Assembly: GCF_031458235.1 (NCBI RefSeq)
Contig: NZ_JAVDYB010000001.1
Coordinates: 5,132,001 to 5,196,000 of the forward strand
DNA from: Catenuloplanes atrovinosus
GTDB lineage: Bacteria; Actinomycetota; Actinomycetes; Mycobacteriales; Micromonosporaceae
Length of the DNA stretch: 64,000 nucleotides
Direction of reading: 5' to 3'
Both the position numbers and the translations under genes were made by a program. Positions 1 to 64,000 of the stretch are shown here, piece after piece (the first letter of the stretch is position 1; each line of letters starts with the position of its first letter). The notes under the pieces were generated by a model that saw only the letters and a program-made list of their open reading frames with translations, was not told the origin of the DNA and searched no databases.

Positions 1-75
1 GGTGACGCCGAGCAGCGCCCAGAGCAGGTTGACCGGCGTGAGCGCGTCCGCGAACCCGGTCAGCAGCGCGTCCAC
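1..75 (-). CDS. tctA: TctA-type tripartite tricarboxylate transporter large permease (N-terminal fragment)
   Basis: Only the first 25 codons are inside the window; the gene continues beyond base 1. The GTG start gives VDALLTGFADALTPVNLLWA, which fits the start of TctA, the large (about 12-span) membrane subunit that moves tri- and dicarboxylates together with TctB and the binding protein TctC. It starts one base after the tctB stop codon, so it is the third gene of a coupled tctC-tctB-tctA operon. The family call rests on this short match plus the gene order. Confidence 0.8.
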   Translation of the reverse strand, partial: MDALLTGFADALTPVNLLWALLGVT

Positions 76-76
76 G

Positions 77-565
77 TCAGAACCCCCACGGTCCGGCCGG
101 CAGGATCAGCCCGATCAGGCCGTCGAAGATCAGGAACACGGTGCCGGCCAGCGCGAACCCGTAGGCCGCGGTCCGCGTCGGGTGCGGCGCGCCGAGCAGC
201 CACGCCGCGGCCGTGAACAGCCCGGTCGCGCACAGCGTCCAGCCGGCGAACGGCAACAGCAGCGCGAACGCGATCAACGCGGCGATCAGTGCCGCCAGGC
301 GGCCCAGTCGCGCCGAGCGTTCCCGAAGAGCCGACATGGTACGAAGGGCGCCGCGCGACCGCACGCAGAGAGCGACGCCGAGCGCGCCGAGCAGCGCGCC
401 GACCAGTGCCGGGGCCGCCGCCGGACCCACCGGCCCGCCACCCCCGCGCAGCGTGGCGGCGTCGGCCAGCACCACCCCCGCACCGACGATCATGACGAGG
501 CCGAGCAGCAGGCCCGCGCGCTCCTCGCCGGCCCGGTCCGGGGCCTCTTCCTCGGGTGCCGTCAT
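77..565 (-). CDS. tctB: TctB-type tripartite tricarboxylate transporter small membrane subunit
   Basis: A 162-residue protein with about four hydrophobic segments (around residues 18-38, 55-72, 95-125 and 135-158), the size and topology of TctB, the small permease subunit. The chosen ATG (MTAPEEEAPDRAGEERAG) overlaps the tctC stop codon by four bases, which suggests translational coupling; an in-frame start further upstream would lie deep inside tctC. TctB sequences diverge strongly, so the assignment depends on the clear TctC upstream and TctA start downstream. Confidence 0.85.
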   Translation of the reverse strand: MTAPEEEAPDRAGEERAGLLLGLVMIVGAGVVLADAATLRGGGGPVGPAAAPALVGALLGALGVALCVRSRGALRTMSALRERSARLGRLAALIAALIAFALLLPFAGWTLCATGLFTAAAWLLGAPHPTRTAAYGFALAGTVFLIFDGLIGLILPAGPWGF

Positions 566-1551
566 GCCAGTCCCATCCTCGCCAGCACGTCCGCCACGCG
601 CCGCTGCTCGTCCTCGAGGAACCGCTCGAACTCCGGTCCGGTGAGCGTGGCGTCGCCCCAGCCGCGGTCCTCCAGCGTCTGCCGCCACGCCGCACTCGCG
701 GTCATGTCCGTGATCAGCTTCTCCAGCGCGGCCTCGTCCTCCGGGCTGATCCCGTCCGGCGCCACCACGCCGCGCCAGTTGGACAACTCCACGTCCACGC
801 CGGCCTCGCGCAGCGTGGGCACGTCCGGCAGCGACGGCAGCCGCTGCGCGCTGGAGACCGCGAGCGGCCGGACCGTACCGGCCTTGATCTGGGACATCAT
901 CTCGGAGACGCCGGAGACGCCCGCGGTGGCGCGGCCGGAGAGCAGCGTGGCCAGCGCCTCGCCGCCGCCGGAGTGGGCCACGTAGTTGACCCGGGCCGGG
1001 TCCGCGCCGATCGCGCCCGCGATCAGGCCGGTCAGGATCTGCTCGACGCCGCCGGCCGAGCCGCCGCTGAACGAGACGGACGGCAGGTCGGCCCGCATCC
1101 GGTCGGTCAGCTCCGCCAGGCTCCGGATCGGCGAGTCCGCGGGCACCACCAGCACCTCGTAGTCGGTGGTGAGCCGGGCCAGCGGCGTGGTCCGGTCCAG
1201 CCGCACCGGCGCGTCGTCGCTCTCGATCGCACCCACCATGACCAGGCCGAACACCATGACCTGGGTCGGATCGCCGTCGTACCGGGCGAACTGGCTGAGC
1301 CCGATCGTGCCGCCCGCGCCGGCCACGTTGTAGACCTCGGTGCGGCCGGCCGTCTCGCGCAGCGCGGCCTGCATCTCGCGCGCGGTCTGGTCCCAGCCGC
1401 CGCCGGGCGCGGCCGGCGCCATCAGCCGTAGCTGACGGCCGTGCAGGAACCCGGCGTCGGCCTGCTCGCCCCGGCCGGCCAGCGTGGTCGCGACCAGCAG
1501 GACCGCGACCAGCGCGGCCGCCGCGTACGGCATCGTGCTCCGCCAGCGCAT
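562..1551 (-). CDS. tctC: TctC-type tricarboxylate-binding protein
   Basis: A 329-residue extracytoplasmic solute receptor of the TctC/Bug family, which captures a carboxylate and delivers it to TctAB. An N-terminal hydrophobic segment (MPYAAAALVAVLLVATTLAG) serves as signal peptide or anchor. The mature part begins with the family-typical LMAPAAPGGGWDQTAREMQ, then VYNVAGAGGTIGLSQFAR and SFSGGSAGGVEQ; these glycine-rich loops form the ligand pocket of the family. Length is normal. First gene of the tctCBA operon and divergent from a tricarballylate dehydrogenase-like gene, which makes a tricarboxylate (citrate or tricarballylate) the likely substrate; that specificity is inferred. Confidence 0.9.
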   Translation of the reverse strand: MRWRSTMPYAAAALVAVLLVATTLAGRGEQADAGFLHGRQLRLMAPAAPGGGWDQTAREMQAALRETAGRTEVYNVAGAGGTIGLSQFARYDGDPTQVMVFGLVMVGAIESDDAPVRLDRTTPLARLTTDYEVLVVPADSPIRSLAELTDRMRADLPSVSFSGGSAGGVEQILTGLIAGAIGADPARVNYVAHSGGGEALATLLSGRATAGVSGVSEMMSQIKAGTVRPLAVSSAQRLPSLPDVPTLREAGVDVELSNWRGVVAPDGISPEDEAALEKLITDMTASAAWRQTLEDRGWGDATLTGPEFERFLEDEQRRVADVLARMGLA

Positions 1552-1594
1552 CCCGGCCTCACCGCCCCTCAGCGTGGACTCAACGGCCGCTCCC

Positions 1595-1602
1595 TGTATA
1601 CA
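1595..1602. promoter_or_regulatory. Putative GntR/FadR-family operator between tctC and the tcuA-like gene
   Basis: A perfect 8-bp palindrome TGTATACA lies in the 98-bp divergent intergenic region, 44 bp from the tctC start and 48 bp from the GTG of the flavoprotein gene. The form T-G-T-N-N-A-C-A is the usual core of FCD-type GntR operators. A single site could control both directions. The regulator is not adjacent; the only GntR gene in the window is at 42955. Confidence 0.5.
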
Positions 1603-1649
1603 TTCAGCCGGTTGGATCTTCAAGCTTCTCAATGTTGCCGGAGGGACGC

Positions 1650-3092
1650 GTGTCGTACGACGTCGTGGTGGTGGGCGGTGGCAACGCGGGGTTCTGCGCG
1701 GCGCTGGCCGCGGCCGGTCGGGGGCGCCGGGTCCTGCTGCTGGAGAAGGGCCTGCCGGACGAGGCGGGCGGCAACAGCTACTACACGGCCGGCGCGTTCC
1801 GGGTGGCGCACGGCGGGCTGCCGGACCTGGCCGGCATCGTCGATCACGACGACCGGCACGCGGAGACCGTGCTGCCGCCGTACCCGCCGGAGGACTTCGT
1901 CCGCGATCTGGAGCGGGTGACCGAGGGCCGCACCGATCCGGAGCTGGCCGCCACCGTGGCCGGGGAGAGCCGGTCCGCGCTGGGCTGGCTGCGCACGCTC
2001 GGGCTGCGCTTCCGGCTGATGTACGAACGGCAGTCCTATCAGGACGCGGACGGCCGGCACGTGTTCTGGGGCGGGCTCGCGGTGGGCAGCACCGGCGGCG
2101 GCAAGGGCCTGATCGCGCAGCACACCGCGGCCGCCGCCGAGGCCGGGATCGAGGTCCGCTACGGGCACCGTGCCGAGCGGCTGCTGACCGAGGACGGCCG
2201 CGTGACCGGCGTGGCCCACGCGGACGGCGAAATCCGTGCCGAGTCCGTGGTGCTGGCCGCGGGCGGGTTCGAGGCGGACCCGGAGTGGCGGCGCGCGCAC
2301 CTCGGCGACGGCTGGGAGCGCGCGCGGGTCCGCGGCACGCCGCTGAACACCGGCGACATGCTGCGCGCCGCGCTCGCGGCCGGTGCGGCGCGCGGCGGCG
2401 ACTGGTCCTCCTGCCACAGCGTGGCGTGGGACGCCGGCGCGCCCGCCACCGGCGACCGGACGCTGACGAACCGGCTGACCCGGCAGAGCTACCCGCTCGG
2501 CATCGTGGTGAACCGGGACGGGCGGCGGTTCCTGGACGAGGGCGCGGACTTCCGCAACTACACCTACGCGCGGTACGGCGGGGAGATCCTGCGGCAGCCG
2601 GGCGGCGTGGCGTTCCAGGTCTTCGACGCGGAGATCCGCCCGCTGCTGCGCACCGAGGAGTACGACGCACCGGGCGCGAGCGTGGTGGTGGCGGACACGC
2701 TGGACGCGCTGGCGCGCGGCATGGGCGTGCCGGCGGACACGCTCACCGCCACCGTGACCGGCTTCAACGACTCGATCGACGAGACCGTCCGCTTCGACCC
2801 GTCCATCAAGGACGGACGCGCGGCGCGCACCACACCGCCGAAGAGCAACTGGGCGCTGCCGATCCGCACGGCGCCGTTCTACGCGTTCGCAGTGACCTGC
2901 GGCATCACGTTCACGTTCGGCGGGCTGCGCGCGGACCCGCACGGGCGCGTGCTGACCGGCGGCGGCACGCCGCTGCCCGGCCTGTTCGTCTGCGGCGAGA
3001 TGCTCGGCGGGCTGTTCAGCGGCAACTACCCGGGCGGCTCCGGGCTGACCGCGGGCGCGGTGATCGGCCGCCGCGCCGGACTGCTGGCCTGA
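1650..3092 (+). CDS. tcuA: FAD-dependent tricarballylate dehydrogenase-like flavoprotein
   Basis: A 480-residue flavoprotein of the fumarate reductase/succinate dehydrogenase flavoprotein family, closest in architecture to TcuA, which oxidises tricarballylate to cis-aconitate. The N-terminus carries the FAD Rossmann motif VVVGGGNAGFCAALAAA followed by LLLEKG; HVFWGGLAVGSTGGGKGL and the C-terminal FAD loop LFSGNYPGGSGLTAGAVIG fit the family. The GTG at 1650 is preferred over the in-frame ATG at 1632 because GGAGG sits five bases upstream of it. Divergent from tctCBA, so uptake and first oxidation of the acid are probably co-regulated. No TcuB-like electron-transfer partner is visible here. Substrate specificity is inferred. 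Confidence 0.85.
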   Translation: MSYDVVVVGGGNAGFCAALAAAGRGRRVLLLEKGLPDEAGGNSYYTAGAFRVAHGGLPDLAGIVDHDDRHAETVLPPYPPEDFVRDLERVTEGRTDPELAATVAGESRSALGWLRTLGLRFRLMYERQSYQDADGRHVFWGGLAVGSTGGGKGLIAQHTAAAAEAGIEVRYGHRAERLLTEDGRVTGVAHADGEIRAESVVLAAGGFEADPEWRRAHLGDGWERARVRGTPLNTGDMLRAALAAGAARGGDWSSCHSVAWDAGAPATGDRTLTNRLTRQSYPLGIVVNRDGRRFLDEGADFRNYTYARYGGEILRQPGGVAFQVFDAEIRPLLRTEEYDAPGASVVVADTLDALARGMGVPADTLTATVTGFNDSIDETVRFDPSIKDGRAARTTPPKSNWALPIRTAPFYAFAVTCGITFTFGGLRADPHGRVLTGGGTPLPGLFVCGEMLGGLFSGNYPGGSGLTAGAVIGRRAGLLA

Positions 3093-3100
3093 GCCTGGGG

Positions 3101-3766
3101 TCAGTCGTCCGGGCTGACCAGGCCGGTGCGGTACGCGTGGACCACGGCCTGCACGCGGTCGCGCAGGCCGAGCTTGGTGAGGATGCGGGAGACGTACGTC
3201 TTGACCGTCTCGGCGCCGATCACCAACTCCGTCGCGATCTCCGCGTTCGAGTGCCCGGCCGCGATCAGGCGCAGCACCTCCAGCTCGCGCGGCGTGAGCG
3301 TGGACGCCGCGGCGGCGGCCGGGTCGGCGGGGCGCAGGCGGGCCGCGTACCGGCCGATCAGCCGGCGAGTGACCTCGGGCGCGATCAGCGAATCGCCGCG
3401 CGCGACCGTCCGCACGCCGGCGATCAGCGCCTGCGGCGACGCGTCCTTGAGCAGGAACCCGGCCGCGCCCGCGCGCAGCGCCTCGTAGACGTACTCGTCC
3501 AGGTTGAACGTGGTCACGACCAGCACCTTCATCGGGTCCTGGACGCCGGCGCCGGCCAGCCGGCGGGTGGCCTCGATGCCGTCCATGACCGGCATGCGCA
3601 CGTCCATCACCACCACGTCCGGCCGCAGCCGCAGCGCGGTGTCCACGGCCGACCTCCCGTCGCTCGCCTCGCCGACCACGGTCAGGTCGTCCTGCGAGTC
3701 CAGGATCGTGACGAACCCGGTACGCACCAGCGCCTGGTCATCCGCGACGAGCACCGAGACGGTCAT
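3101..3766 (-). CDS. NarL/FixJ-type response regulator
   Basis: A 221-residue response regulator: receiver domain (residues 1-120) with acidic pocket VADDQ, phosphoacceptor Asp55 in VVMDVRMP and the conserved Lys in LLKDAS, then a LuxR-type DNA-binding domain (about 150-215; LTPRELEVLRLIAAGHSNAE). The start ATG overlaps the end of the upstream kinase gene (3763-3766), so the pair is co-translated. Ends eight bases from the stop of the convergent tcuA-like gene with no visible hairpin. Targets are unknown. Confidence 0.93.
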   Translation of the reverse strand: MTVSVLVADDQALVRTGFVTILDSQDDLTVVGEASDGRSAVDTALRLRPDVVVMDVRMPVMDGIEATRRLAGAGVQDPMKVLVVTTFNLDEYVYEALRAGAAGFLLKDASPQALIAGVRTVARGDSLIAPEVTRRLIGRYAARLRPADPAAAAASTLTPRELEVLRLIAAGHSNAEIATELVIGAETVKTYVSRILTKLGLRDRVQAVVHAYRTGLVSPDD

Positions 3767-4962
3767 GCCGGATCTCCGATCGGAATGCGGGCCCGGACGG
3801 TGAAGCCGCCGTCCGGGGCGGGGCCGGCGTCGAACTCGCCGCCGAACAGCTCGACGCGATCGCGCAGCCCGGCCAGGCCTCGGCCGGAACCGCCCACACC
3901 GGGCGCGGGGCGGCGCGTGGTCGCGGCCGACGTGGTGATCTCGATGTCCACGCCCTCGCTGCGGTGGTCGAGCCGGACCAGCGTCGGGCGGCCGGTCGCG
4001 TACTTGAGCGCGTTGGTCAGCGCCTCCTGCACCACCCGGTACGCGGTCAGCTCGCGGCCCGCGCCCAGGTCCGGCCGGTCACCGCGCTCGACCAGCTCGA
4101 TCGGCTGGCCGGCCGCGCGCGACTGCTCCACCAGGTCCGGCACCTGCGCCAGCGTGGGCAGCCGGTCCATCGGCGCGCGCCGGGCCGGGTCCAGCACGCC
4201 GAGCAGGTCGCGCAGCTCGCCCAGCGCGCGGCGGCCGGTCTCGCCGATCGCGGCCAGGTTCGCCGTCACCTTCTCCTCCGAGGACGCCACGAACTGCGCG
4301 GCGCCGGCCTGCACCACCATCGCCGTGACGTGGTGGGTGACCACGTCGTGCAGCTCGCGGGCGATCCGCTCCCGCTCCGCGGCCAGCGCGGTCCGCGCGG
4401 CCAGCCGGCGGCGCTCGGCCTCCGAGGCGCGCGACCAGCGGGCCCACGCGCCGACCAGCCAGGCGCCGGCCAGCGCCAGGTAGAACAGCGGGAACCCGTC
4501 CGCGGACGTGGGCGACCCGGCCGCGATCAGCGCGGCGGTGAGCAGCGCGTACCCGGCGGTCGCGACCGCGGCGACGGTACGGCGCAGCCGCCGCTGGTAC
4601 GCGCCCGCGCTGTACAGCGCCACCAGCAGGCCGACGCTGGCGAACGTCACGTACCCGCGCAGTTCCTGGACGGCGAAGCCGGTCGCGACCAGGGCGAGCG
4701 CGGTCTCCGGCCGGGTGCGGCGCAGCACCAGCGGCAGCGTCATGGCGAGCCCGGCCGCGACGCCGAGCGCGTCCAGCGGCCGGGCCGGCAGCTCACCGAG
4801 CCGGCTGCCGATCTCCGCCAGTGGCGGGAGGAAGCCGAGCACCGCGTAGAGCAGCGCGATCATCCCGTCGCGGGCCGTGATGCCGCGGCGTTGCCAGCGG
4901 GCTACCAGGTCGAGGGTCCACGGCAGACGCAGCAGCACCCGGGCAGCGTAGCGGTTGCCCAT
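3763..4962 (-). CDS. NarL-family membrane sensor histidine kinase
   Basis: A 399-residue kinase with four to six membrane helices in residues 30-175, then a HisKA_3 dimerisation domain with phosphoacceptor His205 in RIARELHDVVTHHVTAM, and a HATPase_c domain (AYRVVQEALTNALKY; GSGRGLAGLRDRVELFGG). This is the DesK/NarX-like layout that pairs with LuxR-type regulators such as the overlapping 3101-3766 gene. The ATG at 4962 is chosen because AAGGAG lies six bases upstream; a GTG-initiated 16-residue extension exists. No extracellular sensor domain is present, so the signal is probably membrane-borne. Confidence 0.93.
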   Translation of the reverse strand: MGNRYAARVLLRLPWTLDLVARWQRRGITARDGMIALLYAVLGFLPPLAEIGSRLGELPARPLDALGVAAGLAMTLPLVLRRTRPETALALVATGFAVQELRGYVTFASVGLLVALYSAGAYQRRLRRTVAAVATAGYALLTAALIAAGSPTSADGFPLFYLALAGAWLVGAWARWSRASEAERRRLAARTALAAERERIARELHDVVTHHVTAMVVQAGAAQFVASSEEKVTANLAAIGETGRRALGELRDLLGVLDPARRAPMDRLPTLAQVPDLVEQSRAAGQPIELVERGDRPDLGAGRELTAYRVVQEALTNALKYATGRPTLVRLDHRSEGVDIEITTSAATTRRPAPGVGGSGRGLAGLRDRVELFGGEFDAGPAPDGGFTVRARIPIGDPA

Positions 4963-5182
4963 CGGCGGCTCCTTCGCGTCCGGCGCGGCGGTGGTGCCGC
5001 GCGACACCACCGACGCTACGGTCGCGCTGGAGCGGGCGAATCCCCGTCCGGGGATCAGCCCGGGGTCCCCCGCGCGGGGGACGCGCTCACGTCCCGGGCG
5101 CGATCGTGCCGGTGCAGAACGCGTTGGCCAGGTTCGGCCCGTTCTCTCGCGTTGCCGCGGCGTGCGTCGCGGCCTACTCTAA

Positions 5183-5193
5183 AACCTAAGGTT
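5183..5193. promoter_or_regulatory. Perfect palindrome upstream of the GH3 gene
   Basis: AACCTAAGGTT is a perfect 11-bp palindrome 21 bases before the GH3 start, nested inside a second inverted pair AAAACC (5181-5186) and GGTTTT (5199-5204). The ribosome site GGAGGA follows at 5205-5210. The position is where a repressor would block transcription or early elongation. It does not resemble a CebR site; the regulator family is not evident. Confidence 0.4.
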
Positions 5194-5214
5194 CACTTGG
5201 TTTTGGAGGACGGA

Positions 5215-7365
5215 ATGCCGGACGAGCTGAGCACGGCGGAGAAGGCGGCGCTGACCAGCGGCAGCGAGTTCTGGCGGACCACCGCGGTGGGCGACGTGCC
5301 CGACGTCATGCTCACCGACGGGCCGCACGGCGTGCGCAAGCAGCTCACCGGCGCGGACCACCTCGGCCTGCTGGCCAGCGAGCCGAGCACCTGCTTCCCG
5401 CCGGCCGTGGCGCTCGGCTCGACCTGGGACCCGGCGCTGGTGCGGCGGGTCGGCGAGGCGCTCGGCGACGAGGCCCGCGCGATGGACGTCGCCGTGCTGC
5501 TCGGCCCCGGCATCAACCTCAAGCGCACGCCGCTCGGCGGCCGCAACTTCGAGTACTACGCGGAGGACCCGCTGCTCATCGGCGTGCTCGCCACCGAGTG
5601 GGTGCGCGGGCTGCAGAGCCGCGGCGTGGGCGCGTCACTCAAGCACTTCGCGGTCAACAGCCAGGAGACCGACCGCATGCGGGTCAGCGCGGACGTGGAC
5701 GAGCGCACGCTGCGCGAGCTCTACCTGCGCGCGTTCCAGCGGGTGGTGCGCGAGGCCCGGCCGTGGACCGTGATGTGCGCGTACAACCGGATCAACGGCG
5801 TGCACGCGGCGGAGAACCGCTGGCTGCTCACCGACGTGCTGCGCGGCGAGTGGGGCTTCGACGGCGTGGTCGTCTCCGACTGGGGCGCGGTGGTGGACCG
5901 GGTCGCGGCCGTCCGCGCCGGGCTGGACCTGACCATGCCGGGACCGGACCCGGCCGGCGACCGCGCGCTGGTCGCCGCCGTGCGGGACGGCACGCTGGAT
6001 CCGGCCGCCCTGGACACCGCCGCGGCGCGGGTGCGCGCGCTGGTCGCCCGCGCCGCCGACGCGGCGGCGGCGCCGGTCGACGCGGACGCGCACCACGCGC
6101 TGGCCCGGGAGGTGGCCGCGCGCGGCATCGTGCTGCTGAAGAACGACGGCGGCCTGCTCCCGCTGCCTGAGTCCGGCACCTCGATCGCGCTGATCGGGCG
6201 CGCGCCGCGGTTCCAGGGCGGCGGCAGCTCGCAGATCAACCCGACCCGGGTCGACGACCTGGTCGCCGAGGTCGCGGCGCTCACCTCCGCGCCGGTCGCC
6301 CACGTGGACGGCGCGGACCCGGAGCGGGCGGTCGCGGCGGCCCGGGCCGCGGACGTGGCGGTGGTGCTGGCGAGCAGCGGGAACGAGACCGAGGGCCTGG
6401 ACCGGGACAGCCTGGAGCTGCCCGCGGAGCAGCTCGCGCTCATCGGCCGGGTGGTGGCGGCGAACCCGCGTACCGTGGTGGTGCTGACCAACGGCGCCGT
6501 GGTGCTGACCTCGCCGTGGGACGCGGCCGTGCCCGCCGTGGTGGAGAGCTGGCTGCTCGGCCAGGCGGCCGGTGGCGCGCTGGCCGACGTGCTGTTCGGC
6601 CGGGTCAACCCGTCCGGGCGGCTGGCCGAGACGATCCCGCTGCGGCTGGAGGACCATCCGTCCTACCTGGATTTCCCCGGCGAGGGCGGCCACGTGCGGT
6701 ACGGCGAGGGCCTGTTCGCCGGTTACCGGGGCTTCGACGCGCGGCGGCAGGCGGTGGCGTACCCGTTCGGCCACGGCCTGTCCTACACCCGGTTCGGCTA
6801 CGGCCCGGCCACCGCGGACACCGACGGCTCCGGCGTGGTGGTGCGGGTGCCGGTGACGAACGAGGGCGCGCGGGACGGCCGCGAGGTGGTGCAGGTCTAC
6901 GCGAGCCTGCCCGGGTCGGCGGTGCGCCGCGCGCCGCGCGAGCTGAAGGGCTTCACGGTGGTGGAGGTGCCGGCCGGCGCGACCGTCACCGCGGAGGTCC
7001 GGATCGCGCGCGACGACCTGGCCTACTGGGACGTGCGACTGGGCCGGTGGGCGGTCGAGGGCGGCGCGTATCTGCTGGAGGCCGGCGCCTCGTCCCGGGA
7101 CCTGCGCACCGCGGTCACGGTCGAGGTGACCGGCGACGACACCCGCGTGCCGCTGAGCGCCGACTCCACGCTCGGCGAGTGGATGGCCGACCCGCGCGGC
7201 GCCCGCGTGCTGACCGGGGCGCTCGCCGGCGGTCCACCCGGCATCCTCTCCGACCCGGAGGCGCTGACCTTCCTCGGCAGCCTCCCGCTGAGCCGGCTCG
7301 CCGCGTTCGGCCAGGGGCCGGACGCGGCGGCGCTGGCCCGGCTGGTCGAGGCCGCCAACGCCTGA
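5215..7365 (+). CDS. Glycoside hydrolase family 3 beta-glycosidase
   Basis: A 716-residue GH3 enzyme, cytoplasmic because there is no signal peptide. Domain order: (beta/alpha)8 barrel (about 1-280) with the substrate-loop motif KHFAVNSQETDR and catalytic nucleophile Asp222 in VVVSDWGAV; alpha/beta sandwich (about 300-520); C-terminal fibronectin-III-like domain (about 590-680; VPVTNEGARDGREVVQVY). It would hydrolyse short beta-linked oligosaccharides (beta-glucosidase or beta-xylosidase; the sequence does not decide). The frame stays open upstream of the start; ATG 5215 is chosen because GGAGGA precedes it and homology begins just after it. Convergent with the GNAT gene, nine bases away. Confidence 0.92.
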   Translation: MPDELSTAEKAALTSGSEFWRTTAVGDVPDVMLTDGPHGVRKQLTGADHLGLLASEPSTCFPPAVALGSTWDPALVRRVGEALGDEARAMDVAVLLGPGINLKRTPLGGRNFEYYAEDPLLIGVLATEWVRGLQSRGVGASLKHFAVNSQETDRMRVSADVDERTLRELYLRAFQRVVREARPWTVMCAYNRINGVHAAENRWLLTDVLRGEWGFDGVVVSDWGAVVDRVAAVRAGLDLTMPGPDPAGDRALVAAVRDGTLDPAALDTAAARVRALVARAADAAAAPVDADAHHALAREVAARGIVLLKNDGGLLPLPESGTSIALIGRAPRFQGGGSSQINPTRVDDLVAEVAALTSAPVAHVDGADPERAVAAARAADVAVVLASSGNETEGLDRDSLELPAEQLALIGRVVAANPRTVVVLTNGAVVLTSPWDAAVPAVVESWLLGQAAGGALADVLFGRVNPSGRLAETIPLRLEDHPSYLDFPGEGGHVRYGEGLFAGYRGFDARRQAVAYPFGHGLSYTRFGYGPATADTDGSGVVVRVPVTNEGARDGREVVQVYASLPGSAVRRAPRELKGFTVVEVPAGATVTAEVRIARDDLAYWDVRLGRWAVEGGAYLLEAGASSRDLRTAVTVEVTGDDTRVPLSADSTLGEWMADPRGARVLTGALAGGPPGILSDPEALTFLGSLPLSRLAAFGQGPDAAALARLVEAANA

Positions 7366-7374
7366 CCGGCGGCT

Positions 7375-7905
7375 CTAGAGGGCCTTGTGGAAGACCAGGA
7401 AGTCGCAGGGCGTGGCGACCTTCGGCGCGAGCGCCGGGTACGCCTCCGCGAAGTCGGCCTTGTGCACGATCCGGTAGCCGCTACGGGTGTACCAGTCGCG
7501 CAGGAACGCCTTGACCGGGTGCTCCCACTCCGTCGGGTACAGCAGCTCGAGCTGCATGACGGCCAGCCCCTGCCCGCGCGCCCAGTCCTCCGCGAACGCG
7601 ACCAGGTCGCGCCCGATGCCGGTGCCGCGGTGCCCGGGGTGCGCGGCCAGCATGCCGAACTCGCCCTCGCCGCCGGGGAGCCGCCGCACCCGGACGGCGC
7701 CGACCAGCGCGGGGCCGAGCCGGGCCACCGCGATCTCGCCGGCCCGGATGAACGAGGCGATCTCGGCCGCGTCGGTGCGGGCCGCCTCGTCCCGCCAGAT
7801 GCCCTTCTCGCCGGTCGCGTAGACCTCGTTGACCAGCGCGGTCACCTCGGCCACCAGCGCCGCGTCGGCGGCGGAGTCGGCGGGGAGCAGCGAGATGTCG
7901 GCCAT
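7375..7905 (-). CDS. GNAT-family N-acetyltransferase
   Basis: A 176-residue protein with the GNAT acetyl-CoA site: beta4 FGMLAAHPGHRGTGIGRDLV contains the pyrophosphate-binding loop R/Q-x-x-G-x-G/A, and the C-terminal WYTRSGYRIVHK is the usual beta5/alpha4 region. It transfers an acetyl group from acetyl-CoA to an amine; the substrate is unknown. ATG 7905 is preferred to upstream in-frame codons because GGAAGGAA lies about seven bases before it. It is monocistronic and divergent from the lysozyme-like gene. Confidence 0.87.
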   Translation of the reverse strand: MADISLLPADSAADAALVAEVTALVNEVYATGEKGIWRDEAARTDAAEIASFIRAGEIAVARLGPALVGAVRVRRLPGGEGEFGMLAAHPGHRGTGIGRDLVAFAEDWARGQGLAVMQLELLYPTEWEHPVKAFLRDWYTRSGYRIVHKADFAEAYPALAPKVATPCDFLVFHKAL

Positions 7906-8045
7906 GGGGACGTTCCTTCCCGAGTGGTGTTCCGGCAAGTATGGACCCGGACGCGCGCGGAGCCGCCCGCACATCCGTCCACCGGCCCACCGCCAAAAAC
8001 CCTTAAATCCCGCCATAGCGGTACGGTGATCCCTACGCTCTTCGC

Positions 8046-8891
8046 ATGAGAAGCTCCGTATCCGACGCGTTCCTGATCTTCACCGAGCCCATCGAGGGAC
8101 GCGTGCCGTACCTCTATCTGGACAGCTGGGGCCTGGTCACGGTCGGCACCGGATGCCGGCTGGACTCCGTGGACGAGGCGATGACACTGCCGTTCGTGCT
8201 CGCGGACCAGCCGACGATCGGGGCGTCCACGCGCCAGATCCGTGAGGCGTACACGGCCGTGCAGTCCCGGCCGGACCTGGCCGGGCGGCCCCTCGACTTC
8301 GCCGGGCGCACCGCCGTGCGGCTGACCGAGGACGGCGTCGACGAGCTGGCCGCGCGCCGGCTCGCCGCGCTGGAGGACCGGCTGATCCGCACGCCCGAGT
8401 TCGCCGGGTTCCCGCGCTGGCCGGCCGACGCGCAGTTGGCGCTGCTCAGCCTGGCCTGGGCGCACGGCCCGGACTTCTCCGGCTGGCCGGACCTGCGCGC
8501 GGACTGCGCGGCCGGTGACTGGCGGGCCGCGGCCGACCACGGGCGCATCCAGGGCGCCACCCAGCGGAACGCGGCCGACCGGGCGCTGTTCCGCACGGCC
8601 GCGCATGCGACGGAGAACCACTGGGACCCGGACGTGCTCTGGTACCGGCCGCTCGGCCACCGCGCGGAGCTGCACCCGCGGGACAGCGGCGCGGAGGTGG
8701 TGCTGTTGCAGGAGCGGCTCCTGGTGCTGGGCTACCTGGCCACGGTCAGCGGCGTGCTGGACGTGGAGACGGAGCTGGCGCTGCGCGAGTTCCAGCGCGC
8801 GCACGTGCTGCTGGTCGACGGCGTCGCCGGGCCAGCCACCTGGGCCGCGCTCGGCACGGCCGTACCCGCGACGGTGGCCGCTCACACCTAA
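8046..8891 (+). CDS. T4-lysozyme-like (GH24-type) protein with C-terminal peptidoglycan-binding domain, no signal peptide
   Basis: A 281-residue protein. Residues 14-37 carry Glu17, Asp26 and Thr32 in IEG...YLDSWGLVTVGTG, with the 9- and 6-residue spacings of the T4 lysozyme triad Glu11-Asp20-Thr26, so a muramidase fold is likely. Residues 210-270 form a PG_binding_1 module (AEVVLLQERLLVLGYL ... ALREFQRAHVLLVDG). There is no signal peptide or membrane span, which is unusual for an actinobacterial wall hydrolase: it could be an effector, a spore-wall protein or released by lysis. No ribosome site precedes the ATG; the TACGCT hexamer at 8033-8038 would allow a leaderless transcript. Between residues 40 and 200 the sequence is only loosely lysozyme-like. 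Confidence 0.72.
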   Translation: MRSSVSDAFLIFTEPIEGRVPYLYLDSWGLVTVGTGCRLDSVDEAMTLPFVLADQPTIGASTRQIREAYTAVQSRPDLAGRPLDFAGRTAVRLTEDGVDELAARRLAALEDRLIRTPEFAGFPRWPADAQLALLSLAWAHGPDFSGWPDLRADCAAGDWRAAADHGRIQGATQRNAADRALFRTAAHATENHWDPDVLWYRPLGHRAELHPRDSGAEVVLLQERLLVLGYLATVSGVLDVETELALREFQRAHVLLVDGVAGPATWAALGTAVPATVAAHT

Positions 8892-8959
8892 GGCGTGGCT
8901 GGTGGATCGCGTCGAGCCGAGCCGAGGTCCAGGTGTCGTCCGGGTGTGCGGCGCGGGCG

Positions 8960-8982
8960 CCGGATACCGGTGTTGTATCCGG
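8960..8982. terminator. Hairpin downstream of the lysozyme-like gene
   Basis: A perfect 8-bp inverted repeat CCGGATAC / GTATCCGG with a 7-base loop, 68 bases after the stop codon. It has no T-run, which is common for actinobacterial terminators; it could instead be an operator for the next gene. Confidence 0.4.
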
Positions 8983-9088
8983 GTGGTCGTGCCGTGCGGC
9001 CGGGCCACGCCGCGGGCCGGCGACGATCCGCCAGACACGCCCTAACGGCGTATGGCGATATTGATCGAGCCTGGCCGATAGTGGGCCG

Positions 9089-10297
9089 GTGGAGGCCGAT
9101 CAGGTGCTGCGGCAGCGACTGCGGCGCGCCGTCCCGCCGCTGGTCGGCGCGGGCGTGGCCTGGTCGGTCTACCCACGTGAACAGCGCACGCCGATGAACA
9201 CGGTGCTGGACATCGTCGCCGCGCGGCTCGGCGCGGACACCACGCTGGTCTGGGTCGACGACGGTACGCCCGAGGTGCTGGCCCTGCCCGGGCTGCCGGT
9301 GCCGGCCGTGGCCTGGAGCCGCCGGTCGCTCGCGTCCGGCCTGCTGCTCCGCACGCTGCTGCTGGCCGACCGGCTGCCGGCCCGTACCCGCCGGATCCTC
9401 TGCCGTCAGGCGGCACTGCACCTGCTCGCGGAGACCGCGCTGCGGCTCGGCAACCCGGACCTGGCCGCCCGGTGCGGCGTGGCCGCGTTCCTGGACCGGG
9501 AGTGGACCGCGCCGCACCCCGCCGGGCTGGAGTCCGCGGCGGACACCGAGGAGCGGCTCGCGCTGTGGTTCTACGCGCTGGCGCACGAGTTCGGCCACTT
9601 CGCGGACGCGCACACGCACGCGCGCGGCCCGCTCACCGACGCGTCCGTGCGCACCATGCTGCTGGCCGCGCGCCGGCAGGACGGCCACGACCTGATCGGC
9701 GACGTGCTGCACCGGCGCCCGCTGCACCCGGCCGACGTGCGCGCCGAGACCGTGGCCGACCTGTTCGCCGCGGACGTGCTGGTGGAGGCCGCCGCGCGGC
9801 TGCTGCCGGACGGCGGCCACCCGGTGCGGGTGATCGGCGAGGTGCTGCTCGCCGCGGCCGTGGTCGCGGCCGTCGAGCGCTGCCGCGCGTTCTGCACCAT
9901 GCTGGGGCGGCCCGGCGACGGCCGGCTCGACCACCTCACCTACCCGGCCGCGGCGAGCGTGCGGTCCGCGGTGCTGCGCGCGCACCTGGCCGCCGCGATG
10001 ACCGCGCGCTACTCGTCCGGCCGCCCCTCGCCGGTCAGCGCGCTCCCCCGCTGGGACCGGATCGTGGCCGGCGTGGCCGCGCCGCTGGAGCCCGCGCTGG
10101 CCGTGCTGGACACCGCCGTGACCGACGCGATCCGTGAGGCGCTCGACGAGTCCGTGCCCACGGAGTACCTGATCGAACGGCTGCGGCCGCAGGCCGGGCC
10201 GGCGTTGCGCGCGGAGGCGCGGGACTTCGTCCACCTGGTGCGCGGCAGCGGCCGGCACGGCGAGTGGCTGGACGAACTGGTGCGCATACTCGGCTGA
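9089..10297 (+). CDS. Putative zinc metallopeptidase (HEFGH ... AETVAD)
   Basis: A 402-residue protein of no family I can name. It has a clear HExxH motif, His166-Glu167-His170 in FYALAHEFGHFADAH, and a downstream Glu220 in RAETVADLFAADV that fits the third zinc ligand of gluzincin-type peptidases with an E-x-x-A-D helix. No signal peptide; a weak hydrophobic stretch lies near residue 20. The GTG at 9089 gives the longest product with coding-like composition; an ATG at 9194 (MNTVLDIVAARLG) is an equally plausible start. It may be a cytoplasmic regulatory protease of the ImmA/IrrE style, but no cognate repressor is adjacent. Confidence 0.6.
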   Translation: MEADQVLRQRLRRAVPPLVGAGVAWSVYPREQRTPMNTVLDIVAARLGADTTLVWVDDGTPEVLALPGLPVPAVAWSRRSLASGLLLRTLLLADRLPARTRRILCRQAALHLLAETALRLGNPDLAARCGVAAFLDREWTAPHPAGLESAADTEERLALWFYALAHEFGHFADAHTHARGPLTDASVRTMLLAARRQDGHDLIGDVLHRRPLHPADVRAETVADLFAADVLVEAAARLLPDGGHPVRVIGEVLLAAAVVAAVERCRAFCTMLGRPGDGRLDHLTYPAAASVRSAVLRAHLAAAMTARYSSGRPSPVSALPRWDRIVAGVAAPLEPALAVLDTAVTDAIREALDESVPTEYLIERLRPQAGPALRAEARDFVHLVRGSGRHGEWLDELVRILG

Positions 10298-10377
10298 GCT
10301 GAGTACCGCGGCTCAGGGCACCGGACCCGATCGTCCATAGATTCGACGGCGACGCCACGGACAGGGAGGTTACGGCG

Positions 10378-10851
10378 ATGGCCGTCTACATGCATCGAGA
10401 GCGCACCGGCCGGGCGCCGCGGATCGCCGGGGTGGTGCTGGCCGTCGCGATGGCCGCGGCCGGCGGCTGGGCCGCCTACCGGTACGTGTTCGGCGCCGGC
10501 TTCCCCAGCGGCACGCACGACGTGCAGGTGTACACGGTGGACGGCGCGCTCACCACGCCCGGCGCGGGCCGCGGCGGTTTCCTCGGCATGTGCGACGCGG
10601 ACACGTTCCACATCACGGTGGACAGTGCGGAGCTGTGCGTGTCGGTGAACGGCTCGCTCGGCACGGTGCCGGCGACCGGCACGGACCGCGGCATCGTGCT
10701 GGCCGGCCCGGCGGTGGCGTCGCTGCGCTCGCTGACCGCGGGCGAGGACGCGTCGATGATCCTGCTGCGGCACGACGGCGGGTGGGTGGCGGCGGTGGAC
10801 AGCGGCGCGCTGGCGGACGGCGGCCCGCTGACCGCCACCCCGGTGGACTGA
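10378..10851 (+). CDS. Small membrane-anchored hypothetical protein
   Basis: A 157-residue protein with a basic N-terminus (MHRERTGRAPR), one membrane span (about 19-40) and an extracytoplasmic domain of about 115 residues. GGGAGG is placed well before the ATG. I do not recognise the family. The outer domain has two cysteines (MCDADTF, AELCVSV) that could form a disulfide. It ends at a strong hairpin shared with the convergent gene at 10905. Confidence 0.7.
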   Translation: MAVYMHRERTGRAPRIAGVVLAVAMAAAGGWAAYRYVFGAGFPSGTHDVQVYTVDGALTTPGAGRGGFLGMCDADTFHITVDSAELCVSVNGSLGTVPATGTDRGIVLAGPAVASLRSLTAGEDASMILLRHDGGWVAAVDSGALADGGPLTATPVD

Positions 10852-10866
10852 CGACGTGACGTGGCG

Positions 10867-10896
10867 AGGGGCCCGCTCCGGGTGGAGCGGGCCCCT
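10867..10896. terminator. Bidirectional terminator hairpin
   Basis: Perfect 13-bp stem AGGGGCCCGCTCC / GGAGCGGGCCCCT with a 4-base loop, placed between the convergent genes ending at 10851 (plus) and 10905 (minus). No T-run follows, as is usual at this GC content. Confidence 0.85.
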
Positions 10897-10904
10897 AGCC
10901 GTGC

Positions 10905-12230
10905 TCAGCCGACCGTGAACCGCACGGTGGCCAGGTTGTCGGCCTTGTTCGTTTCCGGCACCGCGGCGCCGGCCGCCGGCCACACGTTCGGGTCGGGAGC
11001 GGCGCGCACCTCGACGTACGCCACCTTCTCCGCGCCGGCCGGGAAGGTCGCGGCCGGGCCGGTGATCTCGAACGGGCCGCCGAGCGTGGTGTCGCCGGCC
11101 CCGGTCGGGCCCATCATGCAGAGGTACGCCGCGCCCGTGTCGCCGCTCCGGTTGCCGATGTCCGCGTCGTCGTCGCGCTCGCACCCCATCGGCACGTACT
11201 TCAGCTCCGCGCCCTTCGGCAGCGCGAACCCGACGACCGGGTTGACCGACGCCGTACCGCCGACCGTGATCGTGATGGTGATCGTGCCGGTGAACGTCTC
11301 GCCCGTGGTGGTGCCGGACATGCCGGCGGACGCGATCCGCAGATCGGCCGTGGCGGGCTGGTCGGGAGCCGCCGGGCCGGAGTCCCCGCCGGTCGCGCCG
11401 GGCGACAGGTGCGGGTTCGGCGGGAACGCCGTCTCGCCGGCGACCTGCCGGAACGTGCCGCCCTCCAGCGCGTAGGACCGCCACTGGTACTGGGTGTGCG
11501 ACGGGTCGCCGCCGCAGCAGAACACGACGTCGCCGACCTCCACCCGGACGCGGTTGCCGTCCGCGCCGATGTTGCGCACGAGCGCCGGAATCCCGCCCTC
11601 CTCGTGCCCGGCGAGGTGGGTCGCCACCACGGTCCCGAGCGTGATGATCTTCCCGGCGCCGTCCCGGTCGAAGACGACCACCTGGTACTCACCGGCCTGG
11701 GCGACCTGGCAGTGCAGCACCGCCGCGGTCTCCTCGACGCCGTCGGAGTCCACGTCGACGTAGGCGGTGCGCACCAGCGTGACGTCACCCATGTCGCGCG
11801 CCTCGGGGGCGAGCCGCTGCGAGCCGGGCGAGCAGAACTGCGCGCCCGAGTACGGCCAGGCCGGCAGGTCGAGCATCGACTCCTTCAGCGTCGCGTCGTC
11901 GATCCGGCCGTCCGGCACCGGCGCGGTGGTCTCCACGCTCGCCGAGGGGCTCGGCGCCGGGCTGGTCGCGGACGCGGACGGGGTCGGCGGCTGGGTGGCC
12001 GTCTCGTCCGGCGGGTCGTTCGTGCCGATCACCCCGGCCGCGTAGGCGGCCACCGGGGCCGCGATGAGCAGCGCGGTCAGGCCGGTGGTGACACCGGCGC
12101 GGACCTGCCGGCGGCGGCGCACGGTGGCGCGTGCCGCGGCGGCGCCGAGCGGCGCGGGCAGGTCGGGCCCGGTGCGGAAGGCGGCGAACGCGTTGTCGAT
12201 CGCGTCCGAGTGGAACTGTTCGTCCATCAT
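10905..12230 (-). CDS. Membrane protein partner of the SigE-type sigma factor
   Basis: A 441-residue protein 15 bases downstream of an ECF sigma gene. The cytoplasmic N-terminus (residues 1-44) ends in a basic stretch (ATVRRRRQVRAG), followed by one membrane span (about 45-67), a Thr/Pro/Ser linker (72-112) and a large extracellular part. The outer part holds a segment resembling an integrin/VCBS-like repeat (VDVDSDGVEETAAVLHCQVA) and a C-terminal beta-rich domain. Gene order resembles sigma/anti-sigma pairs, and the short N-terminus could bind the sigma factor, but there is no zinc-binding H-x3-C-x2-C motif. Function is inferred from position. ATG 12230 has GGAG eight bases upstream. Confidence 0.75.
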   Translation of the reverse strand: MMDEQFHSDAIDNAFAAFRTGPDLPAPLGAAAARATVRRRRQVRAGVTTGLTALLIAAPVAAYAAGVIGTNDPPDETATQPPTPSASATSPAPSPSASVETTAPVPDGRIDDATLKESMLDLPAWPYSGAQFCSPGSQRLAPEARDMGDVTLVRTAYVDVDSDGVEETAAVLHCQVAQAGEYQVVVFDRDGAGKIITLGTVVATHLAGHEEGGIPALVRNIGADGNRVRVEVGDVVFCCGGDPSHTQYQWRSYALEGGTFRQVAGETAFPPNPHLSPGATGGDSGPAAPDQPATADLRIASAGMSGTTTGETFTGTITITITVGGTASVNPVVGFALPKGAELKYVPMGCERDDDADIGNRSGDTGAAYLCMMGPTGAGDTTLGGPFEITGPAATFPAGAEKVAYVEVRAAPDPNVWPAAGAAVPETNKADNLATVRFTVG

Positions 12231-12245
12231 GGCTGGGGCTCCGTT

Positions 12246-12758
12246 TCAGGCGTCGGTGAGCTGGGCGGCGAGGGCGGTACGGCCGCGATGCAGCCAGGAC
12301 TTGACGGTTCCCTCGGCGACGTCCTCCTGCTCGGCGATCTGTGCGATGGACAGATCGCCGAGGTGGTAGAGGATGACGGCGCGCCGCTGCTTCTCCGGGA
12401 GAGTGGCGAGCGCGCGGGCCAGCGCGACCCGGTCGGGACCGGGCCCATCGACGTGTTCCTCACGATAGCGTCGTACGTGTGCCTGCTGGACCCGCAGCCG
12501 GCGGAACCGGCTGGTCGCCAGGTTCCAGGCCACCTTGCGCAGCCAGGCGAACGGGTCGTCGTACCGGGAGACCTTCTCCCATCGGGGCAGTGCGCGGCAG
12601 AACGCCTCCTGGACGACGTCCTGCGCCTGTCCGAAGTCGCCGGTGTACGCGAAGAGCTGGAGTGACAGCCGCTGAAAGTGCGTCGCGTAGAACGACTCGA
12701 ACGTCGGCGGCCCTGTGTCATCAACCAATGCCGTGGCCGCCTCGCTGACCATCGTCAT
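12246..12758 (-). CDS. SigE-family ECF RNA polymerase sigma factor
   Basis: A 170-residue ECF sigma factor: region 2 (about 18-88, FESFYATHFQRLSLQLFAYT, AQDVVQEAFCRALPRW, AWLRKVAWNLATSRFRR) and region 4 (about 112-165, LPEKQRRAVILYHLGDLSIA, AEGTVKSWLHRGR). Length and wording match the actinobacterial SigE family. The start has GGGGAGGGG three bases upstream of the ATG. It is followed by a membrane protein gene that may control it. About 450 bases upstream are free of confident genes and probably hold its promoter. Confidence 0.93.
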   Translation of the reverse strand: MTMVSEAATALVDDTGPPTFESFYATHFQRLSLQLFAYTGDFGQAQDVVQEAFCRALPRWEKVSRYDDPFAWLRKVAWNLATSRFRRLRVQQAHVRRYREEHVDGPGPDRVALARALATLPEKQRRAVILYHLGDLSIAQIAEQEDVAEGTVKSWLHRGRTALAAQLTDA

Positions 12759-13210
12759 CTGCCCCTCCCCGTGTGATGTCGCGGTGTCCCCCGCGGCTCG
12801 CGACCAACACGCGTCCCCTCCCCCTTCGGTTGCAGCGGATCGGCTCCGCGACTGAAGCCTTCCCACCGGCGCCGGTACGCAGTATGCGGCGTCGACGCCT
12901 TGACATGCCTCGATCGTCCTACTGACAGTGACCGACGCGCACGGCATCGCGTTCGACACGAGCGACCCGGTGAACGAGCCGAACCCGCCGCATCGAGGCA
13001 CCACGGTCGGCCCGGACGGGCAGCGCACCGGCGGTCGCGCGGCCCGACGTGCACACGTACGGCACCGGGCAGCGGACCGCCGCCCGCGACGTGGCCCGAT
13101 CCCGCCGCTCACCGCGGTCGGCGTGACCGAGGCGCACGGGACCGCCCCGGGTCACGGACGGTGCGCGGCACGCGAACCCGTACGTCCACGCTGGAACCGC
13201 GCGGGCGCGG
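12759..13210. other. 452-bp region without a confident gene, upstream of the ECF sigma gene
   Basis: Frames on both strands are open but show no recognisable domain or ribosome site. A plus-strand TTGACA hexamer stands at 12900-12905, and a GTG-initiated plus-strand frame from 12928 begins with coding-like codons (TDAHGIAFDTSDPVNEPNP) before losing that character after about 40 codons; this could be a gene remnant. The 3' end runs into the cold-shock-like gene. I see no hairpin or repeat. Confidence 0.4.
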
Positions 13211-13507
13211 CTAGTCGTCGTCGAAGGAGAGCGAGAGCGTGCTGGAGTAGGCGGCGCCGGGGCCGGCCGCGGGGTCGTCCCGCGGATCGGACCCGGCCGG
13301 CCAGAACCGGACCGCGCGGAACGGATAGCCGTCCTGGCCCGGCGACTCCCAATCGAGCCGGACCGGCGTGCCCGGCGCCAACCGTGCGGCGCCCGGCGTC
13401 GCGGCGGCGCTGAAATGCGCCCAGCAGCCACCGGGAGTCTCGGCCGAGTCGAGCACGCCCCAGCCCTGGTCCGCGTGCCACTCGCGGACGGTCGCGTCCA
13501 CCGTCAT
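13211..13507 (-). CDS. Divergent cold-shock-domain protein
   Basis: A 98-residue protein whose first 65 residues follow the cold-shock fold: ATVREWHADQGWGVLDS aligns with the RNP1-type strand (K-G-F/W-G-F), CWAHFSA with the RNP2 HFSA motif, then GTPVRLDWESPGQDGYPFRA. Aromatic RNA-binding positions are partly kept (Trp replaces Phe), and a 30-residue acidic/low-complexity tail ends in DDD. Probably a single-stranded nucleic acid binder. Its ATG lies four bases after the aldo/keto reductase stop with GAGGA inside that gene's end, so the two are coupled. Confidence 0.75.
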   Translation of the reverse strand: MTVDATVREWHADQGWGVLDSAETPGGCWAHFSAAATPGAARLAPGTPVRLDWESPGQDGYPFRAVRFWPAGSDPRDDPAAGPGAAYSSTLSLSFDDD

Positions 13508-13511
13508 GTGA

Positions 13512-14411
13512 TCAGTCCTCGATGGTCGACGGCGCGGTGCCGAGCGCGTCCAGCTCCGGCCACAGCGCGTCCGGGATCTCGGCGGTACGCATGGCCTCCA
13601 GGTCCGCGATGCGCGCGACGCGGCTCACGCCGACGATGGTGGAGTCGACGTGCGGGTTGCGCAGCGAGAAGTGCAGCGCGGCCGTGGGCAGCGCGACCCC
13701 GAACCGGGCGCACGTCTCCCTCGCGCGCTCGACCCAGGCCAGCAGCTCCGGCGAGGCCTCACGGTACGCGTAGCGGGTGTCGCGGCCGGCCAGCAGCCCA
13801 CCGCCGAACGGCGCCGCGTTGAAGACGCCCATGCCGCGCGACACGGCCTCGGCGATCAGCGGCTCGGCGCGCCGGTCGACCAGCGTGTAGCGGTTGTGCG
13901 TGAGCAGCACGTCGAACGCGCCGCTGGTCACGTACCGGGTCATCAGCCCGATCTCGCCGGCCGCCACGCCGATCGCGCCGGCCAGGCCCTGCTCCTTCAG
14001 CTCGCGCAGGCCCTGCACGGCACCGCCGGGCGCGAACGCCTCCTCCACCGTGATCGTGTAAGGATCGTGCAGGTGCAGCAGCGGCAGCCGGTCCAGGCCG
14101 AGCCGCGCGGTGCTCTCCTCGAACGAGCGCCACACCCGGTCGCGGTCGAAGCGGCCGGTCACCGGATCGGCGTCGACCTTGGTGACGACGGTCTTCCCGG
14201 CCGGCAGCCCGAGCTCGCGGACGGCCCGGCCGAGCGCGGTCTCGCTGCGGCCACCGGCGTAGTTGTTCGACGTGTCGATCACCGCGGACGGGCCGGTGAG
14301 CAGCGCGCGGGCCAGCGCGGCGGACTCGGGCGCGGGCGAGCCGTCTGGCGCGGCCGGGTTGCCGAGCCACGACGTGCCCAGGCTGACGGGACTGACGGGG
14401 AAGCCGATCAT
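13512..14411 (-). CDS. Aldo/keto reductase
   Basis: A 299-residue NADPH-dependent oxidoreductase of the AKR superfamily with the (beta/alpha)8 signatures: DTSNNYAGGRSE with the catalytic Tyr region, VVTKVDAD with the Lys, and LLHLHDP near the active site, plus the C-terminal cofactor loop STIVGVSRVARIADL. The substrate (an aldehyde or sugar) is not predictable. The ATG at 14411 is preferred; an in-frame GTG at 14426 would place the start inside the terminator hairpin of the upstream protease gene. Overlapping-style coupling with the cold-shock-like gene follows. Confidence 0.88.
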   Translation of the reverse strand: MIGFPVSPVSLGTSWLGNPAAPDGSPAPESAALARALLTGPSAVIDTSNNYAGGRSETALGRAVRELGLPAGKTVVTKVDADPVTGRFDRDRVWRSFEESTARLGLDRLPLLHLHDPYTITVEEAFAPGGAVQGLRELKEQGLAGAIGVAAGEIGLMTRYVTSGAFDVLLTHNRYTLVDRRAEPLIAEAVSRGMGVFNAAPFGGGLLAGRDTRYAYREASPELLAWVERARETCARFGVALPTAALHFSLRNPHVDSTIVGVSRVARIADLEAMRTAEIPDALWPELDALGTAPSTIED

Positions 14412-14425
14412 GCACCCATCATGCA

Positions 14426-14456
14426 CGTGGGGCCGGTGCGGCGCACCGGCCCCACG
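14426..14456 (-). terminator. Terminator of the secreted protease gene
   Basis: Perfect 14-bp stem CGTGGGGCCGGTGC / GCACCGGCCCCACG with a 3-base GGC loop, 13 bases after the protease stop codon on the minus strand. It separates the protease from the aldo/keto reductase gene, whose start follows directly. Confidence 0.85.
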
Positions 14457-14469
14457 CCACCGCGCGGCA

Positions 14470-15207
14470 TCAGGCGGGCAGCCCGCCGACCTGCGTGTTG
14501 ACCCAGGCCCGGATCGACGGCAGGTCGCCGTAGATGGACGGGCCGGTGGCGCACGTGGAGTTGTTGTTGCCGGCCCGGCTGGTGACGCCGATCAGCTCCC
14601 AGCGCCCGCCGACGCTGCGGACCTGCGGGCCACCGGAGTCGCCGTAGCAGGCGCCGGCGTTGCCGTTCGGGTTGTTGGTGCAGATCTCGTACGCGGCGTC
14701 GATGTTGGAGCACCGACTGTCCGCCACGATCGAGGTGTCCAACTCGTGCGCGACCGTGGGCACGGGGCCGCAGCCGCGGGCCGGGCAGGTCTGGCCCCAG
14801 CCGATGATCCGGGTGGCGGTGCCGGTCGCACCGGACGCCGTGGGGATCGGCGCGGGCGCGTGCGAGACCGCGGAGCCGAGCTGGAGCAGCTTGACGTCGA
14901 TCCGGGGGTGGGAGATCGCACGGGTGACGGAGACGACCGTACCGCCGCTGGTGCGGTTGACGCTCCCGACCCGTACCGTCGAGGGGGTTGAGCAGTGTGC
15001 GGCCGTGACGGCCCAGTTGTTCTTGATCAGCGAGCCGGTGCAGCCGGACAGGTAGACCATGAACGAGTAGTTCTCGGTGGCCGGCCGCCCGTTGACGACC
15101 AGCGTGCCGAACTCCGGGTCCGACTCCGGCGCCGCCACGGCGGCGGACGGCGCGAGCAGACCGGCGACCACGAGGCCGACGGCGGCGATGAGGCGAGAGA
15201 TGCGCAT
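14470..15207 (-). CDS. Secreted trypsin-like serine protease (S1 family)
   Basis: A 245-residue preproenzyme. Signal peptide about residues 1-26 (LIAAVGLVVAGLLAPSAAVA), short propeptide, then a chymotrypsin fold with the full triad: His71 in AVTAAHC, Asp104 in HPRIDVKLLQL and Ser191 in YGDSGGP. Six or more cysteines fit disulfides. The S1 pocket region (ICTNNPNGNAGACYGD) has no obvious trypsin Asp at the usual place, so specificity is open. Monocistronic: own terminator at 14426-14456 and divergent from the phosphatase gene. Confidence 0.93.
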   Translation of the reverse strand: MRISRLIAAVGLVVAGLLAPSAAVAAPESDPEFGTLVVNGRPATENYSFMVYLSGCTGSLIKNNWAVTAAHCSTPSTVRVGSVNRTSGGTVVSVTRAISHPRIDVKLLQLGSAVSHAPAPIPTASGATGTATRIIGWGQTCPARGCGPVPTVAHELDTSIVADSRCSNIDAAYEICTNNPNGNAGACYGDSGGPQVRSVGGRWELIGVTSRAGNNNSTCATGPSIYGDLPSIRAWVNTQVGGLPA

Positions 15208-15306
15208 GCCGCGACGCTAGGGCGCATCAGGTTATTTCGATACATCCCAATCGGGGCCTATCACCGGACGATGGCGCGATCCGCTCGCGGTGGCTGCGGA
15301 TAAACT

Positions 15307-16827
15307 GTGTGGGTGGTGGACGACGGCGTGCTCGGGTCGGAGCGGGCCGCTGCGATCGTCCAGGAGGTCCTCGACGGGATTCCGGCCGGCTGGTCGTGGC
15401 TGGTGCCGATGGAGGGGGCGGACGGCGCGGTCGCCGACTTCCGCATCGCCGCGGCCGGGGACCGGGTGCCGGACATCTACCATCGCGGCGCGAGCCGGCG
15501 GGACAGCACGATCGCCACGCTCTACCCGACCATGGTCGGCGGGCCGCTGTGGCAGCTGTACCTGCGGGTGCTGGAGACCGGCGAGCCGGGTGAGCTGCCC
15601 GACTTCGGCTACGCCGAGTCGCGGTCCGGCGTGGTCGCGCACTCCGTCTTCGGCGTCAGCGTGCGGCGCGTGCTGGGCGGCCTGCTGGTGGTGTGGCACC
15701 GCGAGGACGAGCAGTTGCGCCGGCTGGCGCACACCGAGCTGATCGGCAACCTCGGCTGGTCCGAGTACGACCTGCACACCGGCCGCACCTCCTGGTCACC
15801 GGGCATGTACCGGATCTTCGCGCGCGACCCGGCCGACGGCCCGCTGCCACGCCTCGAGATGGCCGCGCTCATGCTGCCGGAGGACCGCGGCCTGGCCGAG
15901 ACCGCGTGGCAGACGCTGGACAGCGGCGCCACGTCCGATGTGACCGTGCGGTTCCGGGTCGGCGACGACGTCAAGCACCTGCGAATCCTGTCGGACACCG
16001 CGCCGGACGGGGACGGCCGGCCGGTCAAGATCTACGCGGTGGTGCAGGACGTCACCGTGCGGGTGGACACGCGCACGGAGATCGAGCGGCTCAGCGACCA
16101 GCTGCGCAGCCGCGAGATGACCGCGATCGCCGAGCACCGCCTCGCCGGCCAACTGCAGAACATGATCCAGCCGGTGCCGCGCGAGCCGTTCGCGCTGGCC
16201 GGGCTGGAGGTGATGGTCGGCTACCTGCCGGCCGAGCGCGCGGTCCTGGTCGGCGGCGACTGGTACCACGCGCAGACGCTGCCGGACGGGCTGGTCGCGC
16301 TCGCGGTCGGCGACGTCGCCGGGCACGGGCTGGACGCGGCCAGCGGCATGGCCCACCTGCGGTTCGCGCTGGTCGCCTGGCTCTCCATCGGGCTTCGCGA
16401 TCCCGGCGTGCTGCTCTCCCACCTGAATCGGCTCTGCCTCCAGCTCGGCATTACCGGCACCGCGATCATCGCGCTGTACGACCCGGCCGGCCGTACGCTG
16501 CGGTGGGCCCGCGCCGGTCATCCGATGCCGCTGCTGTCCCGCGACGGCGGCGCCGACGAGTTCGACCGCCCGTGCGGGCTGCTGCTCGGCGCCGCGGAGA
16601 GCGCGGAGTACCCGGTGCTGACGCCGGTGCTGCGCCCGGACGACGTGGTGCTGTTCTACACCGACGGGCTGGTGGAGCGCCGGGCCGGCGACCCGGCCGC
16701 GCAGGTCCTCCGGGTCCGCGACGCGCTCGCCGCGGCCGGCCCGGACCTGCGCCGGGTGCACGCGGCGCTGAACGAGCCGAGCACGTTCGACGACACCTGC
16801 ACGCTGGCGGTCCGCGTCCTGCCGTGA
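15307..16827 (+). CDS. PAS-SpoIIE (PP2C-type) serine phosphatase
   Basis: A 506-residue cytoplasmic phosphatase: N-terminal PAS/GAF-like region (1-130), PAS domain (about 140-262, LIGNLGWSEYDLHTGRTSW), a short coiled segment (IERLSDQLRSREMTAIAEHR) and a SpoIIE domain (about 270-505) with VLVGGDWYH, VGDVAGHGLDAASGMAHLRF, LFYTDGLVERR and FDDTCTLAVRV. Such enzymes dephosphorylate STAS antagonists and release a sigma factor. The usual GGDWYD motif reads GGDWYH. It faces the RsbW-like and STAS genes, likely partners. Start GTG 15307 is uncertain: GTG 15313 and 15316 are close, no ribosome site exists, and TAAACT at 15301-15306 suggests a leaderless message. Confidence 0.88.
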   Translation: MWVVDDGVLGSERAAAIVQEVLDGIPAGWSWLVPMEGADGAVADFRIAAAGDRVPDIYHRGASRRDSTIATLYPTMVGGPLWQLYLRVLETGEPGELPDFGYAESRSGVVAHSVFGVSVRRVLGGLLVVWHREDEQLRRLAHTELIGNLGWSEYDLHTGRTSWSPGMYRIFARDPADGPLPRLEMAALMLPEDRGLAETAWQTLDSGATSDVTVRFRVGDDVKHLRILSDTAPDGDGRPVKIYAVVQDVTVRVDTRTEIERLSDQLRSREMTAIAEHRLAGQLQNMIQPVPREPFALAGLEVMVGYLPAERAVLVGGDWYHAQTLPDGLVALAVGDVAGHGLDAASGMAHLRFALVAWLSIGLRDPGVLLSHLNRLCLQLGITGTAIIALYDPAGRTLRWARAGHPMPLLSRDGGADEFDRPCGLLLGAAESAEYPVLTPVLRPDDVVLFYTDGLVERRAGDPAAQVLRVRDALAAAGPDLRRVHAALNEPSTFDDTCTLAVRVLP

Positions 16828-16843
16828 TCCGGCCGCCGGCAGG

Positions 16844-17212
16844 TCACAGGTCGAGGTGGATGCGCACCCGCGTGCTGCCGGCGACCACGGACGTCTCCAC
16901 CTCGTCACAGATGCGCTCCACGATCGCGAGGCCGCGACCACGCAGCGCGTCCGCCGCCGGCATCGGGCGGCCGAGGACCGGCACGGCCGTGCCGTCGCGC
17001 ACCTGGTTGACGACGTCGCAGGTCAGCCGGCCGCGCGCGGCATGCAGCGTGACCTCGCCGCCGGAGCCGGTGTGCTGGAGCGTGTTGGTGGCCAGCTCGC
17101 TCACCGCGAGAACCAGCAGCTCCGCGCGCTCCTCGGGAAGGCCGAGCGCGACGGCCCGGGCGGCGACGAAGGCGCGCAGCGCCGCGAGGTCGGTCGCGAC
17201 CGCGTAGCGCAT
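16844..17212 (-). CDS. RsbW-like anti-sigma factor / serine kinase (HATPase_c)
   Basis: A 122-residue GHKL ATPase with the N box (VLAVSELATNTLQHTGSG) and G box (LRGRGLAIVERICDEV) typical of actinobacterial RsbW-type regulators, which bind a sigma factor and phosphorylate a STAS antagonist. ATG 17212 has GAGGA eight bases upstream and lies ten bases after the STAS stop codon; a longer GTG start at 17239 would overlap the STAS gene. It forms a partner-switch operon with the STAS gene and converges on the SpoIIE phosphatase gene 16 bases away. No sigma-B-type gene is adjacent. Confidence 0.88.
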   Translation of the reverse strand: MRYAVATDLAALRAFVAARAVALGLPEERAELLVLAVSELATNTLQHTGSGGEVTLHAARGRLTCDVVNQVRDGTAVPVLGRPMPAADALRGRGLAIVERICDEVETSVVAGSTRVRIHLDL

Positions 17213-17222
17213 GCGCCCGTCC

Positions 17223-17543
17223 TCAGCCAACGGTGTCACCCGGCTCGGCGAGCAGCGGGCCGACCCCGGTCAGGTCGAGCACGGTGGCGACCGGCCCGGT
17301 CGCGTTGGTGACGTGCAGCCGGCCGCCGGCGGCGAGCGCGGCGTGATGCGCGGTGACCAGGCTGTGCACGCCGGTGGAGTCGATGAACGTGACGTGCAGC
17401 AGGTCGACCACCACGGTGCGTGCCGCGGCGACAGCGGCCAGCAACGTAGCGGTCAATTCCTCCCGAACCGCCAGATCACACTCACCGTCGAGCGTCACCA
17501 CCGTCCGGGTGGGACCGCCGGACGTCCGCGCGCCGAACGCCAT
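17223..17543 (-). CDS. STAS-domain anti-sigma factor antagonist
   Basis: A 106-residue RsbV/SpoIIAA-like protein. The phosphorylation loop TFIDSTGVHSL places the regulatory Ser at residue 56. GGGGAGG lies a few bases before the ATG. In the partner-switch scheme the unphosphorylated form binds the RsbW-like kinase encoded next, and the SpoIIE phosphatase encoded at 15307-16827 would reactivate it. This three-gene link is inferred from adjacency. Confidence 0.9.
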   Translation of the reverse strand: MAFGARTSGGPTRTVVTLDGECDLAVREELTATLLAAVAAARTVVVDLLHVTFIDSTGVHSLVTAHHAALAAGGRLHVTNATGPVATVLDLTGVGPLLAEPGDTVG

Positions 17544-17713
17544 GTACGCCTCCCCTGTATCCGCCGCCCATCATGGCACCGCGATCGGCCCCGCGCGCCG
17601 GGACCCCGCGCCCCCGATCGGGTTGTCCCGCGGACGATTCACCGGCCCACTGTTCCTGGTGGCCATGATTCGGTACGGTCTGGGCTGCTTAAGGATCTGC
17701 TAAGGAGTGCGTG

Positions 17714-19342
17714 GTGACGAAGCGGTTCGCCCTGGTGGCGGCGGCGCGGAATGGCGACCGGCCGGCGCTGGCGGAGCTCGTCGCCGAGCAGCTGCCGCTC
17801 GTCTACAACGTGATCGGCCGGGCGGTCGGCGCCCATGCGGACATCGACGACGCGGTCCGGCAGACCATGCACCGCGTCGCCCGGGAGCTGCCGGACCTGC
17901 GCGATCCGGGCGCGTTCCGGGCGTGGCTGCTGGCGCACGCGCTGCGCCAGGCCACCCGGGTGCGCCGCGGCGGCACGCGCGCGCCGCTGCCGGAGGACGG
18001 CGACGCGCCGGACCCGGGCGCCGACTTCGTGGGGCTGAGCATCATCCGGCTCGGACTCTCCGGCCAGCGCCGGCGGCTGGCCGAGGCGACACGCTGGCTG
18101 GACGGCGAGCACGCGGTCCCGCTGTCGCTGTGGTGGCTGGAGGCGACCGGCGCGATCAGCCGGTCCGAGTCCGCGGCCGCGCTGCGCCTGTCGCTGGCGG
18201 ACGCCGGCGCGCGCGTCGACCGCATGCGCGCGCAGCTCGACGTGGTGCGGACCCTGGTCAGCGCGCTGCGGGCGCGCCCGGTCTGCCCGGGTCTGCGGCT
18301 GGTCGCCACGGGCTGGGACCACCGGCCCGGTCCGGTCTGGCGCAAGCGGATCTTCCGGCATGTGGAGAACTGCCCGGTCTGTTCCGGCACCGCGGCCCAC
18401 CACATCCCGGCGGAGCGGCTGATCAGCGGGCTCGCGCTGGTCCCGGTGCCGAACACGCTGCTCGCCGCGCTGCACGCGGACGGGCTGCTGCCCGAGCCGG
18501 CCGGCGCGACCGTGGCGGTGTCCCGCGGCACGGTCTACGAGCCGCTCGAACTGCTCGCCGGCCCGGCGGAGCTCACCCCGGAACCCCTGCCGCCGGTACG
18601 GCGCCCGTCCGCGGTCCTGGTCCTCGCCGCCGTGGCGACGATGGTGGTGCTGGTGGCGGGCGGCGCACTGGCGCTGACCCGCGCGCCGGAGAACGTGGCG
18701 CCGGTGCCGGTCGCGGCGGACCTGCCCCGGCGCACGCTGCCCGCGTCCACAGCGGACTCCGAGGCGTCGCCGTCCGCGTCGCCCTCGCTCAGCCCGTCCG
18801 CGTCGCCGTCGCCGTCGGCCAGCCCGTCCGCGACGCCGTCGTCCGCGCCCGGCGTGGCCGAGGTCGCGGCGCCGCCGGCCGCGCCGGCGGAGTCCTCGCC
18901 GCCGCCGGCCGCGCCGCCGGCACCCGCGCCCCCGCGGCCGTCACCCACGCCGGCCGAGAACCAGGTGACGCTGCGCGCGGTCAACTACCCCGACCGGTAC
19001 GTACGGGAGCGCGGCGGTTACGCGGTGCTGGAACCGGGGGCGGCCACGCTGACCGCGGTCCCCGGGCTGGCCGACGCGTCGTGCCTGTCGCTGCGCCTGC
19101 CGGACGGGCGCTACCTGCGCCACTACGACTACCGGCTGCGCGCGTCCCGGCCGGACGGCAGCGCGCTGTTCCGTGCCGACGCCACGTTCTGCCCGCGGGA
19201 CGGCGCGACCGACGGATCGATCATGTTGCGCTCCTACAACTACCCCAACCACGTGGTGCGCCACCGGAACTTCGCGCTCTACATCGACCGCCCGGACGGC
19301 TCCCGCGGCTTCTACCGCGACGCCTCGTTCGTGCTCGGCTGA
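17714..19342 (+). CDS. Sigma factor fused to zinc-finger-like motif, membrane span and extracellular AbfB domain
   Basis: A 542-residue composite protein. Residues about 5-85 resemble sigma-70 region 2 (LVYNVIGRAVGAHADIDDAV, AFRAWLLAHALRQATRV); about 130-180 resemble region 4 (PLSLWWLEATGAISRSESAA ... RVDRMRAQL). Then KRIFRHVENCPVCSG has His216, Cys220 and Cys223 in the H-x3-C-x2-C spacing of zinc anti-sigma domains. A membrane span (about 300-321), a Ser/Pro linker (350-415) and a C-terminal AbfB (CBM42-like) beta-trefoil (about 417-542; SYNYPNHVVRHRNFALYID) follow. This order suggests a membrane sensor that binds arabinofuranosyl or related sugars outside and holds a sigma module inside. 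GTG 17714 is six bases after TAAGGAG. Region 4 is degenerate, so true sigma activity is uncertain. Confidence 0.75.
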   Translation: MTKRFALVAAARNGDRPALAELVAEQLPLVYNVIGRAVGAHADIDDAVRQTMHRVARELPDLRDPGAFRAWLLAHALRQATRVRRGGTRAPLPEDGDAPDPGADFVGLSIIRLGLSGQRRRLAEATRWLDGEHAVPLSLWWLEATGAISRSESAAALRLSLADAGARVDRMRAQLDVVRTLVSALRARPVCPGLRLVATGWDHRPGPVWRKRIFRHVENCPVCSGTAAHHIPAERLISGLALVPVPNTLLAALHADGLLPEPAGATVAVSRGTVYEPLELLAGPAELTPEPLPPVRRPSAVLVLAAVATMVVLVAGGALALTRAPENVAPVPVAADLPRRTLPASTADSEASPSASPSLSPSASPSPSASPSATPSSAPGVAEVAAPPAAPAESSPPPAAPPAPAPPRPSPTPAENQVTLRAVNYPDRYVRERGGYAVLEPGAATLTAVPGLADASCLSLRLPDGRYLRHYDYRLRASRPDGSALFRADATFCPRDGATDGSIMLRSYNYPNHVVRHRNFALYIDRPDGSRGFYRDASFVLG

Positions 19343-19348
19343 CCCGGC

Positions 19349-20137
19349 GTGCTGATCCAGGAGCGGCTCATCGCACGGGTCGGCGAGCTGTGCCGGGCCG
19401 ACCCGCGGCTCACCGCCGCGCTCACCTACGGCTCGTTCGCGGCCGGGCGCGGCGACGCGCACAGCGACGTCGAGTTCTGGCTGTTCTTCGAGGCGGCGCC
19501 GCCGGACCCGGACGGCTGGCTGGACGGCATCGGCCCGCGCCTGCACGTGGTGCGCAACGAGTTCGGCGCGCACGTGGTCATCTTCCCGGGCCTGGTGCGC
19601 GGCGAGTTCCACGTCGCGACGGCCGCGGACATCCCCTCGGTCGCGACCTGGCCGGCGCGCGGCGCGCCCGCCTCGCGCATGGTGGTGCTCGACCGGACCG
19701 GGGAACTGCGGCGCGCACTCGACGCGCTGCCGGACCGGCCCGCGCTCCCGGCCACGGCGGCGGAAGTGGCCGAGCTGTGCGGCCGGTTCGCCAACTGGCT
19801 GCTCCTGGCACATCACGTGGCGTCACGCGGCGAGCTGCTGCGCGCGGTGGACGCGCTCGCCCACGCGCACCGGCATCTGCTGTGGATGGTCCGGCTCGCG
19901 GAGGACCGCACCCAGCACTGGCTCACGCCGTCCCGGGCGGCCGAGACGGACCTGCCGCCCGAGGTGGTGGCCGCGCTGCACCGGCTCACGGCGCCCGCGC
20001 CACACACGTCGATCATCGAGACCTGGCGGTACGGCCGGCACCGCTGGGAGCGCCTCGCCGACCGGGTCGGATTCGCGGTCCCGGACGCGCTGTTCGCCGC
20101 CCTCGACGGGCTTCTCCTCGCCGCGCCGTCCCGATAG
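19349..20137 (+). CDS. Lincosamide nucleotidyltransferase-like protein (Lnu(B)/Lnu(F) type)
   Basis: A 262-residue protein with the nucleotidyltransferase signature TYGSFAAGRGDAHSDVEFW, in which the GSF-x-G-x-GD-x-x-SD-x-E pattern provides the metal-binding acidic residues. N-terminal wording and length agree with Lnu(F)/Lnu(B), which adenylylate lincosamides; helical C-terminal half. Whether it inactivates a drug or modifies another small molecule cannot be told from sequence. GTG starts six bases after the sigma-AbfB stop codon, so both are probably one transcript, an odd pairing. No mobile-element signs flank it and codon use matches its neighbours. Confidence 0.72.
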   Translation: MLIQERLIARVGELCRADPRLTAALTYGSFAAGRGDAHSDVEFWLFFEAAPPDPDGWLDGIGPRLHVVRNEFGAHVVIFPGLVRGEFHVATAADIPSVATWPARGAPASRMVVLDRTGELRRALDALPDRPALPATAAEVAELCGRFANWLLLAHHVASRGELLRAVDALAHAHRHLLWMVRLAEDRTQHWLTPSRAAETDLPPEVVAALHRLTAPAPHTSIIETWRYGRHRWERLADRVGFAVPDALFAALDGLLLAAPSR

Positions 20138-20161
20138 AGCCTCGCCGGGAACCACCCGCGC

Positions 20162-20298
20162 AACCGGCAGGAAGACCGCCCGCGCAGGAAGACCACCCGC
20201 GCAACCGGCAGGAAGACCGCCCGCGGAACCGGCAGGAAGACCGCCCGCGGAACCGGCAGGAAGACCGACCGCGGAACCGGCAGGAAGGCCGCCCGCGG
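20162..20298. repeat. 24-bp minisatellite array
   Basis: Units starting AACCGGCAGGAAG and ending CCGCGG or CCGCGC occur at 20162-20185, 20203-20226, 20227-20250, 20251-20274 and 20275-20298, with a 17-bp partial unit at 20186-20202. The last four are strictly tandem and differ at one or two positions. Period 24 is a multiple of three, so long false frames result, but no gene with a start signal covers it. The region 20138-20488 upstream of the Hsp90 gene is otherwise non-coding. Confidence 0.9.
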
Positions 20299-20300
20299 CC

Positions 20301-20325
20301 GACCGGTGCCCGCGGGAGCATGCGG
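20301..20325 (+). repeat. Dispersed repeat, copy A
   Basis: A 25-bp core beginning GACCGGTGCCCG and ending GCATGCGG is identical to the reverse complement of 43658-43682. Similarity extends to about 80 bp (20275-20353 versus the complement of about 43631-43710), including flanking ACCGGCAGG and AGCGGG-TATC parts. The core contains palindromes CCCGCGGG and GCATGC. It directly follows the 24-bp array; its right edge passes into an AT-rich stretch (about 20346-20367) that may belong to the Hsp90 promoter. Confidence 0.8.
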
Positions 20326-20488
20326 GCCGGACCCGGCCGGAAGCGGGTATATCAAGATTTTTCATCGCCGTTCGGCCGACCCGGCGCGGCTGCTTTTCGC
20401 GGTGGTGGCGGACATGCCGTGAATCCGGTCCCGCGATGTCGCACCCGCCCTGTATCTTGTGCGCCTGTCGGACATGGGGGAGTCATCC

Positions 20489-22264
20489 GTGAGCAACACC
20501 TTCCAGGTGGATCTTCGGGGCATCGTCGATCTGCTGAGCCACCATCTCTACGGCAGCCCGCAGGTGTACGTGCGGGAGCTGCTGCAGAACGCGGTCGACG
20601 CGATCACCGCGGTGCGGCACGCCGAGCCCGAGCACGCCGGCCGGGTGGCGATCGAGTCCGCGGACGCGACCGGCGACGGCACGCTGCGCATCAGCGACAA
20701 CGGCATCGGCCTGACCGAGGCGCAGGTGCACGAGCTGCTGGCCACGATCGGGCGCAGCTCGAAGCGGGACGATCTGGGCTTCGCCCGGCACGAGTTCCTC
20801 GGCCAGTTCGGCATCGGCCTGCTCTCCTGCTTCCTGGTGGCGGACGAGATCCGGGTGCACACCCGCCGTGGCGACGCGGCGCCGGTGATCTGGACCGGCT
20901 TCTCCGACGGGCGGTACGAGGTGCGTCCCGGCCCGGAGCGCGAGCCCGGCACGTCGGTCACGCTGATCCCGCGCCGCGGCGCCGAGACCTGGCTGACCGG
21001 CGCGGAGGTGACCCGGCTGGCCGCGCTCTACGGCGCGATGCTGCCGATCGAGGTCACGGTCGACGGCGAGCGCACCACGATCGGCACGCCGCCGTGGGAG
21101 CGGAGGGCCGACCGGCGCGAGAGCCTCCTGCGGTACGCGGAGAGCGTGCTCGGCTTCACCCCGTTCGACGTCATCGAGCTGCACGTGCCGGAGGCGGGCC
21201 TGACCGGCGCCGCGTTCGTGCTGCCCACGCCGATCAACCCGGCCGTGCGCGGCGGCCACCGGGTCTACCTCAAGCGCATGCTGCTGGCCGAGGCGGTCGA
21301 GGGCCTGCTCCCGGAGTGGGCGTTCTTCGCCCGGTGCGTGGTCGACTCCACCGAGCTGCGCCCGACCGCCAGCCGCGAGGCGCTGTACGAGGACGGCCTG
21401 CTGGAGACCACCCGCGAGGCGATCGCGGACCAGCTCCGCGGCTGGCTGGTGCGGCTGTCCAGCACCGACCCGCGCCGGCTCTCCGAGTTCCTCTCCATCC
21501 ACCACCTCGGCGTGAAGGCGCTGGCCCTGCACGACGCGGACATGCTGCGCCTGGTCGAGCAGTGGTGGCCGATGGAGACGAACATGGGGCGCACCACGCT
21601 GGCCGAGTTCCGCGCGCGGCACGGCGTCGTCCGCTACGCGGCCACGCTGGACGAGTTCCGCCAGCTCGCGGCCGTGGCCGCGGCGCAGGACGTGGGCGTG
21701 GTGAACGGTGGTTACACCTACGACACCGACATCATCGAGCGGCTGCCCGCGCTGGACGCGGAGATCCGGGTCGAGCGGCTGGAGCCGACGGACCTGACCA
21801 CCACGTTCGACGCGCTCGACCGGGAGACCGAGCTGCGGCTGCGCCCGTTCCTGACGGGGGCGCAGCGGCGGCTGGACCGGCTCGGCTGCGAGGTGGTGGT
21901 GCGCGCGTTCGAGCCCGCCTCGCTGCCGTCGCTGTACCTGGTGAGCCGGGCCGCCGCGTTCCACGGCGAGTTCACCGCCACCCGGGAGAAGGCGGACGAC
22001 CTGTGGGGCGGCGTGCTGGACGCACTGGCGAGCGCCGCGCCGCCGGACCGCCCGCAGTTGGTGCTGAACCATCGCAATCCGCTGGTCCGCCGGATCACCG
22101 CGCTCGGCGATCCGGAGCTGACCGCGCTCGCGGTCGAGTCGTTGTACGGTCAGGCGCTGCTGCTCGGGTACCACCCGATCCGGCCGGCCGACGCGGCACT
22201 GCTGAACACGTCCTTCCTCGGCCTGCTCGGCCGAGCCGTCCCGGGATCGGGGGATCCGGCATGA
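20489..22264 (+). CDS. htpG: Hsp90-family molecular chaperone (HtpG-like)
   Basis: A 591-residue GHKL-ATPase chaperone. The N-terminal nucleotide pocket shows VYVRELLQNAVDAITAVR (catalytic Glu/Asn helix), ISDNGIGLT and FLGQFGIGLLSCFLVAD; the middle domain carries PTASREALYEDG. It is shorter and more divergent than enterobacterial HtpG but matches the actinobacterial form. GTG 20489 is chosen because GGGGGAG ends six bases upstream and the canonical FQVDLRGIVDLLSHHLY follows; an ATG at 20474 and a GTG at 20459 are in frame. The stop codon overlaps the start of a TPR gene, suggesting stoichiometric co-synthesis with a helper protein. Confidence 0.9.
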   Translation: MSNTFQVDLRGIVDLLSHHLYGSPQVYVRELLQNAVDAITAVRHAEPEHAGRVAIESADATGDGTLRISDNGIGLTEAQVHELLATIGRSSKRDDLGFARHEFLGQFGIGLLSCFLVADEIRVHTRRGDAAPVIWTGFSDGRYEVRPGPEREPGTSVTLIPRRGAETWLTGAEVTRLAALYGAMLPIEVTVDGERTTIGTPPWERRADRRESLLRYAESVLGFTPFDVIELHVPEAGLTGAAFVLPTPINPAVRGGHRVYLKRMLLAEAVEGLLPEWAFFARCVVDSTELRPTASREALYEDGLLETTREAIADQLRGWLVRLSSTDPRRLSEFLSIHHLGVKALALHDADMLRLVEQWWPMETNMGRTTLAEFRARHGVVRYAATLDEFRQLAAVAAAQDVGVVNGGYTYDTDIIERLPALDAEIRVERLEPTDLTTTFDALDRETELRLRPFLTGAQRRLDRLGCEVVVRAFEPASLPSLYLVSRAAAFHGEFTATREKADDLWGGVLDALASAAPPDRPQLVLNHRNPLVRRITALGDPELTALAVESLYGQALLLGYHPIRPADAALLNTSFLGLLGRAVPGSGDPA

Positions 22265-25092
22265 CCACTTCGGCGCAGGAGCTTTGGGGACTGCTGGCGC
22301 AGGCCGGTGACATGCCCTACGGCGCGGCCCGGATCGCGCTGACCGAGCAGGTGATCCGGCACGCGGACGCGGCCGGCGACCCGGAGCTGCGGTTCGTGTC
22401 GCGCATCCACGGCACGCAGGCCTATGTGTACGGTGGCGAGCCCGCGAAGGCGTTCGTCACGTTCTCCTGGTGCCTGGCCGAGTTCGACTCGCAGCCCGCG
22501 CCGTACCACGCGAACTGGACGCACACGCTGCTCTGGTACTTCAAGACCATGATCAGCCAGATGACCGGCTTCCCCGAGGTGCCGCTCGACCGCGCCCAGG
22601 CGGTGCTGGACGACATGGAGCGCCGCTACCGCGAGGGCGGGCACAGCCTCCAGGCGGTCTACAAGTACCGGTACGTGCTGGCCCGGCACGTCGGCGACAC
22701 CGAGGCGACCGCGCGGTGGTACGAGCGGTGGCAGGCCGCGCCGCGCGACGAGCTGTCCGACTGCGAGGGCTGCGACCCGACCGGCAAGGCCCGCTACCTC
22801 GCCGACCAGAAGCGCGACGAGGAGGTCGTGGCGCTGGCCGAGCCGGTGCTGGCCGGCCGGCTGACCTGCACCGAGCAGCCGCAGAACATGCTGGCCACGC
22901 TGATGGTGCCGTACGTGCGGACCGGCCGGCTGGACGCGGCGGTGGACGCGCACCGCCGGGCGTACGGGCTGATCCGCAGCAGTCTCGCGGACCTCGGCGA
23001 CATCGGCGACCACATCGAGTTCTGCGCGCGCACCGGCAACGAGCACCGCGGCCTGGAGATCGTGCAGCGGCACATCGACTGGCTGGACCGCGCGCCGTCC
23101 CCGGCCGCGGCCATGACGTTCGCGTCCGCGTCCGCGCTGCTGCTGGGCCGCGCCGCCGCGCTCGGTCACGGCGACACCGTGGTGCACCGCGCCGAGCGCG
23201 GCGACACCACGGTCGCGGCGCTCGCGGACGAGCTGGCCGCGGAGGCGCGCGCGATCGCCGCCCGGTTCGACGCGCGCAACGGCACGACCCGGCAGTCCCG
23301 CCGCGTCGAGGACATGCTCGCGGCCGAGCCGTTCGGCGTGGAGCTGCCGCTCTCCCCCACCGCGCGCGCCGCCGCGCCGGTGCCACCGGTGCCGCAGCGC
23401 CCGGCGCCGCCCGCGCCCGAGGTGCCGGCCGAGGCGACCGCGGAGCAGTTGCTCACGCTGGCCGAGGACGAGGAGGACGCGGACCGCGACGGCGGCCCGA
23501 TCCTAAACGCGTTCGACGCGCGCTTCCCGGACCCGGCCGCGCTCGGCCCGGCGCTGGCCGCGAAGCGTGAGGCGCTGCGCGGCGGCCAGCACTGGGATCG
23601 GCGTGACGGCGAGGCCGCGGCCGCGGCCTGGGACCGCGCCGCCGAGCTGTACGCGGAGGCCGGTGACCACGGCGAGGCGGTCGCGGTGTCCGGCCGCGCC
23701 GGCATCGCCCGGCTGCTGCTCGGCGACGAGAGCGGCGCCGAGGCGGTGGAGCGCGAGATCGCCTACCGGGAGGAGCACGGCGGCACGCCGAAGGACGTCG
23801 CGGCCGCCTGGTCCCGGCTGGCGCTGCGACACATGATCACCGGCGACGCGGACGCGTCGATGGCGGCCCAGGAGCGCGCGGACGCGGCGCTGGCCGACGT
23901 GGACGAGCCGCGCATGCACGCGCGGTACGCGGTGCGCCGCGCCCAGATCGCGGCGAACGGGCACCGGCACGAGGAGGCGACCGAGGCGATCGGCCGCGCG
24001 CTGATCTTCTTCCGCGAGCACGGGCCGGACGACCAGCTCGCCGGCGCGCTGCTGCTGGCCGGGCAGCTTTCCACGGAGCCGGAGGCCGCGCTGGCGCTGT
24101 TCGACGAGGTGCTGTCGCTCGGCGACCCGGAGACCGTGGTCAACGGGCGGCTCGGCCGGGCGAACGCGCTGATGCGCCTGGAGCGGCCGGCCGAGGCGGT
24201 GCCGGAGCTGATCGAGGTCGTGGCGCTGCTGACCGAGCAGGACCTGCTGCCCGCCGCCGCGGCGGTGCGGCGGGATCTCGCGGAGGCGTACCAGGCGGCC
24301 GGCCGGCTCACCGAGTCGGCCGAGGTCGCCGAGGAGGCGCTGTCCGAGCTGCGCCGGCTCGGCGACGACGACCGGGCCGACGACGCGCAGCTGCTGCTGG
24401 CGAACACGTACCGGCAGCTCGGCGAGGACAAGATCGCGCTGATCCACTACGAGGCGCTGATCACGCGGATGACCGAGATCGAGAACTACGCCGGTCGCGG
24501 CCAGATCCGGGAGTACGCGGCGGAGACGCTCTACCGCGCCGACCGCGACGAGGAGGCCGCGGAGCGGTTCGGCGAGGCCGCCGACGACTTCCACCAGGCC
24601 GGCAACCTGCTCGCCGAGCTGCGCGTGCTGCGCCGCCGCGTCGCGTCGCTGCACTTCGCGGACGAGCCGGAGGAGGCGGTCGAGACCGTCGCGCTGGCCC
24701 GCACCCGCGACGCCGAGCTGCCCGCGGAGGCCACCGGCCACCCGCAGGTGATCTGGGAACGGCACATGCTCGGCTGGGAGGCCGGCCGCGTGCTGATGTC
24801 CCGTGGCCGCTACGCCGACGCGATCCCGTACCTGGCCGGCGCCGCCGCCGCGCTGCGCGAGATCGGCGCCACCGGCGAGGCCGACAACCTCGCCGGCATG
24901 TACGCCGAGGCCCTGTTCCGCTCCGGCGACCCGGCCGCCGCCGAGCCCGTGCTCCGCGAGGTGCTCGCCGGCGCCTCCCCCGACGCGGCCAACGTCCCGG
25001 CCGCGCTGCTCGCCGAGGTTCTGGACGCGCTCGACCGCAAGGACGAGGCCACCGCGCTCCGCTCCGAGTACGGCATCACCGCCCGCGAGTGA
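22261..25092 (+). CDS. Large TPR-repeat protein coupled to Hsp90
   Basis: A 943-residue cytoplasmic protein made mostly of antiparallel helix pairs. Residues 1-330 form a first helical block (with cysteines in LSDCEGCDPTGKARYL), 345-405 a Pro-rich linker (VPPVPQRPAPPAPEVP), and about 425-930 a run of tetratricopeptide-type repeats (e.g. GRLTESAEVAEEALSELRRL, GRYADAIPYLAGAAAALREI). The ATG overlaps the Hsp90 stop codon (ATGA), so translation is coupled. TPR proteins are the standard co-chaperones of eukaryotic Hsp90 through its MEEVD tail; this Hsp90 ends in GSGDPA, so contact, if any, must differ. Partnership is inferred from the operon. Confidence 0.85.
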   Translation: MTTSAQELWGLLAQAGDMPYGAARIALTEQVIRHADAAGDPELRFVSRIHGTQAYVYGGEPAKAFVTFSWCLAEFDSQPAPYHANWTHTLLWYFKTMISQMTGFPEVPLDRAQAVLDDMERRYREGGHSLQAVYKYRYVLARHVGDTEATARWYERWQAAPRDELSDCEGCDPTGKARYLADQKRDEEVVALAEPVLAGRLTCTEQPQNMLATLMVPYVRTGRLDAAVDAHRRAYGLIRSSLADLGDIGDHIEFCARTGNEHRGLEIVQRHIDWLDRAPSPAAAMTFASASALLLGRAAALGHGDTVVHRAERGDTTVAALADELAAEARAIAARFDARNGTTRQSRRVEDMLAAEPFGVELPLSPTARAAAPVPPVPQRPAPPAPEVPAEATAEQLLTLAEDEEDADRDGGPILNAFDARFPDPAALGPALAAKREALRGGQHWDRRDGEAAAAAWDRAAELYAEAGDHGEAVAVSGRAGIARLLLGDESGAEAVEREIAYREEHGGTPKDVAAAWSRLALRHMITGDADASMAAQERADAALADVDEPRMHARYAVRRAQIAANGHRHEEATEAIGRALIFFREHGPDDQLAGALLLAGQLSTEPEAALALFDEVLSLGDPETVVNGRLGRANALMRLERPAEAVPELIEVVALLTEQDLLPAAAAVRRDLAEAYQAAGRLTESAEVAEEALSELRRLGDDDRADDAQLLLANTYRQLGEDKIALIHYEALITRMTEIENYAGRGQIREYAAETLYRADRDEEAAERFGEAADDFHQAGNLLAELRVLRRRVASLHFADEPEEAVETVALARTRDAELPAEATGHPQVIWERHMLGWEAGRVLMSRGRYADAIPYLAGAAAALREIGATGEADNLAGMYAEALFRSGDPAAAEPVLREVLAGASPDAANVPAALLAEVLDALDRKDEATALRSEYGITARE

Positions 25093-25097
25093 CCGCG

Positions 25098-25139
25098 GCC
25101 CACGCCCGGGATCACGTCGTCGTGGTCCCGGGCGTGGGC
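25098..25139 (+). terminator. Terminator of the Hsp90-TPR operon
   Basis: A 19-bp stem GCCCACGCCCGGGATCACG / CGTGGTCCCGGGCGTGGGC with one G-U pair and a TCGT loop begins six bases after the TPR stop codon. One of the strongest hairpins in the window; no T-run. Confidence 0.9.
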
Positions 25140-25371
25140 ACGTTCCACCCCGGCTCGCGGAGTGAGCTGCGAGATCCGCCCGGGCACGGCCTCGTCGCGC
25201 GCAGCCGCCGAGGGCCATCAGCCGCGCGGCCAGCACGGACCGGACCTGGTCCGGCCGCCGCCGTAGGCGCCGGTCACCGGGTCGCGCCACATCCGGAGCA
25301 GGCCGACCGCGGCAGGACGCTACCAGCCGGACATCCGGCCGTTCAATAGAGAGACGTGAATATTAACGGTG
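25140..25371. other. Intergenic stretch, possible gene remnant
   Basis: 232 bases between two terminators. On the minus strand a stretch around 25230-25310 reads VGLLRMWRDPVTGAYGGG in one frame and protein-like text in another, which could be a decayed, frameshifted gene; no intact start-to-stop gene is present. The end (25345-25370) is AT-rich. Confidence 0.3.
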
Positions 25372-25403
25372 AAGCGGCGCCGCCCAGGTGGGCGGCGCCG
25401 CTT
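25372..25403 (-). terminator. Terminator of the secreted hypothetical protein gene
   Basis: Perfect 14-bp stem AAGCGGCGCCGCCC / GGGCGGCGCCGCTT with an AGGT loop, 14 bases beyond the stop codon of the minus-strand gene 25418-26650. Confidence 0.88.
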
Positions 25404-25417
25404 GCGCGTGACCGGGT

Positions 25418-26650
25418 CTAGCGGGTGACGCGGATGCGGATGACGTCGAGCGCGGGGGTCTGGTTGGCGCGTTCCATCATCGGGATGCGGTGGGAGCCGT
25501 CGCCGGCCCAGACGGCGCACTGGGCGGTGCCGGTCTTCGGCATGCCGGTGACATTGATGGTGACGGTGTCCGGGGTGCGGCCGCCGGCGCCGTCCTCGGT
25601 GGCGACGAAGAACGCGGGCGCGGGTGCCGGGTCCGGCGCCTGGTCGAGGCTGTCCAGCATCCGGCAGGCGGTGTGGAAGTGGCCGCGGACCAGGCCCTCG
25701 TCGGTGAGGAACGAGCTCTCCAGGTAGTAGCCGCCGGCGGCGGCGCCGAGGAACCGGTCGCGCACCAGGTTCCGCGTGCTGACCTGGAGCTGGAACTGCT
25801 GGCCGACGCGCACCCGCTCCGGCGACCGGGTGATCAGCAGCGACGGGTTGTTCGCGGCGGCGCCGACCTCGCCGAACTCCGTGTCGACGCAGCGGTTGCC
25901 CTCCTGGAAGCCGGTGTGCGGCTGCAGGTCGGAGGCGTCGCAGGAGTCACCGAGGATGTCCAGGCCGTTCGTACCGTTCCCGGCCTGCCCGTTGCCGTTG
26001 TTGTTGCCGTTGCCGTTGTTGCCGGTCGCGGCCGGTGTCGGCGTGATGCCGGTGGTGACCAGCGCGCAGTCGGCGAGCACCTCCAGGCCGGTGGGCTTCT
26101 GCGCGACCCGGCCGATCGCGATGGCGATCCGGTCGATGGTGGCGATGCGCTTGCTCTTGAGCGGGCCGAGGATCGCGTTGTTGACGAAGTTGGGGCCGCC
26201 CTGCCCCTGCGTGTCCTTCAGGCGCTTGTTGGCCTCGTCGATCTGCGTCTGGAGCAGCGCGAGGTTGCGGTCGACCTCGGCCTTGGCGCGGGCCGGCACG
26301 GCCGGCAGCTTGTCCGCCACGGACGGGCAGCTGATCGTGTTCGACGACACCGGCGCGGGGCTGGCCGGGCAGTCCGGCACCTGGCCGTCGCCCCAGTGGT
26401 TGCGGACCGTGCGGCCGTTCTGCTGCGTGGTGGTGGTGTCCGCGCCGCCCGGCGCGCGGCCGCCCGGCGCCTCCTTGCCGCAATTCTGCGAAACGGGCCT
26501 CGGTTTCCGCGGATTCCAGGTGCCGGCGTTGGCGAAGGTCGTGACCGCCAGTCCGCCGCCGAACACCGCGACCGCCGCAATGGCCGCGACAATCCATTTT
26601 CTGCGCCTCAACGCAACGCCTATACCCGCCCCGCGCCCCGACCTGCGCAT
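25418..26650 (-). CDS. Secreted conserved hypothetical protein
   Basis: A 410-residue exported protein. The basic N-terminus (ALRRRKWI) precedes a hydrophobic signal segment (about 20-43, VAAIAAVAVFGGGLAVTTF) ending near ANAG. Residues about 100-200 are helical (AKAEVDRNLALLQTQIDEANKR), residues about 205-225 are an Asn/Gly-rich linker (GNNGNGNNNGNGQAGNG), and the C-terminal half is beta-rich with paired cysteines. I do not recognise a named domain; it resembles long conserved secreted proteins found in Micromonosporaceae. ATG 26650 is chosen over an upstream alternative because GGGGACGG precedes it and the signal sequence then starts normally. Confidence 0.75.
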   Translation of the reverse strand: MRRSGRGAGIGVALRRRKWIVAAIAAVAVFGGGLAVTTFANAGTWNPRKPRPVSQNCGKEAPGGRAPGGADTTTTQQNGRTVRNHWGDGQVPDCPASPAPVSSNTISCPSVADKLPAVPARAKAEVDRNLALLQTQIDEANKRLKDTQGQGGPNFVNNAILGPLKSKRIATIDRIAIAIGRVAQKPTGLEVLADCALVTTGITPTPAATGNNGNGNNNGNGQAGNGTNGLDILGDSCDASDLQPHTGFQEGNRCVDTEFGEVGAAANNPSLLITRSPERVRVGQQFQLQVSTRNLVRDRFLGAAAGGYYLESSFLTDEGLVRGHFHTACRMLDSLDQAPDPAPAPAFFVATEDGAGGRTPDTVTINVTGMPKTGTAQCAVWAGDGSHRIPMMERANQTPALDVIRIRVTR

Positions 26651-26968
26651 TGTGCACCGTCCCCAAACCCGTCGCTGACCTGCAGATCCTGCAAGATCCA
26701 AGCGAAGCTCAAAGAATCCTGCGAAGAAGTTAGAAGTCTTTTCCGGGCAGCGTCAAGCGCGCGGGAAAACCAATGCGAATCCACAGTCGATCTTTAAGAA
26801 GACTTATGTTTGGATCGCGATCCGAAGGGTTAATCCGATCGGGTGATCGGGCACGGTTCAACGTACCCACGAAAATCTCGGTGAATTTCGCCGTTCCGCC
26901 GGCGACCGGTCGACCCTATCCGGCGGACATCGACGAGGAACAGCCGATTCATCCGGATCGGTGATGTT
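26651..26968. other. AT-richer promoter region with a 12-bp palindrome
   Basis: 318 bases between two minus-strand genes, visibly lower in GC than the rest of the window (for example 26781-26811 and 26865-26890), so it probably holds the promoter of the secreted protein gene. A perfect palindrome GGATCGCGATCC sits at 26812-26823, about 160 bases upstream of that start. A 63-codon plus-strand frame (26773-26964) has no ribosome site or domain and is not called. Confidence 0.5.
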
Positions 26969-28564
26969 TCAGCCGGCGTTGAACACCTGCTCGCCGCCGA
27001 CGTAGGTGCGCCGCACCCGGGTCAGCGCGATCTCCGCGGCCGGGCGGGCGAACGGGTCGCGATCGAGCACGGCCAGGTCGGCGAGCATGCCCGGCGCGAT
27101 CCGGCCGGTCTCGTCGTCGCGGTGGCAGACGAACGCGCTGCCCTCCGTGTACGCGGTGAGGAACTCCCCCAGCGTGAGCGCCTGGTGCGCCAGGAACGGG
27201 CGCTCGGCCGGGCCGTCCGGCGCGGTCCGGTTCACCGCCACGTGCGCGGCGGCCAGCGGGTCCGGGCTGCTCACCATCCAGTCGCTGCCGGCCGCCAGCC
27301 GGGCCCCGGCGTCCCGCAGGGCCGCGAACGGGTACTGCCGCGCGGCCAGCACCGGATCCAGGAACGGAATGGTCAGCTCGTCCATCTGCGGCTCGTGGCA
27401 GGCCCAGAGCGCCTGCAGGTTCGCGGTCACGTCCAGCGCCGCGAACCGATCCAGATCATCCGGGTGTACGACCTGCAGGTGCGCCAGGTGGTGCCGGTTC
27501 CCGCGCGGCCCGTTCGCCGTGCGCGCGGCCTCGATCGCGTCCAGCGCCTCGCGCACCGCCCGGTCACCGAGCGCGTGCACGTGCACCTGGAAACCCTCCG
27601 CGTCCAGCCGCGTCACGTACGTCTTGAGCGACTCCGGGTCGATGAAGCTGAGCCCGGCGCCGTGCCCGTGCCGGTAGGGCGCGGTCATCGCGGCCGTGAA
27701 GTTCTCCGCCACGCCGTCCTGCATGATCTTGACGGTACGCGCGGTGAACCGGCCCACCGCGGTGCGGCGGTCCAGCAGCTCGGGCAGCTGCTCCAGGCCA
27801 CGGTCCCGCTCCCACCAGAGCGCGCCGCGGACTCGCGCCCGCAGCGTGCCGGACGACGCCGCGCGCAGGTAGACCGGCAGCAGGTCGCGGTGGCCGTGCA
27901 GGCCCGGCCCCACCCAGGCGTCCTGCCAGCCGGTCACGCCGACGGAGAAGAGGCGCTCCTGGGCGGCGCGCAGCCCCGCGTCCAGTTCCGCGTCGGTGGC
28001 CGCGGGCACGTGCCGCCCGACCAGGTCGGCCGCGCCCTCGTGCAGCGTGCCGGACGGATGACCGTCCGGTTCGCGCTCGATCCGGCCGTCCGCCGGGTCC
28101 GGCGTGTGCGGGCCGATCCCGGCCACCTCCAGCGCGCGGGTGTTCACCCAGGCGCCGTGCGAGTCGCGGTTGGGCAGGTAGACCGGCCGGTCCGGAACGA
28201 TCTCGTCCAGCGCGTGCCGGGTGGGGGTCCCGCCGGGGAACGCCTCCATCGCCCACCCGCCACCGACGATCCACTGCAGGTCCGGGCGCGCCGCGGCGTA
28301 CCGCGCGACGGTCCGCAGGTACTCACCCGCGGTCCGCCGGTCCGTCAGGTCGCAGCGGAGCACCTGGACGCCGGCCGCGATCGGGTGCACGTGCGCGTCC
28401 TGGAAGCCGGGAACCAGCAGGCCGCCGTCCAGGTCGACGGTCTCCCGGCCGGTCAGCCCGGTGCCGACCGCGGCGATCCGGTCGCCGTCCACCGCCACGT
28501 CCGCGCGGTGCGTACCGCCGCGGGCGAAGATTCTTCCGTTCGTGAAGACCAGGTCGTGCGTCAC
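26969..28564 (-). CDS. YtcJ-like metal-dependent amidohydrolase
   Basis: A 531-residue member of the amidohydrolase superfamily (amidohydrolase_3, YtcJ/NfdA group). A small beta-sandwich at both ends flanks the metal barrel; metal ligands are visible in PGFQDAHVHP (HxH), VHVHALGDRAVREALDAI, RHHLAHLQVVHPDD and LAAGSDWMVSSPDP. These enzymes cleave C-N bonds of amides or formamides; the substrate here is unknown. It starts with GTG 28564 and is followed by no co-directional partner. The divergent TPR/FN3 gene begins 93 bases away, so they share a promoter region. Confidence 0.88.
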   Translation of the reverse strand: MTHDLVFTNGRIFARGGTHRADVAVDGDRIAAVGTGLTGRETVDLDGGLLVPGFQDAHVHPIAAGVQVLRCDLTDRRTAGEYLRTVARYAAARPDLQWIVGGGWAMEAFPGGTPTRHALDEIVPDRPVYLPNRDSHGAWVNTRALEVAGIGPHTPDPADGRIEREPDGHPSGTLHEGAADLVGRHVPAATDAELDAGLRAAQERLFSVGVTGWQDAWVGPGLHGHRDLLPVYLRAASSGTLRARVRGALWWERDRGLEQLPELLDRRTAVGRFTARTVKIMQDGVAENFTAAMTAPYRHGHGAGLSFIDPESLKTYVTRLDAEGFQVHVHALGDRAVREALDAIEAARTANGPRGNRHHLAHLQVVHPDDLDRFAALDVTANLQALWACHEPQMDELTIPFLDPVLAARQYPFAALRDAGARLAAGSDWMVSSPDPLAAAHVAVNRTAPDGPAERPFLAHQALTLGEFLTAYTEGSAFVCHRDDETGRIAPGMLADLAVLDRDPFARPAAEIALTRVRRTYVGGEQVFNAG

Positions 28565-28657
28565 GCTGCGATGATGCCCTACACCCGGAACGTGGCCACC
28601 GGGCTTCGCGACCCGCGCACGCCGTCACCGTGCCCAGCCGACGGCGTTTGTGAAACC

Positions 28658-29959
28658 ATGTGGCGCGTGCCGCACGCTCCGCTCACCGCCGCCGTGAACC
28701 GCGCCCGGGCCGCCCAGGCGTCGGGTGACCTCATCAACGGCCGCGCGATGCTCGAGGACGTTCTCGAGGACGCGCGCCGCGCGCTGGGCAAGTCGCACGA
28801 CGAGGTGCTGGACGCGGCGCTGGTGCTGGGCACGCTGCACGCGCAGGCGGACGACCCGGCCGCGGCGCGGCGAGTGCTGGAGGAGGCGTACGCGGCCGGT
28901 CAGCTCCGGCTCGGCGACGAGGACGCGCGGATGCTGGCGCTGTCCGCGGCGATCGGCGCGGCGGCCGAGGAACTGGGCAACCGGCACGAGGCGAAACGCG
29001 CGTTCACGCGGGTGGCGAAGCTCGGGCCGGGCACGGTCGGGCCGGACCATCCGATGGTCGCGCGGGCGCGGGCCTACCTGGGCGACGCGGCTCCGCCGCT
29101 TCCCCAGACCCATCAGGGGGTACGGAACGCGGAGCCGCCCACGACGCCGCTGCACCACGCGGCGCCGGTGCTGCCGGACCCGCCGACGATGCCGCTGCAC
29201 CAGTCGTCGGCACCGCCGGTCCCGCCCGCGCTGCCGGACCCGCCCACCATGCCGATGCACCAGTCCTCGGCACCGCCGTATCAACAGCCGGCACCGCCGA
29301 TGCACCAGTCCTCCGCGCCGCCGTACCAGCACTCCGTGCCGCCGTACCAGCAGTCCGTGCCGCCGTACCAGCAGTCCGTGCCGCCCTATCAGCAGTCCAC
29401 GCCGCCCTATCAGCAGGCGCACCCGCAGTACCCGTACCAGCAGCAGGGGCACCCCACGCCGGTACCCCCGCCGCTGTTCGAGTCCGGGGCGCAGCCCCGG
29501 CGCGGGCGGGCCACGACGGTCGGCGTGGCGATCGCCGCGGTCGCCGCCGTCATCGCGGCCGTCGTCTCCGTCACCGTGCTGATCACCACCCGGGGCGACG
29601 GGGACGACACCGCGAGCCCGCCGCCGGTGCAGCCCACGGCGACGGCCGCACCGCAGGTCACCGGGCAGCCGCCGGGCGACGTCACGCTCACCGACGACGG
29701 CGAGGCGATCGAGCTGACCTGGACCGACCCGACGAACGGCACGGTGCCGTTCATCGTCGCGGGCGGCCGGGCCGGCGAGGAGCTGAAGGCGATGGCGAAC
29801 CTGCCGCCCGGCCGGGTCGAGTACGAGATCAACGGCCTCAACCCGAACCTGGACTACTGCTTCACGATCGTGGCCGTCTACGGAACGGACGCCTCGAAGG
29901 TGGCCGCGTCGGAGCAGCGGTGCACCGCGCGGAACACGCCGGGCGGCCCGACCGGCTGA
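28658..29959 (+). CDS. TPR-like / Pro-Gln repeat / membrane / FN3-like protein
   Basis: A 433-residue bitopic protein. Residues 1-145 are a helical TPR-like domain (INGRAMLEDVLEDARRALG). Residues 150-270 are a low-complexity region with repeats of HQSSAPP and PPYQQSV (five to six tandem copies of the latter). A membrane span (about 292-314) precedes a short C-terminal domain (about 340-430) of fibronectin-III type (EAIELTWTDPTNGTVPF ... LNPNLDYCFTIVAVY). So cytosolic helices and an outer FN3-like domain are joined in one chain. ATG 28658 and GTG 28667 are both possible; neither has a ribosome site. It lies just upstream of a related FN3 protein gene. Confidence 0.72.
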   Translation: MWRVPHAPLTAAVNRARAAQASGDLINGRAMLEDVLEDARRALGKSHDEVLDAALVLGTLHAQADDPAAARRVLEEAYAAGQLRLGDEDARMLALSAAIGAAAEELGNRHEAKRAFTRVAKLGPGTVGPDHPMVARARAYLGDAAPPLPQTHQGVRNAEPPTTPLHHAAPVLPDPPTMPLHQSSAPPVPPALPDPPTMPMHQSSAPPYQQPAPPMHQSSAPPYQHSVPPYQQSVPPYQQSVPPYQQSTPPYQQAHPQYPYQQQGHPTPVPPPLFESGAQPRRGRATTVGVAIAAVAAVIAAVVSVTVLITTRGDGDDTASPPPVQPTATAAPQVTGQPPGDVTLTDDGEAIELTWTDPTNGTVPFIVAGGRAGEELKAMANLPPGRVEYEINGLNPNLDYCFTIVAVYGTDASKVAASEQRCTARNTPGGPTG

Positions 29960-30062
29960 CGCCGATCGTGACCGATCACGCATCGCAGGGGCGACTTTTA
30001 CGGTGAGCACCCCATAAGATGACTCGCGTCTCTGCCCCGGTCGCATCATCGAGCCGCTAAGC

Positions 30063-30076
30063 CCTGGTCAACCAGG
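30063..30076. promoter_or_regulatory. Palindrome upstream of the FN3-MoxR cluster
   Basis: CCTGGT-CA-ACCAGG is a perfect 14-bp inverted repeat 74 bases before the GTG of the FN3 gene, in the 191-bp promoter region 29960-30150. It may be an operator for the four-gene cluster. Confidence 0.35.
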
Positions 30077-30150
30077 CAATACACGATGCGTTGAGAAGTC
30101 GTTACCCGGGGTGAGGCATTGGCAGTGGACGACGCGTAACGGGGAGAGTT

Positions 30151-32820
30151 GTGGCCACCACCGAAGCGACGCCGGGCACCATCGAGCCGCCGCCGGGGCG
30201 CAGGAAGCGATTGCGCACGCCCGGGGGCCTGGTCACGATCGGCACGGTGGCGGCGCTGGTCGCCGGCATGGCCGCGACCGTGTTCGGCCTGGGCGCCGCG
30301 GACCAGGCGGTGGCGAGCTTCGACGCCGCGTCCTGGCTGTGGAGCAAGTCCAAGGGCGAGCTGGCCCGGGCCAACGGCGTGACCGGCCGGGTGGACACCC
30401 GGTTCGCGGTCGCGGGCGCGGCCGGCCACCCGATGCAGGTCACCCAGACCGACCGCTTCCTGATCATGCGGGATCTGAACACCGGGCTGGTCAGCTCGCT
30501 GGACCTGACCTCGCTGCAGACGATCGCGACCGCGCAGACCACGGCCGGCGTGGGCGTCACCGTGGCGCTCGACGAGGACGCGGCGTTCATCATCGACTCC
30601 GTGCAGGGCGAGGTCCGCCAGCTCGACCCGCAGTCGCTGGAGCCGATCGGCGAGCCGGTGCGCTACCCGCCGGGCATCGCGGGCGGCACGTTCGACGGCG
30701 AGAGCCGGCTGTGGATCGCGGTGCCGTCCGAGGGCACGGTCTCCGCGATCACCCCGGCCGCCCTGTCCACCGCCGAGGCCGAGCGGTCCGAGGACGGCGG
30801 CCAGGGCGCCGGCGGGCCGAAGCTGATCCGCACCCACGGGGTCGCCGCGCCCAGCCACGACCTCACGCTGACCGCGCTGGACAACGGCGTGGCCGTGCTC
30901 GACCGCACGACGAACACGCTGACCATGGTGCGCGGCGAGGCGGAGCCGCTCCCGGTCACGCTCCCGCTGACCGGCGTCGGCATGCTGCCGGAGCGCACCA
31001 CCGGCGCGCAGATCCCGGTCACGGTCGGCGAGGACCGCAAGGTCTACGTCGTCTCCGACACCGGCGCGGTGACCGAGTTCGCGATCCCCGGCGACGGCGC
31101 GCCGCTGCGCCCGGCCGTGCCCTGGGCAGGCCGGTTCTACGTGCCCGAGGAGGGCACCGGCGTGGTGCACGTGCTGGACGCCGCGGGCGTCCCGACCGGC
31201 ACGTTCACGGTCGCGGGGGCGAACGGTGAGCTCGAGCTGGAGGTCCGGGAGAACCACCTGTTCGTGAACGCGCCGAACTCCGCGGCCGCGCAGGTCGTCG
31301 ACGACGACCACCAGGTGAAGAGCGTCGACAAGTACGCGAACGACGTGCTCGGTGGCGACCCGCCGAAGGAGGCGCCGCCGCCCCCGCCGCCGCCCGCGAA
31401 GCCGCAGGTCGGCAAGCCGGGCGCGCCCAAGCAGGTGACCGCCGCGGCCGGCAACGCGCAGATCCGGCTGAGCTGGAAGCCGGCCGCGTCGAACGGCGCA
31501 CCCATCACGAGGTACGTGGTGGAGGGCGCGGACAAGACCTGGGAGGTCGGCGCGGACCAGCGCTCGCTCCAGGTCGACGGCCTGACCAACGGCGAGACGT
31601 ACCAGTTCACGGTGTACGCGGTGAACAGCGAGGGCGAGGGCCCGAAGGCGAAGTCGAACCCGGCCGTTCCCACCTCCGAGGTGCCGGACGCGCCGGAGAA
31701 GGTGACCGCCGCCGCGCAGCCGGACGGCACCGTGAAGATCACCTGGCCGGAGGCGAACGGCCAGGGCCTGAAGATCAAGTCGTACGCCGTGAACGCGATC
31801 TCGGCCGGCGCCACCACGCTGGTCGGCCAGGCCGACGGCACCGAGCTGGTCGTCCCGGCCGGCGAGCTGGAGTACGGCGCGCAGTACGCGTTCACGGTCA
31901 CCTCGACCAACGAGCGCGGCGGCTCGTCCAAGGCGTCCCCGCCGAGCGAGACGGTCGTGCCGTTCACCGTGCCGGAGGCGCCGGAGGGCCTGGACGCGGC
32001 CACGGTCGCGGGCGAGGCCGGGGCGATCACGGTCACCTGGACCGCGCCCGCGGAGAACGGCCGCCCCATCACGAAGTACGTGGTGACCGCCGGCGACAAG
32101 ACCGCGGAGGTGGCGGCCGGCGGCACGTCGACGAAGCTGACCGGCTTCGGCAACGGCGTGAACGTGTCGGTCAAGGTCCAGGCGGTGAACGAGGCGGGCG
32201 AGGGCAAGCAGGCCACCGCGACCGCGCGCACCGTCGCGGCGCCGCAGGTGACGGTCACCGGCTCGTCGGCGACGCAGACCGAGGTCACCGTGAAGGCGAC
32301 CGTGGACGCGGGCGGCGGCACCGCCACCTGCAAGCTGACCGGCGGCGGCAAGTCCGTCTCCGGCGGCTGCGCCTCGCTGACCGTGACCGGCCTGTCGCCG
32401 AGCACCGACTACGACCTCACGCTCACCGCGACCAACGCGGCCGGCAGCGCGACCGCGAAGGTCGCGAAGACCACGAGCGCGGTCTACGGCCTGGCGGTCT
32501 GCAACAACAACACCTCCTCGACCGACAAGGCGCAGCACACCTGGTGCAACGACGCGGACAACGGCCGGCAGGTCTGGGCGGCGCCGAAGGACGAGGGCAC
32601 GCTGCTCGGCCGCGCCGGCCAGAACCAGCGGCTCTCCGCGATCTGCAAGACCAGCGGCGAGGGCATCAGCGCGTACGTCTACAACCGGGGCAAGACCGAC
32701 CCCACCAGCATCTGGATCAAGGTCAACTACGGCGGCAAGACGGGTTACATCTCGTTCGCCTGGTTCAATCTCGAGGGGCACGGCATCAACTCGACCGGTC
32801 CGCTGCCGGACTGCACCTGA
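30151..32820 (+). CDS. Membrane-anchored beta-propeller / fibronectin type III protein
   Basis: An 889-residue protein. The cytoplasmic N-terminus and one membrane span (about 26-48) are followed by a seven-bladed-propeller-like region (about 85-395; GLVSSLDLTSLQTIATAQTT, LWIAVPSEGTVSAITP), a Pro-rich hinge (PPPPPPPAKPQVGKPG), about four fibronectin-III domains (about 425-770; APEKVTAAAQPDGTVKITWP, APEGLDAATVAGE) and a Cys-containing SH3-like C-terminus (about 780-889). GTG 30151 starts after GGGGAGAG. It leads a cluster with MoxR, DUF58 and transglutaminase-like genes, a widespread actinobacterial arrangement thought to assemble or maintain an envelope complex; that role is inferred. Confidence 0.85.
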   Translation: MATTEATPGTIEPPPGRRKRLRTPGGLVTIGTVAALVAGMAATVFGLGAADQAVASFDAASWLWSKSKGELARANGVTGRVDTRFAVAGAAGHPMQVTQTDRFLIMRDLNTGLVSSLDLTSLQTIATAQTTAGVGVTVALDEDAAFIIDSVQGEVRQLDPQSLEPIGEPVRYPPGIAGGTFDGESRLWIAVPSEGTVSAITPAALSTAEAERSEDGGQGAGGPKLIRTHGVAAPSHDLTLTALDNGVAVLDRTTNTLTMVRGEAEPLPVTLPLTGVGMLPERTTGAQIPVTVGEDRKVYVVSDTGAVTEFAIPGDGAPLRPAVPWAGRFYVPEEGTGVVHVLDAAGVPTGTFTVAGANGELELEVRENHLFVNAPNSAAAQVVDDDHQVKSVDKYANDVLGGDPPKEAPPPPPPPAKPQVGKPGAPKQVTAAAGNAQIRLSWKPAASNGAPITRYVVEGADKTWEVGADQRSLQVDGLTNGETYQFTVYAVNSEGEGPKAKSNPAVPTSEVPDAPEKVTAAAQPDGTVKITWPEANGQGLKIKSYAVNAISAGATTLVGQADGTELVVPAGELEYGAQYAFTVTSTNERGGSSKASPPSETVVPFTVPEAPEGLDAATVAGEAGAITVTWTAPAENGRPITKYVVTAGDKTAEVAAGGTSTKLTGFGNGVNVSVKVQAVNEAGEGKQATATARTVAAPQVTVTGSSATQTEVTVKATVDAGGGTATCKLTGGGKSVSGGCASLTVTGLSPSTDYDLTLTATNAAGSATAKVAKTTSAVYGLAVCNNNTSSTDKAQHTWCNDADNGRQVWAAPKDEGTLLGRAGQNQRLSAICKTSGEGISAYVYNRGKTDPTSIWIKVNYGGKTGYISFAWFNLEGHGINSTGPLPDCT

Positions 32821-32835
32821 CCGATACGAATAGTG

Positions 32836-34218
32836 ATGGAACGAGACCGAGATGAGCCCGTCCGCATGACCACCGCACCACCGCACGCCAACGGCTACGA
32901 GCAGGGCGGCCACTACGGCGCCGGTCCGTCGTACCCGTCGTCCTCGGAGGCGCCGACCGGCCTGCTCCCCGCCGTCACGTCGACCGGCGGGCCGGCCGTG
33001 CCGCAGCCCGGTCCGCACGGCGGCGGGCAGTACGACCAGTACGACCGCGGCGATCAGTACGGTTCGGGCCGGTACGGGCAGCAGCCGGCGCCGGCCGAGC
33101 CCGCGGGCCAGGCGTCCGGCGGCTACCCGTACGGGAGCACCGGCCAGAGTGCCGCGCCGCTGCCGCCCCCGCCTCCCGCACCGCCCACGATGAACACGAT
33201 GAACCCGCCGGCCGCGCCGGTCTCCGCGCAGCCCGCCGCCGAGGGCCCGCTCTCCCAGCAGCAGGTCCAGGGCTTCGCGAACATCGCGAACGCGCTGGCC
33301 CAGAGCATCGGCACCGTGGTGCTCGGCAAGCCGGAGCTGATCCGGCTGGCGCTGACCGCGCTGTTCGCGCAGGGTCACGTGCTGCTGGAGGACGTGCCCG
33401 GCGTCGGCAAGACCACGCTCGCGCGCGCGATCGCCGCGTCGATCCACGGCGCGTGGCGGCGCATCCAGTTCACGCCGGACCTGCTGCCCGCGGACGTCTC
33501 CGGCGTCACGATCTTCAACCAGGCCACCCGCGCGTTCGAGTTCCACCCGGGCCCGGTCTTCGCGAACATCGTGATCGCCGACGAGATCAACCGTGCCTCG
33601 CCGAAGACGCAGTCCGCGCTGCTCGAGGTGATGGAGGAGCGCACGGTCACGGTCGACGGCGTGCCGCACCCGGTGCCGCGCCCGTTCCTGGTCGTCGCCA
33701 CGCAGAACCCGGTCGAGATGGACGGCACCTACCGGCTGCCCGAGGCCCAGCTGGACCGGTTCCTGGTGAAGCTGTCCGTCGGCTACCCGGACGAGTCCGT
33801 CGAGATCGAGGTGTTGCGCGGCGCGAACGTGCGCTCGCCGGAGAGCCTGCCGCCGATCGCGGACACGAAGATCATCGCCGAGATGATCCGGATGGCGCAG
33901 CGCGTGCACATCGCCGACCCGCTGTACGCGTACGCGGTGCGCCTGGCCGCGGCCACCCGGCAGGACCCGCGCGTGCGGATCGGCGTGTCGCCGCGTGGCG
34001 TGATCGCGCTGACCCGGGCCGCCTGCGCGTACGCGCTGATGGAGGGCCGGGCCTGGATCCTGCCCGAGGACCTGAAGGTGCTGATCGTCCCGGTCTTCGC
34101 GCACCGCGTGCTGCTCACCCCGGAGGCGGCGCTGCGCGGCACCACCGCGGACGACGTGGTGGCCGACGCGCTCCGCGCGGTCCCGGTGCCGCTGCCCGGC
34201 GGCGGCACGCAGGCCTGA
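32836..34218 (+). CDS. MoxR-family AAA+ ATPase
   Basis: A 460-residue ATPase. Residues 1-130 are a Gly/Pro/Tyr-rich low-complexity tail unusual for MoxR; residues about 140-455 form the AAA+ core with Walker A LLEDVPGVGKTTLAR, Walker B FANIVIADEINRASPKTQSA, sensor 1 VVATQNPVEMDGTY and the Arg finger LPEAQLDRF. MoxR proteins act as chaperone-like ATPases with DUF58/VWA partners. The stop overlaps the DUF58 start by one base. The start is uncertain: GTG 32833, ATG 32836 and ATG 32866 are all in frame and none has a good ribosome site. Confidence 0.92.
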   Translation: MERDRDEPVRMTTAPPHANGYEQGGHYGAGPSYPSSSEAPTGLLPAVTSTGGPAVPQPGPHGGGQYDQYDRGDQYGSGRYGQQPAPAEPAGQASGGYPYGSTGQSAAPLPPPPPAPPTMNTMNPPAAPVSAQPAAEGPLSQQQVQGFANIANALAQSIGTVVLGKPELIRLALTALFAQGHVLLEDVPGVGKTTLARAIAASIHGAWRRIQFTPDLLPADVSGVTIFNQATRAFEFHPGPVFANIVIADEINRASPKTQSALLEVMEERTVTVDGVPHPVPRPFLVVATQNPVEMDGTYRLPEAQLDRFLVKLSVGYPDESVEIEVLRGANVRSPESLPPIADTKIIAEMIRMAQRVHIADPLYAYAVRLAAATRQDPRVRIGVSPRGVIALTRAACAYALMEGRAWILPEDLKVLIVPVFAHRVLLTPEAALRGTTADDVVADALRAVPVPLPGGGTQA

Positions 34219-35366
34219 TGCGCCCCACCCTGCGCGGCCTCGGCCTGGCCGGCGGCGCCGCCGTGCTGCTCGCGGCCGGGCTGCGCTTCGGCTACCCGGA
34301 GCTGGCCGTGCTCGGCGCGGCCGGGCTGCTCGCGGTGCTCTGGGCCGTGCTGTTCGTGGCGTGGCGGCCCAGGCTGTCGCTGTCCCGCGTCGCCGACCCG
34401 GACCGGGTGCCGCGCGGCGAGCCGTCCACGATGATCCTCACGCTGCGCAACGCGGCCCGGCGCCGGTCGGCCACGCTCACCGCGGCGGACTCGTGCGGCG
34501 GCCGGCCGGTCCCGGTGCCGCCGCTGCGGCTGCGCGCGGGCCGGGACACCACGGTGACGTACCCGGTGCCGACCCACCGGCGCGGCCGGATCCCGGTCGG
34601 CCCGCTGCGCGTCACCCGGGAGGACCCGCTCGGCCTGGTCCGGCTCGCGCAGGCGCACGGCGAGCCGGTCACCGTCTGGGTGCACCCGCGCATCCTGCCG
34701 CTGTCCGCGGTCCCGGCCGGCGTCACGCGCAGCCTGGACGGCCGGTCCGACCGGGTGCCGCAGGGCTCGATCACGTTCGACACGCTCCGCGAGTACGTGA
34801 TCGGCGACGACCTGCGGCGCGTGCACTGGCGGTCGACCGCGAAGATGGGCGAGCTGATGGTGCGCGAGCAGCTCGACACCAGCCTGCCGCGCCTGGTGGT
34901 GCTGCTGGACGACCGGGCCGGCTCGCACACGCCACTCGCGGACGGTCAGTCGGCCAGCTTCGAGGCCGCCTGCGAGGCCGCCGCGTCGATCGTGGCCGCG
35001 GCGGCGCGCGAGGACCTGCCGGTGACCATGCACCTGGTCAGCGGCGCGGAGGAGCCGGGCCGGCCGCACCTGGACACGCTCACCGCGGCGGAACTGCACC
35101 GGGCGGACGCCGGCACGTTCCAGACCGCGACCACGCGGCTGCGGCAGCAGCGCTTCGGCGACACGCTGATCTTCGTGACCGGCCCCGGCGGCCGGGACGA
35201 CCTGGGCCAGCTCGGCACGGTACGCCAGGCGTACCCGGTGCTGGTCGCGGTGCTCCTGGGCGTGGCCGGCGAGGGCCCGTCCGGCCAGGGCGCGGGCATG
35301 CTGGTGATCAACGCGGAGGACGGCGACGCGTTCGCCGCGGAATGGAACGGCGCGTCCGGATGGTGA
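34218..35366 (+). CDS. DUF58 domain membrane protein
   Basis: A 382-residue protein with two hydrophobic helices at residues 7-50 and the DUF58 signature at about 190-240 (FDTLREYVIGDDLRRVHWRS, AKMGELMVREQ), followed by a VWA-like domain (LPRLVVLLDDRAGS). DUF58 proteins are the usual partners of MoxR ATPases. Its ATG uses the TGATG overlap with moxR, and its own end overlaps the transglutaminase-like start, so the three genes are translationally chained. Confidence 0.92.
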   Translation: MRPTLRGLGLAGGAAVLLAAGLRFGYPELAVLGAAGLLAVLWAVLFVAWRPRLSLSRVADPDRVPRGEPSTMILTLRNAARRRSATLTAADSCGGRPVPVPPLRLRAGRDTTVTYPVPTHRRGRIPVGPLRVTREDPLGLVRLAQAHGEPVTVWVHPRILPLSAVPAGVTRSLDGRSDRVPQGSITFDTLREYVIGDDLRRVHWRSTAKMGELMVREQLDTSLPRLVVLLDDRAGSHTPLADGQSASFEAACEAAASIVAAAAREDLPVTMHLVSGAEEPGRPHLDTLTAAELHRADAGTFQTATTRLRQQRFGDTLIFVTGPGGRDDLGQLGTVRQAYPVLVAVLLGVAGEGPSGQGAGMLVINAEDGDAFAAEWNGASGW

Positions 35367-37663
35367 GGATGGTGCGCGCGGCCGGGCTCCCGGTCGCGCT
35401 GATCGGCATGATCGCGCTCTGCGGCGTGCTGCTCGGCCGCGTCTACTCCGGCCCGCTGGTCGTCCAGCTCGTCGCCGGCGCGGCCGTGCTCAGTGTCGGC
35501 ATCGGCACCGCGGTCCGCCGCCTGCCGTCCTGGACCGTCGCGCCGCTGTCCGTGCTGGCGCTGGCCGGATACACGGTGTTCGCGCTGCGGCTGGCCGCGC
35601 AGCGCGCCGGCCTGGACGCGCCGCTCGGCCAGACGCTGCTGGACGCGGCCCGCAACGGCATCCCGCGCATGCTCACCGCGATGATCCCGGTCGAGCCGAC
35701 GCCGGACACGATCGTGATCCCGCTGGTCGCGGCGTGGCTGGCCGGGCTGGCCGCGACCGAGGTGTCCGGCCGGGCCGGCTGGGTGCTGCTCGGCTACACC
35801 GCGCCGGTCACGCTGTTCGCCGGCACGCTCTACGTGGTCGGGCCGAACGCGGACGCGGCGCTGCCGCCCACGCTCGGCTTCCTGGCGCTGGCCGCGCTGG
35901 GCCTGGCCACCGCGCCTGGCCGGGCCCGGGCGTCGCGCGCGCCCGGTGCGCCGGCGGTGGCGACCGCGGAGGGCGCGGAGCCGGCCGGCCGGTGGCGCCG
36001 GCTGATCGGGCCGGTCACCGCGCTGGCCGTGCTGCTGGCGCTGGTGTTCGCGGGCGCGCCGCGGATCGCCGGCGTGGTCACCGCGACGCCGGTCGACCCG
36101 CGCCGGTACGTGGAGCCGCCGCAGGTGGACAGCCTGGACGAGAGCCCGCTGAACCGGATCTCCGGCTGGGCGCTGAACCCGGACCAGCACCTGTTCGACG
36201 TGACGGCGCTGAGCGAATCCGACCCCGAGGGCGGGCTTCCGCTGGTACGACTGGCGGTGCTGAACGACTACGACGGCGTGACGTGGAAGGTCGGTGCCAC
36301 GTACCGCGCGGCCGGCCGGGTGCTGCCGACCGAGCCGCCCGCGCCCGGCGCGACCGTGGAGCGCGTCGACCAGCGGCTCACCATCGCGGACCTGTCCGGG
36401 CGGCTGCTGCCGGCGGTGCCCACGCCGTCCGGCGTCGAGGGCACGCGGGTCGCGTACGACGCGGAGTCCGGCACGATGATCCGCCCCGAGGGGCTGACGC
36501 CCGGGCTGACGTACACGGTGACGTCCGCCCGGGAGCGGCTCGACCTGAGCGGCCTGCCGGTGGCGGACGTGCCCGGCGGCCCGGACGTGGCGCGGCTGCT
36601 GACGGTCGCGGACGGCGTGCCGGAGCAGGTGCAGCAACTCGCCGACCAGTTGGGCGAGGAGAACGGCGCGCCGTACGACCGGGCGGTCGCGATCGAACAG
36701 TTCCTGGCCACGCACTACCGGGTGGCGCCGGACGCGGCGAGCGGGCACTCGTACCCCAATCTGGGTTTCTTCCTCTTCGGCCCGCGCAACGCCGGCGGCC
36801 AGGAGGGCACGTCCGAGCAGTTCGCGGCCGCGTTCGGCGTGCTCGCCCGGCTGCTCGGCCTGCCGACGCGGGTGGTGGTCGGCTTCGCGCCGCGAGCAGA
36901 GCCCGGTGCGCCGCGAGCGGAGACCGGTGGCACGGTCCCGGTGCGCGGCGCGGACGCGTTCGCCTGGCCGGAGGTGCTGTTCGACGGCATCGGCTGGGTC
37001 TCGTTCAACCCGATGCCGCAGCCGGACACCGAGCCGCGCCCGGTCGAGGAGGACTTCCGCCCCGAGCCGGAGAAGTCCGAGGAGCCGCCCACGGACGCGC
37101 CGACGCCGTCGGTGGAGCCGTCCGCCAGCGCCTCCGCCGGCGCCCCGCCGGCCGAGGCGCCGTCCGGCTCCGCCCGGACCCGCGCCGTGATCGCCGGCGG
37201 CGTCTCCGGCACCGTGCTGATCATCCTGGCCGGCCTGGTGATCACGCTGCTCACCATGCGGCGCGCCCTGTCCCGCCGCCGCCTGCGCGCCGCCGACCCA
37301 CGCGAGCGGGTCACCGGCGCCTGGCTGGAGGTCGGCGACGCGCTCCGCCTGGCCGGTAGCCCGCCCTCGCCGAACCTGACCGCCACCGAGTTCGCCGGCC
37401 ACGCCGCCGCGACCGCCGCCGAGGCGGCCGAGCGTCTCCGAAAACCGGCGCCGCGCACCGCCGCACCCCCGCTCGACGAGTTGGCCGAGCTGATGAACCG
37501 CGACGCCTTCGCCCCCGGCACCGTCGACGCCACCCAGGCCGACCGCGCCGGCTCCCAGGCCACCGCCTACGTCACGGCCCTCCGCGCCCACCGCCCGTGG
37601 TGGCGCCGCCTCCTCTGGTCCCTCCACCCGGGCCCGCTCCGCTGGGCCCGCCGACGCCGCTGA
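35360..37663 (+). CDS. Transglutaminase-like membrane protein with substituted catalytic triad
   Basis: A 767-residue TgpA-like protein: about six membrane helices (residues 5-235), an extracytoplasmic domain (about 245-430), a transglutaminase-core fold (about 430-560), an acidic Pro/Ser linker, a last membrane span (about 610-635) and a cytoplasmic tail. Where Cys-His-Asp are expected, the sequence has Ser485 (GTSEQFAAAFGVLARLLGLP), Phe534 (DAFAWPEVLF) and Asn550 (WVSFNPMP). It therefore probably cannot perform thiol chemistry and may be structural; related actinobacterial proteins can share this loss. ATG 35360 overlaps the DUF58 gene by seven bases; GTG 35363 and ATG 35369 are alternatives. 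Confidence 0.88.
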   Translation: MVRMVRAAGLPVALIGMIALCGVLLGRVYSGPLVVQLVAGAAVLSVGIGTAVRRLPSWTVAPLSVLALAGYTVFALRLAAQRAGLDAPLGQTLLDAARNGIPRMLTAMIPVEPTPDTIVIPLVAAWLAGLAATEVSGRAGWVLLGYTAPVTLFAGTLYVVGPNADAALPPTLGFLALAALGLATAPGRARASRAPGAPAVATAEGAEPAGRWRRLIGPVTALAVLLALVFAGAPRIAGVVTATPVDPRRYVEPPQVDSLDESPLNRISGWALNPDQHLFDVTALSESDPEGGLPLVRLAVLNDYDGVTWKVGATYRAAGRVLPTEPPAPGATVERVDQRLTIADLSGRLLPAVPTPSGVEGTRVAYDAESGTMIRPEGLTPGLTYTVTSARERLDLSGLPVADVPGGPDVARLLTVADGVPEQVQQLADQLGEENGAPYDRAVAIEQFLATHYRVAPDAASGHSYPNLGFFLFGPRNAGGQEGTSEQFAAAFGVLARLLGLPTRVVVGFAPRAEPGAPRAETGGTVPVRGADAFAWPEVLFDGIGWVSFNPMPQPDTEPRPVEEDFRPEPEKSEEPPTDAPTPSVEPSASASAGAPPAEAPSGSARTRAVIAGGVSGTVLIILAGLVITLLTMRRALSRRRLRAADPRERVTGAWLEVGDALRLAGSPPSPNLTATEFAGHAAATAAEAAERLRKPAPRTAAPPLDELAELMNRDAFAPGTVDATQADRAGSQATAYVTALRAHRPWWRRLLWSLHPGPLRWARRRR

Positions 37664-37734
37664 TCGGGACGCGACCTGCTTGTCACCGGTTGGAACGATG
37701 AGCGCACCTTGTCATCGAGCCGGCGGAGCGCGCG

Positions 37735-39498
37735 ATGGGCATCTGGACGGGTTCAGGACTCAGCGCGACCGAGAGGCGCATGCGGCGCGCCATCAGTGCC
37801 CACGGCCTTTTCGAGGTGACGACCGAGCGGGACGGTCCCGCACGGGGGCGCTCCCGGACGGTACGCGCCGAGGCCATCGTGAGCGCGCTGCGGGCCGGTG
37901 GGCAGGCGCCGCCGCGCTACATCCGGATCAAGGGCGTTCGGATCGAGGGCGACCTGGACCTCGCGGCCATGACACTCACCTCGGTGATCGAGTTCACCTC
38001 GTGTCACTTCGATGGAGCGGTGAACCTGCGGGACAGCGATCTGGCCTCGCTGAAACTGCACGGGTGTTCGGCGGCCACCATCGATGCGCGGAACGCGCGG
38101 TTCAGCGGCAGCCTGGCGATCGTGGACGGAAGTCGTTGCCGAACGCTCCAGCTGGGCGGTGCCAGGATAGGCGGTTCGCTGGTCCTGGAGGGCTCGGATT
38201 TCGACGACCCGGCCGGCACCTGCATCTCGGCCTGGGGCATCCAGGTCGGCGGTTCGATGCTGTGCGGCCACGGGTTCACCTCGCACGGCGAGGTCAACAT
38301 CGGTCACGCGGATATCAGCGGCGCGTTGTCATTCACCGGAGCCCGATTGCACCATCCCGACGGCTGGGCCCTGAACGCCCAGGGCGCGCGCATCGGATAC
38401 GCGCTGTTTCTCGGAAGCGCGATCGATGACGATTCCGGCTTCCGGTGTGACGGAGCGATCCGCCTGGTCGGGGCGAAAATCGATGGTTTCGTATGCTGTT
38501 GGGACGCGCGGCTCAGGTGTCCGGGCCGCTATGCGCTCCAGGGTCTCGGCCTCACCGTGCGCGAGGATCTCCTTCTGAATAGCGGTTTCTCCGCGGAGGG
38601 CACGCTGCACCTCGACGGCGCGAGGATCGGGGGATATCTGAGCCTGGAAGGCGCCGCGCTCCATGGTTCCGGGAAAAGCGCGTTGCTGGCCCGCCGGATG
38701 CACGTGGAGGGCTCCGTGCGCTGCGGCGAGGATTTCACCGCGTTCGGGCCGGTGGACATGACGGGACTCTCGGTGTCCGGAGTCGTCGACTTCCGGGCGG
38801 CTGATCTGCGCTGTTGCCGCTCCGTGGACCTGTCGTACGTCCGTGCCAGGTCGCTGCGGATCGACTGGTCCTCTCCGCCGACCGCACTCGATCTCCGGCA
38901 TGCGGAGGTGGACGTCCTCGCCGACGATCTGGCTACCTGGCCGAAGGTCATCGAGCTGACGGACTTCACGTACGGCCGGCTCGACCCACGGTGCGACGCC
39001 TCGGCCGGCGACCGGATCGGCTGGCTCCGACGAAGCCGTAGCGGGCACTCGCCCGGGGCGTACGACGTGCTCTCGGCCGTCTACCGGTCGGCCGGCCGCG
39101 ACCGGGACTCCCGGCGTATCTCCATAGCGAAGTTCTGGAGCGAACGCGCCGCGTTCGGCCCGCCGGGCAGGGCGTGGAACTGGCTGATGTATCTCACGGT
39201 GGGCTACGGGTACCGCCCCTGGCAGGCGGTCCTCTGGCTGGCCGTCCTCCTGCTGGCCGGAACCACGGTGTTCGGCATGTCGTACCCGGACGACATCACC
39301 CGGGTGGCCGGCTCCGCCGAGTTCAGCCCGTTCGCGTACACCGTCGACGTGCTCGTGCCGGTCATCAACCTCGGGCAGCGGACCTCGTGGCAGCCGCACA
39401 ACCTCGCCGCGTACGCGATGTGGTTCCTGACCGTAACGGGATGGCTCTTGACGACCGCGGTCATCGCGGGGGTAGCCCGCGTCCTGAAGCGGGAATGA
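37735..39498 (+). CDS. Beta-helix (pentapeptide-like) protein with C-terminal membrane helices
   Basis: A 587-residue protein, the kind annotated as membrane-associated oxidoreductase in Streptomyces although no redox motif is visible. Residues about 60-400 are a regular series of about 18-25-residue turns (IRIEGDLDLAAMTLTSVIEF, ARIGGSLVLEGSDFDD, ARIGGYLSLEGAALHGSG) typical of a right-handed beta-helix or bactofilin-like solenoid. Then a Tyr/Arg-rich segment (GAYDVLSAVYRSAGRDRDSR) and three hydrophobic helices (about 485-585). GGCGGAG precedes the ATG. Slightly less GC-rich at third positions than its neighbours. Function unknown; a membrane-bound scaffold is plausible. Confidence 0.8.
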   Translation: MGIWTGSGLSATERRMRRAISAHGLFEVTTERDGPARGRSRTVRAEAIVSALRAGGQAPPRYIRIKGVRIEGDLDLAAMTLTSVIEFTSCHFDGAVNLRDSDLASLKLHGCSAATIDARNARFSGSLAIVDGSRCRTLQLGGARIGGSLVLEGSDFDDPAGTCISAWGIQVGGSMLCGHGFTSHGEVNIGHADISGALSFTGARLHHPDGWALNAQGARIGYALFLGSAIDDDSGFRCDGAIRLVGAKIDGFVCCWDARLRCPGRYALQGLGLTVREDLLLNSGFSAEGTLHLDGARIGGYLSLEGAALHGSGKSALLARRMHVEGSVRCGEDFTAFGPVDMTGLSVSGVVDFRAADLRCCRSVDLSYVRARSLRIDWSSPPTALDLRHAEVDVLADDLATWPKVIELTDFTYGRLDPRCDASAGDRIGWLRRSRSGHSPGAYDVLSAVYRSAGRDRDSRRISIAKFWSERAAFGPPGRAWNWLMYLTVGYGYRPWQAVLWLAVLLLAGTTVFGMSYPDDITRVAGSAEFSPFAYTVDVLVPVINLGQRTSWQPHNLAAYAMWFLTVTGWLLTTAVIAGVARVLKRE

Positions 39499-39507
39499 GC
39501 CCGCGGG

Positions 39508-40398
39508 TCAGTGGAGCATCGCCAGGGCGGGGCCGATCTCGTCGAGGAGCTCGCGGGCGAGGAAGCCGATGCGGCCGTGGGCCGGGATCAGGCGCTGGCC
39601 GGCCGTGGCGTGGGCCCAGGCGGCCCAGCAGGCGGCCTGGGCCGGGTCGGCGCCGCGGGAGAGCAGGCCGGCGACGATGCCGGTGCGGACGTCGCCGCTG
39701 CCGGAGGTGCCCAGGCCGGCGTCCGCGGTCTCCTCCCGCCAGCAGCGCACCGAGCCGTCCGGGGACGGGCGGGACGCGATGTGGCCGTAGAGCGAGACCA
39801 CTGCGCCGTACCGGTCGGCCAGTTCCGCGGCGGTGTCGTCCAGGTCGTCGCCGACGTCGTGGCCGAGCAGGAAGCGGGCCTCGGTCAGGTTCGGCGTGAG
39901 GACGGCGGTCCGCTCGGACTCTCGCACCAGGTCCGGTGACCGGCTGAGCGCGCCCAGCGCGTACGCGTCCAGCACGAACACGGTCTCCGGGCCGGCCGCG
40001 TCGAGCAGGCCCTTGAGCAGGCCCATGGTCTCGTCCACGTCGTCCAGGCCGGGGCCGACCGCGATCACGCGGGCCTCGGCGGCCAGGCCGGCGAGGCGTT
40101 CCCCGCACTCGCCGCGCACGGAGCCGCCGCCGGTCTCGGTCAGGCCGACGACCAGCGCCTCCGGCACCTGGATGCTGAGCGCGGCCGCGGTCGACTCGGC
40201 CACCGCGAGCTGCAGCACACCCGCGCCGGCGCGCAGCGCGGCCACGCCGGCCAGCAGCACCGCGCCGGGGGTGAACCGGGACCCGCCGACCACCAGCACG
40301 GTGCCGCGCGCGTCCTTGCCGCCGACCGGCACCGGCAGCTGCCAGTCGCGCAGTACCCGGGGCGTGATCACGGACGTGGGCTCAGACCGGTTCGGCAT
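39508..40398 (-). CDS. nnrD: ADP-dependent NAD(P)H-hydrate dehydratase
   Basis: A 296-residue ribokinase-like enzyme that converts damaged NAD(P)H hydrate back to NAD(P)H using ADP. Family motifs: GKDARGTVLVVGGSRFTPGA at the N-terminus, VLTPNLTEARFLLG in the middle and the catalytic GLGTSGSGDVRTGIVAGLL near the C-terminus. The separate epimerase domain (NnrE) is absent, so this is the stand-alone dehydratase. GAGGAGG is six bases before the ATG. It overlaps the upstream phosphatase gene by 17 bases and is therefore co-transcribed with it. Confidence 0.9.
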   Translation of the reverse strand: MPNRSEPTSVITPRVLRDWQLPVPVGGKDARGTVLVVGGSRFTPGAVLLAGVAALRAGAGVLQLAVAESTAAALSIQVPEALVVGLTETGGGSVRGECGERLAGLAAEARVIAVGPGLDDVDETMGLLKGLLDAAGPETVFVLDAYALGALSRSPDLVRESERTAVLTPNLTEARFLLGHDVGDDLDDTAAELADRYGAVVSLYGHIASRPSPDGSVRCWREETADAGLGTSGSGDVRTGIVAGLLSRGADPAQAACWAAWAHATAGQRLIPAHGRIGFLARELLDEIGPALAMLH

Positions 40399-41113
40399 CG
40401 ACGCCCTCCTCGCTGGTCGGCGTGGCTCCCTCGCGGTGCAGGTGGTGGACCACGGCGAAGTCCTCCAGCGCGAGCCGGCCGTCCTCGCCCGCGATCCAGC
40501 TGGTGATCGAGCAGTTGCCGACCGCGCCGTCGCGGGCCAGCTTCACCAGGTCGGGCTCGGACATCTCCTCGATCAGATAGCGCAGCAGGTAGACGATCGC
40601 CTCGTGGGCGAAGAGGATGACCCGGTCGCCGGCGTGGTCGCGGCGCAGGTCGCCGAGCAGGCTGCGCAGCCGCAACGTCACGTCGGCCCAGGACTCGCCG
40701 CCCGGCGGCCGGTAGTAGAACTTGCCGAGCCGGGAGCGGCGCTCCGCCTCCTCCGGCAGCCGCGCGCGGACGCCCTTGCCGGTGAGCAGGTCCAGGATGC
40801 CGAGTTCGCGATCGCGCAGCCGCTCGTCCACGGAGCTGCGCACCTCGATCGGCTCCAGCGCCAGCGCGGCGGTCTGCTGCGCCCGCAGGTACGGCGAGAT
40901 CACCGCGACCGCGGGCCGGCGGTCGTCCGGCAGGTCGCCGAGCCACTGCCCGACCGCGCGCGCCTGCTCCCGGCCGGTCGACGAGAGCGGCACGTCGGCG
41001 TCCCGTTCCGGGATGTCGATGACCTCCTCGCCGGATTGCTCGGCGCGCGCCGCCGCGACGTTCCCGGTGCTCTCCCCGTGCCGTACCACGGCCAGCCAGC
41101 TCAGATCGTCCAC
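40382..41113 (-). CDS. Histidine phosphatase (phosphoglycerate mutase-like) family protein
   Basis: A 243-residue protein with the catalytic RHG motif at the N-terminus (LAVVRHGESTGN), the second-half His in VILFAHEAIVYLLRY, and the Arg pair of the phosphate pocket (VAVISPYLRAQQTAALAL). It removes a phosphate from a small molecule or protein; the substrate is unknown. GTG 41113 (DDLSWLAVVRHGES) places the motif at the family's usual distance; GTG 41167 would add 18 residues. No ribosome site precedes either. Overlap with nnrD suggests a housekeeping metabolite-repair operon. Confidence 0.85.
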   Translation of the reverse strand: MDDLSWLAVVRHGESTGNVAAARAEQSGEEVIDIPERDADVPLSSTGREQARAVGQWLGDLPDDRRPAVAVISPYLRAQQTAALALEPIEVRSSVDERLRDRELGILDLLTGKGVRARLPEEAERRSRLGKFYYRPPGGESWADVTLRLRSLLGDLRRDHAGDRVILFAHEAIVYLLRYLIEEMSEPDLVKLARDGAVGNCSITSWIAGEDGRLALEDFAVVHHLHREGATPTSEEGVDAEPV

Positions 41114-41196
41114 GGACGGTGGCTTACCCGGCGACGCGATTCGGAAACGGACCGGGCCGGGCGTCACGCGGTGGGACGGACGCCCGGCCCGGCGCT

Positions 41197-42768
41197 CTAT
41201 CGGGCCGCGCAGACCGGCGCGAGGCCGCTGCCGCTGCCCGTGCTCTGGAACCCGAACTCGGTCGCGCCACCGGCGGACAGCGCACCGTTCCAGGCCACGT
41301 TGGTGAACCCGACCGTGCCGCTGCTGCCGGCCGCGGACGCGTTCCAGGTGCTGGTCACGGCCGCACCCGAGGGCAGCGTCACCGACACGGTCCAGCCGGA
41401 GACCGCGGCGGTCCCGGCGGTGACCCGCACGGTGGCGACGAACCCGCCGTTCCACTGGTTGGTGGAGACGGTCGCGGCGCAGCCACCGGGCGCCGGCGGC
41501 GACACCGGCGGAGAGACGGACGGCGACACCGGCGGCGTGGCAGGCGGCGGCGACGCCGTGCCCGCGGTCAGCGTCGGCGTCTGCCAGGTCCGCCACTCCG
41601 CCAGGTTCCCCGCGGCCTGGCTGGAGATCCGGAACACCGCGGGGGCGCTGCCCGTACCCCGGAGGAACCGCTGGATGCTCTGCTGCAACGGCGCCCGCCA
41701 CTCCGACCGGGTGGCGCAGTGCGTGCCGTCGGACACGTCCGACCAGTAGGAGATCGCGTCGGACGCGCCCAGCGCCCGGTAGATCTCGGCGCCACCGAGC
41801 GCCGCCACGCTGGAGGAGCGCGCGGCCAGCCAGTCGATGTGCGGGTTGTCCATGATGAACAGCCCGCGCGGCGCGATCATCCCGATCACCTCGTGCGTGT
41901 CGATCGGCAGCGCCGCCGGGTTCCCGGTGTACGACCCGAACGCGTCGCCGAGCCACGGCTGCTCGCCGTACGCGCTGCTCAGCGGCTGTGCCCCGCTCTC
42001 GCCGTTCACGCCGCGGAAGATCGGCGCGCCGCCGGTGCCGGACTCGATCGGCATGGTCAGCGCGATCCGCTGGTCGAACGCGCCGGTGACGAACGCGCCC
42101 TTGCCGTACCGGGAGCAGCCGGTGACGCCGGTGGCGTCCGCGCGCAGGACGGAGCCGCCCGACTGTTCCAGCACGTCGATGATCCGGCTGACGCCCCACG
42201 CCCAGGCGAGCAGGATGCCGGTGCTGCTGGACGCGCCGTACAGGGTGTAGAACGCGCCCTGCTTGTTGTTGCGGGGTGTGCCCTCACGGCCGACCGCGAG
42301 CGGGTCGTAGCTGATCACGGCCGCGCCGGCCGCCTTGATCGCGGCGGTGTCCGCGCCGAACCCGCCGAGCACCACGACCGCCGGGAACGGCCCGGTGCCG
42401 CTGGGCAGGTCCACGCCGGCGGAGAACGAGGCGCTGCGGCCGTTCTCGGAGACGTTCACGGTGATGTTGGTGCGCGAGACGGTGCCGGTCACGCTGGACG
42501 GCTTCGCGGGCTTCTCGCCGTACACGTACCGTTCGGCCTGGTCCTTGATCTCGGCGCGCCGGCAGCGCCAGTCGGACCGGGAGGTGATCCGCGACCCGTC
42601 GATCCGGGTGAACGGATCGGGCAGCTTCGCGTTGGCGGTGACGGTGCCCTGACTGATCGGGCAGTCGGCCCCCTCGTCCTCGACGGGCGCGGCGTGCGCC
42701 GGCCGCGGTACGGCGACGAAGATCAGCCCGAGCACGGCCACCACCAGGAGCACTCTCTTGAGAATCAT
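41197..42768 (-). CDS. Secreted CE15-type glucuronoyl esterase with C-terminal CBM2
   Basis: A 523-residue secreted enzyme: signal peptide (about 1-27, ending PRPAHA), CE15 alpha/beta-hydrolase domain (about 45-390) and, after a Pro/Ser/Thr linker (PPPATPPVSPSVSPPVSPP), a CBM2 cellulose-binding domain (about 420-523, GCAATVSTNQWNGGFVATV). Catalytic residues fit CE15: Ser219 in GVTGCSRYGKGA, Glu242 in MPIESGTGG and His350 in DGTHCATRSEW. CE15 enzymes cut the ester between lignin alcohols and glucuronoxylan, so it complements the cellulases at 57897-63135. ATG 42768 has GGAAGGAG ten bases upstream; an ATG at 42807 would extend the signal region. No CebR site precedes it. Confidence 0.9.
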   Translation of the reverse strand: MILKRVLLVVAVLGLIFVAVPRPAHAAPVEDEGADCPISQGTVTANAKLPDPFTRIDGSRITSRSDWRCRRAEIKDQAERYVYGEKPAKPSSVTGTVSRTNITVNVSENGRSASFSAGVDLPSGTGPFPAVVVLGGFGADTAAIKAAGAAVISYDPLAVGREGTPRNNKQGAFYTLYGASSSTGILLAWAWGVSRIIDVLEQSGGSVLRADATGVTGCSRYGKGAFVTGAFDQRIALTMPIESGTGGAPIFRGVNGESGAQPLSSAYGEQPWLGDAFGSYTGNPAALPIDTHEVIGMIAPRGLFIMDNPHIDWLAARSSSVAALGGAEIYRALGASDAISYWSDVSDGTHCATRSEWRAPLQQSIQRFLRGTGSAPAVFRISSQAAGNLAEWRTWQTPTLTAGTASPPPATPPVSPSVSPPVSPPAPGGCAATVSTNQWNGGFVATVRVTAGTAAVSGWTVSVTLPSGAAVTSTWNASAAGSSGTVGFTNVAWNGALSAGGATEFGFQSTGSGSGLAPVCAAR

Positions 42769-42885
42769 GTGGTGGGGACTCCTTCCGGTAACGTGTCGGA
42801 AGTTCATGGAATCGAAGATCCTCGATTACCGACGCCCTCAGTCTCGGCTTGCAGATCGGCGCATGTCAATATGGGCGAACGCCTT

Positions 42886-42900
42886 CCGGAAAAGTTCCGG
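42886..42900. promoter_or_regulatory. Inverted repeat between the CE15 and GntR genes
   Basis: CCGGAA-AAG-TTCCGG, perfect 6-bp arms with a 3-bp spacer, lies in the 186-bp divergent region, 55 bases from the GntR start. A candidate operator for the GntR protein or another regulator of the esterase gene; it is not a typical FCD-GntR site (no TNGTNNACNA core). Confidence 0.35.
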
Positions 42901-42954
42901 CACCCCACCGCGCCCGCTTGATGCGGCCGTTGTCCGAATGTCAGCATTGATCGC

Positions 42955-43626
42955 ATGCCATCGCCAGCCCTGAACCGGGCCAGCCGCCGGGGTCTCGCCG
43001 ACGAGTCCGCCGACCGCATCCGCGACGCGATCTTCTCCGGCGAGGTGCCACCGGGCGGCCCGCTCCGCGAGGTCGAGCTGGCCACCGCGCTCGGCGTCAG
43101 CCGCGGCTCCGTGCGCGAGGGCCTGCGCATCCTGGAGCGCGAGGGCCTGATCCGCACCGGCTGGCACCGCGGCACCACGGTCATCGAGATCACGCCGGAA
43201 GACGTCCGCGAGGTCTACGCCGTCCGCGCCGCGCTCGACCGGCTGGCCGCCGTCACCGCCCGCGACACCGCCACCGAGGCACAGCTCGGCGAGCTGGACG
43301 CCCTGGTCGGCGCCATGGCCGCGGAAATCGCCGGGAACCCGTCCGGGCAGCGCCTGGTCTCCCTGGACATCGCCTTCCACGACGCCGTCTACCTGGCGGC
43401 CGGCAACCGGCGCCTGACCGAGGCCTGGCGCGCCGTCCGCTCCCAGGTCTACCTCTTCCAGCTGCGCCGCGTCGCCCTCGGCTTCGCCCACTACCGCGCC
43501 CGCGTCGTCACCGAACACCGCGACCTGGCCACCCTCATCCGCTCCGGCGACCGCGACACCCTCGCCCACACCGCGGAGGAACACGTCACCACCGCCCACC
43601 GCGGCCTCCTGGCCCACCTGCCATAA
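42955..43626 (+). CDS. GntR-family transcriptional regulator (FadR/FCD subfamily)
   Basis: A 223-residue regulator: winged helix-turn-helix (about 12-78; LREVELATALGVSRGSVREG, LRILEREGLIRT) and an all-helical FCD ligand domain (about 85-215) with the metal-binding Asp/His positions of the family (SLDIAFHDAVYLAAGN, EHRDLATLIRSGDRD, EEHVTTAHRG). FCD domains usually sense small organic acids. It is divergent from the CE15 esterase gene and may regulate it. There is no clear ribosome site at the ATG. It could also act on the distant TGTATACA site near tctC, which is speculative. Confidence 0.9.
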   Translation: MPSPALNRASRRGLADESADRIRDAIFSGEVPPGGPLREVELATALGVSRGSVREGLRILEREGLIRTGWHRGTTVIEITPEDVREVYAVRAALDRLAAVTARDTATEAQLGELDALVGAMAAEIAGNPSGQRLVSLDIAFHDAVYLAAGNRRLTEAWRAVRSQVYLFQLRRVALGFAHYRARVVTEHRDLATLIRSGDRDTLAHTAEEHVTTAHRGLLAHLP

Positions 43627-43657
43627 ACCGATATTCCCGCTCCCGGCGTGGTCCGGT

Positions 43658-43682
43658 CCGCATGCTCCCGCGGGCACCGGTC
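43658..43682 (-). repeat. Dispersed repeat, copy B (inverted)
   Basis: Reverse complement of the 25-bp core at 20301-20325 without mismatch. Similarity continues outward over about 43631-43710, including an ATATTC edge next to the GntR stop codon and ACCGGCAGG on the other side. As with copy A, a low-complexity array (C-rich, 43709-43757) is attached to the same side of the core. Confidence 0.8.
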
Positions 43683-43708
43683 GTCGCTGGCGCTCCTCCC
43701 TGCCGGTC

Positions 43709-43757
43709 CCGCCGCCGCCCGCCGCCCGCCGCCCGCCACCCGCCGCCCGCCGCCCCC
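43709..43757. repeat. C-rich tandem tract
   Basis: About seven near-copies of a 7-bp CCGCCCG unit (with one A substitution). It is nearly complementary to the G-rich tract at 43827-43907, so the two could fold back on each other around the inverted repeat between them. Confidence 0.8.
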
Positions 43758-43764
43758 TTGCCGT

Positions 43765-43822
43765 CGATCTAGGCCGGATTCACGTGATTGGAGATCGACA
43801 CGGCGGAATCCGCCCTAGATCG
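43765..43822. repeat. 17-bp inverted repeat element
   Basis: Arms CGATCTAGGCCGGATTC (43765-43781) and GAATCCGCCCTAGATCG (43806-43822) pair at 16 of 17 positions across a 24-base loop. It resembles short mobile or REP-like intergenic elements of Micromonosporaceae, which is an impression and not a search result. It lies 86 bases beyond the end of the PucR-type gene on the minus strand and could act as its terminator. Confidence 0.75.
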
Positions 43823-43826
43823 CGAG

Positions 43827-43907
43827 GCGGGGGGCGGGGGCGGGGCGGGGGGCGGGGGCGGGGCGGGGGGCGGGGGCGGGGGGGCGGGGGGGCGGGGGGG
43901 CGGGGGG
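43827..43907 (+). repeat. G-rich tract with quadruplex potential
   Basis: 81 bases of runs of 4-7 G separated by single C, ending at the stop codon of the minus-strand PucR-type gene. More than ten G-runs of four or more on the plus strand allow many G-quadruplexes; the mRNA of the PucR-type gene would be C-rich there. The exact length may vary between clones or assemblies because such tracts slip. Confidence 0.9.
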
Positions 43908-45044
43908 TCAGAGGGCGAGGGCGATGGTGAGCATGGCGAGCCAGTCGGGGTCGCGGAGGCGGTCGCCGTAGAGTTCGCGGAGGCGGGCGACGCGGTAGCG
44001 GACGGTCTGTGGGTGGACGAAGAGTTCCGCCGCGATCTCCTCGCGCCGGCCGTGGTGGCGCAGCCAGCTGCGCAGCGTCTCCCGCAGCTTGGCCGCGGAG
44101 GTCTCGCCCTCGTCGGCCAGCGGCGCCAGCGCGCGGGCCCGCAGGTCGGCCAGCGCGGCCGGGTCCGCGCCGACCACCAGCGCCACCAGGTGTTCCTCCG
44201 TGTCGCCGAGCAGGCCGAGGGACAGTGCGCGGACCGCCCGCTGGTACGACTCCGCGGCCCGCTCCCACGGCCGGGCCGGCCCGATCACCGCGTCCCGCCC
44301 GGTCAGCAGCCGGCGGAGGTGGCCGCGACCGGCACCGTGCGCGTCCGGCACCAGCAGCACGGACCGCTCGCCCTCCACGTCGACCCGGAGCGTGCGCGCG
44401 TCGAGCATGTCGAGCAGGCCGCCGATCGCGTGCTCGGGCAGCAGCACGGCGGTGAGCGTGGCCGGCGGCGCCCATTCGGCCTGCTCCGCGGCGGCGGCCA
44501 GCGCGTGTGCCGGCTCGGCCGCGACCAGCGCCTGCCCGAGCCGTTCCAGGTGGCGGCGCCGGGCGCGGACCGCGGTGGCGAGTTCGTCCGCGTGCCCGGC
44601 CACGCTGGCCGCGGAGAGCTCGTCGATGTACGCGAAGACCAGCTCCGCGAAGTACGTGACGGTCATCGCGTCCACGCCCGCGCGCACGCTGATCACGGCC
44701 ATGTCGCGCCAGGCCACGCGCGCGCCGACCCGGTACGCCGCGAGCAGCGCCTCCAGGCTGCGGCCGTGCCGGGCCTCGCCGCGGCCGAGCGCGTACGCAC
44801 CTTCCAGCGCGGGCTCCAGCGGCGCGCCGGTGTCGCGGGAGAGCAGGTTCAGGAACGTGCCGAGCGCGGCCCGCACCGCCCGCTCGATCTTCTCGCCGAG
44901 CTCGCCCGCGAACGCCTCCGCGTACGCCGGGACCTCCGCCGTGATCGCCGCCACCGCATGGCCCGCGACCTCGGGCAACGCGAGTTTCAGGGGCGCCACC
45001 ACCTCCGGCGCGAGCCGGAACGCCGGGACCGATGTCTTGTTCAC
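43908..45044 (-). CDS. PucR/CdaR-type transcriptional regulator
   Basis: A 378-residue regulator. The N-terminal two thirds are helical (RsbR-like/GGDEF-like sensory region; AALGTFLNLLSRDTGAPLEP). The C-terminal HTH_30 (about 315-378) reads LRETLRSWLRHHGRREEIAA, ELFVHPQTVRYRVARLRELY, the classical PucR/CdaR pattern. GTG 45044 (NKTSVPAFRLAPEVV) is chosen; a TTG nine bases further upstream would also be possible. The divergent ferredoxin reductase gene begins 77 bases away, so it may regulate the desaturase operon. A palindrome covers its start codon. Confidence 0.88.
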   Translation of the reverse strand: MNKTSVPAFRLAPEVVAPLKLALPEVAGHAVAAITAEVPAYAEAFAGELGEKIERAVRAALGTFLNLLSRDTGAPLEPALEGAYALGRGEARHGRSLEALLAAYRVGARVAWRDMAVISVRAGVDAMTVTYFAELVFAYIDELSAASVAGHADELATAVRARRRHLERLGQALVAAEPAHALAAAAEQAEWAPPATLTAVLLPEHAIGGLLDMLDARTLRVDVEGERSVLLVPDAHGAGRGHLRRLLTGRDAVIGPARPWERAAESYQRAVRALSLGLLGDTEEHLVALVVGADPAALADLRARALAPLADEGETSAAKLRETLRSWLRHHGRREEIAAELFVHPQTVRYRVARLRELYGDRLRDPDWLAMLTIALAL

Positions 45045-45053
45045 AGCGAACAA
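45037..45053. promoter_or_regulatory. Palindrome over the PucR-type gene start
   Basis: TTGTTC-ACAGC-GAACAA has perfect 6-bp arms and a 5-bp spacer and covers the GTG start of the regulator gene, an ideal position for autoregulation; it also lies 69 bases upstream of the divergent reductase start. Confidence 0.5.
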
Positions 45054-45121
45054 TAATGCCCGACGAAACTACCGTTTCTTGGTCAGGACTTACCCCGGCT
45101 ATCGCCACCATGCTTGGTGAC

Positions 45122-46195
45122 ATGCCCGCAACCCGCAGCCTCAGGTCCGCCGCCTGGCGCGTCGTCGAGTTGATCACGACGCCGCTGGTGCCGAGCGACT
45201 ACCTGGACGAGGTCGCCCCGCTGCGCAACGCGAACGTGCTGCGCGCCCGCATCGAGGAGGTGCACCGCGAGCACGAGCGCGCGGTCACGCTGGTGCTGCG
45301 GCCGGGGCGCGGCTGGCGCCGGCACGAGCCCGGGCAGTACCTGCGGATCGGCGTGGACGTCGACGGCATCCGGCTGTGGCGCAACTACTCGCTGACCAGC
45401 GACCCGGACCGGGCCGACGGCCGGGTCTCGATCACCGTGACCGCGATCGAGGGCGGCGTGGTCAGCAACCATCTCGTCCGCAACGCCCGGGTCGGCGCGC
45501 TGGTGCACCTCGACCCGCCGGCCGGTGAGTTCACGGTCCCGGACCCGGCGCCGGAGAAGGTGCTGTTCGTGACCGCGGGCAGCGGCGTCACCCCGATCAT
45601 GGGCATTCTGCGCGGCGCGGGTGACCGGCTGCGCGACGTCGTGGTGGTGCACTCCGCCCGGACCGCCGCGGACGCGCTGTTCACCCCGGAGCTGGACGAC
45701 CTCGCGGCCGAGGGCCGGATTCGGCTGATCGAGCGCACCACGTCGGTCGAGGGCCGGCTCTCCCCCGCCGGCATCGCCGCGCTGGTGCCGGACTGGGCCG
45801 AGCGCGAGACCTGGGCCTGCGGGCCGAACGAGCTGCTCGACGAGTTGGAGAAGCACTGGGCGGACGCGGGCGTGGGCGAGCGGCTGCGCACCGAGCGGTT
45901 CCGGCCGGTGATGATCGGCGCGGACGGCGCGGGCGGCGACGTCACGTTCACGAAGACGCAGACCACGGTGACCGCGCCGGGCGACGTACCGCTGCTGGAC
46001 GCCGCCGAGGCCGCGGGCGTGCTGATGCCGTCCGGCTGCCGGATGGGCATCTGCTTCGGCTGTGTGCTGCCGCTGCGCGAGGGCGCGGTGCGTGACCTGC
46101 GCGACGGCGCGCTCATCGTCGCCGAGGCTGGCGACACCATCCCGATCCAGACCTGCGTCTCGGCCGCTGCCGGCCCCTGTCGCATCGATCACTGA
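45122..46195 (+). CDS. Ferredoxin-NADP-type reductase with C-terminal [2Fe-2S] domain (desaturase electron donor)
   Basis: A 357-residue flavo-iron-sulfur protein: FAD domain with LWRNYSLTSDPD (R-x-Y-S), NAD(P)H domain with LFVTAGSGVTPIMGILR and TWACGPNELLDELE, and a plant-type ferredoxin domain with GCRMGICFGC plus a distal Cys (QTCVS). It passes electrons from NAD(P)H to a partner oxygenase; the next gene, 30 bases on, is a fatty-acid desaturase, matching the mycobacterial Rv3230c-DesA3 pair. ATG 45122 (MPATRSLRSAAWRVVELI) is chosen; ATG 45110 is in frame. Confidence 0.92.
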   Translation: MPATRSLRSAAWRVVELITTPLVPSDYLDEVAPLRNANVLRARIEEVHREHERAVTLVLRPGRGWRRHEPGQYLRIGVDVDGIRLWRNYSLTSDPDRADGRVSITVTAIEGGVVSNHLVRNARVGALVHLDPPAGEFTVPDPAPEKVLFVTAGSGVTPIMGILRGAGDRLRDVVVVHSARTAADALFTPELDDLAAEGRIRLIERTTSVEGRLSPAGIAALVPDWAERETWACGPNELLDELEKHWADAGVGERLRTERFRPVMIGADGAGGDVTFTKTQTTVTAPGDVPLLDAAEAAGVLMPSGCRMGICFGCVLPLREGAVRDLRDGALIVAEAGDTIPIQTCVSAAAGPCRIDH

Positions 46196-46225
46196 GAACC
46201 GGACTCCAGGAGTGAGGACCACCGC

Positions 46226-47449
46226 GTGACCATCATGGAGAAGAAGGACGCCAACCCGATCGCCCACCTCACCCCCGAGGACATCGAGGCGATCGGCCGC
46301 GAGCTCGACGCGCTGCGCGACGAGATCATGTCGAGCCGGGGCGAGCGGGACTCCGCGTACATCCGCAAGGTCATCTCCACCCAGCGGCGGCTGGAGCTGG
46401 GCAGCCGCGCGGTGCTGCTGTTCTCGCTGTTCCCGCCGGCCTGGGTGGTCGGCACGATCGGCCTCTCGATCGCGAAGATCATCGAGAACATGGAGATCGG
46501 CCACAACGTCATGCACGGCCAGTGGGACTGGATGCGTGACCCGAAGATCCACTCCACCACGTGGGAGTGGGACAACGCGTCCCCGGCCGAGCAGTGGAAG
46601 CACGCGCACAACGAGATCCACCACACGTACACGAACGTGGTCGGCCGGGACAACGACCTCGGCTACGGCATCATGCGGGTGGACGAGGACCAGAAGTGGA
46701 CGCCGGCGCTGCTCGGCCAGCCGCTCTACAACTTCATCAACATGTGCTTCTTCGAGTACGGCATCGCCGCCTACGATCTCCAGCTGGGCCGCAACCTGAA
46801 GACGCGGAAGCGCCGCCGCGACCCGAAGTTCAAGGCCGCGTACCGCCAGGTGCTGAAGAAGATCGGCCGCCAGATGCTGAAGGACTACGTGGTGCACCCG
46901 GCGCTGTCCGGCCCGTCGTTCCTGACCACGATCCTGGCGAACATGACGGCGAACCTGGTGCGCAACGTCTGGACGCACTCGGTGATCATGTGTGGTCACT
47001 TCCCGAACGGCGTGGAGACGTTCTCCAAGACCAGCATCGAGGGCGAGACGCGCGGCGAGTGGTACCTGCGCCAGATGCTCGGCTCGGCCAACATCCGCGG
47101 CTCGAAGTTCATGCACTTCATGACCGGCAACCTGTCGCACCAGATCGAGCACCACCTCTTCCCGGACATGCCGAGCAACCGGTACGCCGAGATCGCGCCG
47201 CGCATCCGCGACCTGTTCCAGCGCTACGGCCTGACCTACACCACCGGCCCGCTGCCGATGCAGGTGGCGTCCGCCTGGTACAAGGTCTTCCGGCTCGCGC
47301 TGCCGACCCGCGAGGACCTGCGCCAGCGCCGCGAGGGTGGCCGCGGCACCGGTGCGCCGCGCCCGCCGCGCAAGCGCGTCGAGGGCCACGCGTCCGCGCG
47401 CGGCATCCCGGCACCGGCCGGCGCCGCGGCCATGACCGCGACGAACTGA
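46226..47449 (+). CDS. Membrane fatty-acid (acyl-CoA) desaturase
   Basis: A 407-residue di-iron desaturase with the three histidine boxes: EIGHNVMHGQWDW (HxxxH), HAHNEIHHTYTN (HxxHH) and NLSHQIEHHLFPD (HxxHH). One or two hydrophobic segments appear near residues 70-90, with weaker ones around the boxes. It introduces a double bond, most likely at C9 of stearoyl-CoA as for DesA3, to adjust membrane fluidity; position specificity is inferred. The GTG start has GAGGA eight bases upstream. Co-transcribed with the reductase and closed by a strong terminator. Confidence 0.93.
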   Translation: MTIMEKKDANPIAHLTPEDIEAIGRELDALRDEIMSSRGERDSAYIRKVISTQRRLELGSRAVLLFSLFPPAWVVGTIGLSIAKIIENMEIGHNVMHGQWDWMRDPKIHSTTWEWDNASPAEQWKHAHNEIHHTYTNVVGRDNDLGYGIMRVDEDQKWTPALLGQPLYNFINMCFFEYGIAAYDLQLGRNLKTRKRRRDPKFKAAYRQVLKKIGRQMLKDYVVHPALSGPSFLTTILANMTANLVRNVWTHSVIMCGHFPNGVETFSKTSIEGETRGEWYLRQMLGSANIRGSKFMHFMTGNLSHQIEHHLFPDMPSNRYAEIAPRIRDLFQRYGLTYTTGPLPMQVASAWYKVFRLALPTREDLRQRREGGRGTGAPRPPRKRVEGHASARGIPAPAGAAAMTATN

Positions 47450-47459
47450 GGACCGATGA

Positions 47460-47498
47460 CCCGGCGGGGGTACGGCGAAAGCCCGTACCCCCGCCGGG
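47460..47498 (+). terminator. Terminator of the desaturase operon
   Basis: Perfect 16-bp stem CCCGGCGGGGGTACGG / CCGTACCCCCGCCGGG with a CGAAAGC loop, 11 bases after the desaturase stop codon; TCTTG follows. Confidence 0.92.
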
Positions 47499-47506
47499 TC
47501 TTGATC

Positions 47507-47524
47507 GGTTAGGCTGCCCTAACC
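47507..47524. promoter_or_regulatory. Iron-box-like palindrome abutting the DUF3159 start
   Basis: GGTTAGG-CTGC-CCTAACC has perfect 7-bp arms and ends at the base before the ATG. TTAGG...CCTAA is the core of IdeR/DmdR iron-repressor boxes. The TAGGCT inside it could serve as a -10 hexamer of a leaderless transcript, so a bound repressor would block the promoter. Iron control is an inference from the motif. Confidence 0.55.
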
Positions 47525-48175
47525 ATGGAACAGAACAGGGAGTCGCTCGCCGATCTGCTCGGCGGGCGCCGCGGTGCGCTGGACGCGACGCTGCCGCCGG
47601 TCGCGTTCGTGGCCGGCTGGCTGGCCGGTGGCCAGTCCATCGCCATCGGCGTGACCGCCGCGCTGGTGGTGAGCCTGGGCATCGCCGGGTTCCGGCTGCG
47701 GCGCCGCGACCGGTTCGGCGCGGTGCTGGCCGGGCTGCTCGGCGTGGTGGTGGCCGCGATGATCGCGCTGTACACCGGGAACGGCGCCGACTTCTTCCTG
47801 CCGCGGCTGCTCAGCAACGCGGGCAGCGCGGTGGTCTGGGCGATCAGCATCGCGGTGCGCTGGCCGCTGCTCGGCGTGGTGGTCGGCACCGTGCTCGGCC
47901 AGCGGGCGCGCTGGCGGCGCGACCCGGCGCTGCTCCGCTCGTACGGCCTGGCCAGCTGGGTGTGGGTGTTGCAGTACGTGATCCGGCTGGCCGTGTTCCT
48001 GCCGCTCTACTTCGCGGGCCAGGTGTTCGCGCTCGGTGTGGCCCAGGTGGTGCTGACCTGGCCGCTGGTCGCCGCGTGCCTCGCGGTGAGCTGGTGGGTG
48101 ATGGTGCGGACGCTGCCGCGCGACCACCCCGGCCTGCGCCACCCTCAGGGCGACCGCACCGTGTCGAAGCCCTGA
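47525..48175 (+). CDS. DUF3159 family membrane protein
   Basis: A 216-residue integral membrane protein with about six helices (LPPVAFVAGWLAGGQSIAIG, ALVVSLGIAGF, AVLAGLLGVVVAAMIALYTG and three more) and the DUF3159 wording GADFFLPRLLSNAGSAVVWA and VLGQRARWRRDP. Function unknown. No ribosome site: the putative iron box touches the ATG, so a leaderless message is likely. Its last 31 bases overlap the convergent glycosyltransferase gene. Confidence 0.9.
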   Translation: MEQNRESLADLLGGRRGALDATLPPVAFVAGWLAGGQSIAIGVTAALVVSLGIAGFRLRRRDRFGAVLAGLLGVVVAAMIALYTGNGADFFLPRLLSNAGSAVVWAISIAVRWPLLGVVVGTVLGQRARWRRDPALLRSYGLASWVWVLQYVIRLAVFLPLYFAGQVFALGVAQVVLTWPLVAACLAVSWWVMVRTLPRDHPGLRHPQGDRTVSKP

Positions 48176-49584
48176 CGCGGCATCGCGCCCCAGACCCGCT
48201 TCTTGTTCCGCCACGCCTGCCACGCGCCGCGCGCCTGAAAGTAGGCGAGCGCCTGCCGGTACCCGACGTTCTCCAGGGTCGCGGCGAGGAAGCCGCGGCC
48301 GAGGTCGTCCCAGCGCGGGTACCGGTGGAACGACACCTCCTCCAGCAGCAGCGCCGCCACGCTGACCAGCAGCCCGTAGCCGTACGCGACCAGCGCGAAC
48401 CGCCAGGCGAAGTCGAGGTCGATCGCGTCCACCAGCAGCCCGGCCGGCACCAGGACCAGCGCGGACAGCTCGACGAACGGCGCCAGCAGCTCGAACACCA
48501 CGTAGTACGGCAGCGCGACCATGCCGATCCTGCCGTACCGCGGGCGCAGCAGCATGCCGCTGTGCGTGCGGAGGATCTCCGCGATGCCGCGGTGCCAGCG
48601 GGTCCGCTGCCGGCCCAGCACGCACATGGTGGCCGGCGCCTCGCTCCACGACACCGGCTCGGCCACGAAGATCACCCGGTACGGCCGGCCGCGTTCCCGC
48701 AGGTGGTGGTGGAGGCGCACGACGAGTTCCGCGTCCTCGCCGATGGTGTCGTGCGCCATGCCGCCGACCTCGGCGAGCAGGTCGCGGCGGAACATCCCGA
48801 ACGCGCCGGAGATCACCACCAGCCCGCCGAGCCGGGACCAGCCGGTGCGGCCCATCAGGAACGCGCGCAGGTACTCGACGATCTGCATGCGGACCAGCCA
48901 CTGCCGCGGCATGCGCACGTCCACCACGCGTCCGCCGACCACGGCGCAGCCGTTCGCGATGCGCACCACGCCGCCCACGGCCGCGACCTCCAGCGGGTCG
49001 TCCGCGAACGGCTTGACCACGGAGAGCAGCGCCTCCGGGTCGAGCACCGAGTCCGCGTCGGCCATGCAGACCAGCGGGTGCCGGGACAGGTTGATGCCGA
49101 CGTTGAGCGCGTCCGCCTTCCCGCCGTTGGCCTTGCGGACCACGATCAGGCCGTCCGGGTTCGCGCGGGCCACGTGCACGCTGATCACCGCGCCGTGGAA
49201 CGGCACCTCGTCCGGCACCACGCGCGGCACCTGGACCAGGTCGAACTCGCGTTCCAGCCGCGCGAACGTGTCGTCGGTGGAGCCGTCGTCGATCACCACG
49301 ATCTCGAACCGCGGATATCGCAGCGCCATCATCGCCTGCACCGCCGGCACGATGCTCGCGCCCTCGTTGAAGGCGGGCATCAGCACCGAGACCGGCTGGG
49401 TGAGCGGGCTGCGGAACAGGTCCTCCAGGCCGTTGAACGGCACCCGGCGCAGGTGCCGGAAGAACTCGGCCGCGGCCAGCAGCAGCAGCCCGAGATAGCT
49501 GCTGTTCAGGGCCACGAAGTAGACGAACACGACGACGTCGGCGACCGCGATGGCGGTCCGCACCCACGCCCAGTCATCCACCAT
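48145..49584 (-). CDS. Membrane glycosyltransferase family 2 protein
   Basis: A 479-residue processive-type GT2 enzyme: N-terminal membrane helix (about 12-40), catalytic domain (about 60-330) with VSVLMPAFNEGASIVPAV, VVIDDGSTDDT, MADADSVLDPEAL, GEDAEL and the Q-x-x-R-W motif GRQRTRWHRG, then three to four C-terminal helices (about 360-430). It resembles bacterial hyaluronan/cellulose-type synthases, so it may export a beta-linked polysaccharide or glycolipid. It is downstream of a CheY-like receiver gene (35-base gap), suggesting linked expression. Its end overlaps the DUF3159 gene on the other strand by 31 bases. Confidence 0.9.
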   Translation of the reverse strand: MVDDWAWVRTAIAVADVVVFVYFVALNSSYLGLLLLAAAEFFRHLRRVPFNGLEDLFRSPLTQPVSVLMPAFNEGASIVPAVQAMMALRYPRFEIVVIDDGSTDDTFARLEREFDLVQVPRVVPDEVPFHGAVISVHVARANPDGLIVVRKANGGKADALNVGINLSRHPLVCMADADSVLDPEALLSVVKPFADDPLEVAAVGGVVRIANGCAVVGGRVVDVRMPRQWLVRMQIVEYLRAFLMGRTGWSRLGGLVVISGAFGMFRRDLLAEVGGMAHDTIGEDAELVVRLHHHLRERGRPYRVIFVAEPVSWSEAPATMCVLGRQRTRWHRGIAEILRTHSGMLLRPRYGRIGMVALPYYVVFELLAPFVELSALVLVPAGLLVDAIDLDFAWRFALVAYGYGLLVSVAALLLEEVSFHRYPRWDDLGRGFLAATLENVGYRQALAYFQARGAWQAWRNKKRVWGAMPRQGFDTVRSP

Positions 49585-49619
49585 GCGCGCCCACCCGGGT
49601 CGCGGCCGAGTCGGTCATG

Positions 49620-49994
49620 TCAGGCGCGTACCTCGACCATGAGCCGCTGCACGCGCTCGACCAGTTCCTTCGGGCTGAACGGCTTGACCACGTAGTCGTC
49701 GCAACCGGCCGCGTACGCCAGCTCGCGGTCCTGCGGCCGGCCCTGCGCGGAGATCATGATGACCGCGACCTTGGCGGTGTCCGGCGACTGCCGCAGCTCC
49801 CGGCACACCTCGATGCCGCTGAGGCCGGGCATCCGGACGTCGATGAGCACGGCGTGCGGGCGGAACCGGCGGATCGCGGCGAGCGCGGCGACGCCGTCGC
49901 TCACCGCCATCGTCTCGAAGCCGAAGCGGTCGAGCTTGTAGCTCACCAGTTGCCGGATGTCCGGATCGTCCTCCGCCACCAGGACGCGCGCCAT
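49620..49994 (-). CDS. Single-domain response regulator
   Basis: A 124-residue CheY-like receiver without output domain. Acidic pocket AEDDPD, phosphoacceptor Asp52 in VLIDVRMPGLSG, and Lys in DYVVKPFSPKEL. ATG 49994 is preferred to an upstream GTG-type extension. It is co-directional with the GT2 gene and divergent from a kinase gene with an unusual H-box, its probable phosphodonor partner by position. Very similar in wording to the receiver at 53959-54333, which suggests duplication. Confidence 0.92.
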   Translation of the reverse strand: MARVLVAEDDPDIRQLVSYKLDRFGFETMAVSDGVAALAAIRRFRPHAVLIDVRMPGLSGIEVCRELRQSPDTAKVAVIMISAQGRPQDRELAYAAGCDDYVVKPFSPKELVERVQRLMVEVRA

Positions 49995-50057
49995 GCCTCG
50001 CCCTTCCGTCGGACGGTTGGTTTGCCGTACCCTCGATCTCACCAGATATGCCGCTCA

Positions 50058-50077
50058 TATGCGGATTTTTTCGCATA
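50058..50077. promoter_or_regulatory. Inverted repeat with T-run spacer in a divergent promoter
   Basis: TATGCG and CGCATA are separated by GATTTTTT, in the 139-bp region between the divergent receiver gene and sensor-kinase gene. It is the most AT-rich spot nearby. Could be an operator or a small hairpin. Confidence 0.35.
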
Positions 50078-50133
50078 CCGGCTTCGCACTCAAACGCAAC
50101 CGGTGCCCGCTCATCGGCGTGCCGGGACCGCCG

Positions 50134-51855
50134 ATGGTGCCCTCCGTGACGATGAGAGACCTGGTGCGCGGACGGACGTGGCGCGGCCCCGCGCTCGCGT
50201 CGACCGTTCTGGCCCTGGGCCTCGCGGCGACCGGCGCGGGCGCGCTGGCGCTGCACTCCGCCGAGAAGGACTGCGCCGACGCCGTGCTGCGGGTGCGCGC
50301 CGGCGCCACACAGGCCGCGGTGAGCGCGGCGGTGGCACGGCACACCACGACCGCGCAGCATCTCGCGGCGCTGGCCGGGAACGCGCCGGCCGCGCTCGAC
50401 GCCGCCGGCCTGGCGCGCCTGTCCCGCAGCACGCTGCCGGGTGCGTACGACGTGCGCCTGATCGCGCCGGACGCGGGCCGCCTCACCGCGGTCGCGGGCC
50501 GGCCGATCGACGGCACCGCCTCCGGCACCTGGACGGCACCGCCGCCGGAGGTCACGGCCGCCATGGACGTCGCCCGCGACACCGGACAGCTCGCGGTCAG
50601 CGCGCCGCACCTGCTCCCGCACGACCGCGCGCTGACCGGCACCCGCCGCCAGCTGTCGTTCGTGCTGGTGGTGCCCGCGCGATCCGCGGACGGCGCCGAG
50701 TTCCGCGGGTGGGTGCTGCTCAGCCTGCGCGCCGGCGACTTCCTGGCCGAGGCGCTGGGCTCCGGCGGGCACGCCGCGGTCACGGCCGCGCTGGCCGACG
50801 CCGGCGACCCGGCCGCCCCGGTCGGCGTGGCGGCCTGGAACGCGGAGATCGCGCCGGCCGGCCCGGAGACCGTGGCGCTGCCGGTCGCGTTCGGGCAGCG
50901 GCAGCTCACGCTCACCGTACGCCCGGGCACGCCGCTGATGAGCGAGACGCGACGGCACCTGGACACGCTCGTGCTGATCGGCGGCGTGCTGTTCAGCGCG
51001 GCACTCGGCGCGCTGGTGCTGGTCCTGGTCGCCGCGCGGGAGCGGTCCGCCACGAGCGCGCGCCGCGCGCTCGCCGACCGCCGCGCCGACGCGGACGCGC
51101 TGCTGCTGGCGCAGTCCGCGCTGCGCGAACGGGAGGCCGAGCTGGCCGGGTTCTCCGCGCTCGCGGCCGACCGGCTCCGGGCGCCGCTGACGAACGTGGT
51201 CAGCTACGCCGACCTGCTCGCCGAGGAGAGCGGCCCGCGGCTGGACCCGGCGGCACTGGGCTTCCTGGACACGATCGGCCGCAGCACGCGGCGCATGCTG
51301 CACGTGGTGGACGAGTTGCTCGCCTACACGCTGGCGAGCGAGGCGCCGCTGCTCCTGGAGCCGGTCGACCTCGCGCGGGTCGCGGACGAGGTGGTGGCCG
51401 CGCACGTGGCGATCTCGCCGACGCTGCCGAGCATCGACGTCGGCCCGCTGCCGGTGGTGACCGCGGACGCGGCGCTGCTCCGCCAGTTGCTCGACCACCT
51501 GGTCGGCAACGCGGTGACGTACGTGCGGCACGGCGCCGCCGCCCGGGTGACGATCGGCGCGCGGCAGAGCGCGAACGGCTGGTGGCGGATCGAGGTCGCG
51601 GACCGCGGCATCGGCATCCCCGCCGAGCACCATCGCCGGGTGTTCGCGCCGTTCTACCGGACGCCGGCGGCCGAGGGCTACCCGGGCACCGGCCTGGGGC
51701 TGGCCACCTGCCAGCGGATCGCCGGGCTGCACGGCGGCCAGGTCGGCGTGGAGCCGAACCCGGGCGGCGGCAGTGTCTTCTGGTTCACGGTCTTCGACGG
51801 CCAGAGTGACCACCAGTCCGGTGAGCACCCGGTCTTCCTGGCGCACCGCGCCTGA
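50134..51855 (+). CDS. Membrane sensor kinase-like protein with Asp in place of the phosphoacceptor His
   Basis: A 573-residue protein with membrane spans at about 21-40 and 276-299 enclosing an outer sensor domain (CHASE-like), a coiled linker, a dimerisation helix and a HATPase_c domain (LLDHLVGNAVTYV; VADRGIGIPAEHHRRVFAPF; YPGTGLGLATCQRIAGLHGG). The H-box reads LAADRLRAPLTNVVSYADLL: aligned with the usual ASHDLRAPL, the His position is Asp346. It therefore should not autophosphorylate in the standard way. ATG 50134, GTG 50146 and ATG 50152 are alternative starts. Divergent from a receiver gene. Confidence 0.85.
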   Translation: MVPSVTMRDLVRGRTWRGPALASTVLALGLAATGAGALALHSAEKDCADAVLRVRAGATQAAVSAAVARHTTTAQHLAALAGNAPAALDAAGLARLSRSTLPGAYDVRLIAPDAGRLTAVAGRPIDGTASGTWTAPPPEVTAAMDVARDTGQLAVSAPHLLPHDRALTGTRRQLSFVLVVPARSADGAEFRGWVLLSLRAGDFLAEALGSGGHAAVTAALADAGDPAAPVGVAAWNAEIAPAGPETVALPVAFGQRQLTLTVRPGTPLMSETRRHLDTLVLIGGVLFSAALGALVLVLVAARERSATSARRALADRRADADALLLAQSALREREAELAGFSALAADRLRAPLTNVVSYADLLAEESGPRLDPAALGFLDTIGRSTRRMLHVVDELLAYTLASEAPLLLEPVDLARVADEVVAAHVAISPTLPSIDVGPLPVVTADAALLRQLLDHLVGNAVTYVRHGAAARVTIGARQSANGWWRIEVADRGIGIPAEHHRRVFAPFYRTPAAEGYPGTGLGLATCQRIAGLHGGQVGVEPNPGGGSVFWFTVFDGQSDHQSGEHPVFLAHRA

Positions 51856-51894
51856 CGGTCTCCACCACCCCACCCCCCGGCCGCGCCGGTCCCC

Positions 51895-53949
51895 TCACGC
51901 CGAGGGGGCCGGCGCGGACCCCGTCGCGGCGGGTTCGCCGGCCGGCAGCCGGACCGTGACGGTCGTACCCACGTTCTCCTCGGAGACCGCGGTGATCGTG
52001 CCGCCGTGGTTGCGCACGATCGTGCGCACGATCGTCAGGCCCAGCCCGGTGCCGGGCACGGCCAGGTGGTTCGCGTTCGACGCGCGGAAGAAGCGGGTGA
52101 ACAGCCGGTCCTGCTCGCCGGCCGGGATGCCCATGCCGGTGTCCGCGACCTCGATCTGCACCTCGTCCCCGTCGCGGCGCGCGGTGAGCGTCACCGCGCC
52201 GCCGGACGGCGTGAACTTGACCGCGTTGGAGAGCAGGTTCGACAGCACCCGGTCGATCTGGTCCCGGTCCGCCACGATGCCCAGGTCGTCCTCGGCGCTG
52301 ACGGAGAGCGACACGCCGGACTTGTCCGCCGCGGGCCCGATCGCCGCGTACGCGCCGGAGATCAGGCCGGTCAGGTCGACCGCGCCACGGCTCGCCCGGA
52401 ACGTACCCGCCTCGATCCGGGAGAGGATGAGCAGGTCCTCGATCAGGCCGCGCAACCGGGACGTGTTGCGCGCGATGACGCCGAGCATCTTCGCCTGGTT
52501 CGTGTTGAGCGGCCCGGCGTCCTCGTCCTGCAGCATCTCCACGTACCCGGCGATGCTGGTCAGTGGCGTGCGCAGCTCGTGCGAGACGGTCGACATGAAG
52601 TCGGTCTTGACGTCGTCGATCTCCTTCAGCCGGGACACCAGCTCCTGCTCGGTCTCGTAGAGCCGCGCCTGGTGCAGGCCGTGGCCGAGGTCCGCGGCGA
52701 CCGACTCGGCCATCCGGATCTCCACCGGGTCCCACGGCCGCCCGTCCCCGGCGCGCATCATCGTCAGCACGCCCAGGCTCTCCGTACCGTTGCCGAACAC
52801 GATCGACACCACGCCGGACGCGCGCGCCTCGCGGAAGCCGCGCCGCTCCGGCTCCGGCACGCCCGGGTCGGTCCCGGCCCGCACGTCCTCGGACACCCAG
52901 ACCGCGCCCTGCGCCGCGGAGCCGAGCAGCCAGCCCGCGTCCGCCTCGGCCAGCGGCGCGCACGGCCCGGTGGCGCCCGGCGCGCACCAGGTCGTCGTGG
53001 TGCCGCCGGCCAGCCGGATCACCACGTGCTCCGCGTCCAGCATCTCGCCGAGCCCGCGCCCGGCCTCGGCCAGCACCTCGCCCTCGCTGAGATGGCTGCG
53101 CACCGCGGTGCCGACCCGGCGGGCCGCGAGCCGCAGCCGGCTGAGTTCCCGGTCGGCGTGGCGGGTCCGCTCGATCTCGGCGGCCAGCAGGTTCACCGCC
53201 TCCCCGACCGCGCGGACCTCGGCCGGGCCGTCCCGGGTGGGCACGCGCGCGTCGAACCGGCCCTCGCCCAGTTCGCCGAGCACGGTGACGAGCCGGCCCA
53301 GCGGGCGGGTGATCCGCCGCCGGGTCCAGGCGCCGCCGGCCACGGCCAGCACCGTGGCCAGGACGGTCACCGAGACGAGCGCGCCCACCGTGGTCCGGCG
53401 CAACCGCTCCGCCCGCGCGCCGAGCCGCGCCGCGCGGGCCGCCATGGTCGCGTCCAGCGCCCGGTTCTCGGCCAGGTACGCGTCGAAGAGGTTCTTGCCG
53501 TGCTCCGCGTACTCCACGGCCTGGTCGCTGCGCGGCGGGGCGAGCCGCTGCTGCGCGGCCAGCGCCCACCACGCCTCCGCCCGATCCAGCTGCACCGTGA
53601 CCGCGGTGTTCTCGGCCGAGGTCAGCACCATGTCCTCCAGGCGCGTGGCGACGGCCGGATAGTCCCGCACCGCCGCCTCGTACGCCTCCAGGAACCGGGC
53701 GTCCGCGGTGAGCAGGTAGCCGCGCAGCGCGCGTTGCCCATCCGTCATCACGCCGCGCAGCTCCGCGTTGACCAGCCGCATCGGCACCACGTGGTCGTCC
53801 AACTCGCGCACGGACCGCACCTGCACCTCGGTGGCCGCGATCCCGGCCGCGCCGGACATCACGATCAGCGCCACCAGCACCGCGAACGTGCGGGTCAGCA
53901 GCGCCCCGACGCTGCCGGCCGCGCTCCGCGCCGGCGCCTGCGACGACAT
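51895..53949 (-). CDS. Hybrid-sensor type histidine kinase (CHASE3-HAMP-GAF-HisKA)
   Basis: A 684-residue kinase: membrane spans about 20-40 and 188-208, a helical CHASE3-type outer domain between them, HAMP (about 209-262), GAF (about 285-430), HisKA with phosphoacceptor His457 in STVSHELRTPLTSIAGYVEM, and HATPase_c (RVLSNLLSNAVKFTPSGG, VADTGMGIPAGEQDRLFTRF, GTGLGLTIVRTIV). A normal, complete kinase. It lies nine bases after a receiver gene which itself overlaps another receiver gene, so the three form one phosphorelay operon. Confidence 0.93.
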   Translation of the reverse strand: MSSQAPARSAAGSVGALLTRTFAVLVALIVMSGAAGIAATEVQVRSVRELDDHVVPMRLVNAELRGVMTDGQRALRGYLLTADARFLEAYEAAVRDYPAVATRLEDMVLTSAENTAVTVQLDRAEAWWALAAQQRLAPPRSDQAVEYAEHGKNLFDAYLAENRALDATMAARAARLGARAERLRRTTVGALVSVTVLATVLAVAGGAWTRRRITRPLGRLVTVLGELGEGRFDARVPTRDGPAEVRAVGEAVNLLAAEIERTRHADRELSRLRLAARRVGTAVRSHLSEGEVLAEAGRGLGEMLDAEHVVIRLAGGTTTTWCAPGATGPCAPLAEADAGWLLGSAAQGAVWVSEDVRAGTDPGVPEPERRGFREARASGVVSIVFGNGTESLGVLTMMRAGDGRPWDPVEIRMAESVAADLGHGLHQARLYETEQELVSRLKEIDDVKTDFMSTVSHELRTPLTSIAGYVEMLQDEDAGPLNTNQAKMLGVIARNTSRLRGLIEDLLILSRIEAGTFRASRGAVDLTGLISGAYAAIGPAADKSGVSLSVSAEDDLGIVADRDQIDRVLSNLLSNAVKFTPSGGAVTLTARRDGDEVQIEVADTGMGIPAGEQDRLFTRFFRASNANHLAVPGTGLGLTIVRTIVRNHGGTITAVSEENVGTTVTVRLPAGEPAATGSAPAPSA

Positions 53950-53958
53950 GTGCCGGCG

Positions 53959-54333
53959 TCAGGCCCGGGAGCGGGTGAGCAGCGACTGGATCCGGGAGAC
54001 CAGTTCGCGAGGGCTGAACGGCTTGGTCACGTAGTCGTCGGCCCCGGCCCCGAACCCGCCCTCGATGTCCTGCTCCTGCACGCGCGCGGTGAGCATCACG
54101 ATCAGCATGCCCTGCGTGCTCTCGTCCGCCCGCAGCATGCGGCACACGTCGATGCCGGAGAGGCCGGGCATGGAGACGTCCAGCACCGCGAGCGCGGGCT
54201 GGTTGCGGCGTGCGGCCTCCAGGGCGGACTGCCCGTCCTCGACCGCGATCACGTCGTAGCCGACCTGCTCCAGCTTGAACGCGACCAGATCCCGGATGTC
54301 GGCATCGTCATCGGCAATGAGTACGGCGGTCAA
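53959..54333 (-). CDS. Single-domain response regulator
   Basis: A 124-residue receiver: ADDDAD pocket, Asp52 in VLDVSMPGLSG, Lys in DYVTKPFSPRELVSRI. Nearly the same layout as the receiver at 49620-49994. Its ATG overlaps the stop of the upstream receiver gene (ATGA), and the kinase gene follows nine bases later. Probably a phosphotransfer partner of that kinase. Confidence 0.92.
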   Translation of the reverse strand: MTAVLIADDDADIRDLVAFKLEQVGYDVIAVEDGQSALEAARRNQPALAVLDVSMPGLSGIDVCRMLRADESTQGMLIVMLTARVQEQDIEGGFGAGADDYVTKPFSPRELVSRIQSLLTRSRA

Positions 54334-54722
54334 TTCCCCTCCACCTCCGCGCGCGGCAGCGCGAGCCGCCGCATCAGCTCGGCCACGTCGGCCTTCCCGA
54401 ACGGCTTGGCCAGGATCGCGGCCGTCGGCAGGTCGTTCAGGTCGTCGGCGTCCAGCACCGAGCAGACCACGATCGGGCAGTGCCCGGTGCGCGGGTCCTT
54501 GGACAAGCGCCGGATCACCTCCCGGCCGTCCAGGTCGGGCAGCATGACGTCCACCACGATCAGGTCGGGCGGGTTCGCGCGCGCCGCCGCGACGCCCTCC
54601 TCGGCCGTCCCGTACCCGGACACCGCGCAGCCGTTCCGGCCGAGATGCTGGCGGAGCAGGTCGAGGAGGTCCTCCTCGTCCTCGATCACCACGGCTCGCA
54701 GCACGTCACCCACACCCGCCAT
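54330..54722 (-). CDS. Single-domain response regulator
   Basis: A 130-residue receiver with IEDEED, phosphoacceptor Asp58 in LIVVDVMLPDLDG, and Lys in ILAKPFGKADVAEL. More divergent than the next two; after the switch Ser region (VVCSVLDADDLND) it lacks the usual Thr/Ser-Ala. First gene of the receiver-receiver-kinase operon. The ATG at 54722 has no ribosome site; GTG 54728 is an alternative. Confidence 0.88.
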   Translation of the reverse strand: MAGVGDVLRAVVIEDEEDLLDLLRQHLGRNGCAVSGYGTAEEGVAAARANPPDLIVVDVMLPDLDGREVIRRLSKDPRTGHCPIVVCSVLDADDLNDLPTAAILAKPFGKADVAELMRRLALPRAEVEGN

Positions 54723-54775
54723 TGTCACTGACTTACCCCAAGATATCCCCTTGGTCCGAAATATCGGCTTAAGGT

Positions 54776-54794
54776 GTGCAACCTGCGTGCAACC
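54776..54794. repeat. 11-bp-spaced direct repeat in a promoter region
   Basis: GTGCAACC occurs at 54776-54783 and again at 54787-54794, spaced by one helical turn, between the divergent receiver operon and the small gene at 54866. Same-face spacing suits a cooperatively bound regulator. Confidence 0.35.
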
Positions 54795-54865
54795 GAGGCG
54801 CTCCCGCGACGTACCCCAGCGGGGGTTCCCTGGAATGCACCCGACCCGCTCGAAAGGAGCTCGCC

Positions 54866-55099
54866 ATGGCCGTCCAGCCCGTCCAGGTCGAGGCCCTCTT
54901 CGCCTCCCACCTGCAGCGCTCGCAGCGCCCCACCGCCGAACTCATTCGTGACGCCGTCCGCGCCACGGTCGCCCGGCACGGTGAGAATGGCGTCGCGGCC
55001 CTGGTCGCCCAGGAGTACGGCGACCACCCGGAGACCTCCGCCGGCCGCATGCGCTGGGCCCACGCCGCCTGCGCCCTGGCCTACTCCACCGCCGCCTAG
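54866..55099 (+). CDS. Small conserved actinobacterial protein
   Basis: A 77-residue soluble, largely helical protein (PVQVEALFASHLQRSQRPTA; ELIRDAVRATVARHGENGVA). AAAGGAG stands seven bases before the ATG, one of the best ribosome sites here, and codon use is strongly biased, suggesting high expression. I do not know a named family. Divergent from the phosphorelay operon, so possibly a target of it. Confidence 0.8.
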   Translation: MAVQPVQVEALFASHLQRSQRPTAELIRDAVRATVARHGENGVAALVAQEYGDHPETSAGRMRWAHAACALAYSTAA

Positions 55100-55245
55100 C
55101 TGCGGTTTCACCCCTCCTCGCATCGAACGGCATCTCCGCCGGTCCTGCCGACTCACCCTCGCCGCCGCGGTGGCTATTGTGGTCGGACTGCGGGCCCCAC
55201 CCGCAGCTCGAAACCCACGTCCCCGCTCGCGAGGAGGCCGGCCGC

Positions 55246-56754
55246 GTGGCCGAGGAGCCCGACCCCCGCCCAGACGCGCCCGCCACCCCGGCAGCCAAAG
55301 ATCAACCCCCGCCATCGGTACGCCGCACGCCCACTCCCGATTCGCCACCCTCAACACCCGGCGACTCGCGTACCGGCGACTCGGCACGCGTTGGCGACCG
55401 GCCGCCCCGGTCGGCGAGCACCACGCCCGCTCCGGCCCTCGGCGACTCGCGTACCGGCGACTCTGCAACCGTTGGCGACCGGCCGGCGCGCACCACGCCC
55501 CCATCGGGACCCGGCGACTCGCGTACCGGCGACTCTGCCGCCGCCGGCGACCGGCCGGCCTGGGCGGCGAGCACCACGCCCCGGTCAGCGCTCGGCGATT
55601 CTCCCGCTCCGGCGATCGGCGGCGCGCCGAACTCCGCGGACGCGGCGGCGCCGGCCGGATCGGCCGAGGCGCCGACCGGCTCCGGGCAGGGGGAGATCGC
55701 GCCGGACTGGGCCGGATCCACCGTCGAGATTCCGCTGGTCATCGCGGCGCTGGCGGCCGCGAACGGCACCGACCCGCTGGAGGAGGCACGCAAGCATGCG
55801 GCGGCTACCGGCCGTCCGCTGCCGCCGCGCCAGGCCGGCGCCGCGTCGGCGGCGCCCGGAGACCCGGCCGCCGCCAACCCCGTGACCCCCGCTGTCGCCG
55901 CCGGTGGTGGGCGAGCCGCGGATCGGGATGCGGGTGGCGCCGGGCGAATAGCGGCCGGGCCGGGCGCGGCGGGTGGCGAGGGGACGCCGGGTGAGGGCAG
56001 AGCGCGCCAGGCGCCCATGTCACCGGAAAAGGATGTGGATCATCCGGATGCCGCGAGGGCTGCCGGGTCGTTGAGTCAGCATGGGGTACCAGCAGACGAT
56101 CGGGCAGCGGACATGGTGACCGGGTCGCATCGCGCGACCGGTGGGCTCCGCCGGTATCTCCGCGACTACGCGTGGATCATCGTGGCCATCGTGCTGGCCG
56201 TGGCCGTGGCGCTGTGCTCGCTGCCGTTCACCAGCAGACTCGCCCCGTCCTGGAAGGCCGGCGCCCCCGCGTCGTCGGCCTCCGTCCTCGCCGGCCTCGC
56301 CGCGGCCACCGCCGCGGCGGCCGGCCCGGACGCCACCCCCACGGCCGCACCGACGCCCTCCGCCGAGCCCGGCTCCCCGACGCCGGTCCCCTCCCCCACC
56401 CGGTCCCGCACCTCCGCCGGCACACCGCGGCCGGCATCGCCGGCGCCCGGCCGCGCCACGAACACCGCCCCCGGCCCGCGAACCACCACGGCCCTGCTCG
56501 GCCCGGTCAGCGGCGGCGAACTCCAGGCCACCATCCGCCTGTACTGCTGGCAGGAGTTCGGCGCCTCCGAGGCCCGACTCCGCTCCGGCACCGACCCCGC
56601 CACCGACAACTGGGAATGCCGCGGCCACGGCTTCCACGACCTGGTCGACATGCACGCGCTCTGCTCCTGGCGCCACGGCACCGGCGCCTACGCCGCTTTC
56701 ACCGACCGCCACGACGCCTACTCCTGGCGCTGCTACCGCACCCGCTCCGCCTGA
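55246..56754 (+). CDS. Repeat-rich single-pass membrane protein with Cys-containing outer domain
   Basis: A 502-residue protein. The N-terminal 300 residues are low complexity and include three copies of GDSRTGDSA-x-x-GDRP (DNA units starting 55360, 55441 and 55513) and a short conserved-looking helix (VEIPLVIAALAAANGTDPLE). One membrane span (about 312-330) follows RRYLRDYAWI, then an Ala/Pro/Thr linker and a compact C-terminal domain (about 425-502) with three cysteines (RLYCWQEFGASEA, NWECRGHGF, HALCSWRHG). Type II topology would place this domain outside. GAGGAGG precedes the GTG. Family not recognised. Confidence 0.7.
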   Translation: MAEEPDPRPDAPATPAAKDQPPPSVRRTPTPDSPPSTPGDSRTGDSARVGDRPPRSASTTPAPALGDSRTGDSATVGDRPARTTPPSGPGDSRTGDSAAAGDRPAWAASTTPRSALGDSPAPAIGGAPNSADAAAPAGSAEAPTGSGQGEIAPDWAGSTVEIPLVIAALAAANGTDPLEEARKHAAATGRPLPPRQAGAASAAPGDPAAANPVTPAVAAGGGRAADRDAGGAGRIAAGPGAAGGEGTPGEGRARQAPMSPEKDVDHPDAARAAGSLSQHGVPADDRAADMVTGSHRATGGLRRYLRDYAWIIVAIVLAVAVALCSLPFTSRLAPSWKAGAPASSASVLAGLAAATAAAAGPDATPTAAPTPSAEPGSPTPVPSPTRSRTSAGTPRPASPAPGRATNTAPGPRTTTALLGPVSGGELQATIRLYCWQEFGASEARLRSGTDPATDNWECRGHGFHDLVDMHALCSWRHGTGAYAAFTDRHDAYSWRCYRTRSA

Positions 56755-57059
56755 CCCGCCGCCGCGAAGATCCCGCGCAGGTGCGGCACCGAGGCGATCG
56801 CCGGTCAGCTCGGACGCCGGCGGCGCCACGCGGCATCGGCCGGACCGCGCCCAGATCCCGGGCCCGGGCAGCGATCGTCGCGCTGCCGGACGGCACGCCG
56901 TTCGCGGTCACCGCGGGCAACCCTTCGAATCACCGCCCCACTCACCGATCCCGCCCGGCCGGAGATGAGCATTCCCGGCACGTGGTGACGGAACGCCGAC
57001 AGGGCGGCTGCCCGAACGGGCGGTGTGCTGCGATAACGCGGCCTGCCAGAGTCACGCCC
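56755..57059. other. 305-bp region without a confident gene
   Basis: No start with a ribosome site and no hairpin of note. One plus-strand frame contains IVALPDGTPFAVTAGNP, which reads like a fragment of a real protein, so a gene remnant is possible. Confidence 0.3.
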
Positions 57060-57263
57060 GTGACCGCACCCGATCAACCCATGGACGATGCCCTGACCGC
57101 GTACGCCGACGGCCGCGCGGACGGTCTGGCCGGTAACCCGGACGACACGCGGGCGAACGACCCCGACTACCAGATCGGCCTGTACGACGGGCAGGTGGAG
57201 ATCTTCGAGAACAATCTCCTGGCCGCCGTCCGCAAGGCCCTCGGCGAACCCGAAGCCGCCTGA
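57060..57263 (+). CDS. Small hypothetical protein
   Basis: A 67-residue acidic protein (60 residues if ATG 57081 is used). MDDALTAYADGRADGLAG is followed by DDTRANDPDYQIGLYDGQ, then an amphipathic C-terminal helix (VEIFENNLLAAVRKALG). Codon use is coding-like and a hairpin follows the stop codon. Family not recognised. Confidence 0.6.
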   Translation: MTAPDQPMDDALTAYADGRADGLAGNPDDTRANDPDYQIGLYDGQVEIFENNLLAAVRKALGEPEAA

Positions 57264-57287
57264 CCGATATTTCCCCATATCTCGGTC
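57262..57287 (+). terminator. Hairpin at the end of the small hypothetical gene
   Basis: GACCGATAT (57262-57270) pairs with ATATCTCGGTC (57277-57287) with a 2-base bulge and a 6-base loop; it overlaps the stop codon. Confidence 0.6.
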
Positions 57288-57860
57288 GGTGCCGCCGGCT
57301 CCACGCCCGCTTCGCCACTGTGTGAGGCTCAGGCACAGTGGACGATCAACTCTCGCCCGCGACATGCCGAAATGTCGGGCGCGCAGCGCCGCCCGATCCC
57401 CGAGACTCATGACCACCCGAGCCGGCGCCCCCAATCGCCCGACACTCATGAAATCCCGATCCGGCACGAGACCGCGACCACAGGCCGCACGCATGAGGTG
57501 AGGGTGACATGCGGAGCGGCGATCTCCGGACATCCACGAGACCCGAGCCGGCCCGGGAGCGCGGCAACACGCCGAACCCCTGGCGTGCGGCGAAACGATC
57601 GGCGCGTGCTGGGGAGGGCTGGACCCGAGGCGGGGCCGGTGCCCGCTCCGAGCATGCGGATCGCGACCACGCCGGAAGCGGGAGGAGAGACATGGAACCG
57701 GGCGAGCGGCACCGTGGTGCCGCCCGCCCGGACGTGGGAGGGGTGGTGGGCCGGGAACCGGCGTTGGCCTGACGGCACCCGGCCCACCACGGGCCGGCCT
57801 GATCGTGGGAATCAGGCCGTGCGGCGCCGACGTGCGGGCGACGGCGCCGCTCTATAGGTG
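57288..57860. other. 573-bp non-coding stretch with inverted and direct repeats
   Basis: No frame here has a domain, a good start or consistent coding bias. It contains a perfect 8-bp inverted repeat CCACTGTG / CACAGTGG (57315-57322 and 57334-57341), and three imperfect copies of a 25-27-bp element around 57401-57425, 57440-57465 and 57526-57552 whose shared parts are CGA-ACTCATGA and CCCGA-CCGGC. No promoter was identified. Confidence 0.45.
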
Positions 57861-57889
57861 GCCCGGGCCCTCGTGGGAAGGGCCCGGGC
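57861..57889 (-). terminator. Terminator of the GH48 gene
   Basis: Perfect 11-bp stem GCCCGGGCCCT / AGGGCCCGGGC with a 7-base loop, seven bases beyond the GH48 stop codon on the minus strand. Confidence 0.88.
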
Positions 57890-57896
57890 AGGCCGG

Positions 57897-60821
57897 TTAA
57901 CCGAGCAGGCGGTCGTAGTCGGCCAGGGCCAGGGCGATGTCGACCTGGGCCCAGAAGCGGTGGTACGTGAAGACCGGCGCCGGTCCGCCGTTCAGGTACG
58001 CCTCGACCTTGGGGAAGTCGGGGTCGTCGCGGAGGAAGGACCGGATGTCCAGGAAGGACTTGCCGGGTGCGATGACGTCGCCGTTGGGCATGGTGCCCTG
58101 GTAGCCGGACGGGATGAACAGGCCCTGCCCGGTGGAGGCGTTGTAGACGTCGTCGAACCGGTTGTAGTCGGCCTTGGTCTCCGGCACCGAGATGCCCAGG
58201 TCGTCCTTGTGCGTCAGCAGCGCGTCGAGCAGGGCCTTGGCGGTGGTCTGCGCCTGCGTGTTGCCGGACTTGGCACCGTAGTAAACCAGTGTCCGGGCGT
58301 AGGCGCCGGCCACGCCGACGTCCTGCGTGTAGTCGACGACGCTGACGTGCAGGCCGCTGTTGTTGACGCTGGTGGTGCCGGCCTGCCAGTTGCCGCCGGG
58401 CTGGCCGGACCAGCTCAGCGTGGACGGGACCTGGTAGGTGGAGCCGCTGACCGTGGTGTTGGCGATCGCCCAGGCGACCCACTTGTCCAGCACGGCCTTG
58501 GCGCGCGCGTCCCCGGACTCGTGGTAGTACTCGGCGACGCGCTCCATGCTCCACGCCTGGAAGCCGAACCACTGGTTCGACGGCGGGTCGTGGTAGACCG
58601 GCTTCTCGTCGTAGACCATGCCGTAGAACGTCGGCACGCCGGACGGGCGGGCGCTGTAGTTGCCCTTCCAACTGTTGGTCGCGCCGCCGGCGATGCCGCC
58701 CTCGGCGGACTGCAGCCAGGTGTAGAAGTCGATCTGCCGGGTCAGCGAGGTGGCCCAGTCGTTCTTGGCACTGGCCGACTTCGGGGTCAGCTCGGGGACG
58801 GTGGACAGCACCCAGGCCGCGAACGGGTTCTGGTAGCCGCCGTGGTTGTGGCTGGAGCCGATCCGCCACGACCAACTGCCGTTGGCCGTGCCCTGCGAGC
58901 CGCCCCACGCGTAGTACCAGGAGAGCAGGTACGACGCGCTGTCCTTGCCGGTCCCGGCCGGGCAGGACGGGGAGCCGCAGTTCGGGGTCTTGAAGTACTT
59001 GTCGTACATGGCGTAGCGCAGGTAGTCGCCCATCTTGGCGGCGTTCGCGATGGTGCCGGAGATCTGCGACTGGTTGCCCTGCTCCTTGGCCCACTTCAGC
59101 GCCCAGTAGGCGGCCTGGACCGCGCGGGCGTCGGCGTCGGGCGCGTTGGTGTAGCGCCACTGCTGCGCGTACGACGAGTCACCGATGAAGATCGGCAGGA
59201 AGCCGCCGTTGCCCTCACGCCCGAAGTTGAACGTCTCGCAGGACGGGTGCGGCACGGTCTCGAAGACCGACTCCTGCGGGCCGCGCTGGTACGTGTTGAT
59301 GTACGCCGGGCGGGTGGTGCCGTCGCCGCACCGGCCGAAGCCGTAGACGTTGTCCACGTCGATCAGCCAGTGCATGCCGTACACGCTGGTGGTGCCGTAG
59401 GACGCCTGGAGCTCGGCGGCCAGCGGGTCCGCGCCGACCTTGACGGACGGGTCGAGCTTGCCGCCGACGGCCGGGTACTGGCTCGGCAGGTCCGCCTCGG
59501 GCGCGTAGTCCGCCGGGTCCGCCGGGTTGTAGTTGCTCTGCGTCTCGTCCGGGATGATGTACTGGTCCATGATCTGCCACGCCTGGTTGAACGGCGCCCA
59601 GTTCTCGGTGACGCGGCCGTACTGCGCCTCCAGGAACAGCCAGTAGCTGAACGCCTCGGACGTGGTCTCGTGACCGTGGTCCGGCGCCTCGACCAGCAGC
59701 GTCTCGACGGAGTGGTACGGCACGCCCTCGGGGCTGAAGTACCCGTTCGCCGGAGCCTTGATCTTGTTGTAGAGCTCCAGGAACTCCTCGCCGTACGCGC
59801 CCTCGGGGTTGGTGTCGCCGTCGTTGTCGGTCTCGGTGACCGTGGTGACGGAGGACGTGTGGCCGGGGGCGGACACGGTGACCGTGGCGGTGCCGTTCGT
59901 GGTGTCGGTGTCCTCGGCCGCGGTGATCGGCACGTTGACGCCGGTGGTCCAGTTGGACGGCGTGAGCGTGGCGCTGGTGGCGCCGAGCGTGACGTCCGCG
60001 TCGCCGGTCTTGGCCAGCGAGACGGTCACGTTGGACGTGGGCGCCGCGCTGAGCTTGACGCTGAGCGCGGAGCTGCCGCCCTCCGCGACCTGGAGCGTGG
60101 CGGGCGTGACGACGCTGGTCGCGGACGTGCCGGTGACCGTGAACGCGTGCTCGTCCGTGGTGGTCAGGCCGGCGTTGTCGTACGCCTTGGCCTGCACCGT
60201 GTACTCGCCGGCCGGGAGACCGGTGGTGGAGTAGCCGTACGGCGCCGTGGTGTCCGTGTTGATCAGCAGGCCGTTGCGGTAGAACTCGACCTTGGCGATC
60301 GAGCCGTCCGCGTCGTCGGCGGAGGCGGCCAGCTCGACGTTCGCCGGCGCGGTGAAGGTGGCGCCGTCGGCCGGGCTGGTGAGCGAGATGCTGGGTGCCG
60401 CGTTGGCGGCACCGGCACAGGTGGTGCCGTTGAGCGTGAACGCCGTCGGCTTCGCGTTCGTCCCGGTGTAGCTGGCGTTGAATCCGAGCGTGATGGACGC
60501 GCCGGTGGCGAGGCTGCCGTTCCAGGCCTCGTTGGACGCGGTGACGTTCTGGCCGGTCTGGCTGTACTTCGCGGACCAGCCGTTGGTGACCTGCTGGTTG
60601 CCCGGGAAGGCCCAGCCGAGGTTCCAGCTGCTCACCGGGTCGCCGAGGTTCTTGAGCGTCACGCTGGCGGTGAAGCCGTTGTTCCAGTCGTTGGTGGTGT
60701 AGACGACGTCACAGGCGGTCGCGGCGTAGGCCATGCTGACCGGCACGGTCACCATCCCGCCTGCGACCAGCACGCCGGCGGCGGTCATCGCCAGCCGTCT
60801 CCTGCTGGGCCGAATTCTCAT
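57897..60821 (-). CDS. Secreted GH48 exocellulase with CBM2
   Basis: A 974-residue cellulase. Signal peptide (about 1-34, ending AYA), CBM2 (about 36-134; CDVVYTTNDWNNGFTASVTL), an Ig-like Big_3 domain (about 138-232; PSISLTSPADGATFTAPANV), a Calx-beta-like module (about 235-330) and a GH48 (alpha/alpha)6 barrel (about 335-974). GH48 enzymes release cellobiose from the reducing end; the acid Glu lies in HGHETTSEAFSYW, and NGGFLPIFIGDSS and DDVYNAS loops are typical. GAGGAGA precedes ATG 60821. A CebR operator lies about 200 bases upstream, so cellobiose should induce it. Confidence 0.95.
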   Translation of the reverse strand: MRIRPSRRRLAMTAAGVLVAGGMVTVPVSMAYAATACDVVYTTNDWNNGFTASVTLKNLGDPVSSWNLGWAFPGNQQVTNGWSAKYSQTGQNVTASNEAWNGSLATGASITLGFNASYTGTNAKPTAFTLNGTTCAGAANAAPSISLTSPADGATFTAPANVELAASADDADGSIAKVEFYRNGLLINTDTTAPYGYSTTGLPAGEYTVQAKAYDNAGLTTTDEHAFTVTGTSATSVVTPATLQVAEGGSSALSVKLSAAPTSNVTVSLAKTGDADVTLGATSATLTPSNWTTGVNVPITAAEDTDTTNGTATVTVSAPGHTSSVTTVTETDNDGDTNPEGAYGEEFLELYNKIKAPANGYFSPEGVPYHSVETLLVEAPDHGHETTSEAFSYWLFLEAQYGRVTENWAPFNQAWQIMDQYIIPDETQSNYNPADPADYAPEADLPSQYPAVGGKLDPSVKVGADPLAAELQASYGTTSVYGMHWLIDVDNVYGFGRCGDGTTRPAYINTYQRGPQESVFETVPHPSCETFNFGREGNGGFLPIFIGDSSYAQQWRYTNAPDADARAVQAAYWALKWAKEQGNQSQISGTIANAAKMGDYLRYAMYDKYFKTPNCGSPSCPAGTGKDSASYLLSWYYAWGGSQGTANGSWSWRIGSSHNHGGYQNPFAAWVLSTVPELTPKSASAKNDWATSLTRQIDFYTWLQSAEGGIAGGATNSWKGNYSARPSGVPTFYGMVYDEKPVYHDPPSNQWFGFQAWSMERVAEYYHESGDARAKAVLDKWVAWAIANTTVSGSTYQVPSTLSWSGQPGGNWQAGTTSVNNSGLHVSVVDYTQDVGVAGAYARTLVYYGAKSGNTQAQTTAKALLDALLTHKDDLGISVPETKADYNRFDDVYNASTGQGLFIPSGYQGTMPNGDVIAPGKSFLDIRSFLRDDPDFPKVEAYLNGGPAPVFTYHRFWAQVDIALALADYDRLLG

Positions 60822-61016
60822 CTGCTGATGTCTCCTCGCGGACCGGGCGTCATGCCGTCGCACGGGTGGAGCCGCGCGCGTGGATCGGACATGCCGACGC
60901 CGAGAAAGGTGGGGATGCGCACTGGGCGGCCGCACCGGAAGAGATCCGGGGCCCTCGGCGACCCGTCAAGCGTGGGGTTGTGTGGCTCCCGTCACGCGAT
61001 GTCCGCAAGTCTCGCA

Positions 61017-61030
61017 TGGGAGCGCTCCCG
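61017..61030. promoter_or_regulatory. CebR operator upstream of the GH48 gene
   Basis: TGGGAGCGCTCCCG matches the known CebR/CelR palindrome TGGGAGCGCTCCCA at 13 of 14 positions. CebR is a LacI-family repressor released by cellobiose. Position relative to the minus-strand GH48 gene implies a long untranslated leader of nearly 200 bases. Confidence 0.85.
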
Positions 61031-61117
61031 TAGCAAGTGACGGACGTCGATCCATGGAAATCAGCCCGTTGACCAGCACGTAAAGGTGTCCACGAGGTTT
61101 CCGGCGCGTTTTGGGTC

Positions 61118-61146
61118 TTTCACAATGGCGTGACGCGGACTACAGT
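61118..61146 (+). promoter_or_regulatory. Plus-strand promoter of an orphan transcript
   Basis: TTTCAC (61118-61123) and TACAGT (61141-61146) with 17-bp spacing form a housekeeping-type promoter. Expected start is about 61153. A CebR operator lies just downstream (61162-61175). Confidence 0.55.
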
Positions 61147-61161
61147 CCCAATCAACGTCGA

Positions 61162-61175
61162 TGGGAGCGCTTCCA
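61162..61175. promoter_or_regulatory. CebR operator of the orphan transcript
   Basis: TGGGAGCGCTTCCA, 13 of 14 matches to the CebR palindrome, about +9 to +22 relative to the predicted start of the orphan transcript. It is too far from the other two genes to be their promoter-proximal site. Confidence 0.8.
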
Positions 61176-61406
61176 TCGACAGTCATTGAGGGAAAGTGCT
61201 ACACCCTCACCGGTCGTAGCAGACCGCAACAGCCGTGGGGCTGGCGGCGGGCCAGCCCGGACTCCGCCACCAGCCATCCCATCGACCCGGTCGAAAGGAG
61301 GTGGGAACCACCAGCCACTCGCGTGGCCCGGCTCCCGCGCGACACGCACACGAGGAGGCCATTCCGAGGGTGCGTGCGTTCTCTGAACCCCGCTCTTTGA
61401 GGTTCG

Positions 61407-61438
61407 AGTGGGGACGGGGGTTGCCCTCCCCGTCCCCA
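61407..61438 (+). terminator. Terminator of the orphan transcript
   Basis: Perfect 12-bp stem GTGGGGACGGGG / CCCCGTCCCCAC with an 8-base loop, about 215 bases upstream of the beta-glucosidase operator region. It could also attenuate read-through toward that gene. Confidence 0.8.
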
Positions 61439-61626
61439 CACTAGTACCCGGGCGCATCATGCAGCGCCCCGTGTCACAAAGATTTCACGGGCCTCGGCAG
61501 CGACGCCGCCGGACGGGCGGTCTCTTCGGTCGCGCCCCTTGCCTGTTCACCGCCGCCGCCCCCGGCGGTGAGATCGATCATCATCCGACCTTCCCGTACC
61601 CATCCGCCAAGGTCCTGCGATAGCCT

Positions 61627-61640
61627 CGGGAGCGCTCCCA
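61627..61640. promoter_or_regulatory. CebR operator of the beta-glucosidase gene
   Basis: CGGGAGCGCTCCCA, 13 of 14 matches, 40 bases before the ATG and directly after a TAGCCT -10-like hexamer (61621-61626), the classical repressor position at the transcription start. Confidence 0.88.
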
Positions 61641-61680
61641 CGCACGGTGGATGGGGCACCTCCCAGAGGGGATCACCAGC

Positions 61681-63135
61681 ATGTCCGTACCGACCCGACG
61701 GGCCTCGTCAGCCTCGTTAGCCGCGCTGACCGAGGAACCGTCAACGGACTCACCGGTCCCGGCCGCCGCGTTGCCGGCCGTGCCGGTCGAGCCCGGCCCC
61801 GACCCGGAGGCGCGGCTCGGCCTGCGCTTCCCGGAGGGCTTCGGCTGGGGCGCCGCGACGTCCGCGTACCAGATCGAGGGCGCGGCGCGGGACGACGGCC
61901 GCGGACCGTCCGTGTGGGACACCTTCGCGCACACGCCGGGCCGCGTGGCCAACGGCGACACCGGCGACGTCGCCGCGGACCACTACACCCGGTACGCCGA
62001 GGATCTCGACCTGATCCGGGGCCTGGGGCTGAAGTCGTACCGATTCTCGATCTCCTGGCCGCGCGTGCAGCCGGACGGCCGCGGCACGATCAACCAGCGT
62101 GGGCTCGACTTCTACCGGCGGCTCGTGGACGGGCTGCTCGAGCGCGGCATCAGCCCGATGGCGACGCTCTACCACTGGGACACCCCGCAGGCGCTGCAGG
62201 ACGACGGCGGCTGGGAGAACCGGGACACCGCCTACCGCTTCGCGGAGTACGCGGCCGCGGTCTTCGGCGCGCTGGGCGACACCGTACCCGCCTGGCTGAC
62301 CATCAACGAGCCGAAGACCGTGGTGCAGAACGGCTACATCATCGGCCACCACGCGCCCGGCATCCGCGACGAGCCGGTGGCGTACCGGGTCGCGCACCAC
62401 CTCGCGCTCGCGCACGGCCTGGGCGTGCAGGCGCTGCGCGCGACCGGCTCCGCGTCCCGGATCGGCGGCGCGCTCAACCTGCACCCGTGCTACGCCGCGG
62501 ACGACGACCCGGCCACGCTCGAGCGGGTGCGGCTCTACGACGGGTACGAGAACCGGCTCTACCTCGACCCGATGTTCAAGGGGTACTACCCGGAGGACGT
62601 GCTGGCCGACCAGGGGCCGTCGTCGCCGCTGGCCCAGGCCATCCGGGACGGCGACCTCGCGATCATCTCGCAGCCGACCGACATCCTGGCGGTCCAGTAC
62701 TACACGCCGATCTACGTGACCACCGACGGCGGCACCGTGCAGAAGTGGCCGACCACCGAGGCCGCCTGGCAGCAGGTCTACCCGCGCGGCATGTACGACA
62801 TCCTCACCCGGGTGAGCCGCGACTACGCGCCCGCGTCGATCACCGTGACGGAGAACGGGCTGCCGTGCCCGGACGTGATCGGCGTGGACGGCTCGGTGGA
62901 CGACGCGGCCCGGGTCAGCTTCCTCCGTGACCACCTGGCCGAGGCGCACCGCGCGATCCAGGACGGGGTTCCGCTGGAGAGCTACCACGTGTGGTCGCTG
63001 ATGGACAACTTCGAGTGGGAGGCCGGGTACGACCAGCGGTGGGGGCTGGTCTACGTGGACTACCCCACCCAGCGCCGGATTCTCAAGCGCAGCGCCACCT
63101 GGTACCGCCGCGTCATCTCGGACAATTTGCTCTAA
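61681..63135 (+). CDS. bglC: GH1 beta-glucosidase (BglC-like)
   Basis: A 484-residue retaining beta-glucosidase, cytoplasmic. After an unusual 45-residue Ala/Pro/Ser-rich N-terminal extension, the barrel starts at LRFPEGFGWGAATSAYQIEG (the GH1 signature). Acid/base Glu210 in LTINEPKTV and nucleophile Glu391 in ITVTENGLPC. It splits imported cellobiose to glucose, which also removes the CebR inducer. ATG 61681 is chosen because the sequence GAGGGG precedes it; an in-frame ATG-like start at 61651 lies within the leader. A CebR site upstream and a terminator downstream make it a single-gene unit that works with the GH48 enzyme. Confidence 0.94.
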   Translation: MSVPTRRASSASLAALTEEPSTDSPVPAAALPAVPVEPGPDPEARLGLRFPEGFGWGAATSAYQIEGAARDDGRGPSVWDTFAHTPGRVANGDTGDVAADHYTRYAEDLDLIRGLGLKSYRFSISWPRVQPDGRGTINQRGLDFYRRLVDGLLERGISPMATLYHWDTPQALQDDGGWENRDTAYRFAEYAAAVFGALGDTVPAWLTINEPKTVVQNGYIIGHHAPGIRDEPVAYRVAHHLALAHGLGVQALRATGSASRIGGALNLHPCYAADDDPATLERVRLYDGYENRLYLDPMFKGYYPEDVLADQGPSSPLAQAIRDGDLAIISQPTDILAVQYYTPIYVTTDGGTVQKWPTTEAAWQQVYPRGMYDILTRVSRDYAPASITVTENGLPCPDVIGVDGSVDDAARVSFLRDHLAEAHRAIQDGVPLESYHVWSLMDNFEWEAGYDQRWGLVYVDYPTQRRILKRSATWYRRVISDNLL

Positions 63136-63145
63136 GAACCATTCG

Positions 63146-63180
63146 GGGGTACGCCGTGCGCGGCGTACCCCTTATTTGTT
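63146..63180 (+). terminator. Intrinsic terminator of the beta-glucosidase gene
   Basis: Perfect 11-bp stem GGGGTACGCCG / CGGCGTACCCC with a TGCG loop, followed by TTATTTGTT. It is the only hairpin here with a clear T-rich tail. Confidence 0.95.
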
Positions 63181-63227
63181 CCTTTGCTGGTTTGGTGGGG
63201 TTGCGCGCGCGACGGACACTTGGCCTC

Positions 63228-64000
<773 letters not shown>

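Follow-up and report, generated by a model that had tools for sequence, protein, structure and literature searches.

A fused sigma/zinc anti-sigma receptor with an extracellular AbfB domain and a diverged sigma head in Catenuloplanes

Background

Sigma factors of the groups ECF48, ECF52 and ECF53 have been described as fusions (PMC5826349, PMC8999054), so that the premise of an earlier sequence-only reading of the present locus, by which sigma, anti-sigma and sensor are separate proteins in known ECF systems, was mistaken. SCO4117 of Streptomyces coelicolor (ECF52) consists of a sigma part, a zinc finger, a membrane span, a Pro-rich stretch and a carbohydrate-binding domain; it has been studied genetically, regulates genes in vivo, and has been suggested to be positively autoregulated (PMC5826349). 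Earlier work has proposed that ECF52 proteins are released by proteolysis (PMC5826349, PMC8999054), and a review that treats all three groups as fusions gives IutY as the one experimentally characterised case of proteolysis (PMC8999054). Some ECF52 and ECF53 proteins are reported, without experiments, to have glycosidase or carbohydrate-binding domains (PMC10766802; also PMC8999054). RsgI5 carries a CBM42 domain on a membrane anti-sigma factor, and the proteolysis of RsgI through the membrane has been studied (PMC12203970, PMC4711584). No study of a fused sigma/anti-sigma receptor with an AbfB sensor was found in a literature search for which subscription papers were largely out of reach.

The window analysed here, a stretch of 64,000 nucleotides from Catenuloplanes atrovinosus, encodes a protein that shares with SCO4117 the order of zinc finger, transmembrane span, Pro-rich stretch and carbohydrate-binding domain. 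It differs in its sensor, which is AbfB, whereas that of a SCO4117-like protein (L259, taken as such by its NPCBM, zf-HC2 and sigma domains and not by accession) is NPCBM. Membership of ECF52 in the sense of SCO4117 was rejected by sequence: BLASTP of the window protein against L259 gave no significant match (E 1.7, in the Pro-rich part), and a profile of the 121-row family alignment scored L259 at 66 bits, against 299-387 bits for the four paralogues of the host genome. Four of five ordinary ECF sigma factors of the host scored 32-53 bits with the same profile, and the fifth was unmatched.

The SigI/RsgI5 system of Clostridium thermocellum is similar in that RsgI5 displays an extracellular CBM42/AbfB domain on a membrane anti-sigma factor, and its structure 9fnk is the second-best match of the AbfB domain in the window; there, however, the sigma factor is a separate protein. 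RsgI is not known to be a zinc anti-sigma (ZAS) protein. ECF53 comprises fused zinc-finger/transmembrane ECFs (PMC8999054), the protein family described here includes members with Glyco_hydro_cc domains, and the window protein would likely be a member of ECF53. IutY of Pseudomonas putida (ECF243) likewise combines a sigma factor and a membrane anti-sigma in one protein, from which Prc and RseP release the sigma factor (PMC8999054), but it belongs to a siderophore-linked, Gram-negative cell-surface signalling system.

Results and discussion

Gene and domain organisation

A single open frame runs from the GTG to the stop codon at 19340-19342, and AAGGAG lies six bases ahead of the GTG (Table 1). 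One membrane protein joins a sigma-like head, a zinc-binding inhibitor and a sugar-binding domain on the outside, and the one-polypeptide layout of sigma, ZAS, membrane and AbfB parts that the sequence-only reading had put forward was confirmed by the open frame, by Pfam matches to Sigma70_r2 and AbfB, by the ZAS motif and by the single span. His216, Cys220 and Cys223 are at the positions given in that reading, which had overlooked Cys191, the fourth likely zinc ligand. In the profile searches that it had proposed, Sigma70_r2 and AbfB scored over their cutoffs, and neither zf-HC2 nor sigma region 4 was matched in the Pfam scan of the window protein. The presence of region 4 is suggested instead by the alignment with paralogues, by helices of the structural model and by Foldseek matches that span both sigma domains.

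The hydropathy profile has one hydrophobic peak only, preceded by Arg-Arg, which would place the N-terminus on the cytoplasmic side. The linker that follows contains 27 Pro, 23 Ala and 18 Ser in 96 residues, and the relatives of the AbfB domain in the PDB are 3akf, 9fnk (RsgI5) and 1wd3.

Table 1 Features of the receptor locus, in window coordinates
Feature	Position	Strand	Basis or remark
Complete fused receptor gene, 542 aa + stop	17714..19342	+	GTG start, AAGGAG 17702-17707
Sigma region 2-like domain, aa 22-86	17777..17971	+	Pfam Sigma70_r2 29.5 bits, cutoff 24
Arg49 codon at usual place of region 2.2 core-binding Gln	17858..17860	+	Alignment
Sigma region 4-like helical domain, aa 119-187	18068..18274	+	Paralogue alignment, model helices, Foldseek
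Altered sigma-4 recognition helix, aa 161-172, net charge +1	18194..18229	+	Family row comparison
Zinc anti-sigma-like (ZAS) domain, C191-x24-H216-x3-C220-x2-C223	18284..18427	+	Invariant columns, 121 rows
Single transmembrane span, about aa 298-321	18605..18676	+	Hydropathy maximum 2.62 over 19 residues
Pro/Ala/Ser-rich extracellular linker, aa 323-418	18680..18967	+	Residue composition
AbfB (CBM42-type) domain, aa 420-540	18971..19333	+	Pfam 129 bits, cutoff 22.8, 1.5e-37
Promoter-like element TTCC-N12-TTCGGTACGGTCTGGG	17653..17684	+	Common to window gene and sister gene B
STAS gene	17226-17543	-	Upstream neighbour
HATPase_c_2 gene	16847-17239	-	Upstream neighbour
SpoIIE phosphatase gene	15307-16827	+	Upstream neighbour, as is a trypsin-like gene

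Conservation and distribution of the sigma-ZAS module

The host genome (8.9 Mb, a single contig) encodes three further paralogues of the sigma-ZAS module: A (L015), with a Glyco_hydro_cc sensor; B (L016), with AbfB and a very long low-complexity stretch ahead of the span; and C (L017), with an AbfB sensor. In B (L016:8451-11438) and its orthologues, the several hundred Gly/Ala/Ser-rich residues between the ZAS domain and the span are apparently cytoplasmic. Each of the other four genomes of the genus that were examined has four sigma-ZAS genes (a fifth match in G001 is the second piece of one gene), and the orthologues of the window gene in them are 71-81% identical over the whole protein.

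The pattern C/H-x(n)-H-x3-C-x2-C of ZAS domains is found downstream of the sigma module in the window protein. Among 121 non-redundant N-termini, the only columns invariant in all 121 aligned relatives were C192, H217, C221 and C224; this numbering starts at the GTG at 17711 and is one above that from 17714, so that C192 is Cys191 and the recognition helix 162-173 is 161-172 of Table 1. H-x3-C-x2-C was present in 135 of the 135 rows of the tree, and zf-HC2 was matched by Pfam in only 3 of 78 family members scanned. A lack of H-x3-C-x2-C among orthologues, which the sequence-only reading had named as evidence against itself, was not encountered (the motif is kept in 121/121), and its idea of an anti-sigma domain acting in cis was right. 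Chance is excluded because the orthologues are 71-81% identical over their full length and the zinc columns are invariant in 121/121.

Three scans gave the distribution of the module, each as a lower bound in which only the best first-look candidates per genome were scored (44, 9 and 10, respectively): at least 25 of 61 genomes (60 relatives and the host's own) at E<=1e-20; at least 23 of 296 genomes of the phylum; and at least 142 of 250 genomes of the host's family, matching the A5 profile at E<=1e-70. The scan of named genomes kept the best 80 of 381 confirmed stretches. Nine of the phylum matches exceeded 270 bits (the host's own genome and eight genomes of one other family), and the others scored 77-110 bits. 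After removal of six near-identical duplicates there were 138 matches, of which 135 with full N-termini entered the tree; L039 (cut at a contig end), L013 (a distant sigma factor without the motif) and L162 (late model start, motif present) were left out. This survey of the domain order in other genomes, which had been proposed with the original reading, found the same domains in five genomes of the genus and the module in other genomes of the family. That the gene is an artefact, a chance fusion or a misassembly of neighbouring genes, is scarcely credible: the same domains occur in orthologues from five genomes of the genus, the neighbours are kept, and the module is present in at least 142 of 250 family genomes at E<=1e-70. 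This reading is refuted because of that conservation. The fusion of sigma, ZAS, membrane and AbfB parts in the window protein is real, and receptors of this kind are known from actinobacteria; what is new is the divergence of the sigma head in one genus.

A Pfam survey of 78 proteins chosen from the 135 found Sigma70_r2 in 76, AbfB in 25, Glyco_hydro_cc in 15, CAP in 13, beta-helix in 6, and GH99 and Lcl_C in one each. The outside domain is thus exchanged between members that all retain the sigma, ZAS and span parts. The outside domain of one member (L095:7980-9575) is CAP (cysteine-rich secretory protein) and not sugar-binding, and another, from Actinoplanes palleronii (L022:431-2287), has two Lcl_C stretches on the outside.

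Predicted fold and mode of action

An AlphaFold2 model of residues 1-265, built on the 121-row alignment, had a mean pLDDT of 89.2 and a pTM of 0.83. Compared with the PDB by Foldseek, it gave a single match under E 0.001, CnrH bound to CnrY (E 2.7e-4, TMt 0.72), followed by SigW bound to RsiW (TMt 0.75, rmsd 6.0-6.8 A over about 175 columns). The rmsd was 5.2-5.4 A for RpoE bound to NepR, and 21.7 and 26.8 A for the sigma chains of RNA polymerase complexes such as 9m9e and 6jbq, respectively. The order of the matches points to a closed arrangement in the model, similar to that of SigW/RsiW, and the chains matched suggest that the ZAS domain docks on the sigma domains; against this, the model agrees poorly with other sigma factors bound to their anti-sigmas (SigE/RseA 12-13 A, AlgU/MucA 13 A, the SigK complex 10.6 A). 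Weak matches to PhyR were also obtained. PhyR is a sigma-mimic anti-anti-sigma whose sigma-like fold is not known to act as a sigma factor; it is a cytoplasmic response regulator with no known ZAS domain or membrane span, and its comparison with the window protein would be only an analogy.

In the explanation that we prefer, the protein would be a receptor made of one polypeptide and anchored in the membrane, like other fused sigma/ZAS proteins of actinobacteria. Its cytoplasmic N-terminal module, derived from a sigma factor, would be held closed by the following ZAS domain, in line with the best matches of the model, which are sigma factors bound to anti-sigmas. The span and the Pro/Ser/Ala stalk would carry AbfB outside the cell, where arabinofuranosyl-type glycans are its presumed ligands; that a relative of this domain is the sensor of RsgI5 is consistent with such a role. 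Binding on the outside would be relayed, probably by stepwise proteolysis, and would free the N-terminal module. In the Catenuloplanes subclade described below, the module appears to keep fold and clamp while both surfaces with which a sigma factor works have changed, and its output would more likely be the binding of a protein partner, or else that of a strongly altered sigma factor.

Divergence of the sigma head

In the 135-row tree, a clade with support of 100 unites the window protein and its four orthologues with five B-type proteins, and this subclade of ten proteins from five genomes is confined to Catenuloplanes. A profile of the ten members scored them (by construction) at 457-473 bits and the next best of the 250 genomes of the host's family at 294 bits, a gap that leaves no intermediates elsewhere in these genomes.

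Arg49 occupies the position that we take to correspond to Q406 of sigma70, a core-binding residue of region 2.2. In sigma32, the mutant Q80R binds core polymerase weakly. The residue is Arg in all ten subclade proteins and in none of the 125 rows outside the subclade; it is Gln in 114 of 116 nearer rows (the exceptions, L117 and L158, have Val and His, respectively), and His (5), Gln (3) or Ala (1) in nine distant rows of the protein family. Across the 65 sigma-2 domains of the host genome it is Gln in 55, Ser in six, Ala in one and His in one, with Arg only in the window protein and B. As far as can be judged from the alignment, Arg at this position argues against binding of core RNA polymerase. 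The sequence-only reading had allowed that it would fall if region 2 lacked all core-binding residues, which is not the case in the window type, where the Asp equivalent to D403 is kept; nonetheless the Q406-equivalent is Arg in 10/10. In B the D403-equivalent is His, the sole non-acidic residue among the 65 host domains. By sigma-2 score, the window protein ranks 62nd and B 65th of the 65, Sigma70_r2 passes the Pfam cutoff in eight of the ten subclade proteins, and region 2.3/2.4 of the window protein is strongly basic (+5).

The second working surface has also changed. The net charge of the recognition helix is +1 or less in all ten subclade proteins (+1 in the window protein), compared with a mean of +3.2 (range +2 to +4) in 114 nearer rows and +2 to +4 in the nine distant rows; L117 and L158, excluded from the 114, have 0 and -2, respectively. 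Pfam matched region 4 in only 6 of 78 family members. The ECF superfamily model TIGR02937 (curated cutoff 42.9 bits) scored the window protein at 20.8 bits, its four orthologues at 24.5-29.1 bits, and four of the five B-type proteins at 17.8-23.1 bits or, for one, with no match. Nine of the ten members were scanned singly in this way (L135, the fifth B-type protein, was left out), and all nine were below the cutoff, whereas paralogues A (71.6 bits) and C (63.7 bits) both pass and 110 of 121 family members match at 1e-8.

Because both working surfaces have diverged in the subclade, the module may no longer act as an ordinary, promoter-specifying sigma factor, a proposition to which we give very nearly even chances; it is doubtful whether the sigma head of the window protein functions like an ordinary one. 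The retained D403-equivalent of the window type, the basic region 2.3/2.4 and the passing Sigma70_r2 scores of eight members count against this loss. So does the fact that Gln is not universal at the Q406 position: by eye, the translation of the SCO4117-like ECF52 protein L259 has Ala there, while SCO4117 regulates genes in vivo (PMC5826349). The stronger statement, that all sigma function is surely lost, was rejected with regard to the distant rows (five His, three Gln, one Ala) and to the six host domains with Ser. A link between degeneracy and the AbfB sensor was likewise rejected, since five C-type paralogues keep Gln and the one C-type protein scanned passes TIGR02937.

The principal alternative is that the module still works as a sigma factor, with changed core contacts and a changed promoter specificity, and is freed by sugar binding and proteolysis to serve a small regulon. 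This is the mode proposed for ECF52 (PMC5826349, PMC8999054), and it accords with the retained sigma-2 fold, D403-equivalent (window type) and basic region 2.3/2.4. Three features weigh against it: Arg at the Q406 position in 10/10, the less basic recognition helix in 10/10, and TIGR02937 scores below the cutoff in 9/9 scanned. We regard it as a serious possibility that falls clearly short of even chances.

Two further groups of proteins were noted. L117:1471-2973 and L158:3651-4829, both of genome G048 from another family of the order, one of them with AbfB, score low with TIGR02937; both rows are long-branched in the tree, and they are possibly a separate, second case of sigma degeneration. 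Streptomyces proteins L255-L258 carry the motif H-V-D-D-C-x2-C; in L255, the one scanned, region 4 was matched weakly, a BACON-like match stayed under the cutoff, and Pfam gave no sigma-2 match. These may be another degenerate relative.

Selection on the diverged receptors

No internal stops were found in the ten subclade copies, AbfB was found by Pfam in 10/10 of the proteins, and the zinc ligands are all kept. For the five window-type orthologues, dN/dS (NG86) was 0.31 in sigma 2, 0.57 in sigma 4, 0.26 in ZAS, 0.44 in AbfB, and 0.66 in the stretch of juxtamembrane region, span and linker. The corresponding values were 0.09, 0.24, 0.20 and 0.27 (sensor) for paralogue A, and 0.21, 0.27, 0.50 and 0.49 for paralogue B, while paralogue C was loose across all domains (0.37-0.51); NG86 ignores the strong codon bias of these genomes, and only comparisons between genes are meaningful. 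Judged by these ratios, constraint on the window type is weaker than that on paralogue A, yet present, and purifying selection appears to remain.

These values bear on a third reading, in which the protein has become an AbfB anchor at the cell surface, or a binder of wall glycans, and its sigma part is a slowly decaying vestige. The high ratios in sigma 4 (0.57) and in the juxtamembrane/span/linker stretch (0.66) would fit such decay, and the former also counts against the preferred explanation. Slow decay is improbable, however, given the lower ratios of sigma 2 and ZAS, the zinc ligands kept throughout, and internal stops in 0/10 copies; the remaining constraint favours the preferred explanation.

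Promoter-like element and gene neighbourhood

The promoter-like element of the window gene recurs at the sister gene B (L016, about 8384-8415), and TTCC-N12-TTCGGTACGGTNNGGG lies shortly 5' of the start codon in 5/5 window-type and 5/5 B-type genes. To judge from its sequence, the element resembles a -35/-10 pair with a spacer of 17 bases. In the 8.9 Mb genome, TTCGGTACGGTNNGGG has two exact places, at the window gene and at B, and seven one-mismatch places (one with the reversed control); TTCC-N16-18-TACGGTNNGG occurs at the same two places, with zero for the reversed control. Two of the seven one-mismatch places (L265, L267) are just 5' of gene-like ORFs, and five are within long open frames. 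A wide regulon of the element was rejected with these counts.

If the module is a working sigma factor, the shared element would perhaps bring the receptor gene itself and its sister gene into the regulon. The presence of the element 5' of both subclade genes, without another exact copy in the genome, and the positive autoregulation suggested for SCO4117 (PMC5826349) favour this view, but the -10-like TACGGT could equally serve another sigma factor.

The SpoIIE, HATPase_c_2 and STAS genes (window 15307-17543) are a partner-switching set adjoining the receptor. On the downstream side, a LinB-like_C nucleotidyltransferase-type gene and a HATPase/HSP90-like gene are separated by a tandem repeat (20151-20298, period 24, 6.5 copies). 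G001, G003 and G004 have the same gene order; G002 differs by an inversion, relative to the flanking genes, of the block that contains the nucleotidyltransferase-type gene, receptor, STAS and HATPase. No arabinan-use gene was found among the seven neighbours of the receptor that were scanned.

Conclusions

Fused sigma/anti-sigma receptors couple an outside signal to transcription within one protein. The paralogue set of a single Catenuloplanes genome, in which the sigma signatures of A and C are intact and those of the window gene and B are degraded, addresses which sigma contacts are dispensable while the receptor stays, and whether sigma factors can become non-sigma signalling domains; the promoter-like element shared by the latter two genes offers an immediate reporter. 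Tentatively, and with rather more doubt than confidence, we suggest that these two receptors may be pseudo-sigma factors that have kept the zinc clamp and the sensor and given up the RNA polymerase and -35 contacts, that they would be co-expressed from a private promoter element, and that the freed module would be a decoy or a partner-binding signal, with L117/L158 perhaps a separate case. If true, a transmembrane one-component receptor would have arrived at a solution similar to that of PhyR.
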